This document shows, one piece after another, positions 1 through 41,339 of a stretch of DNA of 41,339 bases. The position numbers and the translations under genes are program-made. The number at the start of each line of letters is the position of its first letter. Within the stretch, counting starts at the first letter, position 1. The notes under the pieces are model-generated. The model did no database searches. It was not told the DNA's origin and was given only the letters and a program-made list of their open reading frames with translations. Source of the stretch: Gammaproteobacteria bacterium Ga0074134 (lineage in GTDB: Bacteria > Pseudomonadota > Gammaproteobacteria > Ga0077554 > Ga007554); contig LNEJ01000023.1 of the NCBI GenBank assembly GCA_001464965.1, positions 1 to 41,339 of the forward strand, written 5' to 3'.

Positions 1-59
1 CCACACACGCATAACGGTGGGCTGGCACCGAATGCGGCAGAGAAGCAGTATTGGATGGA

Positions 60-458
60 CTATAAAACCGTGGCCAAAAAGACTTGACCACTACACTCTA
101 CATCAATGGTTGTGTTCGGTTGCAGCAACAAATCCGCGACAGCGAGGCCATTCTTGTATACGGAAAACTCAATTGGCATTCGCGAGTAGCGGTTTGTTCC
201 CTCGGGCGTAGGTTGAAACTTAATATCGTCTGCTGAACATTGAGACCAATGTATTCTTTCGATAGCCGGGATCTTTAGATTGGGGAATACAGCTCGCAAT
301 AGAGATTTATCTTCCTTTCGCTGCGTATCGCAAAGCAGTAGTCGCAGTTGCCCAGCGAGCGGGCGGTACATATGTGATTTTCCTGAGTATATGCACTCGA
401 GGCAAGTGTCGACAACCCTTAGTGATTCTTGCAGCTGACTTGTCAGATACTGGTTCAT
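60..458 (-). CDS. Hypothetical protein, 132 aa
   Basis: I do not recognise this protein with certainty. It is an intact ORF with a soluble, mixed-composition sequence (start MNQYLTSQLQES, then a stretch containing YRPLAGQLRLLLCD), no signal peptide and no membrane segment. It loosely recalls short uncharacterised proteins that continue further at the C-terminus, so the TAG at 60-62 could be a premature stop; this is from memory only. It lies 40 bp downstream of amrA on the same strand. Two 60-base lines in the gene count at about 42% and 47% GC, clearly below the neighbouring amr genes, so it may be a recent arrival. No good ribosome-binding site is evident before the ATG. Function unknown. 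Confidence 0.5.
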   Translation of the reverse strand: MNQYLTSQLQESLRVVDTCLECIYSGKSHMYRPLAGQLRLLLCDTQRKEDKSLLRAVFPNLKIPAIERIHWSQCSADDIKFQPTPEGTNRYSRMPIEFSVYKNGLAVADLLLQPNTTIDVECSGQVFLATVL

Positions 459-498
459 TCTCGGTTCGACGCCTAACTGAGGTTTTTAGGATGAGATT

Positions 499-1083
499 TC
501 ACTCAACAGTTTGCACTGTATAGCGTCGTACCCGGATTGTTTTTGACCAATAACCGGCGGGCAGCCCGGCCTTGAGTTTGAGTTGCCGGAGGAAATCCTC
601 AGGCTGTGGAAGTGATTCCCATACGGCGGGCAGAAAAGTGCTCCGGTAGCTGTCTTCCTCAATAATCAGGCCGTCGATGCCTGGCCGAAGCTGAGCAAGA
701 AGATCCGCCTCGCCGGTAATGGGCATCTCTTCGGGGTGAGATAAAACCGAGATGTGGATATCCAGTTGCTTAAACTCCAGCCGGCTCAGCGGCGGAAAGC
801 GCGGGTCGCGGAAGGCGGCGGCATAGGCGTTGGCCGCCACGTCGAGCGCCAGCGGGCGGAAGGCCTCCAGGGCGCCGATACAGCCACGCAGGTTGCGCTG
901 CATGTGCAGCGTGACAAAGCTGGCGGCAGGTGTCTGCAGTGCCTGAGGATAATCCCCAATGGCCACGGGCAGGGGCTGTTTGTAGTTCAGGCCATAGTCG
1001 ATGGCATCGGCCGCCAATTTCAGCAGTGTCTCCCTGTGCAGGTGCAGATCAGTTGTGCTAGAACCTGTCTGTGAGTAAATCAT
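499..1083 (-). CDS. amrA: AmmeMemoRadiSam system protein A (AMMECR1 domain)
   Basis: This is an AMMECR1-domain protein of about 194 aa. The family signature is present: LRGCIGALEAFRPL, then FRDPRFPPLSRLEF and the HISVLSHPEEM strand; the C-terminus ends near the usual family length. Family members occur with a Memo-like protein and a radical SAM enzyme; the biochemical role in bacteria is not established. The start is problematic: amrA is preceded by a MITE-like element, and all in-frame candidates (TTG 1116, GTG 1107, ATG 1083) fall inside its left terminal repeat. The conserved domain begins only around HRETLLKLAADAI, about 15 residues after the ATG at 1083. I chose that ATG because the longer N-terminus would be wholly element-derived. 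The native start and upstream signals appear to have been replaced. Confidence 0.85.
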   Translation of the reverse strand: MIYSQTGSSTTDLHLHRETLLKLAADAIDYGLNYKQPLPVAIGDYPQALQTPAASFVTLHMQRNLRGCIGALEAFRPLALDVAANAYAAAFRDPRFPPLSRLEFKQLDIHISVLSHPEEMPITGEADLLAQLRPGIDGLIIEEDSYRSTFLPAVWESLPQPEDFLRQLKLKAGLPAGYWSKTIRVRRYTVQTVE

Positions 1084-1314
1084 CCCCGCGTTGCTGCCCC
1101 AAAACACGCCAGGCAAGGCGCGGGACGCAAAATATGGTTTGTGCTAGTGAGCGGCGAGCAACGCCGCATGGCGTGTTTTGGGGCGCAACCCGAAGGGACG
1201 GGGGGCGGTTGCGCGCAGTGCGGCGTCACACTACGCTCAGCGTTCCTTGCTCTGCACACCCTGTATATGAAGGGCGGCCTCCGTCGCAGGGATGATTTAT
1301 TCACAGACAGGCTC
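1061..1314. mobile_element. MITE-like element, copy 1 (254 bp, 29-bp terminal inverted repeats)
   Basis: The left end (1061-1089) begins GAACCTGTCTGTGAGTAAAT, and the reverse complement of the right end (1286-1314) begins GAGCCTGTCTGTGAATAAAT; 26 of 29 positions match. Inside, a second inverted pair lies at 1090-1110 and 1170-1189 (core CCCCAAAACACGCC), differing by one base, so the left part can fold extensively. There is no transposase; ORFs crossing it are low-complexity shadows. The element begins directly after the TGA of amrB (1315-1317, minus strand) and ends within the 5' end of amrA. No clear target-site duplication is visible. The first 62 bp recur at 41244-41305 with three mismatches, proving it is a dispersed repeat. 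The parent transposon family cannot be assigned by eye. Confidence 0.85.
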
Positions 1315-2109
1315 TCATTCATGATAGCCAAAGACATAAGCGCCATACCCTACCACTTGATCGCGTGGGCCGGCGGTGTCTCCCGAATTGCGCAGATCAA
1401 CTGTTTCTGCCTGCAAGTAGTGTTTTTTCGCAGCGTATAACAGGCCATTGACGGGATTACGTCCGCAAGCATCTTCATAGTGTATGTCTTGCGGCCGTAG
1501 CGCCTCGATGGCGTGTGACGTGGCACTATCTAGCCTGCGGGCGGTTTCGTAGTCATGGTAATGGCTGAGGTCGGAGCTGATTACGATGAGGGTTTCCGGT
1601 CCTCCCCACAGTACCTCCAGCACTTCATCGATCTCCTCCGGCGTGGCATCGCCCACTACCAGTGGCACCAGCATGAAATCACGCAGCACTTCCTGCAGAA
1701 AGGGCAGATGCACCTCCAGACTGTGTTCCTCAGCATGCGCCTGATCCAGCACGTGCACCTGGGGCAGTGACAGAATCAGATTAATGGGTACATAGTCGAT
1801 AGGTATACTGCCCAGCGGAGTTGCAAAGGCATAAGCGCTGCTCACCGCCAGCCCGCGGAACGCCACATGATGTGCCGGGCCAAGCAACACCACTCGCCTG
1901 ATAATGTCGCGCGCAGGCTTGAGGCGCGCATAGGCGCTTGCCGCCACTGGGCCGGAGTAAATATAGCCGGCATGGGGCACAATAATTGCCTTTGGCACAG
2001 GCCCGGAAGATTCTGCCTCGTTTAGCAAACCCGCCACCATGGCGTGTAACGCACGCGCATTGGCGGGATAAAATTGGCCTGCGACGGCCGGATGGCGCAC
2101 GGTAGTCAT
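1315..2109 (-). CDS. amrB: AmmeMemoRadiSam system protein B (Memo-like)
   Basis: This 264-aa protein belongs to the Memo family, whose fold resembles class III extradiol dioxygenases (LigB). The putative metal-site residues are visible: His46 in VPHAGYIYSGP, His80/His81 in LLGPAHH, His129 in EEHSLEVHLPF, the SSDLSHY segment around His183, and Cys215 in DACGRNPV. Human MEMO1 binds metal through equivalent His/Cys residues; the bacterial role is unresolved. The gene is divergent from amrS and would originally have been followed directly by amrA. Its stop codon abuts the right end of the inserted MITE-like element, so the coding sequence itself looks intact (C-terminus GAYVFGYHE, normal for the family). 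Confidence 0.92.
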   Translation of the reverse strand: MTTVRHPAVAGQFYPANARALHAMVAGLLNEAESSGPVPKAIIVPHAGYIYSGPVAASAYARLKPARDIIRRVVLLGPAHHVAFRGLAVSSAYAFATPLGSIPIDYVPINLILSLPQVHVLDQAHAEEHSLEVHLPFLQEVLRDFMLVPLVVGDATPEEIDEVLEVLWGGPETLIVISSDLSHYHDYETARRLDSATSHAIEALRPQDIHYEDACGRNPVNGLLYAAKKHYLQAETVDLRNSGDTAGPRDQVVGYGAYVFGYHE

Positions 2110-2237
2110 CGCTTTACCCCTTCGCTGGATTCATAATTTGAAAATGGCGGCAATACCTGACACTTTCAAGGTGGCGCTTGAATTTCCGGTGATCGCTCGC
2201 CATTTATATAAGATAGCCTGCCGCTAGGAGAGATGTC

Positions 2238-3335
2238 ATGACCACTCAGCCCATGAGCGCCATAGTTCCCACTAAATATTGGCATGTTATTGAGGATGGA
2301 CGTATCCAGTGTGACCTTTGTCCACGGTTTTGCAAGCTCCACGAAGGACAGCATGGGTTGTGTTTTGTGCGTGCGCGCCAGAACCATCAAATCGTCCTGA
2401 CCACCTATGGCCGTTCCAGCGGCTATTGCGTCGACCCCATCGAGAAAAAACCGCTCAATCATTTTCTGCCAGGAACGCCGATCCTGTCTTTTGGCACTGC
2501 CGGATGCAATCTCGCCTGCAAGTTTTGTCAGAACTGGGATATCAGCAAGGCGCGCGAGACGGATGTGCTCGCCGACCAGGCCCCGCCGGAATTGATTGCC
2601 CGCGCCGCGAAAAAACTGGGATGCAGCAGCGTTGCCTATACCTACAATGATCCGGTTATTTTCATGGAATATGCCATCGATGCCGCCAAGGCGTGCCGTA
2701 CGTTGGGTATTAAATCTGTGGCCGTCACCGCCGGCTATATCACCGAGGAGCCGCGCAAGGAATTTTTCAGCTACATGGACGCGGCGAATGTCGACCTCAA
2801 GGCCTTCACGGAGCAGTTCTACCACAAGATCTGCGGTGGGCATTTGCAGCCGGTGCTGGACACACTCAAATACCTCAAGCATGAGACCAATGTCTGGTTC
2901 GAGATCACCACTTTGCTGATACCGGGGGAGAACGATTCCGATCAGGAGCTGGAAGAGATGACACGATGGGTAGTGGAAAATCTGGGCCCGGATGTGCCCC
3001 ACCATTTCACTGCCTTTCATCCCGACTGGAAGATGTTGGACAAGCCGCCCACCCCGCCCGAAACCCTGACCCGCGCGCGCCGCATTGCCATGAAGAACGG
3101 CATACGCTATGCCTATACCGGTAATGTACGTGACGTTGAGGGCGGCAGCACCTATTGTCATCAATGCGGTAAAAAACTGATCGGACGCGATTGGTATGTG
3201 ATCACTGAATGGCATCTCACTGATGATGGCCATTGCCAAAGCTGCAGCACCCGATGTGCTGGGGTATTTCACGGCCCAGCGGGGGACTGGGGGCCGCGGC
3301 GGCTGCCGGTGCGGCTTAAGGATTTTGCAGTGTAA
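2238..3335 (+). CDS. amrS: AmmeMemoRadiSam system radical SAM enzyme
   Basis: This 365-aa protein carries the radical SAM iron-sulfur motif CNLACKFC (Cys90, Cys94, Cys97), preceded by a four-cysteine N-terminal segment (C25, C28, C32, C42). A C-terminal zinc-ribbon-like part contains YCHQCGKK and CQSC. These features match the third component of the AmmeMemoRadiSam trio, related to pyruvate formate-lyase activating enzymes. The substrate is not known. A strong ribosome-binding site (AGGAGAG) lies 5-10 bases before the ATG. The gene is transcribed divergently from amrB across a 128-bp intergenic region, so amrS and amrBA are probably co-regulated but separately transcribed. Confidence 0.93.
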   Translation: MTTQPMSAIVPTKYWHVIEDGRIQCDLCPRFCKLHEGQHGLCFVRARQNHQIVLTTYGRSSGYCVDPIEKKPLNHFLPGTPILSFGTAGCNLACKFCQNWDISKARETDVLADQAPPELIARAAKKLGCSSVAYTYNDPVIFMEYAIDAAKACRTLGIKSVAVTAGYITEEPRKEFFSYMDAANVDLKAFTEQFYHKICGGHLQPVLDTLKYLKHETNVWFEITTLLIPGENDSDQELEEMTRWVVENLGPDVPHHFTAFHPDWKMLDKPPTPPETLTRARRIAMKNGIRYAYTGNVRDVEGGSTYCHQCGKKLIGRDWYVITEWHLTDDGHCQSCSTRCAGVFHGPAGDWGPRRLPVRLKDFAV

Positions 3336-3377
3336 CGATAAGCCATAAGGAGGGAAACTACCTTATACTCAATGCCG

Positions 3378-3494
3378 TTAACTTAAGGTCTCGTAAATGC
3401 AGGTTGGGTCAAGAAATAATAGGCACCGTAGGGTGCACCCTATATCAAAAACGAGGAGCGGCATGCTCCTTAACTTAATGGTGTTGACCTTAAG
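3378..3494. repeat. Cluster of short repeats and palindromes between amrS and the next gene
   Basis: The 9-mer TTAACTTAA occurs as a direct repeat at 3378-3386 and 3470-3478, enclosing 83 bp. That segment holds a perfect 14-bp palindrome TAGGGTGCACCCTA (3429-3442) and a hairpin AGGAGC-ggcat-GCTCCT (3454-3470). CTTAAGGTC (3382-3390) and GACCTTAAG (3486-3494) form an outer 9-bp inverted repeat. The GTAGGGTGCACC motif resembles dispersed REP-like sequences of proteobacteria. It may serve as terminator structure for amrS, but there is no T-run. The role is inferred. Confidence 0.4.
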
Positions 3495-3524
3495 ACTGAT
3501 AAGAACAATTGCCAAGGGGGGCAC

Positions 3525-4814
3525 ATGCTGAAAAGGACTGCGTCGGACATCAAACTGTTTGCATCATTGTTGCGCCGTTTCCTGCTGGCACCGCTTCGTA
3601 GATTTGTTTTGATACCCATCCTGATGGCGATTATCGGGGTCGTCATTGTGGGCCGGGTCACTGACTGGTGGACCGGCCCGGACAGTTACTACATTTATCT
3701 CGCAGGCGATTACCGGAACGATCCGGCGATTGCCAAGATATTTGAAGGTTTTCTGGGCGCGCCGTGCGAGAAATCCGATGGGGAAATCATCCGGGACAAG
3801 GGTGTCGACGGCGTACCCATCAGAGTTAAGTGCCTGGATGACCGGGGCGATCCTGCCGAGGTTCGCCGGATCTCTAGCGACCTTGCTCACCGCGCTGATA
3901 CCCTCATGGTTATGGGGCATGTCTATAGCACGCTGACTAAGGAGGCATTGCCCAATTATCTGCGACAAGCCCAGCCCGCCATTCCCGTTGTCCTCACTGC
4001 GGAGACCAATCCGCAATTGATTCCTGCCAAGAAAGCGGGGGGCGATTATGATCCGGTATTTCGCCTGGCGCCCACGGATGATGAGCAAGCGGCCAAAGCC
4101 GCGCAGTTTGCTATCGACAACGCCAAACAGGTTTTGTGGGTCGTGGAGGATGAGCGCAACCCGGTTTACTCCAAGTACCTCGCGCTGGAATTTGTCCGGC
4201 GGGTGCAAGAAAAGGAGGGGAAGGTGGTGCTGTGGTCGACCAATATGTCGGTGCCGCCTGCTGAAACGCTCAATAAGCTAAAAATCGATTTTGTTTTCTT
4301 TGCCGGAGACTGGTCGAACGCTTTGATATTGATCAGGCAGATCAAGCGCATATTTCCTCCGCATCGAATGCCTGTGCTTTTCTTGAGTGACGCAGCCGTA
4401 GATCAACAACTTCTCAAATACGGAGGGAAGGAATTGGATGGGTTGAGCATATATCTTGGTTATCCACTCAAGGCGGTCCAATTCAAGGACAGTGGTTTTG
4501 AGCTATTCGGAAAAGATGCCCGGTCGATCATTGACCGGCTGCTTGTCGATACAGATCAACATTTCGTCGAGGAGAGCCAGGCGCACTCACGATTCAAATA
4601 CTGGAGCATGTTGCTTTTAAACAGGCACGAGGTCGAGGATGCGCGAGCCGCATTGAAATCACGGATGATGAAGGCGGTTCTCGAAGAGCGCAAATTTTTA
4701 GGTGTTTTAGGCGAGTACCAGTTTGCTCACAATGGCAACAATAAACAAGCCCAATGGCGTATCTGGGAAGTGAAGAAGGAAAACGGCGTATATCAATTCG
4801 TCGATGCTGAATGA
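3525..4814 (+). CDS. Membrane-anchored periplasmic-binding-fold protein (type I, LivK-like)
   Basis: This 429-aa protein has one transmembrane segment at about residues 27-43 ([17 protein letters not shown]) preceded by basic residues, so the rest should be periplasmic with an uncleaved anchor. The body resembles type I periplasmic-binding-fold (branched-chain amino acid binding/receptor ligand-binding) proteins: alternating strands such as [49 protein letters not shown] and [10 protein letters not shown]. No ABC permease or ATPase is adjacent, so transport is not supported; ligand sensing or recruitment is equally possible. A G-rich ribosome-binding site precedes the ATG. Its stop overlaps the nfi start (ATGA), implying co-transcription, although a functional link with DNA repair is not obvious. 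Confidence 0.75.
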
Positions 4815-5479
4815 CGATAATGCAATTCGATCCACATCACCCTTGGGGTGTCACATCCAAGCAAGCCATCGCCATCCAGCAGCAATTACGCAAGGAAGTC
4901 ATCACCGAAGACAGGCTCGGAGAGGTGCGCCACGTGGCCGGTGTGGATGTGGGCTTCGAACAGAATAACATCATCACCCGCGCCGCAGTAGCAGTGCTTG
5001 GCCTGCCCGAGCTGCAATTGCTCGACAGTGCGATTGCACGTCTGCCGACATCCTTTCCCTATGTTCCGGGCCTGCTCTCCTTCCGTGAAGTTCCCACAAT
5101 ACTGGAGGCCCTTGAACAATTATCCACGCCGCCCGATCTGTTGCTATGCGACGGCCAAGGCATTGCCCACCCGCGCCGTTTCGGTATCGCCAGCCACCTC
5201 GGTGTGTTGACCGGCATTCCTTCCATTGGCGTGGCGAAAACGCGCCTGACCGGAATACATGCGCCCGTGCCCGATGTGCGCGGTGCCTGGGTGCCATTAT
5301 TGGATAAAGGCGATGTCATAGGCGCAGTGTTGCGTACCCGCGTCCATGTCAAACCCGTTTACGTGTCCATCGGACACCGCGTGAGCCTGGAGACTGCGAT
5401 CGACTATGTGATGCGTTGCACCACCAAATATCGGCTACCCGAGACCACGCGCTGGGCGCATCGTATGGCGTCTGGATAG
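4811..5479 (+). CDS. nfi: Endonuclease V (deoxyinosine 3' endonuclease)
   Basis: Endonuclease V nicks DNA near deoxyinosine, acting in repair of deaminated adenine. The 222-aa product shows the family motifs in order: GVDVGFE with Asp46, [14 protein letters not shown] with Glu93, [11 protein letters not shown] with Asp114 and His120, IGVAKTRL, and the C-terminal [13 protein letters not shown]. The length matches E. coli Nfi. The ATG at 4811 overlaps the preceding stop codon as ATGA, typical of translational coupling; a second in-frame ATG three codons on (MQFDPHH) is an alternative start. The segment after the gene leads directly to the convergent exported-protein gene. Confidence 0.95.
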
Positions 5480-5533
5480 ATGTTGCGGCAGGGCAACAAA
5501 AGCAGCGTGCGCCATGCGCATGAAAATGCTGCG

Positions 5534-6742
5534 TCAATCGCGCCCGAACCGCAACACCTTCCGCGCCGTGTCGCTTACGCGGCTCACGGCTTGGGCGAGA
5601 TCCATGCTGAGTATCACTCCGGTATCCTTGTCGCTATAGGTGATGCCCAGATCAAAACTGTTGCGGTAGTGCACCATCAGGCCATAGCGCAAATCCTTGG
5701 TGGCGGCGCGGTCGGCATAACTTGCGAGCACCGACCATCCCAGTGCGTTCTTCATGTCGCCCGACTCTCCCCAGCGCCAGCGGTTGTAGCCGAACATCTC
5801 AATGTACACGACGGGCTTGAACTGCTGACCATCGGGCGCGGCTCCCACGTATTCCATGCCGACATTCGGGTGCAATACGATCCATTGCGATGTGGGCGAC
5901 GGGAGGAAACCGAGCTTGTTGCCGTGCGCGTCTTCCGGGCGTGGGTCGTGTTTCTTCAGCCACGCGCCGTTCAACGCCAGTTCCCAGGGGTACTGGAACA
6001 AGGCTTCATCGAAGTAGGCGCCCCACTGGCGGTCGCGGCGCCGGGCATCGGCATAGTGGGCGTCGATGATAGGCCGTGAATAGTAAGTAAGGCTCCTTTC
6101 CACCAGTCGGACGTAGCGCAGGATATCCTGGGCGGCTGTGTATACCTGCTGGCAGTCAGGTCCTGGCGGAAGCGCCGGGCAGGCTGTGTCGATGAAGCCT
6201 GCAAAGAGTGTGATGTCGATACGCAGGGTCACGTCCACGGGTTTGCTTAAGCTGCCCGTGTTGCGGTCGTATTGCCAGTAAGCAGGCCGCTGCAATCCTT
6301 CGTCGCTACGCCCGCTTGCTACCGCTGATCGTGCCTCTCTGAGCGCGGACTCAAGACGCTGCAACCGTTCACGCACGCCGAGCGTGTCTTCCCCGCTGAC
6401 GGCAGCGCGTTGCGTAGCAATGGACTGAGTTACCTGTTCCAGCGCCCGCACTGTGGCTTGCCGCCGCTCCTCGTCGCTCACTCCGGGTGCTTGGGGCGAG
6501 CTTGCGGTAGAAAGTGTCGCAGTGACAGCGCGGGTGAGGGCATTGTCGTCCAGGTCACCGCCCAGGCATCCATTTTGTTCAAGGGCGTTGAGCCGGTTAC
6601 GAGATGCAACGGTGTCGACGATGGGGGACGTGTCGAAACGCGCGCATTCCGAGGTCACCGCCAGGGCGGCGGGCGTGGTCAGAATGAAGGCAGCAAAAGC
6701 AAAATAGCGAATGAGCCGCAATGTCATAGTCATCCTAATCAT
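5534..6742 (-). CDS. Exported protein of unknown function, 402 aa
   Basis: I do not recognise this family. The N-terminus has basic residues, a hydrophobic stretch and a plausible signal peptidase I site after PAALA (about residue 28), so export is likely. Residues about 80-155 are helical and Ser/Arg/Gln-rich, possibly coiled coil. The C-terminal 250 residues are rich in Trp/Tyr and beta-like strands (WIVLHPNVGMEYVG, YIEMFGYNRWRW, LRYGLMVHYRNSFDLGITY), suggesting an outer-membrane or periplasmic beta domain. Two Cys residues in CPALPPGPDCQQVY could form a disulfide. It overlaps the end of the upstream hydrolase gene by 8 bp, so both are probably made together. The start could instead be the fourth-codon ATG, which also sits close to the upstream stop. 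Confidence 0.7.
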   Translation of the reverse strand: MIRMTMTLRLIRYFAFAAFILTTPAALAVTSECARFDTSPIVDTVASRNRLNALEQNGCLGGDLDDNALTRAVTATLSTASSPQAPGVSDEERRQATVRALEQVTQSIATQRAAVSGEDTLGVRERLQRLESALREARSAVASGRSDEGLQRPAYWQYDRNTGSLSKPVDVTLRIDITLFAGFIDTACPALPPGPDCQQVYTAAQDILRYVRLVERSLTYYSRPIIDAHYADARRRDRQWGAYFDEALFQYPWELALNGAWLKKHDPRPEDAHGNKLGFLPSPTSQWIVLHPNVGMEYVGAAPDGQQFKPVVYIEMFGYNRWRWGESGDMKNALGWSVLASYADRAATKDLRYGLMVHYRNSFDLGITYSDKDTGVILSMDLAQAVSRVSDTARKVLRFGRD

Positions 6743-7781
6743 CCTTGTTCAACAGATCCTGGAAGCTGCGGAAGGTCTTGATGGTGTCTCGCCAGCCGCT
6801 CTGCTCACTGGGCCAAATCTTTTTCAGTTTCGCAATCCAGCCCTGGAACTGGCCGATGGGAGTGCTGGCTTCGTATTGAGCGCTGGCCGCAGTGGCGGTG
6901 GCGTCGTCGATGATGCTCTGCCAGGTCAGGGTGCGGAACAAGGGGATGTGAACTTTGGGGTTCTTGAGATAGTGCAGGAAGTCGTGAACATTCTTGCTCT
7001 CGATGGCGTTGATCAGCAGGCTCTGATAGCGATTGTCGCGGCGTGTCTCCACATTCGGCCAGTCGTCGAGTGGGCGGAACTGCTTGGGTACCGGGATAGG
7101 GTCCCATTCGTGACGGGCATTGAGAAAGTAGTCGCACACACCACAAGCGGGGTTAACGTCCGGGTGTACCACCGAGGTATAGACATCGGCGTCGGTTTCC
7201 AGCACGCGGCTGACGTTGGCGAGCATCGTCAGCACCTGGCACCGGGTGACGCTGGGCGGCAAGGCGCCGGCGACGCCGGACTGGGTATACATGGCGTGCA
7301 GGGTGTCGTGAGTGACCGATGTGCCCAGCGAATGGGCGATGATCGACCAGCGCAGCGTATCAGTCTGAGGTTGAGCCTTTAATGTCTCGAGGATTTGCAG
7401 GCGCACCGCGTTGCGTATCTGTTCCGCGATTTGGGGTATGAAGCGGTAGAGAATGACATCCAGCACATGGGTGTTAAGAAAGGTTTCACGGTCGGTTTCA
7501 GCCGCATAGCCAGCCAGCAGCTTGGCGGCATTGGCGTCCAGGCCGCCCTGGCTGATGGCCTGCAAGACCTGGTCGGCGTGCTCTTTCCAGGCCTTGCGGC
7601 GCTCGTCGAACTTGTCGTTGTAATAGATTTCCTGGAAGGCAAAGTTTTGATCGAAAGGAACCAGCAGGCTGAGTTGGTTGTACTTGTTGTACAGTCCGCG
7701 AATGAGTTGCTGGACTTCTTTTGACCACCCCGGCTTTGTGTCACCCATGCCATGGACGAGGAAGAGGATGTGTTTTCCCAT
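6735..7781 (-). CDS. Alpha/beta-hydrolase-fold protein (putative esterase/lipase)
   Basis: This 348-aa protein begins with a strand plus oxyanion-hole-like motif, FLVHGMGD (residues 7-14), and carries the nucleophile elbow AHSLG with Ser151, a variant of GxSxG with Ala in the first position. A candidate catalytic-His region lies in NARHEWDPIP. No signal peptide is present, so it is probably cytoplasmic. The substrate is unknown. Its last codons overlap the start of the exported 402-aa protein (shared ATGATTAG), and no other gene separates them. The pair looks like a two-gene operon. Confidence 0.8.
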   Translation of the reverse strand: MGKHILFLVHGMGDTKPGWSKEVQQLIRGLYNKYNQLSLLVPFDQNFAFQEIYYNDKFDERRKAWKEHADQVLQAISQGGLDANAAKLLAGYAAETDRETFLNTHVLDVILYRFIPQIAEQIRNAVRLQILETLKAQPQTDTLRWSIIAHSLGTSVTHDTLHAMYTQSGVAGALPPSVTRCQVLTMLANVSRVLETDADVYTSVVHPDVNPACGVCDYFLNARHEWDPIPVPKQFRPLDDWPNVETRRDNRYQSLLINAIESKNVHDFLHYLKNPKVHIPLFRTLTWQSIIDDATATAASAQYEASTPIGQFQGWIAKLKKIWPSEQSGWRDTIKTFRSFQDLLNKDD

Positions 7782-7954
7782 GTTACCCCCTATATGCTTT
7801 GTCTTATTCCCTGAGCCGCATGCGCACAGTCAAGATACGGCGTTGTCGCTCACATTAGCATAACGTGTGGCATTCGCAACTCTCTGTTGCGTGGGGGGCG
7901 GGGCCCGACGGCCCTGGATGCAGGCGGCCAACTGTTGTTCTTACCTGTCTGGAT

Positions 7955-10698
<2,744 letters not shown>

Positions 10699-11556
10699 CT
10701 ATTCGGATTTTGCTGCTTCCTGCAGGTACCTGCGACGCGCGGCTTCGGCTTCGCGCGCCGTGTCGATTTCGCTCATGACACTGGCCACGTCGGCCTGTAC
10801 TTCACAGTGCTCGAAGTGGCCAGTCAGCTCGATCTCGGGGTGAAGCTCGCCGCTCTGGTAGAGCGCCCAGATTTCCTTGCCGTAGTTGGTGGAGAGCAGC
10901 TCGGGGGCGAAACGGCCGAAATAGGCGGTGATGTTTTCAACGTCGCGCTCAAGCATCCTGCTGGCGTTGTTGTTGCCTGCGGCATCGACGGCCTGGGGAA
11001 GGTCGATGATGACAGGGCCGTTGCTGCTGACCAGCACGTTAAACTCGGACAGGTCGCCATGGACAATGCCGGCGCAGAGCATGCGTACGATCTGTCTGAT
11101 CAGTATACTGTGGAATTCCCGGGCCTGTGAGTCCGTAAATTCCAGATCGTTGAGCCTTGGAGCGGCGTTGCCGTTATCGTCTGCCACCAGCTCCATCAAC
11201 AGCACGCCATCGAAGAAGCCATAGGGTTGCGGGACACATACACCCGCCGCCGCGAGGCGGTACAGGGCGTCCACCTCTGCATTCTGCCATGCGCTCTCCT
11301 GCTCTTTGCGCCCATACCGGGTGTTTTTCTCCATCGCGCGGGCCCGGCGACTGTTCCGGACCTTGCGCCCTTCCTGATACTGGGCTTGCGTGTGGAAGCC
11401 GCGTTTATTGACCTCTTTGTACACTTTGGCGCAGCGGATCTCACCTCCCGCCCGGACGACATAGACCGCGGCTTCCTTGCCGCTTTTGAGTGGACGAATG
11501 ACTTCGTCAACAAGGCCGTCTTGTACCAGCGGTTCGATGCTTTTTGGGATTTTCAT
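10699..11556 (-). CDS. RIO-type atypical serine kinase
   Basis: This 285-aa protein is a RIO-family kinase. ATP-binding features include the glycine-poor loop GKEAAVYVVRA and Lys44 in CAKVYK. The catalytic loop HGDLSEFNVLV has Asp168, and the metal-binding IIDLPQAVD has Asp185. RIO1/RIO2 act in ribosome maturation in archaea and eukaryotes; bacterial members are poorly understood. The frame extends upstream, but MKIPKSIEPL at 11556 is the sensible start because it follows the rnd stop by 4 bp. It is therefore the downstream gene of an rnd-RIO operon, and a joint RNA-metabolism role is possible but inferred. Confidence 0.9.
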   Translation of the reverse strand: MKIPKSIEPLVQDGLVDEVIRPLKSGKEAAVYVVRAGGEIRCAKVYKEVNKRGFHTQAQYQEGRKVRNSRRARAMEKNTRYGRKEQESAWQNAEVDALYRLAAAGVCVPQPYGFFDGVLLMELVADDNGNAAPRLNDLEFTDSQAREFHSILIRQIVRMLCAGIVHGDLSEFNVLVSSNGPVIIDLPQAVDAAGNNNASRMLERDVENITAYFGRFAPELLSTNYGKEIWALYQSGELHPEIELTGHFEHCEVQADVASVMSEIDTAREAEAARRRYLQEAAKSE

Positions 11557-11560
11557 CAGG

Positions 11561-12715
11561 TTAGCACGATTCCAGCACCAAACTGGATTCGCGGACCATG
11601 ATGGCACGCTTACCCTCCAGCACCGCCAGCAAGTCCTCACCTGCCATGGAGCGGCGCCACCCATCCAGCACCGGCACGTCACGTTCCCCAAGGATTAATT
11701 TTTCCAGATCCTTGCGGGCTGCAAGGCTGGCGGGGCTGACTTCGTTTTGCGCAGCGCGTAACCGCACGACGGCCATGAGCAGGTCCACCATCGCCTCCTG
11801 ACCCTCATTGAGACGCGCTGGGCGTTCCTCCGGGATAAGCGCGGTTTCCGGAGCACTTTTGGCTGCGCGAATAATCTGAAGCAAATCCTGGCCGTGCCGC
11901 CGCAAAAAGCCCGGTTCAATACCGCGCACTCGCTCCAAATCTTCCAGATTATCCGGCATTTGCCGGGAAAGTTGTAGCAATACATCATCGTGCAAGATCC
12001 AATTCCGGGGACGATTTGACTTGATTGCATATTCTTCGCGCCAGGCGGCCAAGGCTTTTAACACGTTAAGCTGTGCTGCCGATTTAAGGTGGCGTGAGCC
12101 GCGAATGCGCCGCCACGCATCCTGAGGCGACGGCATATAGTTTTTGATGTCAACCAATTTTCTGAATTCGTCCTCGACCCATTGCAGCCGGCCCTCGCGC
12201 GCCAGCGTGTCGCGCTGTGTCTGATAGATCTCGCCCAGGTAGCGCACATCGTCGGCGGCATAATGCAATTGGTCTTCAGACAATGGACGGCGCGCCCAAT
12301 CGGTACGCGTATGGGCTTTTTCGAGGCGAACACCCAGCATGTTTTCCAGCAAATTGGCATAGCCTACATGCTCGCCTTGTCCCATCAGGCGAGCGGCGAT
12401 TTGGGTGTCGAACAACGGGTGTGGTAATTCCTTGCGAAGATCGTACAACAATTCCAGATCTTGCCGGCCGGAATGCATGACTTTAACGATCGTTGGATCG
12501 TAGATAAGATCCAACAGCGGACCAAGATCGGAAACGCGCAGTGGATCGATGCAGGCCACATATTGACTGTTGGCAACCTGGATAAGACACAATTGCGCGT
12601 AATAGGTCTTCTCACGCATGAATTCCGTATCCAGCGCTAACCAGGGGCTATCCCTCAGGCGCTCGCAAAGATCAAGCAGTTGCTCGGGCGTTTCGATGTA
12701 AAGATAGCTGGTCAT
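11561..12715 (-). CDS. rnd: Ribonuclease D
   Basis: RNase D is a 3'-5' exoribonuclease trimming tRNA precursors and other small RNAs. The DEDDy catalytic set is visible: Asp29 and Glu31 in ALDTEF, Asp86 in HSGRQDLELL, and Tyr152/Asp156 in HYAADDVRYL, at almost the same positions as in E. coli. HRDC-like helical repeats fill the C-terminal half (AWRRIRGSRHLKSAAQLNVL, then LERVRGIEPGFLRRHG). The 384-aa length is normal. The gene is followed after 4 bp by the RIO kinase gene. Confidence 0.96.
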   Translation of the reverse strand: MTSYLYIETPEQLLDLCERLRDSPWLALDTEFMREKTYYAQLCLIQVANSQYVACIDPLRVSDLGPLLDLIYDPTIVKVMHSGRQDLELLYDLRKELPHPLFDTQIAARLMGQGEHVGYANLLENMLGVRLEKAHTRTDWARRPLSEDQLHYAADDVRYLGEIYQTQRDTLAREGRLQWVEDEFRKLVDIKNYMPSPQDAWRRIRGSRHLKSAAQLNVLKALAAWREEYAIKSNRPRNWILHDDVLLQLSRQMPDNLEDLERVRGIEPGFLRRHGQDLLQIIRAAKSAPETALIPEERPARLNEGQEAMVDLLMAVVRLRAAQNEVSPASLAARKDLEKLILGERDVPVLDGWRRSMAGEDLLAVLEGKRAIMVRESSLVLESC

Positions 12716-12862
12716 GTACTGGTTCTGTTTACTTGAGGAAATTATGTCGCAGGCGGGAATGACAAGGCTTAGTGTTTACGACGGGTTATTTAATTTTTAA
12801 TTGTACCACTATCGAATGGTCTGGGGTGACTCTGAGAATGGTGGCGAAATGCGTGTGGTGTG

Positions 12863-13543
12863 TTACGCGCGATTATTATTGACCAGTTCATGCAACGCCC
12901 CCTGGTCGATAATTTCGATGTGTCCCCGGTGCAATTTCACCCAGCCGCGATGCTCAAATTCCTTGAGCAAGCGGCTCACAACTTCCCTGGCAGTACCTAG
13001 TTCGACAGCAAGATCGTAGTGCGTTCCCGTGACGATTTTTTGCTGTCCCGCCAAATCAAGCAAATGACGGGCAAGGCGATGATCCATATGCCCAAAAGCC
13101 ACTTCCTCGATCAAATTAACCAGTTCATGCACCCCCTGATCAAGCGATGAAAAAACAAACTTACGAAACCCCGGCGAGTTGGACATGGCTTCATAAAAAT
13201 ACACTTTTGGGATTAACAGCACCCGTGCGTCTGATTCGGCAACCGCTTCGGCAGGGTAGTCGGCGTCCGCCAACAAGCAGGATGTAGTTAGTTCACAGAT
13301 TTTCCCGGCTTCGAGACGGTACAAGATTATTTCATGGCCAGTTTCCGAAACCTTCCGCACCTTCACAATACCTTCCAGCACCAGAAAGTAATTCTCGCAC
13401 GCCTCCCCGTCGCGAAATAGAGCAGCCTCGGCGGGCAGGGTAATGTGTTGCGCTGCTCGCATGACTCTGTGCCACGCAGGGTCGGTAATCGCTGCCAGCG
13501 CCGGAAACGATTGCAACCATTGTGCTGCGTTTTCTTGCGTCAT
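12863..13543 (-). CDS. Crp/Fnr-family transcriptional regulator
   Basis: This 226-aa regulator has an N-terminal cyclic-nucleotide-binding-like beta-roll (about residues 15-130; AALFRDGEACENYFLVLEG, then RLEAGKICELTTSCLL), a dimerisation helix, and a C-terminal winged helix-turn-helix (THYDLAVELGTAREVVSRLL, about 172-191, then RGWVKLHRGHIEI). It lacks the N-terminal four-Cys cluster of true Fnr, and the Arg/Ser phosphate-binding pattern of Crp is not evident, so the effector is unknown. Three Cys in the sensor domain might matter for redox sensing, but that is speculative. Neighbours are unrelated in function, so the regulon cannot be inferred. Confidence 0.9.
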   Translation of the reverse strand: MTQENAAQWLQSFPALAAITDPAWHRVMRAAQHITLPAEAALFRDGEACENYFLVLEGIVKVRKVSETGHEIILYRLEAGKICELTTSCLLADADYPAEAVAESDARVLLIPKVYFYEAMSNSPGFRKFVFSSLDQGVHELVNLIEEVAFGHMDHRLARHLLDLAGQQKIVTGTHYDLAVELGTAREVVSRLLKEFEHRGWVKLHRGHIEIIDQGALHELVNNNRA

Positions 13544-13924
13544 GTGATGATTGGCCCTGTGGCATTAACCTGCCAATTTCGTTCGGAAAACTCTGAATAA
13601 TTCCATCCTGGAATTCTCAGCGCACGAAAATGAAAAATGCCGGCACATGCGTGCACCGAAGAACTTCTGATTTATATGAAGTTCCTTTGTATACAACATA
13701 CGATGTATTGGGGCGAACAACAAGAGATGGAGGGATGAGTGCCGCAGTACGCCCTTCAGCGCTTTGTGGCACAGCATGGGCAAGGGGATTTACGCCTCGG
13801 TGACGGGGAATGCACGCCAGTTTTTCGAGAATCGGCTGTTCGATGCATTTGATGTCGTGTTTGTTTATGCGCTCTTAAGCTCCCCGTCACCTCTGTTTTA
13901 CAGACACTGCCGACCAGCCGTGCA
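13544..13924. other. Intergenic stretch without a convincing gene
   Basis: This 381-bp stretch has only short frames of odd composition on both strands, none with a good ribosome-binding site. It contains a perfect 11-bp inverted repeat, GGTGACGGGGA (13799-13809) and TCCCCGTCACC (13882-13892), separated by 72 nt, that could fold as a large stem-loop or mark an old insertion. The promoter of the Crp/Fnr-type gene must lie at its left side. Confidence 0.5.
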
Positions 13925-14284
13925 TCAGGCTGCTTTCTTCAATTCCCCTTCCTGCTTGGCCGCTTCTATGGTATTTTCAAAAGTCTTTACTGGCGGGCAC
14001 ATCTCAGGATAAGAGAACTCTTCATCGTAAAAGGCATTGTATGGGTCCAGCTTCAAGGCAGACGCCGGCGCTGGAGCGCATGCCGGTTCTTCAGAAGCCA
14101 GATACAAATGACGCACGTTGGATTTTGATTTAACATGCGTGCCAGTTGCTATCATCACGTGTTCATCCCATTGCGCCAAGAAACCACAAATAACAGAGCT
14201 TGCTATCAACACCACAAGGTATGATAGGGCTATCGTCACTTCAGTTGCTCCATGGGTAAAGCCCACAATATCTAACATGTTCAT
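13925..14284 (-). CDS. Small membrane-anchored hypothetical protein, 119 aa
   Basis: I do not recognise this protein. It has one strong transmembrane segment near the N-terminus (about residues 16-38, IALSYLVVLIASSVICGFLAQW) followed by a polar tail of about 80 residues with an Ala/Pro-rich stretch and an acidic segment (YDEEFSYPEM). A good Shine-Dalgarno, AGGAG, precedes the ATG by 8 bases, which supports it as a real gene. It is divergent from nhaA, sharing a 151-bp control region that contains a perfect dyad. A link to sodium or pH homeostasis is conceivable only from that position. Confidence 0.6.
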   Translation of the reverse strand: MNMLDIVGFTHGATEVTIALSYLVVLIASSVICGFLAQWDEHVMIATGTHVKSKSNVRHLYLASEEPACAPAPASALKLDPYNAFYDEEFSYPEMCPPVKTFENTIEAAKQEGELKKAA

Positions 14285-14386
14285 GACACATCTCCTGATC
14301 CATATCCATTCGGGTTAACTCCTTTCCTCAGTGACAGCGGGTATCCTTTCCACGGTTATAGTTGATCATATATGTAGGGGATTATC

Positions 14387-14401
14387 TGTGACAAAGTCAC
14401 A
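14387..14401. promoter_or_regulatory. Perfect dyad TGTGAC-AAA-GTCACA upstream of nhaA
   Basis: This 15-bp interrupted palindrome lies 34 bp before the nhaA start codon, in the divergent region shared with the small membrane protein gene. The half-sites TGTGA/TCACA are those of Crp, but spacing is 5 rather than the usual 6, so another dimeric regulator may bind. Operator function is inferred from symmetry and position. Confidence 0.45.
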
Positions 14402-14435
14402 TTTTGAATGGTTTTGAAAAACAAAGGGATACATC

Positions 14436-15818
14436 ATGGCTGACCCCAATATCGACCATGCCACACTAAAAGACAAGCACCTCGCGGCGCCGTGGGAGCA
14501 TGTCTTCGAGCGCATCACCACCCCCTTCGAGCGATTCATCCATAATCAAACCAGTGCCGGTCTGCTGCTGATGGTGGTCGCATTGCTCGCGCTCCTGCTG
14601 GCCAATTCGCCCTGGAGCACAGCCTACGAACATCTGCTGCATACGCCCTTGTCTTTGCGCGTGGGGGAGTGGTCGCTCGAATACTCACTGCAACATTGGG
14701 TTAACGATGGACTCATGGCCTTATTCTTCTTTCTGGTGGGCCTGGAGATCAAGCGTGAGCTGCTTGTTGGCGAACTCGCATCGGTGCGCAAGGCCGCCTT
14801 GCCTATCGTCGCGGCTGTGGGGGGGATGGTAGTGCCGGCGACGATTTATTTCTTTATTAACCCCGAGGGCGATGCCGCGCGTGGCTGGGGTATTCCCATG
14901 GCTACCGACATCGCCTTCGCCGTTGGCGCACTGGTGCTGCTGGGCCGGCGCATCCCCAGAAATCTGATCATATTCCTCGCGGCGCTGGCCATTGTGGATG
15001 ACCTTGGCGCGGTGGTAGTGATTGCCTTGTTCTATACTGACGATCTCGCGTTGATACCGCTTGCCTGGGCGGGGGCGTTGCTCGCCGTACTGATAGCCCT
15101 CAATCTGGGTGGCGTGCGTCGGCCGTTACCCTATTTCCTGGCCGGTATTCTCATGTGGTTCGCCATGTTGCAATCAGGTGTACACGCCACCGTCGCGGGC
15201 GTACTGCTGGCCTTCACCATCCCCACGCGCCCGCAGTACCACCCTGAGCTTTTTAGTGGCCATGTGCGCAAACTCATGGATCGCTATGACCACGCCAGGC
15301 AACCCGGCTTGAGCCTGCTGGAAAATTCAGACCAGGCATCCATCGTGCAGGCATTGGAGGCTGGTGTCGAGCGGGTGCAACCCCCGCTTGCGCGGCTGGA
15401 ACGTTCGTTTCACTTGCCCGTGGGACTGCTGGTCATCCCCGTGTTTGCCCTGTTCAATGCTGGCATTCCCATTGATTTCACCACCCTTGCGGCTACTTTG
15501 AGTCATCCCATCACTTTCGGTGTCATGTCCGGTCTGTTGATAGGTAAATTCCTGGGCATCACAGGTTTCTCCTACCTGGCCTCGCGCTATGCCGGTGCCG
15601 CATTGCCCGATGGTGTGAACATGCGCCATATCATCGGCGTTGGCCTGCTCGGTGGCATCGGTTTTACCATGTCCATATTTATTGGTGAGCTGGCTTTTGC
15701 CGGGCTGCCGGAACATCTGCTGATGGCCAAGACCGGCATTCTTGCAGCCTCGCTGGCTGCGGGTACGCTAGGGTATGCCTGGTTATTGTGGGCAACACGT
15801 AGCGATGCTTCCCCATGA
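14436..15818 (+). CDS. nhaA: Na+/H+ antiporter NhaA
   Basis: NhaA exchanges sodium for protons across the inner membrane, giving pH and salt homeostasis. The 460-aa protein has about twelve hydrophobic segments and the family's ion-site residues: Asp158 in MATDIAFAVGAL (E. coli Asp133) and Asp188/Asp189 in AIVDDLGAVVV (E. coli Asp163/164). LVGLEIKREL and GLLGGIGFTMSIFI are also typical. A longer cytoplasmic N-terminus and a hydrophilic loop around residues 275-325 make it longer than the E. coli protein (388 aa); this is common in environmental homologues. The ATG is preceded by a weak AAAGGGA ribosome-binding site. Confidence 0.96.
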   Translation: MADPNIDHATLKDKHLAAPWEHVFERITTPFERFIHNQTSAGLLLMVVALLALLLANSPWSTAYEHLLHTPLSLRVGEWSLEYSLQHWVNDGLMALFFFLVGLEIKRELLVGELASVRKAALPIVAAVGGMVVPATIYFFINPEGDAARGWGIPMATDIAFAVGALVLLGRRIPRNLIIFLAALAIVDDLGAVVVIALFYTDDLALIPLAWAGALLAVLIALNLGGVRRPLPYFLAGILMWFAMLQSGVHATVAGVLLAFTIPTRPQYHPELFSGHVRKLMDRYDHARQPGLSLLENSDQASIVQALEAGVERVQPPLARLERSFHLPVGLLVIPVFALFNAGIPIDFTTLAATLSHPITFGVMSGLLIGKFLGITGFSYLASRYAGAALPDGVNMRHIIGVGLLGGIGFTMSIFIGELAFAGLPEHLLMAKTGILAASLAAGTLGYAWLLWATRSDASP

Positions 15819-15824
15819 GATCGT

Positions 15825-15846
15825 GCAGACCAAACACCCGGTCTGC
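15825..15846 (+). terminator. Stem-loop after nhaA (possible weak terminator)
   Basis: GCAGACC and GGTCTGC form a perfect 7-bp stem with an 8-nt loop, 7 bases past the nhaA stop. No U-run follows, so it may be only a weak terminator or an RNA-stabilising hairpin. TATACT at 15850-15855 could be a -10 box for hemH. Confidence 0.4.
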
Positions 15847-15880
15847 GGGTATACTTTAGGGGCCGTAACGAGGCTTTGTA

Positions 15881-16993
15881 ATGACTGTTTACCACGGAGA
15901 AGCTGAATACTCTCATGGCACTTTGCCTGTCACCGGCATATTGATCACCAATCTTGGCACACCCGACGCGCCCACTGCGCAGGCTGTGCGTCGTTATCTG
16001 GGTGAGTTTCTGTGGGATCCGCGCATCGTGGAAATTCCGCGCCCGCTGTGGTGGCTTATTCTGCATGGCGTGATCCTGCGCATTCGCCCTAAACGCTCAG
16101 CGCACGCCTATCAGAAGATATGGACAGATGAGGGTTCTCCAATGCTTGCGATTTCACGCAAGCAGGCCGCAGCACTGCAACATCTGCTGGAACAGCAGTT
16201 CGGTGGGCCGGTGAAGGTGGCATTGGGCATGCGTTATGGTACCCCCTCCATTGCCGATGGATTGGCGGAGCTGCGCACGGCCAACGCACGCCGCATCCTG
16301 GTGTTGCCGCTCTATCCTCAATATGCGGCGTCAACCACGGCCTCCACCTTCGATGCCGTGGCCAATGTGCTCAAGACCTGGCGCTGGATACCCGAATTGC
16401 GCATGATCAGCCATTATCATGACGATCCTGCTTATATCAACGCCCTGGCGGCCAGCATCCGTGAGAGTTGGGAGAAACACGGCCAAGCCGAACGCCTGTT
16501 GTTTTCCTTTCATGGCATACCTAAACGCTGCCTGCTGGCGGGCGACCCCTATCATTGCGAATGTCACAAGACAGTGCGGCTGGTGGCAGAGCAGCTCCAA
16601 TTGCCCGCCGACCGCTGGCAACTGGCATTTCAATCGCGCTTTGGCCGCGAGGAGTGGTTAAAGCCCTATACAGATAAAACCCTGGAGGCTTGGGGTAGGG
16701 CGGGAGTGAAAAGCGTGGATATAGTGTGCCCCGGCTTTTCCGCCGACTGCCTGGAGACACTGGAAGAAATGGCCATGCTCAATCGCGGCGTGTTTCTTGA
16801 AGCGGGCGGGGAAAAATACCATTACATCCCGGCGTTGAACAACCGTGATGATCACATGCAATTTCTCGCCGGCCTGGTGAAGAAGCATACTCAAGGCTGG
16901 CCGGAGACGGATGCGGAATGGAATGCAACGCAACACGCCAAGGAAGCCGAAACCAGCCGCCACCACGCGCTGGAAATGGGCGCGGCGCGGTAG
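15881..16993 (+). CDS. hemH: Ferrochelatase
   Basis: HemH inserts ferrous iron into protoporphyrin IX, the last step of protoheme synthesis. The 370-aa protein contains GILITNLGTPDAP at the N-terminus, the catalytic His211 in FSFHGIPKRC, and the acidic CPGFSADCLETLEE segment (Glu292/Glu295). PLYPQYAASTTAS is also diagnostic. A Cys-containing stretch DPYHCECH follows the active-site His; it need not imply an iron-sulfur cluster. The start MTVYHGEAEY gives an extension of about 15 residues before the conserved core. It is the last gene before the dif site. Confidence 0.96.
   Translation: MTVYHGEAEYSHGTLPVTGILITNLGTPDAPTAQAVRRYLGEFLWDPRIVEIPRPLWWLILHGVILRIRPKRSAHAYQKIWTDEGSPMLAISRKQAAALQHLLEQQFGGPVKVALGMRYGTPSIADGLAELRTANARRILVLPLYPQYAASTTASTFDAVANVLKTWRWIPELRMISHYHDDPAYINALAASIRESWEKHGQAERLLFSFHGIPKRCLLAGDPYHCECHKTVRLVAEQLQLPADRWQLAFQSRFGREEWLKPYTDKTLEAWGRAGVKSVDIVCPGFSADCLETLEEMAMLNRGVFLEAGGEKYHYIPALNNRDDHMQFLAGLVKKHTQGWPETDAEWNATQHAKEAETSRHHALEMGAAR
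16693..16700 (+). other. KOPS-like octamer GGGTAGGG pointing toward dif
   Basis: This matches the FtsK-orienting polar sequence GGGNAGGG exactly. It is on the strand that reads toward the dif site 590 bp to the right, the expected polarity. It lies in hemH coding sequence, and a single octamer can occur by chance. Confidence 0.35.
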
Positions 16994-17289
16994 CGCGCAG
17001 GCGCAACGCCAACCTACGAGCCTGACTTTCTGCGTTTTACGTTGTGACCAACACCGCCATGGCTCAACCCGCCGAGGCCATTGCCGATCAGATGCGCCAG
17101 TCGGCCCAGGAATTGTGCGTCAGGCGGTCTGATTAACAGGCGCCCCCGATGGCGGCACGAGGATAAATCGGGACATGGCCAGCAAGGCTTTAACCAGAGT
17201 AGGACCACCGAGCTTGAGCAGGTCGTACAATTCGATGTTGTGGTTACGGCTGTGGTGCAGCAGCATCGGCAACAAACCACCATTATTTT
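16994..17289. other. Gene-poor stretch before dif with possible gene remnants
   Basis: No complete gene is convincing. On the plus strand 17044-17139 reads as a short protein-like piece (MAQPAEAIADQMRQSAQEL) ending in TAA. On the minus strand 17120-17266 is a 48-codon frame (MLLHHSRNHNIELYDLLKLG, then GGPTLVKALLAMSRF) with plausible amino-acid usage but a poor ribosome-binding site. Both may be remnants of decayed genes next to the terminus. Confidence 0.35.
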
Positions 17290-17317
17290 ACTTCGCATAA
17301 TGTATATTATGTAAAAT
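17290..17317. other. dif: dif site (XerC/XerD chromosome-dimer resolution site)
   Basis: The 28-bp sequence consists of XerC arm ACTTCGCATAA, central region TGTATA and XerD arm TTATGTAAAAT. Against E. coli dif, recalled from established knowledge, 24 of 28 positions agree; three differences lie in the variable outer part of the XerC arm and one in the XerD arm. The central hexamer is identical. Such a site is normally single per chromosome and sits at the terminus, where FtsK-activated XerCD resolves dimers. All large-locus genes to its right read toward it and the nearest left genes (nhaA, hemH) read toward it, consistent with replichores meeting here. Confidence 0.93.
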
Positions 17318-17349
17318 TAACGGCGGATCGAATCTGTATTACTTTGTTG

Positions 17350-18609
17350 CTAACCGCGCTTCGCAAACCATGGCACAAGTTGCCCCTGTGTCTCTGCGGG
17401 TGCGTATTCTGCCTGGGTCTTTAGCATTATCACCTTGCACAATACCAACATCGCGAACAAGTGATAGTAAAGATCGAAATATCCCAAGCCTAAAAAGGTT
17501 CCTGCCGCAGCATACCCGATCAGGCTCACTTGCAGCATGGACGCCAAATCAGAGAGCCATTTTGCTTCAGGAATTCCCTTGGCATTTTTTATTACCCAGC
17601 TTCCCGTACGCCATGCAAACAGCCATAGCGTCAAGAACAGGGCCAAACCCACAAAGCCGTGCTCACCAAGAATCTCAAAATAAATGCTGTGGGCTTCGGT
17701 TCGTCCGGCGAAGATTTCAAAGCCACCTCCGGTGAGAGGATTTTTTAGCGCGGTATCAAAAGCAAATTGCCAGGCTTCAATTCGCCCTTGAGCCGATTCA
17801 TCTGCTTCATATGTTTTAATGGTATGCATACGGTCAAACCAGGATTTAGGCATGAAAGATAATGCCGCAGGAGCGGCAAGACTCAAAAGAATCAGTAGGA
17901 TGACCTTCTGCCGGCTTTTCATGAGAAGAAAAAGCCCCATTACGGACATGCCCAATAGCGCACCGCGTGATTGCGTCCCCAATATCGCAACTATGGTAAG
18001 AAACATAGCCCCTGCAAGGCCATTACGCAGCCATATCTGGCGGGAATTTAATTGAAGATAGCGCATCAGGGGAATGGTCATAATCAGGGCAAGGCCAATT
18101 TCGTTGTTGCCGCCGATAAATGTGCCATTCGGGCCCATTACATGATAGCTGCCACCGCTAGTCATAGTAAAAATCCCGCCCTTTATCCCATAAAATCCTA
18201 ATGACAAGGCGATGATCCAAACCAGGGCATGCAGGCGCTCGCGGGTATTAATAAGTATCAGCGTCAGGAAAATCATTACCTGAATCTTGACGACCTTTTC
18301 CAGTTGCACCCACGCCAGACTGGGATATTGAGCAAAGAAGGTGGTGACTAGCATCCATAGAATGAATACCAACAACAAGATGGTTTCCTTGCTCCATGGA
18401 ATACGTTTGGATTCTTTTGAGAAAATAAAAGCAACGAGTGTGACAACCCCCACGATCATGGCAAAAGGAAAGTTGGTGGCAAAACCCCAAGATAAACGGT
18501 GTGGATTCATATATCCAAGCCACGACCAGAGCAATATTCCAATGTAAGGTTGCAGGAATACTGACGGAAGGGTGCCAAGCACAACCAGGGTAACAAAAAT
18601 ATCTCTCAT
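17350..18609 (-). CDS. O-antigen-ligase-like polymerase/ligase, exosortase A-associated
   Basis: This 419-aa integral membrane protein has about ten to twelve hydrophobic segments and the O-antigen ligase/Wzy-type core: the periplasmic GTQSRGALLGM motif and the long loop before AHSIYFEILGEHGFVGLALF, whose Arg/His residues are typical of the fold. The N-terminus (LPSVFLQPYIGILLWSWLGYMNPHRLSWGFA) matches what I know of the exosortase A-associated O-glycosylation ligase family (TIGR03097). It would polymerise lipid-linked repeat units or transfer glycan at the periplasmic face. It is the last gene of the XrtA locus; its stop lies 32 bp from the dif site and no terminator is visible between them. 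Confidence 0.88.
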   Translation of the reverse strand: MRDIFVTLVVLGTLPSVFLQPYIGILLWSWLGYMNPHRLSWGFATNFPFAMIVGVVTLVAFIFSKESKRIPWSKETILLLVFILWMLVTTFFAQYPSLAWVQLEKVVKIQVMIFLTLILINTRERLHALVWIIALSLGFYGIKGGIFTMTSGGSYHVMGPNGTFIGGNNEIGLALIMTIPLMRYLQLNSRQIWLRNGLAGAMFLTIVAILGTQSRGALLGMSVMGLFLLMKSRQKVILLILLSLAAPAALSFMPKSWFDRMHTIKTYEADESAQGRIEAWQFAFDTALKNPLTGGGFEIFAGRTEAHSIYFEILGEHGFVGLALFLTLWLFAWRTGSWVIKNAKGIPEAKWLSDLASMLQVSLIGYAAAGTFLGLGYFDLYYHLFAMLVLCKVIMLKTQAEYAPAETQGQLVPWFAKRG

Positions 18610-18654
18610 GGTGCTTCACCGTCATGGCAGTTTGTTGATAGCGTCGTCACCTTT

Positions 18655-19461
18655 TCATTTCCTGAACCAGAAAACACGCTGTTGCAGACTTAGGCCTTTT
18701 AAGAGCCCGTTCCGTAATAGCTGCGCGACTTTGCGCTCATGCCGCAAGCCTCGATCCTTCACTTGATAAAGGTGCCCTTTGCTGGTTTGTACCTGACCTA
18801 ACTGTTCCCCCTGCTCCAGACGATCAAACAGTTCCGCATAAATTTCCGCGCTGTCACGCACGGCTCGCCAGAAGAGCGTCAATTCATCATCCCCCTCTTC
18901 CACCGCCGGGCTGGTGTGGGCGATGAGTTTTCCTGAGTCTATGCCGGCATCGATAAAATGGAGGGTACAACCCACCTGCTCCGGCTCCTTGTTGTAAAGC
19001 GCCCAAAAAGTATTGTCGGCGCCGCGGTAGTTTGGCGAAAGGCCGCCATGTAAATTCACGATGCCTAGCCGCCCTTTTTTTAACAATTCCCCGCGTATCA
19101 AAGACGTGCCAAATACGGCGATGATGTCTGGGTTGTGTTTTTCAACTAATGCAATGACATCCGGATGGTTGATGTGTGGCACTTCCACCAGCAAATCTTC
19201 TCTTTCGAGGCGAGGGACCCGGTCACCAAAGAAAAATGCGGCTTCGCCACCGCCCGTGTAGCGCCTCCGGTCACGCAGCCAGCGCCATGTTTTGCGAAAG
19301 AGATTGCCGGGCTTTAGCAATTTCGCAATTTTTTTCGCGCTCAAGTGACTTCCCGTCTCTTGGATGATAGCGACCGGGTTGGCGGCGCGGCACAACCTGT
19401 TGGCCACGTAAAGATGACGTGGAGAGCGTCCACAGAGGATCATGACCGCCAGTTCAGACAT
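18655..19461 (-). CDS. Formyltransferase-domain protein of the EPS locus
   Basis: This 268-aa protein carries the methionyl-tRNA formyltransferase/GART-type catalytic core: IIAVFGTSLI, then NLHGGLSPNYRGADNTFWAL with the active-site Asn-x-His, and the catalytic Asp in HFIDAGIDSGKL. Such stand-alone enzymes transfer a formyl group from 10-formyltetrahydrofolate to amino sugars (as in ArnA or WbkC-type sugar N-formyltransferases). Its place between polysaccharide genes supports formylation of an amino sugar in the exopolysaccharide, though the acceptor is unknown. It overlaps the preceding VpsJ-like gene by 8 bp. Confidence 0.85.
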   Translation of the reverse strand: MSELAVMILCGRSPRHLYVANRLCRAANPVAIIQETGSHLSAKKIAKLLKPGNLFRKTWRWLRDRRRYTGGGEAAFFFGDRVPRLEREDLLVEVPHINHPDVIALVEKHNPDIIAVFGTSLIRGELLKKGRLGIVNLHGGLSPNYRGADNTFWALYNKEPEQVGCTLHFIDAGIDSGKLIAHTSPAVEEGDDELTLFWRAVRDSAEIYAELFDRLEQGEQLGQVQTSKGHLYQVKDRGLRHERKVAQLLRNGLLKGLSLQQRVFWFRK

Positions 19462-20671
19462 GTCGCTGCACCTCTACGACGGTTTTCTTCACATCGGGTA
19501 CCGGCGGTATCGCGATGTTTGCCGCATCCATCATCAGCGCATCCGCGAAAAATTTCGCTGCCCAGTTGGGATATTCAAACCTTGAATATCCTCCCCAGAT
19601 GGGGGCCGATCCTGCGATTCCGCCTCTTGCTGCGCTGCATGGATCATCGAGGCGATGATTTTTCTTCAGATAGCTTAGGGCGCGGCGCGCAGGTTCCTTG
19701 AACTCGATTGCTCCGCAATCCTGTGCCAGACGTGTCCAGTTAAGGCTCATCTGCGCAACACCCGTTAGACAGCAATAGCTTGCTTTTGGAGTCCAGCCAT
19801 CGCCGTATGTTCCTGCAAGCCAGCCATCCTGGCGCTGTGCCGCTGACATGGCTTTGGCGGCCTTTATTGCAGCGCCGATATACCGGTCATCACCCAGTAA
19901 TAGGCCGCTTTCAAGGAATCCCCGGATGGCATAGGCAATCGTGTGGGTAAACGGTGGCCGGTCGAGAGTGAATGCATTAGTGGCAAACCAGCCGGAATCC
20001 GTTTGCTGGGCAAGCGCCCAGTCGAGGTTGCGTATCGCTGAATTTTTTAACAATGGTTCATCCGCGATCAATCCTGTGCCAAGCAGAGCCCAGGTGCCGC
20101 GGGTGTTGTATGTGTGAGGCAAGGCGTTGTGCTCATAGCGGCGCCAGCAACCATCTTCATCTTGTTGCTTGACAAGCCAGTGCCCGGCTTTCACCGCGGC
20201 AAGCAGGCACTCCGGGCGGCCCAGTTGCAGATAACCCACCAACATGCCGTGCATGATCTGCCCCGTGTTGAAAATGACAGGCTGGCTGCCGGGTTCACCG
20301 AAGTGACCAGGAAAAGCGCCGTCGGCCTGCTGTACTGACAATTCCCAGTCGATCATGCGGTGCGCCCGGCGCAACAATTCAGGCTGATCCAAGATCTTTG
20401 CTGCTGCAATAAAAGTTTCGATGATATAGCCCGTTGTTTCCGGATAACTCGGCAGCCACCCATCCTCAAAACTCCAGCCTGCCGAGACACCGCCGGCATC
20501 GGGTTTTCCGTCTCTTGCGTCTTGCGCCACACACAACCAATCGATGGCTGCCCGCAGATGGGTAATATGATCCCGCTCGGGCTGGCTCGACATCGACATC
20601 ACATCCTGAATGATGAGACGAAGATGGAGGGGCCGCCAGGGTTTATAGCCAATAAGTTTGCTGAGGCTCAT
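19454..20671 (-). CDS. VpsJ-like (alpha/alpha)6-toroid polysaccharide protein
   Basis: This 405-aa protein has repeating helical hairpins with Trp/Gly-rich turns (DGAFPGHFGEPGSQPVIFNTGQ, DEDGCWRRY, TDSGWFATN, QDGWLAGTYGDGW) as found in prenyltransferase/squalene-cyclase-like or glycan-acting alpha/alpha toroids. It resembles proteins annotated as polysaccharide biosynthesis protein VpsJ. No signal peptide is evident. It may bind or modify a lipid-linked glycan, but the reaction is unknown. It lies 3 bp downstream of the CapK-like gene and overlaps the formyltransferase gene, indicating tight co-expression with both. Confidence 0.75.
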   Translation of the reverse strand: MSLSKLIGYKPWRPLHLRLIIQDVMSMSSQPERDHITHLRAAIDWLCVAQDARDGKPDAGGVSAGWSFEDGWLPSYPETTGYIIETFIAAAKILDQPELLRRAHRMIDWELSVQQADGAFPGHFGEPGSQPVIFNTGQIMHGMLVGYLQLGRPECLLAAVKAGHWLVKQQDEDGCWRRYEHNALPHTYNTRGTWALLGTGLIADEPLLKNSAIRNLDWALAQQTDSGWFATNAFTLDRPPFTHTIAYAIRGFLESGLLLGDDRYIGAAIKAAKAMSAAQRQDGWLAGTYGDGWTPKASYCCLTGVAQMSLNWTRLAQDCGAIEFKEPARRALSYLKKNHRLDDPCSAARGGIAGSAPIWGGYSRFEYPNWAAKFFADALMMDAANIAIPPVPDVKKTVVEVQRHV

Positions 20672-20674
20672 TGT

Positions 20675-22099
20675 TTATTTCTCTGCTTGAACATGCCCGA
20701 GAGCGCCCACCCCGGCGGGTAGTGCCACATGGCTTACGACATAACGGTGTTTGCCTGAGAATTCTGGCGGGATGTCATCCACCAAACGCACTTCAACCCT
20801 GACATCCATACTCAATCGTGCCTGAACCCCTTGTACAACTTTAGTGATGAACTCCGGCTGCCAGTGTTGATTTGGAACGATCAGGATTTCCACCCTATCC
20901 ACGGCATGCTGAATAAATTTAAATTCACCTATTCCCTCGGTCGCTCTTAGCACATAAATTACCGCCAGAGCGTGCATCACCGTGCCGTCCGGGCGAATAA
21001 TGAAGTCCGTGGTGCGGCCTATCACTTCTGAAATAACGTGCAGCCCCCTGCCCTCTTTGCACACTTCATCCGCGCATCGAACCATGTCACCTGTGCGATA
21101 CCGGATAAACGGCTGGGCCTGGGAGCACAGGCCTGTCATCACCGCCTCCCCAATTTGACCGGGGGCAACAGGATGGCCATTCGGATCGAGAATTTCGAGT
21201 ATGATGCTTTCGCTCATGAGCAACATCTGGCCTTCGGGTGTTTCATGGGCGGTAAAACCAATGTCGCGGCTGCCGAATTCATTGGCTGCCGGCACACCAA
21301 AGACAGCCTGGATCAGTGTTCTTTGATAGGGATAAAGCGGCTCACCGGTGGTGCATACCACTCTCAGGCCGGGCAAATTAAGTTTTATGCCGCGCTCCTC
21401 TACCCTTGCCGCCAGGAGCGCCACGCTACTTGCATATCCATAGATGCATTTTGGCTGAAAACTGTGGATGGCGTCGATGTAGGCATCCATGTTTGATATC
21501 GACATATCGAAGGCATTTAAAACCAGTTGATTAAGCATACGGTCGCGCAGGGTTTTAATGCGATCCGTTTTGCTCAATTCCACAGGCGCCCCCCACAGAT
21601 ATACTTCACGATCGCCCACATCAACGCCCCACCAGCGACGCGCACGAATGCGCCCTGCCGCATCGGATGCCTGGCGCCAGCGGCCATAGTAGAAGATCAG
21701 GGGTTGGCCACTTGAACCGCCGGTATTGTACTTGAACGCCCCGCCTGGAACACCGCGCCATGCGATATGATCAACGTTTTCCATCGCGTCGGCCTTGTTC
21801 ATTACAGGCAGGCGTTGCAGATCATCCATGGTCAGTGGCACGCCACTTCCCAACTCAATGCCCGCCTCGCGGATGCGTTTAGCGTGCCAGGGACTGTGTT
21901 CGAGCGCGAGACCAAGTAATTCTCCAAGCTTAACCATCTGCAATTTCTCGATCTCTTCCCTGGAAAGCCACTGGCTGTGCTCCAAATTATCCAGATAGGG
22001 AAAAGTAGGTCGGTGCATTAGATGCTCGTGCAATGGAAAAAACATGCCCGACACCCAGGCGGCGTACCAATTGCGCGAGGCTGAAAACCTGCCGCTCAT
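20675..22099 (-). CDS. CapK/PaaK-like adenylate-forming enzyme
   Basis: This 474-aa protein belongs to the AMP-binding (phenylacetate-CoA ligase-like) superfamily, CapK branch. The phosphate-binding loop YNTGGSSGQP is at residues 124-133, and FIRYRTGDMVR provides the ATP-ribose-binding Asp; GRTTDFIIRPDG marks the hinge to the C-terminal lid. It would activate a carboxylic acid as an acyl-adenylate, probably for attachment to a sugar or amine of the polysaccharide. It shares an ATGA overlap with the upstream glycosyltransferase. Acyl acceptor and acid are unknown, and no acyl carrier protein is nearby. Confidence 0.85.
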   Translation of the reverse strand: MSGRFSASRNWYAAWVSGMFFPLHEHLMHRPTFPYLDNLEHSQWLSREEIEKLQMVKLGELLGLALEHSPWHAKRIREAGIELGSGVPLTMDDLQRLPVMNKADAMENVDHIAWRGVPGGAFKYNTGGSSGQPLIFYYGRWRQASDAAGRIRARRWWGVDVGDREVYLWGAPVELSKTDRIKTLRDRMLNQLVLNAFDMSISNMDAYIDAIHSFQPKCIYGYASSVALLAARVEERGIKLNLPGLRVVCTTGEPLYPYQRTLIQAVFGVPAANEFGSRDIGFTAHETPEGQMLLMSESIILEILDPNGHPVAPGQIGEAVMTGLCSQAQPFIRYRTGDMVRCADEVCKEGRGLHVISEVIGRTTDFIIRPDGTVMHALAVIYVLRATEGIGEFKFIQHAVDRVEILIVPNQHWQPEFITKVVQGVQARLSMDVRVEVRLVDDIPPEFSGKHRYVVSHVALPAGVGALGHVQAEK

Positions 22100-23214
22100 T
22101 GTTGGCGACTACCCGAGGCCACCGCTCTGCGCAACACTTCAGCATAGAGTGCGAACAGGCTTGGTTTTATTGCAGGCCAGGTATAACGCTGTATCAGATC
22201 ATGGCCGGCCGTCACCATCTCTTTTGTCAGCGCTGAATTGTCCAATAGTTCCAATACGGCTTCTGCCATGGCCTCTGGATTTTGCGGCGGCACCAAAATA
22301 GCGGTGCATCGGTGTTTGACAAGATGAGGGATGCCACCAACATTCGTACTTACTACTGGCACGCCACTGGCAAGCGCCTCCAGTATAGAAATAGGCATGT
22401 TATCTGCCAGGCTTGGGTTAAGCACAATATCCGCATCGCGATAGAGCGCAGCCATATGGATGTTTTCAAGCCGGCCAGTGAATCTTACAGCATTGCTCAA
22501 TTGCATCTGTTCAACCGCCCTTTCCAGTGTCTCGCGCTGAGGACCGGAGCCAGCGATACTGAGGCGCGCGGCGGGAAACCGGCGCCGGATAATCGCAAAA
22601 GCTTGTAACGCGGTAGCCATATCGTAGATTGGCTCCAGATTGCGGGCAACAACGATATGGGGGGCATCCTTCAGGCGCGGGCGTTCAGCCAGGGGGGCCG
22701 CATGGAAACGGCTCAGGTCGATAATATTAGGCACGATATGGGCCACCTCACCGTATTCTTTGAATATCAGCTCAAGAAAGGTAGATGGAACCATTACTGT
22801 TGCCCGTTTCAGCGTCGGCTTTACCCAGGTAAAGGAACGGGCAAAAAATGCCGCTGCTTCGCCACCACGGTAATTGACGATGACCGGGATGCCCCGCAGG
22901 TGCGCAATCCATACTGCGGGCGCAGCAAACAGGTGCCAGGACCAGCCGGAATTGGCCATGACATGAAATAGCTGGCTGTGTCCCGCTGCACGCCACAGCC
23001 GCACCAGATAAGGCGCCAGCCGGAACAGGGCGCGCACCCCTGGCAGCCCGGCAATCCAGCGCGGTGCATAAGGGGCATTAACTTGCACGACCTCGACGGT
23101 CACGCCCTCGCCATGCAATAACTCGCCAAGTTGCCGAGTTTGATTGGCCATCCCTCCCGAAGGCGGGGGGAGCGGGCCAACCAGCGTCAGGCGCAGTCCG
23201 CGCATCTCTGTCAT
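22096..23214 (-). CDS. Glycosyltransferase, family 4-like
   Basis: This 372-aa GT-B-fold glycosyltransferase has the N-terminal Gly-rich acceptor-side motif GPLPPPSGGMANQTRQL and the C-terminal nucleotide-sugar motif NPSLADNMPISILEALASGVPVVSTNVGG, with the EX7E-type Glu. It should add one sugar to the lipid-linked repeat unit in the cytoplasm. Linkage and donor cannot be told from sequence. It has ATGA-type 4-bp overlaps on both sides, with the Daro_2409-type glycosyltransferase and the CapK-like gene. Confidence 0.9.
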   Translation of the reverse strand: MTEMRGLRLTLVGPLPPPSGGMANQTRQLGELLHGEGVTVEVVQVNAPYAPRWIAGLPGVRALFRLAPYLVRLWRAAGHSQLFHVMANSGWSWHLFAAPAVWIAHLRGIPVIVNYRGGEAAAFFARSFTWVKPTLKRATVMVPSTFLELIFKEYGEVAHIVPNIIDLSRFHAAPLAERPRLKDAPHIVVARNLEPIYDMATALQAFAIIRRRFPAARLSIAGSGPQRETLERAVEQMQLSNAVRFTGRLENIHMAALYRDADIVLNPSLADNMPISILEALASGVPVVSTNVGGIPHLVKHRCTAILVPPQNPEAMAEAVLELLDNSALTKEMVTAGHDLIQRYTWPAIKPSLFALYAEVLRRAVASGSRQQ

Positions 23215-24434
23215 CGTCCGCCTACCACGGCCCGCGCCAGGCCATACACATTCTGGTAGCGTTCCACGCTCACCGGCCAGTTGCGCTCCGTTTCCACAAA
23301 ACGGCGCGCTTTCTCACGCAATTCAGTCCATTGTTCACTGTGCGCCAGCAAATCAATAATTGCACCTGTCAGCGCAGTGACATCGTCCGCCCGAAACAGT
23401 ATCCCGGTTTCTCCGTGCCGGATTAATTCGTGGTGACCACCCACATCGGAGGCAATCAGCAAACGTCCTTGCGCCATCGCTTCGAGCGGTTTGAGGGGGG
23501 TAACCAATTCCGTGAGCCGCATGGAGAGGCGTGGATAAACCAGAATATCCACCATGTCATAATAGCGTTGCACTTCGCCGTGAGGGACGCGACCAGTAAA
23601 TATTACCTTGTCAGCAATGGCAAGCTCATTGACGAGTTGTTTAAGATAGGCCTCCTGCGGGCCACCGCCCACCAGCAGTATGCGCACATCCGGCATCTTC
23701 ATCACTATTCCGGGCAACGCCTGGAGCAGTAATGGCAAGCCTTCGTAGGCGTAAAATGAACCTATGAAGCCCAATACGCGCTTGCCTGTCAAGCCATGCG
23801 CGTCGGCCAGCTGAGGGTCCGGTTTGCCGCCGATGACAAAGCGTTCGAGATCCACTGCGTTGGGTATGACGGTGACCTTGTCCCTGGAAATGCCGCGCCC
23901 CACGATGTCTTTGCGCAATCCTTCGCAGATGGTCGTAATGGCATTCGCCTGCTTCAGCACATGGGTTTCCAGCGCATGGGTGGCGCGGTAACGCAGCCCC
24001 CCTTCCCTGCTGGTGCCGTGATCCACGGCGGCATCCTCCCAGAAGGCCCGCACTTCGTAGACCACTGGGATGTTAAGCTTTCTGCCGACGCGCAAGGCCG
24101 CCATGCCATTCAGTGCGGGCGAGTGCGCATGCAGAATGTCCGGCTTGATGTCGCGCGCCACCTGTTCCAGACGCCTGGCCAGAACGTCAATACCGGCAAG
24201 CTGATTGAGCATCGGCAGTCGTGCCATCAGACCTGAAGGTTGCGGCGTGCGGTAAAAATGCAGGCCGTCGACATCCTCCTCCAGCGATGCGGTTGCCTGC
24301 TGTTTTGAGCTGGTGATGTGGCTGGTTTTCCAGCCCAGCGCCCGCTGCTGCTCCAAAATGGCGCGGGTGCGGAAGGTATAGCCGCTGTGCAGCGGGATGG
24401 AATGGTCGAGAACGTGGAGAATGTGCAGGCTCAT
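23211..24434 (-). CDS. Exosortase A-associated glycosyltransferase (Daro_2409/TIGR04063-like)
   Basis: The start MSLHILHVLDHSIPLHSGY and the following FRTRAILEQQRALGW match the family found only beside xrtA. This family is a GT4-type GT-B enzyme with the donor-site stretch VYPRLSMRLTELVTPLKPLEAMAQG. The frame extends 41 codons upstream, but that part only shadows the XrtA C-terminus; the chosen ATG at 24434 leaves a 7-bp gap after the xrtA stop. The protein is then 407 aa. It is predicted to extend the lipid-linked oligosaccharide. Confidence 0.9.
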   Translation of the reverse strand: MSLHILHVLDHSIPLHSGYTFRTRAILEQQRALGWKTSHITSSKQQATASLEEDVDGLHFYRTPQPSGLMARLPMLNQLAGIDVLARRLEQVARDIKPDILHAHSPALNGMAALRVGRKLNIPVVYEVRAFWEDAAVDHGTSREGGLRYRATHALETHVLKQANAITTICEGLRKDIVGRGISRDKVTVIPNAVDLERFVIGGKPDPQLADAHGLTGKRVLGFIGSFYAYEGLPLLLQALPGIVMKMPDVRILLVGGGPQEAYLKQLVNELAIADKVIFTGRVPHGEVQRYYDMVDILVYPRLSMRLTELVTPLKPLEAMAQGRLLIASDVGGHHELIRHGETGILFRADDVTALTGAIIDLLAHSEQWTELREKARRFVETERNWPVSVERYQNVYGLARAVVGGR

Positions 24435-24441
24435 TGATGGA

Positions 24442-26037
24442 TCACTGTTGGTGGGCTGCATCATTAAGACTGGCCTCAATGGAGGGCAGCATGTCAGCGA
24501 CCAGGCTGCGCAAAACATCTGCCGCAGGCTCAGTTTTGTCATCATACTCTGTCGCAATCACGATGCCGGCGGCATTCCTTTGTCCACCGAGCAATTTTGA
24601 TTTCGCTTCCAGCAGCTTTGCGACATAAGAGTTCGAGGTATACGCGCCATCCAGCGAGTACCAGTCCCAGATCAGCAACTTGGTGCCGGGCGAATGCAGC
24701 TTTGTCTGGCGTATCTGAACGGTGTGTCCATCGATCGGAATTGTTACCGCTTGTTCCCCGACATTGCTCCATACGGGATGCTTTTGCTCGATCATGACGT
24801 TTTGTGAATTGACCAGCTCCGCACCCTGATGTTGATTACGATAATAGGCCAGATAAATGCTGGCGGTCTGCCCATTGCGGGTGTATGTCTGCTGAAGTTG
24901 CGCATTCATGCCCGAATAGCGCGGCTGCCAGTCCCACTTTGGTGTTGCGCTGATCTGCCAGGCGTTGGCAGGCACTGGAACTTTGAGTGTAATCTTGGTG
25001 GATTCGGCAGTCCCACCCTGATATAAATACGCCATCAATGGGCCGGTGCTTAACAGTGCAAGCACGACAAGGCCCATAACCACGGCTTTTTTCCCGCTGC
25101 TCGCGCTGTTGTGATTACTTATGGCACTATTAGCCGCTGGTGTTTCACCCGCCGTTGCCACAGGAGTGGCATTAACATCTTCGCGCCAGAAACTGCCTAT
25201 CCAGAACAACAACACCATCACCAAACCGAAGAACACCCAGCCATAGATATAATGGTCTATTCCTAATGCCAATTTCATGTCGCTTAAATGGGCGATCATC
25301 ACGATCATATAGGCGCGCAGCCCGTTAGCCATAACGGGGACAATCAGGGCTAGCGAGATAAATACCAAACGCCGCCACAGTGTTTGATAGGTGAGGTAGG
25401 CATAAAGGAAACCCAGTGTCACGGAGGCGATCAAATAACGCAGCCCGCTGCATCCCTCGACAACGGACCAGTGCCCGCTGGGAATCTCAAAGAATGTCCC
25501 CTCCCGGTATACCGGTATGCCGGTCAACTGAAGCGCCTTTACCGTGAAATCGGCGGTGAAGTTCATCATGGAGGGGATCAGGCCCTCTCCCACTGGCACG
25601 GCCAAGAACAAAAAACCCAGCGGAAAGGCAATCGCCCATGTGGCCTGGCTACCTATCAGGCTCCACACCGTTGCGATCAGCATCCCCACCAGGGCGAACT
25701 GCTGTATCACTAGAATGTCGACCGTATGCGCCACCAGCCACAGCAGGCTGAAACCTGCCAGAAACAGCAAGCCCCAATGGTTGGGCACAGGAGTGATTGG
25801 TGCGAGCGTATGGCGTTTGTTCCAGATCAGCCAGGCGCTGATGGGTACAATCAGAAAGCCATGCGTAAAGGTTTCGGAGCGCCACCAGATATCCACCATG
25901 GACTGCGCCGTCTGCCAGAATAGCCCCATAATGGCCAGCAATACCCCAATAACGAGCGTTGCCGACGTCCGCCACTCCTTTGCGTTTAGCGTTTGTGCCG
26001 GTGATGATTTTGGCATCGCTTTTACCACGTCATGCAT
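24442..26037 (-). CDS. xrtA: Exosortase A with C-terminal EpsI domain
   Basis: XrtA is the inner-membrane transpeptidase-like enzyme that cleaves PEP-CTERM sorting signals. The catalytic triad is visible: Cys196 in EGCSGLRYL, Arg241 in MANGLRAYMIV and His262 in GIDHYIYGW. About eight membrane segments occupy residues 25-285. After a Ser/Ala/Asn-rich linker and another membrane segment (about 318-338), a periplasmic EpsI domain follows (WQISATPKWDWQPRYSGMNA to the end), as usual for the fused XrtA type. Length is 531 aa. The start MHDVVKAMPK overlaps the amidotransferase stop by 8 bp; the longer upstream frame is a shadow of that gene. Confidence 0.95.
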   Translation of the reverse strand: MHDVVKAMPKSSPAQTLNAKEWRTSATLVIGVLLAIMGLFWQTAQSMVDIWWRSETFTHGFLIVPISAWLIWNKRHTLAPITPVPNHWGLLFLAGFSLLWLVAHTVDILVIQQFALVGMLIATVWSLIGSQATWAIAFPLGFLFLAVPVGEGLIPSMMNFTADFTVKALQLTGIPVYREGTFFEIPSGHWSVVEGCSGLRYLIASVTLGFLYAYLTYQTLWRRLVFISLALIVPVMANGLRAYMIVMIAHLSDMKLALGIDHYIYGWVFFGLVMVLLFWIGSFWREDVNATPVATAGETPAANSAISNHNSASSGKKAVVMGLVVLALLSTGPLMAYLYQGGTAESTKITLKVPVPANAWQISATPKWDWQPRYSGMNAQLQQTYTRNGQTASIYLAYYRNQHQGAELVNSQNVMIEQKHPVWSNVGEQAVTIPIDGHTVQIRQTKLHSPGTKLLIWDWYSLDGAYTSNSYVAKLLEAKSKLLGGQRNAAGIVIATEYDDKTEPAADVLRSLVADMLPSIEASLNDAAHQQ

Positions 26038-27934
26038 AGTGCTGAACTCCTGATGCTTTACGTTGGAACGCTTCAAACATAAGAAGCGACCACAAAGCAG
26101 CGCTGTGATCTCGCGCACCTGATTGATGCTGGTCGACAAGTTGCCGTAAAAAAACTTGATCGAAAATACCGGTATTCGCCAGCGTGGCACCCAGCAAGGC
26201 GCCACGTACCCGCTCGCGCAGCGGCCCGCGAAACCAGCTCGCCAGCGGCACCGCGAAACCCATCTTGGAGCGGTATAAAATATCATCTGAAAGATAAGGT
26301 TGCAGCGACTTTTTAAGGATATATTTACCTTCGCGGCCCTTGAGCTTTATGTCCGGGGGAAGGCCGGAGATCCATTCAACCAATTCATGATCCAGTAACG
26401 GCACCCGGACTTCCAGCGCGTGGGCCATGCTGGCACGGTCCACCTTGGTGAGGATGTCGCCCACCAGGTAGGTCTTCATATCCAGATACTGCACCTTTGA
26501 TAGAGGGTGGTCGGGCGCGTTGCGCGCATGATCACGCATCACCTCAATGGCCTGATAGCCTTGCAGTTCCCGGCGGAACGCTGGGCTGAATAGCTGCATT
26601 CGCATGCTATCCCCCAGAATCGATACGCCGTGAAAATAACCCTCAACGGAGTCCCGCGCCATTGCTTCGAAAGTGGTTTTGGCACGCAACACCTTGGGTG
26701 CCCAATCGGCTTTCGGATACAGTCTTCCCATCATCCCGAATAACGGCCCGCGCACGGCCTGCGGCAATAGCGAGCGCATCCGATCTTCGTAGGTGTGCCA
26801 GCGGTAACGCCGGTAACCGGCAAAATTTTCATCACCGCCGTCGCCGGACAGCGCCACCGTAACCCGTTTACGCGCCAGCTCGCATACCCGGTAGGTAGGA
26901 ATGGCCGAGCTGTCGGCGTAAGGTTCATCATAGAGCGCCGCCAGCCGGTCGATGAGATCATAATCATCGGCATTTACCCGCTCGACATAGTGTTGTGTGT
27001 GATAACGCCCGGCGACCTGGGCGGCAAAGCGCGATTCATCGAATGCCGGATCGCCAAAAGAAATTGAGCAGGTATTGACGGGTTCCTTGGATAACCCCGC
27101 CATCATCGCCACCACCGCGCTGGAATCCACCCCGCCGGAGAGGAATGCCCCCAGCGGCACTTCGGAAATCATGTGGCTGTTCACGGCTTCGCGCAGGCGG
27201 TGAACAAGCTCTTCAGAAGCCTCGCTTTCGCTTGAGTAGCTGACGGGCTTGAAAGGCACATCCCAGTATTGGCGTGGCTGCGGCATGGGCTCGCCGCGGC
27301 GCAACGTCAAGGTGTAACCTGGCGGCAGTTTGAACGCGTGCCGCAGGATGGTCTTGGGTTCGGGTATGTAGCCGTAGGCAAAATAATCCTCCACGGCACG
27401 CGAATCAATCTCATGTGAAAGGTCAGGATGTGCCTGTAATGCCTTGAGTTCAGATCCAAATATCAGTAAGCCATTGGCGAGAACAGCATAATACAAAGGC
27501 TTGATTCCAAGCCGGTCACGCGCCAGGAACAGGGTTTGCCGGTTGCGGTCCCACAGCGCAAAGGCGAACATGCCGCGAAAACGCTGCACGCACGCCTCGC
27601 CCCACTGTTCCCAGGCATGGACAATCACCTCGGTGTCGCTATGGGTATGGAAAATATGGCCGAGTTCTGCCAGCTCTTTGGCGAGTCCCTGAAAATTATA
27701 GATCTCACCATTGAACACCACCACCACCGAACCGTCCTCATTGAACAACGGCTGGTGGCCGCTGGACAGGTCTATGATTGAAAGGCGTCGGTGCGCCAAG
27801 CCGACACCGGGTTCGGTATGCTGGCCACCCTCATCCGGCCCACGGTGAAACTGCACCTGATTCATGCGTGCCAACAGCGCCTCGCTTATTTCACGAGAGC
27901 CGCGCGTGTCAAAAATACCTGCGATACCACACAT
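26030..27934 (-). CDS. AsnB-like glutamine amidotransferase, exosortase A-associated
   Basis: This 634-aa protein has the class II glutaminase domain with nucleophile Cys2 (MCGIAGIFD) and RGPDEGG, followed by an asparagine-synthetase domain with the ATP-pyrophosphatase loop AFLSGGVDSSAVVA. It matches the XrtA-system amidotransferase type (TIGR03108). It would amidate a carboxylate, presumably a uronic acid or other acidic group of the polysaccharide, using glutamine and ATP. It starts the fourth transcription unit, 140 bp after stp2-type glycosyltransferase, and overlaps xrtA by 8 bp. Confidence 0.93.
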   Translation of the reverse strand: MCGIAGIFDTRGSREISEALLARMNQVQFHRGPDEGGQHTEPGVGLAHRRLSIIDLSSGHQPLFNEDGSVVVVFNGEIYNFQGLAKELAELGHIFHTHSDTEVIVHAWEQWGEACVQRFRGMFAFALWDRNRQTLFLARDRLGIKPLYYAVLANGLLIFGSELKALQAHPDLSHEIDSRAVEDYFAYGYIPEPKTILRHAFKLPPGYTLTLRRGEPMPQPRQYWDVPFKPVSYSSESEASEELVHRLREAVNSHMISEVPLGAFLSGGVDSSAVVAMMAGLSKEPVNTCSISFGDPAFDESRFAAQVAGRYHTQHYVERVNADDYDLIDRLAALYDEPYADSSAIPTYRVCELARKRVTVALSGDGGDENFAGYRRYRWHTYEDRMRSLLPQAVRGPLFGMMGRLYPKADWAPKVLRAKTTFEAMARDSVEGYFHGVSILGDSMRMQLFSPAFRRELQGYQAIEVMRDHARNAPDHPLSKVQYLDMKTYLVGDILTKVDRASMAHALEVRVPLLDHELVEWISGLPPDIKLKGREGKYILKKSLQPYLSDDILYRSKMGFAVPLASWFRGPLRERVRGALLGATLANTGIFDQVFLRQLVDQHQSGARDHSAALWSLLMFEAFQRKASGVQHYA

Positions 27935-27974
27935 AGTTAAATCACATTTCTCAGGTTATTTATACTATTTATTG

Positions 27975-28064
27975 TCCACGAAAAGCACGAAAGACACGAA
28001 AAACCCTGTTGCTTTCAGGTGGTGCCCATTTTCCGGTGTGTGTCACTTTAATGCTTTTCGTGGA
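27975..28064. repeat. 13-bp perfect inverted repeat flanking the asnB-like gene's upstream region
   Basis: TCCACGAAAAGCA (27975-27987) and TGCTTTTCGTGGA (28052-28064) are exact reverse complements, 64 nt apart. The left arm runs on into tandem CACGAAA-type heptamers (27978-28000). It may be a REP-like hairpin or terminator between two transcription units; no T-run supports the latter strongly. Confidence 0.45.
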
Positions 28065-28074
28065 TTACGTCTTC

Positions 28075-29238
28075 TCACTTCGTCTTCTCCAACAGCAGCG
28101 CATCATAAACCGCCATATAGCGTTCCACCATGTGCGCCAGGCTGAACTCTTGTTCCACGCGCCGGCGCCCTGCCTCACCATGATGGCGCATCATCTGCGG
28201 GTCCTCAATATAGGATTGCAGTGCGCTGGCCATTGCTTGCGCATCGTTTGGGGGCACCAGCGTGCCGGTTTGCTTTTCCTTCACCAGTTCCGGGTTGCCA
28301 CCCACGCGGGTCGCCAGTACCGGCAGACCACTTGCCATGGATTCAAGGATGGTGTTGGAGATGCCTTCGGCAAGCGAGGGCAGCACAAAGATGTCCAGGC
28401 AACGCAACAGGTGCGATGTATCATCGCGGGAGCCGGGCAGCCAGCACAGATCGAGGGCGTTCGCCTGGCGCAGCAGTTCTTGTGCCTCGACCCGCAGCGG
28501 GCCATCGCCGATCAACACCAGACGCAGCCGGTCCCGGGTGCTGGGCAGGCGCTCCAGCAACAGCAGGAATGCCCGCACCAGGGTCAATTGATCCTTGACC
28601 GTTTGCATGCGCCCGAGGGTGCCGATGATTATGCTATCCTTATCGGCAAATCCCTCTACCGGTAAAGACTCACGTCCCCGCTGCGCTGGATGAAACAGCG
28701 TGCTGTCCACGCCGTTGCAGATGTGGACGATCTTTTTGCCCGGCACTTCGACCTGATTGCGCAACCATTGCTCCAGATCACGCGATAGAGGAATGTATCT
28801 GTCCACCAAGGGACGGAAGACGCGGCGCAGCAGGTTGTATTTACGGTTGGTGCCGTCAATGTCATGCACATCCCTGCCGTGCTCACCATGCACCCGGCCA
28901 GGCACACCGGCCAGTGCGGCGGGAAGCTGCGCCTCCAGTGCCGAAAGATTGCGGGTATGAACGATGTCTGGGCGAAGTTGACGCAACAAGCGCCACAAGC
29001 GCAGATAGGCGCCAAAATCCTTACCCTCGCGTTTATGCAGGGCATAACATTCCACACCTGCGCGGCGAATGCGCGCACGGAAATCAGGATTATAATCCGT
29101 CATGCAGATGATCGCATGGCGGTAGCGATTTTCCGGCATATGGTTGATGATGTTGATCAAACCATTTTCCAGCCCGCCCACATCCAGGCGATGGATGACG
29201 TGCGCCACCAGCGGCGGTTGTGTATGAGGCTTGTTCAT
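28075..29238 (-). CDS. Exosortase A-associated sugar transferase (TIGR03088/stp2-like)
   Basis: This 387-aa GT-B glycosyltransferase opens with VAHVIHRLDVGGLENGLINIINHMP and RPDIVHTRNLSALEAQ, both characteristic of the exosortase-associated stp2 family. The C-terminal donor domain has GTLGRMQTVKDQLTLVRAF and PSLAEGISNTILESMASGLPVLATRVGGNPELV. It would add a sugar to the cytoplasmic lipid-linked precursor. Its start overlaps the stop of the stp1-like gene by 4 bp, placing it last in the wecB unit. Confidence 0.92.
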   Translation of the reverse strand: MNKPHTQPPLVAHVIHRLDVGGLENGLINIINHMPENRYRHAIICMTDYNPDFRARIRRAGVECYALHKREGKDFGAYLRLWRLLRQLRPDIVHTRNLSALEAQLPAALAGVPGRVHGEHGRDVHDIDGTNRKYNLLRRVFRPLVDRYIPLSRDLEQWLRNQVEVPGKKIVHICNGVDSTLFHPAQRGRESLPVEGFADKDSIIIGTLGRMQTVKDQLTLVRAFLLLLERLPSTRDRLRLVLIGDGPLRVEAQELLRQANALDLCWLPGSRDDTSHLLRCLDIFVLPSLAEGISNTILESMASGLPVLATRVGGNPELVKEKQTGTLVPPNDAQAMASALQSYIEDPQMMRHHGEAGRRRVEQEFSLAHMVERYMAVYDALLLEKTK

Positions 29239-30476
29239 GCCGCCACTACGCTGGGTAGCGCATGCGGCGCATCATGTGCGCCACCCCCTTCCAGCAAATA
29301 GTCCAGACGCGCAAGATTTGATGACCAGTTGTAGCGTTGCAGCACGCATGTGCGCCCTGCCTTGCCCGTCTCCGCATTTATGTCACCACGCAATACTCGT
29401 GTGGCCAGTGTGGCTAAATCCGCAGGGTCATCAGCCACCAGCACACCGGCGGCGTCCTCGATACCCTCTGCTGCGGCCTTCGTCGCCAACACGGGTTTGG
29501 CCATGGCCATGGCCTCAAGCACCTTGTTTTGCACGCCACGCGCAATACGCAACGGTGCAACCGCCGCTGCCGCATGCGCAAGATAAGGGCGCACATCCGG
29601 CACCGCGCCAGTGACATGCACGCCAGGCAAGCTTGCCAATTGCCGCACCTCATCTGACGGGCGTCCGCCAACGATGTAAAAAAGCGCCTCCGGTATCTGC
29701 TCACGCACGAGGGGGAATACTTCGCGGGCAAACCAGCGCACCGCATCGGCATTCGCCCAGTAGTCCATCGCGCCAGTGAACACCAGCACCTTTTCGCCTG
29801 CCGCATAAGGATAGTCATAATCCCGCTCCGGCGAGAAATAGTCGCTGTCCACGCCATTATTGATATGGCTGACGCGCGCCGCAGCATCAGGCGCGAGTTT
29901 TTTGAACAGCTCAGCCTCCTCAAAGGACACAAATACACTGGCGTCAAAGTCGCTCGCTACCCGCCGGTCGTAATCCAGCAATCGCGTGGCTTCACGCCGG
30001 TAAACCGTGCTCATCGGCCAGGATTTGCTTTGTGCATATTGCCGCCATTTATCGGAGTCGACATCGACAAAATCAATCACACGGCGTGCGCCAGGCAAGG
30101 TGCGCCCCATCATGTACTGCGCCATTGCCGAGGAAAACACCAATACTCGCCGCACTGGACGGGCCGTCAAGAGTTGATCCACCCAGGCCTGCATGCCCGC
30201 ATTACGGTAATACGGTACCGTCAAAGGCTCGCCGCTAAAAAACCCGCCAACACTGCGCAGGCGCGCGAAACCGGGGTGCAGCGCCACAAAGTGCGTCTCG
30301 CCACACACTTCACGCAGCTGTGACACATAGCGCCAATCAGCTTTGTCATCCACAAAAGCAGCCAGATGAACGCGATACTTGCCGGCCAAGTGTTTGAGCA
30401 AATGAAACGAGCGGATCTTGTCGCCCTTATTGGGGGGGTATGGGATACGGTGCGCCAGAAACAGCAATTCCTGCAT
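29235..30476 (-). CDS. Exosortase A-associated sugar transferase (TIGR03087/stp1-like)
   Basis: The start MQELLFLAHRIPYPPNKGDK, followed by IRSFHLLKHLA, is the hallmark of this family, so the 12 extra codons upstream are not used; the ATG at 30476 follows the FemAB stop by 4 bp. The 413-aa protein is a GT-B enzyme: VFTGAMDYWANADAVRWF begins the donor domain and GVQNKVLEAMAMAKPVLATKAAAEGI is the nucleotide-sugar motif. Its position in an unbroken gene series with stp2 and wecB indicates repeat-unit assembly. Confidence 0.93.
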   Translation of the reverse strand: MQELLFLAHRIPYPPNKGDKIRSFHLLKHLAGKYRVHLAAFVDDKADWRYVSQLREVCGETHFVALHPGFARLRSVGGFFSGEPLTVPYYRNAGMQAWVDQLLTARPVRRVLVFSSAMAQYMMGRTLPGARRVIDFVDVDSDKWRQYAQSKSWPMSTVYRREATRLLDYDRRVASDFDASVFVSFEEAELFKKLAPDAAARVSHINNGVDSDYFSPERDYDYPYAAGEKVLVFTGAMDYWANADAVRWFAREVFPLVREQIPEALFYIVGGRPSDEVRQLASLPGVHVTGAVPDVRPYLAHAAAAVAPLRIARGVQNKVLEAMAMAKPVLATKAAAEGIEDAAGVLVADDPADLATLATRVLRGDINAETGKAGRTCVLQRYNWSSNLARLDYLLEGGGAHDAPHALPSVVAA

Positions 30477-30480
30477 GGCG

Positions 30481-31503
30481 CTATCCCAAATCTTTCGCGA
30501 GCTGCGGACCAATGATCTTGGTCAATGCAAAAGGCATGGCCTTCCATAGCCGGATAAATAACTGATATTTGGGGTTGAGCGGGTTGATATCGGGCATTTC
30601 CTTAATGCCCATCAAGCAGTGTTCGTAATAAAGCGGTTGTGGCTCAAAGCCCCAATGCTCCTTAAAGCTGTACGAACCCGTGCCCTTCTTGCTGCGCCCA
30701 AAATCAAACACCTTGACGCCCCGCTCACCGGCGCGGCGCATCAGCTCCCAATACATGAAATCATTCGCAGCCAATCCACGCGCTTCGCTTGTGCCACCAC
30801 CGTAATAGGGCAACACTTCATCGCGAAAATAAAAACTCATTACACTGCTCACCGTGCGCCCATCTTTGGTGATTGTAAGTACTTCACAATCCCTATCAAA
30901 TACTTGTTTGAGCATTTTATAGTATTTTCTACTGTTTACCGGTGTGCCAAGATAATGCACGCTACGCGCATAGGCATCATAGAAACGATCGATCCCCTCA
31001 TCAATTTCACCGCATAAATCATTCTTGATGCCCTTGCGCACCATGGCGCGCTGCTTGCGCGGAATCGCCAGCATGGTTTGTTCGGGGTCGGCATCGATCT
31101 CTTTGCGAAACGTGACGTACAGATCCTTGGCGGGCCAATCACTGTGTTGCGGTTGGAGATTGCGCAACTCCAGGTAATCCACTTTCAATTCCGCCGCTAG
31201 GCGTTGCGCCTCTTTATCCAGAGCACTACGCGCCGTTTCATTGGTGGCGGCAATGCCACCGTAAACGCAAAATGGAAGGGAAGTCAGCGCATTTCCAAAC
31301 AAACGGCTATTGACATGGCCTAACGGCAATACGCCCTGTATCTCACCATTATGCTCCGCATACAGGAAATAACCGCGATGCCCCAAGGCCCGTTCAATGA
31401 TCTCTTTCCAGCCGGCACGATGAAAAAAAGTGGCCTCCGGGCAGCCGGTAACAAAGTCATCCCAACGTACCCTGTCATTTGTATTGAGCTGTCTAACCTG
31501 CAT
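30481..31503 (-). CDS. FemAB-like GNAT-fold protein, exosortase A-associated
   Basis: This 340-aa protein belongs to the FemAB/peptidoglycan-bridge aminoacyltransferase fold (TIGR03019 type). It shows the double GNAT pattern: TFFHRAGWKEIIERALGH at the start, KQRAMVRKGIKND midway, and SYSFKEHWGFEPQPLYYE near the end, the last being a strong family mark. It may add an amino acid, via aminoacyl-tRNA, to an amino sugar in the polysaccharide, but acceptor and amino acid are unknown. Its first codons overlap the deacetylase gene by 11 bp. Confidence 0.9.
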   Translation of the reverse strand: MQVRQLNTNDRVRWDDFVTGCPEATFFHRAGWKEIIERALGHRGYFLYAEHNGEIQGVLPLGHVNSRLFGNALTSLPFCVYGGIAATNETARSALDKEAQRLAAELKVDYLELRNLQPQHSDWPAKDLYVTFRKEIDADPEQTMLAIPRKQRAMVRKGIKNDLCGEIDEGIDRFYDAYARSVHYLGTPVNSRKYYKMLKQVFDRDCEVLTITKDGRTVSSVMSFYFRDEVLPYYGGGTSEARGLAANDFMYWELMRRAGERGVKVFDFGRSKKGTGSYSFKEHWGFEPQPLYYEHCLMGIKEMPDINPLNPKYQLFIRLWKAMPFALTKIIGPQLAKDLG

Positions 31504-32395
31504 GCGATACAGCCAGTTTTTTTTCTACCGCCCAAACACTGGCCGCCCTGCTTCCATCCAAAAAGATGCGATCCATGCGATCCCAGTGAAAATCTTTCAG
31601 CAGGGCCGCCAGGCGTCCTTCCATGCGTTCCAGATTAACGTAATGGCGAAAACGGGTCTTGAGGCTGATGCCGTGCTGGCGCGGCTGGCCGGGGTCGATT
31701 TCCCATGGGTGGAAATAAAATACGCAGGACTCCCCGTCGACATTGTTGACACGGCGCATCGCCCAGCGTGACAACCCATAGGGCAGGAAGCGAAAATATC
31801 CGCCGCCGCCGCATGGCAGTTTGCGGTCAAACAGACTCACCGTGGTCACGGGTATCTCCAGTAGCCTTTGTTCGTCATGAGGATAAAAGGCAAAGCGCGG
31901 CGCTTCCGGCATGCCGTATAGATCATGGTAGATTGGATAGATGCTGGAGCTATACGCATGGCCAGTCTCGGCGAGTACGTCCAGAGCCCACAGATTGCGC
32001 GCGCCGATGGAATAACTCGCTGCACGATAACCGCGTATCTCAGCGCCGCCGATATCCTCCAGCAATTTTTTGGTGCGAGATACGTCCGCGCAAAATTCAT
32101 CGGGTTTCTGTTGCGTTACCCGCACATGCGAATAGCCATGGCTGGCCAGTTCATGGCCGCTATCCACAATACGCCGCACCAGTTGCGGATAGCGTTCCGC
32201 CAGCCAGCCCAGCATGAAAAAGGTTGCTTTTATGCCGTGTTGGTCAAACAAATCCATCACGCGATGGGTGTTCGCCTCAACACGGCACGGTAAAACATCC
32301 CATTGATCCCGGCGAATGTGTTTTTCAAACGCGGAGACCTGGAAATAATCCTCCACGTCCACGCTCATGGCGTTGCGCAAGGGAACCGGACTCAT
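31493..32395 (-). CDS. Polysaccharide deacetylase with DUF3473, exosortase A-associated
   Basis: The 300-aa protein carries NodB-type deacetylase motifs: SVDVEDYFQ (Asp13 and Asp16), HELASHGYSH with metal ligands His86 and His90, and RGYRAASYS. The C-terminal DUF3473 part includes CGGGGYFRFLPY and FYFHPWEIDPGQPR. It likely removes acetyl groups from N-acetylated sugars of the polymer or precursor. No signal peptide is seen. Upstream codons of the frame are a shadow of wecB; the start at 32395 overlaps the wecB stop as ATGA. Confidence 0.93.
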   Translation of the reverse strand: MSPVPLRNAMSVDVEDYFQVSAFEKHIRRDQWDVLPCRVEANTHRVMDLFDQHGIKATFFMLGWLAERYPQLVRRIVDSGHELASHGYSHVRVTQQKPDEFCADVSRTKKLLEDIGGAEIRGYRAASYSIGARNLWALDVLAETGHAYSSSIYPIYHDLYGMPEAPRFAFYPHDEQRLLEIPVTTVSLFDRKLPCGGGGYFRFLPYGLSRWAMRRVNNVDGESCVFYFHPWEIDPGQPRQHGISLKTRFRHYVNLERMEGRLAALLKDFHWDRMDRIFLDGSRAASVWAVEKKLAVSHAG

Positions 32396-33525
32396 GCCAG
32401 CCGTTCGCACAAAACACTTACGATACGTTGAGCGGCGCGCCCGTCCCACAACTCGGGCACCCTGCCCGCTTTGCCGCCATGGGTGACGATATCGTTGAAA
32501 GCGGCCAGGATCTTGGCGGGATCCGTGCCCACCACGGTATTCGTACCTTCCTCCGCGGTGATGGGCCGCTCGGTATTCTCGCGCAAGGTTATGCAAGGTA
32601 CGCCCAGCGCTGTGGTTTCCTCCTGGATGCCGCCAGAATCGGTCAGCACCAGGCGGGCCTGGGACATCAGCCCCAGCATCGCCAGGTAACCCTGCGGCGG
32701 CAGGCGCTGAATGCGCGGTGTATCAAGCAGTTTACTCAACCCCATCTCCGCAATGCGCGCCTCGGTGCGCGGATGTATCGGAAACACTAGCGGCAGGCGC
32801 TCACTGATGCCGCGCAAGGTTGTTAGTAATCGCGCAAGCACGACTGGATTATCCACATTGGAGGGGCGGTGCAAGGTAAGCACAGCGTAGCCATCCGGAT
32901 TACCGAGGAATAGTGCTGGATCGGTCACTGGCGCCAGCGTTTGCGACGCGGGCGTCGCCTGCCGCACATGGCGCAGCAAAGTATCTATCATCACATTGCC
33001 CACGAAATGGATGCGGCCGCCGTCGATGCCTTCACGCAACAAATTTTCGTGCGCGCTACGTTCCGTGGTGAACAGCAGATCGGAAATCTGGTCGGTAAGC
33101 ACGCGGTTGATTTCTTCCGGCATGGCGCGGTCGTAACTGCGCAAACCCGCCTCGACATGAATCACCGGCACACCCTTTTTTGCGGCCACCAGTGCGCAGG
33201 CGATAGTGGAATTGACATCACCCACCACCAGCACCGCTTGCGGCTGTTCAGCGTCCAGCACGGGTTCAAAGCGGCGCATCACCTCCGCTGTTTGCACTGC
33301 GTGGCTGCCGGAGCCTACCCCCAGATCCATGTCGGGATGAGGGATGCCCAATTGATTGAAAAACTGGTGTTTCATGGCCTCATCATAATGCTGACCCGTA
33401 TGCACCAGCCGCGCCTGTAGCGGCTTGGGTGCTGAAGCCAAGGCATCCATGATTGGGGCAATTTTCATGAAATTGGGGCGGGCGCCCACCACACAGATAA
33501 TTTTCGGGACGGTCTGGTTTGCCAA
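32392..33525 (-). CDS. wecB: UDP-N-acetylglucosamine 2-epimerase (non-hydrolysing)
   Basis: WecB interconverts UDP-GlcNAc and UDP-ManNAc, supplying a precursor for the polymer. The 377-aa protein has ICVVGARPNFMKIAPI at the N-terminus, VVGDVNST and VEAGLRSYDRAMPEEINR (catalytic acid residues), TLHRPSNVDN with the conserved His, and DSGGIQEETTALGVPCITLRENTERP. No wecC-type UDP-ManNAc dehydrogenase is adjacent, so ManNAc itself or a product made elsewhere may be used. It heads the third unit and has a 156-bp upstream gap containing a perfect palindrome. Confidence 0.95.
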   Translation of the reverse strand: MANQTVPKIICVVGARPNFMKIAPIMDALASAPKPLQARLVHTGQHYDEAMKHQFFNQLGIPHPDMDLGVGSGSHAVQTAEVMRRFEPVLDAEQPQAVLVVGDVNSTIACALVAAKKGVPVIHVEAGLRSYDRAMPEEINRVLTDQISDLLFTTERSAHENLLREGIDGGRIHFVGNVMIDTLLRHVRQATPASQTLAPVTDPALFLGNPDGYAVLTLHRPSNVDNPVVLARLLTTLRGISERLPLVFPIHPRTEARIAEMGLSKLLDTPRIQRLPPQGYLAMLGLMSQARLVLTDSGGIQEETTALGVPCITLRENTERPITAEEGTNTVVGTDPAKILAAFNDIVTHGGKAGRVPELWDGRAAQRIVSVLCERLA

Positions 33526-33625
33526 ATTTACCCCTGACTAAATAGTCTGATTTTTTTACAAAACGCAAAAGTACGCAGAAAGTGATTCAAGCTAAAAACA
33601 GCAGCGGACTTCACCAGCCATTTTC

Positions 33626-33639
33626 AGGTTACGTAACCT
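33626..33639. promoter_or_regulatory. 14-bp perfect palindrome AGGTTACGTAACCT upstream of wecB
   Basis: The palindrome lies 101 bp before the wecB start codon in the 156-bp gap after the ATPase gene. An uninterrupted perfect dyad at a unit boundary suggests an operator, but its regulator is unknown and no -10/-35 pair stands out. A T-rich run follows toward wecB. Confidence 0.4.
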
Positions 33640-33681
33640 CAATTTAATACGTTTTCATAGCGGGCAAATGAATTGCCGGCA

Positions 33682-34668
33682 TCAAGGGTTTGCTACAGAA
33701 TCGCTGTCTTGCGTGACGGCCCGGCGTATCAATCCCAGCTCGCGATGGATGGATTCCTGCAATGTCCGCATCGACAGCTCCAGTGCCGCAAGGCGTTGCT
33801 CAACCGCCGCGCCTGCAGGGGGTCCACCTGGAGCCTCCACGGCCTTGTTTGAACGGGGTGTTTCCTGGCGTAATTCCTCGTCAACCGCCGCAACGGTTTC
33901 CCCGTCAATCTCGTGGATTTCTTCCAGAAAACCATACAGCAGCAGGCGGTCGCAGAAGGTATTGATGCGGCGTGGTATGCCGCCAGTAGCCTGGTGGATG
34001 GCGGCATAAGCAGCGTCGGTGAATGCGGGATCCCCCGCCCACCCTGCCCTACGCAGACGATGCTCAATATAGGACTTGGTCTCATCCGCATCGAGCGGGT
34101 CCAAGTGATAGGCGGCAATCACACGCTGGCGCAACTGCTCCATGCCGTCCGACTGCAGGGTGTGGCGGAACTCCGCCTGGCCCAGCAAAAAACTTTGCAG
34201 CAGGGCCTTGTCACCTGTCTGAAAGTTAGACAACATGCGCAACTCCTCAAGGGACCGCACCGGGATATTTTGCGCCTCGTCAACCACCAGCAACACACGT
34301 TTACCCTCCCGGGCGCGCGCGGCCAGAAAAGTTTCCAGATTCTTGAGCAGCGCTGCCTTGCTGATTCCTTCGTGAGCCAAGCCAAATGAGGCCGACACCA
34401 TGCGCAGCATGTCATCCGCTTCGAGTTGCGTGGTCACCAATTGCGCAGCCACCACATTTTCTCTCACCAAATCGGTAAATAGGGTACGCATCAGGGTGGT
34501 TTTTCCGGTGCCAATGTCGCCCGTGATAACGATAAAACCTTCGCCCTGATTCAGGCCGTAGCGAAGATAAGCCATGGCGCGCTTATGGCTGCGGCTGCCA
34601 AAAAAGAAGCGCGGGTCCGGGCCAAGCTGAAACGGCTTGTCACGCAATTTATAGAAAGACTCATACAT
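33682..34668 (-). CDS. ExeA/GspA-like AAA ATPase, exosortase A-associated
   Basis: This 328-aa ATPase has the Walker A motif GDIGTGKT (residues 50-57), Walker B VLLVVDEAQ (125-133), and the family opener MYESFYKLRDKPFQLGPDPRFFF, found in the XrtA-associated ATPase family (TIGR03015) and in GspA/ExeA. The C-terminal end becomes acidic/coiled-coil-like without a clear membrane segment or peptidoglycan-binding domain. It probably energises or organises envelope export machinery, but the exact step is unknown. It follows the outer-membrane protein gene by 11 bp. Confidence 0.92.
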   Translation of the reverse strand: MYESFYKLRDKPFQLGPDPRFFFGSRSHKRAMAYLRYGLNQGEGFIVITGDIGTGKTTLMRTLFTDLVRENVVAAQLVTTQLEADDMLRMVSASFGLAHEGISKAALLKNLETFLAARAREGKRVLLVVDEAQNIPVRSLEELRMLSNFQTGDKALLQSFLLGQAEFRHTLQSDGMEQLRQRVIAAYHLDPLDADETKSYIEHRLRRAGWAGDPAFTDAAYAAIHQATGGIPRRINTFCDRLLLYGFLEEIHEIDGETVAAVDEELRQETPRSNKAVEAPGGPPAGAAVEQRLAALELSMRTLQESIHRELGLIRRAVTQDSDSVANP

Positions 34669-34679
34669 TGATTAAACCC

Positions 34680-36119
34680 TTAGAAAGTCATGTTCAAACT
34701 GGCGATAATCCTGTTCTCATCAAAACCGGCACCAGCAACACTGGAGGCACTCGTGAAATAACGATAATCAACTCTGCCTGTCAAATGGGGATTAATGTTG
34801 CGGCTTAGGCCAACACCCATATTCCAAAAAGTGTTCTGCCGGTTCAGCGGGGCGCCAAAATCCGTACGTTGCCAGCCGGCAGTGGTTATGGCCTGCGTGT
34901 TTGGCGCAAGGCGTAAACTCCATGAACCCTGCCCCCCATAGGATTCATCGATTCTCGGGTTGTTTTGAAATTCTAATCGTTGATCAAAAAAAGTCAGCGT
35001 AAAACTGTTTCTGCCAGGGTTGTATCCAACGGCAGCCTGCAGGCGCTTGATAATAAATACGTCGTTGGTGAGCGTAGGGGTATTCAGCGCCAGCAACACA
35101 GGAAACCCAGTGACAGGGTCGACAAAAGGATTACCCGTGGCAGGATTGACAATCACAAAAAGCTGTCTTTCAAACTCCAACTGGCGCACAGTCATTACAT
35201 TTTGCGTATAACTGGCTTGCCAGTTAGTGCGACGCGTAGAGTGATTCAAGTTAAAGGAATAGGTCGTTCCAAAAAACCGTTTTCCGTAGGTGGCTTGCAG
35301 CGATGTACGAGAAGTTGGCGCCCAGTTCGCGCCAGCGCTCCAGAAACTACCACTAGGCCGTTGTCCTGAAGCAGCAAAGGCATAACTATTCTGCTCATAG
35401 CCGCCCTGCGCAATCAGGCTGAATTTACGGCTCAGAATATAGCTCACATTGCCGGTGAGCATTTCGAACTTCACATCAGGACGCCCCGCCCCCTCAGAGC
35501 CGATTTTTTGCTGGCGATAATTCAATCCCCAGGGTATTTGATCAAAGCTCGGCCCGCTTTTTAAGCTTGCGGAAATCGTATTGGAAGTGCTATTAAATCC
35601 TCCGATCTGATAATTGACAGCGTCGTAGCTATAGCGCACCTCTGTAGATGCAGCCGAACCAAAATTGTGGCGCAGATAAGGACTCACCCGATATGTAATG
35701 ACATCGGTGGTGTTGCCGGTAACCGAAACATTGTCCAACGGCACAGGGCCAGTGCCTGAGATAAGCCGCTGGCCGATGGAACTGCTTGCGTCAACGAAAA
35801 AGGTGTCTTCTATGAGCGTGGCTGTCCCGTTTGCAGACAATTGATGGCGAATATTATTACGTGAACTGTCCTTTGCATAAAACAGATTTTGCATGCGGTA
35901 GTTCAAATTGAGTTTCAGCCTGGGCGCGTCGCCGGTTAATGAGACGCCCGGGTTGATCTGGGTAACGAACTCGCTCTGTTCTTTGCCGCGCGGGGCAAGT
36001 GTAATATTGTCGGAGTACGTTTCAGACAGATTCAAGGACGGTTTGACATTCCAATCCATCGCATGCGCCGCCGGGGTAGCCAGCATCGCCATGCAAAATA
36101 GCGATAACCTGCGCTGCAT
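34680..36119 (-). CDS. Outer-membrane beta-barrel protein, PEP-CTERM system-associated
   Basis: The product (479 aa from the ATG at 36119) has a signal peptide MQRRLSLFCMAMLATPAAHA followed by WNVKPSLNLSETYSDNITLAP, a typical outer-membrane barrel opening in this family (TIGR03016). Alternating aromatic/hydrophobic strands run to a C-terminus ending in IIASLNMTF, with the terminal Phe of barrel proteins. It may be the porin-like exit for the polysaccharide. A longer frame starts at 36155, but it would put 12 residues before the signal peptide and has no better ribosome-binding site. Confidence 0.88.
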   Translation of the reverse strand: MQRRLSLFCMAMLATPAAHAMDWNVKPSLNLSETYSDNITLAPRGKEQSEFVTQINPGVSLTGDAPRLKLNLNYRMQNLFYAKDSSRNNIRHQLSANGTATLIEDTFFVDASSSIGQRLISGTGPVPLDNVSVTGNTTDVITYRVSPYLRHNFGSAASTEVRYSYDAVNYQIGGFNSTSNTISASLKSGPSFDQIPWGLNYRQQKIGSEGAGRPDVKFEMLTGNVSYILSRKFSLIAQGGYEQNSYAFAASGQRPSGSFWSAGANWAPTSRTSLQATYGKRFFGTTYSFNLNHSTRRTNWQASYTQNVMTVRQLEFERQLFVIVNPATGNPFVDPVTGFPVLLALNTPTLTNDVFIIKRLQAAVGYNPGRNSFTLTFFDQRLEFQNNPRIDESYGGQGSWSLRLAPNTQAITTAGWQRTDFGAPLNRQNTFWNMGVGLSRNINPHLTGRVDYRYFTSASSVAGAGFDENRIIASLNMTF

Positions 36120-36167
36120 TAGTGAATCCACGCTCCACACTGTCAGGACAAGCATGTGTTGGATGGC

Positions 36168-37196
36168 TTACTGGCCGTAGGTGCCATAATAAGCCCCATA
36201 GTAGTCGGCACCGAAAGGCTGGCGGCTCTTATTCAAAACCAGATTGATGCTCTTGTTGGCATCGAGCAGCAATAATGCCTCTTTGAGCGCATCCTGTGTG
36301 GTCTTTTCCGATTCCACAACCACCACAATCTGTCCCATCAGGCTGGCAAGAACGCTTGCTTCCGTCGTGGCAAGCAATGGCGGGGAATCAAAAATCACAA
36401 TCCGGTCAGGATAACGCTGCGACAGTTCCCGCACTAGATTACGCATATTCTCGCTGGCCAGCAGTTCCGTGGAATGATGATGCCGCCGCCCTGCCGGCAG
36501 CAGTGTCAGCTTTGGGATATCGGTTCTGATTAATAGTTGTGACAAGTCGGGATGGTCGCCCGTCAGATAATCCACCAGTCCGGGGCCAGTTTCGATACCG
36601 AAATAGGCGGTAACGGCAGGCCGCGCCACATCGGCGTCTATTAGCAATACTGTGTTATCAAACTCCGTGGCAATGCTCATCGCCAGATTGATGGAGTTGA
36701 AGGTTTTGCCTTCGCCCGGAAAGGCGCTGGTAACCATGATCAGGTTGCCGTTTTCAACCAGAGCCGCCCCTTGCCCAAAAGCGTTTTTCAGTAAAGGACG
36801 CTTGATCATCCGGAACTCCTCGGCGATCTGGCTGCGTGCGGCATCGGGCGTTACCATGCCAGCCGCTCTGAGGCGTAGCATGTCGAGCTTGATCTCGCGC
36901 CCTGAAACCGCCAATGCCGTCTCTTGCCTGGCGGCAATGTGGGGCTGCTCTACGTTTGGCGATGAAGATAGGGTGGAGTGCTTGTCTTGCAGAGGCACTG
37001 ACTCAACATTGCTTGAGGCATTTATCGGCGGCGGAGAAAACCGCTCTTCAAATCTTTCGATAGCCTGCTGAATGGTGCTATGCAGTTGCGCCCTGTTTTC
37101 TGTGGGTGTTTCGGCCTTGCCTGCGGCAGAACCCCCTTCTGGAGTCGCGCTGCCTGGCCGTTCCATTTTTTCGATAGCTTTCTCGATTGTGCTCAT
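36168..37196 (-). CDS. BY-kinase-like ATPase, exosortase A-associated (TIGR03018)
   Basis: This 342-aa cytoplasmic protein has the bacterial tyrosine kinase core: Walker A TSAFPGEGKT (about 156-165), Walker A' VLLIDADVARPAV (183-195) and Walker B IVIFDSPPLLATTEA. The C-terminus ends in a tyrosine cluster (YYGAYYGTYGQ) that would be autophosphorylated. The first 95 residues are a low-complexity linker. It would pair with the adjacent Wzz-like chain-length protein, which lies 2 bp upstream and lacks its own kinase domain, to control chain length and export. Confidence 0.93.
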   Translation of the reverse strand: MSTIEKAIEKMERPGSATPEGGSAAGKAETPTENRAQLHSTIQQAIERFEERFSPPPINASSNVESVPLQDKHSTLSSSPNVEQPHIAARQETALAVSGREIKLDMLRLRAAGMVTPDAARSQIAEEFRMIKRPLLKNAFGQGAALVENGNLIMVTSAFPGEGKTFNSINLAMSIATEFDNTVLLIDADVARPAVTAYFGIETGPGLVDYLTGDHPDLSQLLIRTDIPKLTLLPAGRRHHHSTELLASENMRNLVRELSQRYPDRIVIFDSPPLLATTEASVLASLMGQIVVVVESEKTTQDALKEALLLLDANKSINLVLNKSRQPFGADYYGAYYGTYGQ

Positions 37197-37198
37197 GT

Positions 37199-38773
37199 TC
37201 AGCTTCCCACCAGACCTTTAACGCGCCCCACGACATCGACATCAAGCAGCAACAATGTCTCAATGCCGCCGAAAATTACTAAAAGGCCAAGACCCGTCAA
37301 TGCAAACGCCCCCATTTCTATACGCCGTTTGCGTGTTTGCGCAGGAGTCCACACCATTGACACACTGCCCAATACTGGAATTCCCGTGATTTCCATCAGA
37401 CTGCGCCGATTGTCAAATACCGGTTTAAGTTGAGAGAACAGCAGCGCGAACACCAGCCCCCCGACTAAGCCGCCGAGCAACACCAAGCTCATCAACAAGG
37501 GGCGATTTGGGGCCGAGGGAGTCGATGGGACATAGGGTGGATCGATAACCCTGAACTTAACGTCATCGGCATTTTGCCCAACTTCCTGGGACATTTTGGC
37601 GGATTCGCGCCGCGCCAGCAGCGTGTCGTAGTTCTGCTTATTCACTTCATAATCGCGGTTTAGCTGTGCCAGCTCGGTTTCAACCTGGGGAATGACATTC
37701 ACCATCCCCTTTAACTGATTGACCCGTCTGGAGTATTCCCCCACACGTACCCGCAACGAGGCCACGTTGGCATCCGCCTCGTTCAAGGCGATTTTCATTT
37801 GGGCATACACTGGATTTGCTGCGGCCGCGCTACTGCCCTTTTTGCCCTTCGAGGCCGCTGCTTTCAACTCATCCTGCTTTTTCTTCTGCAGCTCCGCAAT
37901 GAGGCGCTTGATCTCGACGACATCAGGGTGGCGTTCCGTGTATTGCAACAACAAACTATCCATTTTGGTTTGCAAATCCGTGATTCGGGCATCAATAGCG
38001 GATGTTGATGCGGTCGGAGGCGGGGCGATGGTAGCGTCGGAAGGATCCTCATCTTCAATCTGGCGTTTGAGCTCATTCCGGCGGTTTTCGGCTTCGCGCA
38101 ACTCCAGTTGCGCCTGGTTGAGAAGTCCCATTTCCGTCTGCATGCTGTCGTAATACCCTTCACCACGCGCGGGCATCATGCCTACATTTTTGCGTTTGAA
38201 TTCCTTGACTTTTTCTTCGGCCTCGACGAGGCGCCGCTCGTAGTCAGCAATCTGTTTGTCGATGAAGTGCTGGGCGCTGTCCGAGTCCCGCCGGCTTTCG
38301 CCCAGGCTGCTTTCCACAAAAATAGTGAGCAATGACTGCACAACCTTCTTTGCCAATTGCGGATTGCTATTTACATAGGAAATTGTGTACAAGTTCTCCC
38401 GGCCTGTGCCTTCCATGGTGATCTCTTTACCCAGGGCAGCCAGCAACCCCTCCATCTGCTCCGGCTCTTTTCCTTGCAGGTCGAGATCGGTCATGCGCGC
38501 CACCTTCTCAAGATTCGGGCGGCTAAGCAGCGTGCGCGTCATAAGGGCTATCTGTTGATCAATGTCGGTCTGGACGGTCAAGCCGCTCAACAAAGGCTTG
38601 AGGATGGACTGGGTATCCACATACACACGCGCCGAGGCCTTGTACTGGTCGGGCATTTTATAAACTACGATCCAGCCTATAAAACATACCAGCCATGCAA
38701 CCAGCAGCACAAGCCAGCGGTGACGCAATACACCGCGCGCATAGACAAGCACCTGGGCAATAACGTCTTGCAT
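37199..38773 (-). CDS. Wzz-like chain-length determinant, exosortase A-associated (TIGR03007)
   Basis: This 524-aa co-polymerase has an N-terminal membrane segment (about 19-37, WLVLLVAWLVCFIGWIVV) before KMPDQYKASARVYVDTQSIL, a large periplasmic coiled-coil region (about 165-400) with EKVKEFKRKN and NRRNELKRQIEDE, and a Pro-rich motif YVPSTPSAPNRP before a second membrane segment (about 428-450). A further hydrophobic stretch near the C-terminus (about 490-512) is a feature of this family. It should set polymer length with the BY-kinase encoded next. A 253-bp gap separates it from the Wza-like gene. Confidence 0.93.
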   Translation of the reverse strand: MQDVIAQVLVYARGVLRHRWLVLLVAWLVCFIGWIVVYKMPDQYKASARVYVDTQSILKPLLSGLTVQTDIDQQIALMTRTLLSRPNLEKVARMTDLDLQGKEPEQMEGLLAALGKEITMEGTGRENLYTISYVNSNPQLAKKVVQSLLTIFVESSLGESRRDSDSAQHFIDKQIADYERRLVEAEEKVKEFKRKNVGMMPARGEGYYDSMQTEMGLLNQAQLELREAENRRNELKRQIEDEDPSDATIAPPPTASTSAIDARITDLQTKMDSLLLQYTERHPDVVEIKRLIAELQKKKQDELKAAASKGKKGSSAAAANPVYAQMKIALNEADANVASLRVRVGEYSRRVNQLKGMVNVIPQVETELAQLNRDYEVNKQNYDTLLARRESAKMSQEVGQNADDVKFRVIDPPYVPSTPSAPNRPLLMSLVLLGGLVGGLVFALLFSQLKPVFDNRRSLMEITGIPVLGSVSMVWTPAQTRKRRIEMGAFALTGLGLLVIFGGIETLLLLDVDVVGRVKGLVGS

Positions 38774-38940
38774 CTGTTACCTCAAATATAGACAAACTGC
38801 GCAATCACCTGCCAAGGCATACGCCTGTAGTGTCGCACGCGATAGCGGCTTCAACTGCTTTTTTCAGGCCACTCCGACGAAAGTGCATGTGACTTTACTC
38901 GCATGCTCGGGGCTGCCCGCATAAGAAAAGCAATAACGCC

Positions 38941-38959
38941 AGCCCCCTTAACAAGGGCT
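38941..38959 (-). terminator. Imperfect hairpin after the Wza-like gene
   Basis: On the minus strand AGCCCTT and AAGGGGGCT pair with a small bulge around GTT. It is 67 bp past the stop of the export lipoprotein gene. No direct U-run follows, so termination would be partial; it may attenuate read-through into the chain-length gene. Confidence 0.35.
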
Positions 38960-39026
38960 GTGAAACATCATTGCTGCTGCCTGTACCTGAACGAAAAGGT
39001 TAGGGCAAATAACTCTCAACATCCCG

Positions 39027-39680
39027 TTAGAACCAGGATTCAGGAATGATAAGGATGTCCCCTGGCAATATATCGACATTCGCGCTGATATCTCCATCCT
39101 TTATCAAATCCTCCAGGCGCACCTGAAACTGCTTCTGTTTGCCACCCACAAAGCGCACGATACTGGCCTTGTTTCCATCGGCGGCATTGGTGATTCCACC
39201 CACGGCAATCATCAGGTCCAGCATGGTCATCTTTTGGCGATAAGGAAGCGCCTGAGGCTTGGCGGCCTCGCCCACGACACGAACCTGTTCGCTGTAGGGC
39301 CCGACAAATCCGCCCACAATAACGGTAACGATGGGTTCTTTAATATATGTCGCAAGGGACTTTTCAATGTCGCGCGCCAATTGAGTCGGGGTCTTGCCGC
39401 TGGCGGGGAGGTCTTCTACAAGGGGGGTGGTAATCTTGCCGTCGGGACGTACCGTCACCGTGGTGGAAACTTCCGAATTGCGCCACACAAAAATGTTGAC
39501 GCTGTCACCTGGGCCAATGAGATAGTTATAGGTGTCGGGGTCGGATGTCGAGGGCAAAGAGCCCTTGGCTATGGGCAGCGGAGGGTACTTGTTGGCCGTG
39601 CAGCCCGCCATTGCCAGGGACAGCACAAGGATTGCCAGCGCACAGATTTGATAACAGGATTGGTGCCGGGAAATATTCAT
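39027..39680 (-). CDS. Wza-like polysaccharide export lipoprotein (TIGR03027-like)
   Basis: This 217-aa protein has a lipoprotein signal with lipobox LAMAGC (Cys27), so it is lipid-anchored, presumably in the outer membrane. The poly-saccharide export domain YLIGPGDSVNIFVWRNSEVSTTVTV, with VRPDGKITTPLVEDL and a SLBB-type domain after it (VRVVGEAAKPQALPYRQKMTMLDLMIAVGG), is clear. It ends in DILIIPESWF. It would form the secretion channel or part of it. It is the first gene of the locus and stands alone, 253 bp upstream of the chain-length gene. Confidence 0.94.
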   Translation of the reverse strand: MNISRHQSCYQICALAILVLSLAMAGCTANKYPPLPIAKGSLPSTSDPDTYNYLIGPGDSVNIFVWRNSEVSTTVTVRPDGKITTPLVEDLPASGKTPTQLARDIEKSLATYIKEPIVTVIVGGFVGPYSEQVRVVGEAAKPQALPYRQKMTMLDLMIAVGGITNAADGNKASIVRFVGGKQKQFQVRLEDLIKDGDISANVDILPGDILIIPESWF

Positions 39681-39756
39681 TTTTTATTCATCCGCTTAAA
39701 CAGGATTCCAAACAGAGGCATATCGTTGATTGTTATCATACGCCCGAGTGAAGCAC

Positions 39757-39785
39757 AAATTAGTTACAGCTTTGCATTGTATCAA
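39757..39785 (-). promoter_or_regulatory. Candidate promoter for the Wza-like gene
   Basis: On the minus strand TTGATA (39785-39780) and TAATTT (39762-39757) are spaced by 17 bp, about 75 bp before the start codon. This is a reasonable sigma-70 match, but not verified. I saw no sigma-54 -24/-12 pair with correct spacing here. Confidence 0.4.
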
Positions 39786-39875
39786 ACAAAGTATGGTTTT
39801 GACGCACCCTCTTTGTAGGATTTCACCCCATCGCCGTGTCATACGCTCACTCCGGCAATAGGATATTATACACAT

Positions 39876-41228
39876 ATGAACAACAAGTTACTTGCCCAGC
39901 GTGATTTGGCGGTGCTCTGGCATCCTTGCACCCAGATGAAGGATCACGAACAACTGCCTGTTATCCCGATCCGGCGTGGCACAGGGGTGTGGCTGGAGGA
40001 TTTCGACGGCAACCGCTATATCGACGCCATCAGCTCGTGGTGGGTCAATCTTTTCGGTCATGCCAACCCGCGTATCAATGCCGCCCTGCACGAGCAGCTC
40101 GACACCCTGGAGCATGTCTTATTGGCCGGTTTTTCCCACGAGACGGTGATCTGCTTATCGGAACGGTTGGTTGCGCTTACGCCGCTGGGCCTTAGCCGCT
40201 GCTTTTACGCCGACAATGGATCATCCGCCGTTGAAGTGTCCCTGAAGATGAGCTACCACTACTGGCGCAACCTGGGGCACGCACACAAGACCAAGTTCAT
40301 TACACTGACCAACAGTTATCATGGCGAGACGCTGGGCGCCCTCGCCATGGGCAACGTCCCCCTCTATAAAGAAACCTATGCGCCGCTGCTGATGGAGACG
40401 ATCAGCGTGCCCTCTCCCGATTGCTATTATCGTGAATCCGGCGAGTCCTGCGCTGATTACTCGCGGCGTATGTTTAGCCACATGGAGCAGGCGCTGGAGC
40501 AACACGCTGGCCAAGCATGCGCGGTGATCGTGGAACCACTGGTACAATGCGCCGGCTCGATGCGCATGTATGATCCGGTTTATCTTACCCTGCTGCGCGC
40601 TGCCTGCGACAAACACAACGTCCATCTTATCGCCGATGAGATCGCGGTGGGTTTTGGGCGTACCGGTACAATGTTCGCCTGTGAACAGGCGGGCATTACA
40701 CCGGATTTCATGTGCCTGTCCAAGGGACTCACCGGGGGCTATTTACCGCTGTCCGTGGTGTTGACCACGGAAGTGGTCTATCAGGCATTCTATGATGATT
40801 ATCAGAACCTGACGGCCTTTCTGCACTCCCACAGTTATACCGGCAATCCCCTCGCTTGCCGGGCAGCGCTGGCGACGCTTGACATCTTCGAGCAAAACAA
40901 CGTGCTGGAAAGGAACCAAGCGCTTGCCGAAGCCATGCGTGCTACGACAGCCCATTTCGCGGATCACCCGCACGTCGCCGAGGTGCGTCAGCGCGGCATG
41001 ATCCTCGCCATTGAAATGGTCAAAGACAAACGCACGCGAGAGCCGTATCCCTGGCAGGAACGCCGCGGTCTGCGTGTCTACCGTCATGCCTTGGAAAAAG
41101 GCGTGCTGCTCAGGCCGCTAGGCAACGTCGTCTACCTCATGCCACCTTATGTCATCACGGAAGAGCAAATCGCTTATATTGCCGAGGTGGCTTGGGAAGG
41201 GATAACTCTTGCAACCCGTGATGCCTGA
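39876..41228 (+). CDS. bioA: Adenosylmethionine-8-amino-7-oxononanoate aminotransferase
   Basis: BioA makes 7,8-diaminopelargonate in biotin synthesis, using S-adenosylmethionine as amino donor and PLP as cofactor. The 450-aa protein has the diagnostic WHPCTQM near the N-terminus, the substrate-site SSWWVNLFGHANPRI, TNSYHGETLGALAMG, the PLP Asp254 in LIADEIAVGFGRTG and Lys283 in CLSKGLTGGYLPLS. The Shine-Dalgarno is weak (AGGA, 12 bases upstream). No other bio genes are in the window. It reads away from the XrtA locus and is followed after 15 bp by the second MITE-like copy. Confidence 0.96.
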   Translation: MNNKLLAQRDLAVLWHPCTQMKDHEQLPVIPIRRGTGVWLEDFDGNRYIDAISSWWVNLFGHANPRINAALHEQLDTLEHVLLAGFSHETVICLSERLVALTPLGLSRCFYADNGSSAVEVSLKMSYHYWRNLGHAHKTKFITLTNSYHGETLGALAMGNVPLYKETYAPLLMETISVPSPDCYYRESGESCADYSRRMFSHMEQALEQHAGQACAVIVEPLVQCAGSMRMYDPVYLTLLRAACDKHNVHLIADEIAVGFGRTGTMFACEQAGITPDFMCLSKGLTGGYLPLSVVLTTEVVYQAFYDDYQNLTAFLHSHSYTGNPLACRAALATLDIFEQNNVLERNQALAEAMRATTAHFADHPHVAEVRQRGMILAIEMVKDKRTREPYPWQERRGLRVYRHALEKGVLLRPLGNVVYLMPPYVITEEQIAYIAEVAWEGITLATRDA

Positions 41229-41243
41229 TCTGAGGCTCGCGAA

Positions 41244-41339
41244 GAGCCTGTCTGTGAATAAATCATCCCGGCGTTGCTGCCCCAAAACACGCCAGGCAAG
41301 GCGCGAGGAGAGAAGTTTGGTGATTCCAAATGAACGACG
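41244..41339. mobile_element. MITE-like element, copy 2 (left part only, cut by window edge)
   Basis: The terminal repeat starts GAGCCTGTCTGTGAATAAAT at 41244. Positions 41244-41305 match 1061-1122 at 59 of 62 bases, including an identical 33-bp stretch carrying CCCCAAAACACGCC. After that the two copies diverge (GAGGAGAGAAGTTTGG here). The right end lies beyond the window. Like copy 1, it begins right behind a stop codon, here bioA. Confidence 0.8.

Follow-up and report, generated by a model that had tools for sequence, protein, structure and literature searches.

The question raised by this locus is whether a 28-bp sequence (ACTTCGCATAATGTATATTATGTAAAAT, positions 17290–17317, plus strand) is the chromosome's own dif, the site of chromosome dimer resolution, or a look-alike of another origin. 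The window, i.e. the whole stretch of 41,339 nucleotides that was analysed, represents the entire contig C23 of genome G000, the assembly of an uncultured gammaproteobacterium, which comprises 2.90 Mb in 80 contigs and is rated 100% complete. Annotation of the sequence as dif is based on its similarity to the dif site of E. coli, its presence as a single genomic copy, its position at a strand-skew switch and its conservation in relatives. The 28-mer is almost certainly the single chromosomal dif of this organism, and on the basis of established knowledge binding of the recombinases, activation by FtsK and recombination are to be expected at this position.

Alignment to E. coli dif revealed 24 of 28 identical bases, including the complete central hexanucleotide TGTATA (17301–17306, plus strand). 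This is exactly what had been claimed by a previous sequence-only reading of the window. The differences are found at positions 1, 2 and 4, within the outer part of the XerC arm, and at position 24 within the XerD arm. The predicted XerC-binding arm ACTTCGCATAA (17290–17300, plus strand) was delimited by alignment to the dif sites of E. coli and of the relatives, while the predicted XerD-binding arm TTATGTAAAAT (17307–17317, plus strand) deviates from E. coli dif solely at position 24, which is a reported variable position (PMC2731167). An independent-base model predicts 7e-7 chance matches as close to E. coli dif for the window and 5e-5 for the whole genome. The site has a G+C content of 21% (55% for the window), is palindromic (20 of 28 positions equal the reverse complement) and is located within a 356-bp intergenic region (16994–17349, defined by the list of open reading frames and by gene families) between hemH and a gene for an exosortase-A-associated O-ligase. 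Folding of the single-stranded DNA gave no hairpin at dif better than those of shuffled sequences (z = −0.78), as expected for a recombinase site, which acts as a duplex.

The sequence-only reading had also predicted that a genome scan would give one match to the 28-mer. Indeed, the sequence occurs once in the window, and this is the single copy in the 2.90-Mb genome when up to 3 mismatches are allowed. As a control the pattern was read backwards, which yielded zero matches in the genome. Leaving the 6-bp core free and tolerating 3 mismatches did not reveal a second dif-like site in the genome. Since this loose pattern detects a single dif-like place, the assembly harbours no integrated element of the Xer-exploiting type with dif-like sites at its ends.

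The genome encodes the recombination machinery that would act on such a site. XerC (TIGR02224, 363 bits, contig C36) and XerD (TIGR02225, 378 bits, contig C31) were both identified with scores above the NCBIfam cut-offs, and the gamma domain of FtsK (PF09397, 97 bits) is encoded on contig C56. Weaker matches to the Xer models on contigs C72, C73, C24 and C57 fall well short of the cut-offs for XerC and XerD and possibly represent other tyrosine recombinases or integrases.

A chromosomal dif should lie where strand composition changes its polarity, and the sequence-only reading had placed both the extreme of the GC skew and the switch in KOPS polarity at this position. For the genome itself the skew curve is that of the window contig, as the remaining contigs (80 in all) are in unknown order. 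Cumulative GC skew in the window rises to a maximum at position 9,675 and then drops, which leaves a distance of 7.6 kb to dif, and keto (G+T) skew peaks at 16,273, about 1.0 kb from dif. This offset of the GC-skew maximum is within the published spread for proteobacterial dif sites, for which a median distance of 7,277 bp was reported (PMC2731167). The KOPS-type octamer GGGNAGGG is present in 4 forward and 1 reverse copies left of dif and in a ratio of 1:5 on the right side (one-sided p = 0.067), a distribution based on few sites (11).

KOPS listed across all 80 contigs revealed no switch, given the unknown contig order. Because the genome is too fragmented for a wider view, the same-genus genome G003 was included, in which dif is found at position 594,028 of a 1.9-Mb contig, and 400 kb centred on dif were analysed. 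Within this region GC skew peaks at 594,125, at a distance of 97 bp to the first base of dif, and the ratio of forward to reverse copies of GGGNAGGG changes from 24:9 before dif to 5:41 after it (p = 1.7e-8). Both expected switches were seen, around dif in the window and at dif in the congener. Other G-rich octamers, GGGNCGGG and GGGANGGG, switch polarity in G003, too. According to this, the KOPS polarity partly reflects general strand composition, namely the G-richness of the leading strand.

The same site was found once each in two of three congeners (G002 and G003) and in two of four other members of the family (G004 and G005). No match to dif was detected in the same-genus genome G001 (78% complete) and in G006 (94% complete) and G007 (85% complete) of the same family. 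At this position BLAST aligned no more than about 28–32 bp of the window with the relatives; the flanks are unrelated and the gene contexts differ. Five genomes of the same class, each assembled as a single contig and carrying a site within 3 mismatches, have dif at a distance of 46.5–49.3% of the chromosome from dnaA. In the genome studied here dnaA is located on a different contig from dif.

Xer-exploiting mobile elements bring or generate dif-like sites. Together with a dif gene neighbourhood that is unlike that of the congeners, this would speak for the 28-mer being the dif-like half of an integrated element of this type (IMEX, filamentous phage) or a plasmid-type Xer site instead of the chromosome's own dif. 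We regard such an origin as very improbable, since the genome-wide search with free core and 3 mismatches gave no second dif-like site, the flanks consist of ordinary chromosomal genes (hemH, nhaA, the XrtA locus), phage and plasmid records gave no match to the intergenic stretch, and the polarity switch falls at the site. Insertion of an IMEX, recognizable by two flanking dif-like sites with mobile genes between them, was rejected as a candidate, as one site is present in the genome.

Even less credible is a dif-like sequence that arose by chance or decayed and has no function. The differences to E. coli dif, one in the XerD arm (position 24) and three in the outer part of the XerC arm, would fit such a view, but the small number of chance matches expected per genome (5e-5), the location at the switch of skew and KOPS polarity, and the conservation of the 28-mer in relatives whose flanking DNA is not conserved all argue against it.

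We therefore return to the chromosomal dif as the preferred reading. That the site is the functional dif of the chromosome, as the sequence-only reading had it, is supported by its uniqueness, by the genes for XerC, XerD and FtsK gamma and by the polarity switch; recombination itself would then proceed as in known systems. An odd number of crossovers would join the sister chromosomes to a dimer, and FtsK at the septum would pump the DNA along KOPS towards dif. There each of the 11-bp arms that flank the 6-bp core would be occupied by its recombinase, XerC or XerD, and recombination between two copies of dif would restore monomers.

With the E. coli dif/XerCD/FtsK system the locus shares 24 of 28 bases, the same core, the encoded XerC, XerD and FtsK gamma and a single copy at the polarity switch, whereas the four substitutions at positions 1, 2, 4 and 24 distinguish it. 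A published comparison of proteobacterial dif sites from 161 chromosomes described them by homology, proximity to the GC-skew maximum, single copy number, intergenic location, palindromic structure, low G+C content and the presence of XerC and XerD (PMC2731167). All of these descriptive features are found for the window site as well, and nothing of substance differs from the published set apart from the species, which is another, uncultured one. The evidence thus supports well a functional-looking, ordinary chromosomal dif, with the reshuffled neighbourhood as the only point of mild interest. With this site the replication terminus of an uncultured gammaproteobacterium can be placed although the assembly is fragmented, and the contig gains an orientation: genes to the left of 17.3 kb belong to one replichore, the XrtA locus to the opposite one. 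Apart from this placement and orientation the result is routine annotation.

The left neighbour of dif is hemH encoding a ferrochelatase (15881–16993, plus strand; TIGR00109, 329 bits), whose product has 93% identity to that of MAG ND4_Bin_8 and 76% to that of MAG Ga0077554, the closest named records. The first gene to the right encodes the exosortase-A-associated O-glycosylation ligase (17350–18609, minus strand; TIGR03097, 524 bits) and belongs to an XrtA/PEP-CTERM polysaccharide locus (17350–38773, minus strand), identified by exosortase A (TIGR03109, 24442–26286) and associated families. Its genes are read towards dif and, provided that dif is the terminus, follow the movement of the replication fork. 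Genes for AmmeMemoRadiSam protein B and the radical SAM enzyme (TIGR04336, TIGR04337) are present at 1315–3335, left of dif.

If the 28-mer is the chromosomal dif, the XrtA locus and the AmmeMemoRadiSam genes are terminus-proximal, as the sequence-only reading had proposed. For the present genome this can be maintained, and proximity of the XrtA locus is shared with G002, in which the O-ligase gene lies 10.6 kb to the right of dif and hemH 26 kb to the left. It is not a fixed trait, however, since in G003 the O-ligase gene is 198 kb away. In the latter genome hemH (151 kb) and the O-ligase gene are both on the right side of dif, and an AmmeMemoRadiSam-purB block is found 16–26 kb to the left. 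The junction of hemH, dif and the XrtA locus (15881–18609 of the window) is not kept across the genus.

About 6.8 kb of the block left of dif in G002 were found on contig C8 of the genome studied here and its last gene (yebC-like) on contig C41, so that these genes are not lost but located elsewhere. For the 10 kb that adjoin dif on its right side in G002 (genes for XdhC, CoxE and molybdopterin dehydrogenase), no DNA match was obtained in this genome. Absence of a specific genetic environment has been described for proteobacterial dif sites, and the changing neighbours around a fixed 28-mer agree with this (PMC2731167). A tentative and rather unlikely interpretation is that strong reshuffling of the chromosome around dif within the genus leaves nothing but the 28-mer in place at the polarity switch. 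In this case dif would perhaps be a frequent breakpoint, by Xer-mediated or terminus-specific rearrangement, to which hemH may have been joined recently on one side and the XrtA locus on the other.

The minus strand between hemH and dif contains an open stretch (about 17113–17283, about 50 codons) that was noted as a possible gene remnant and had no match beyond noise among the loci compared. Within the XrtA locus, the region between the O-ligase gene and the glycosyltransferase genes contains a formyltransferase-like and a CoA-ligase-like gene, together with one whose product shows weak similarity to squalene cyclases.
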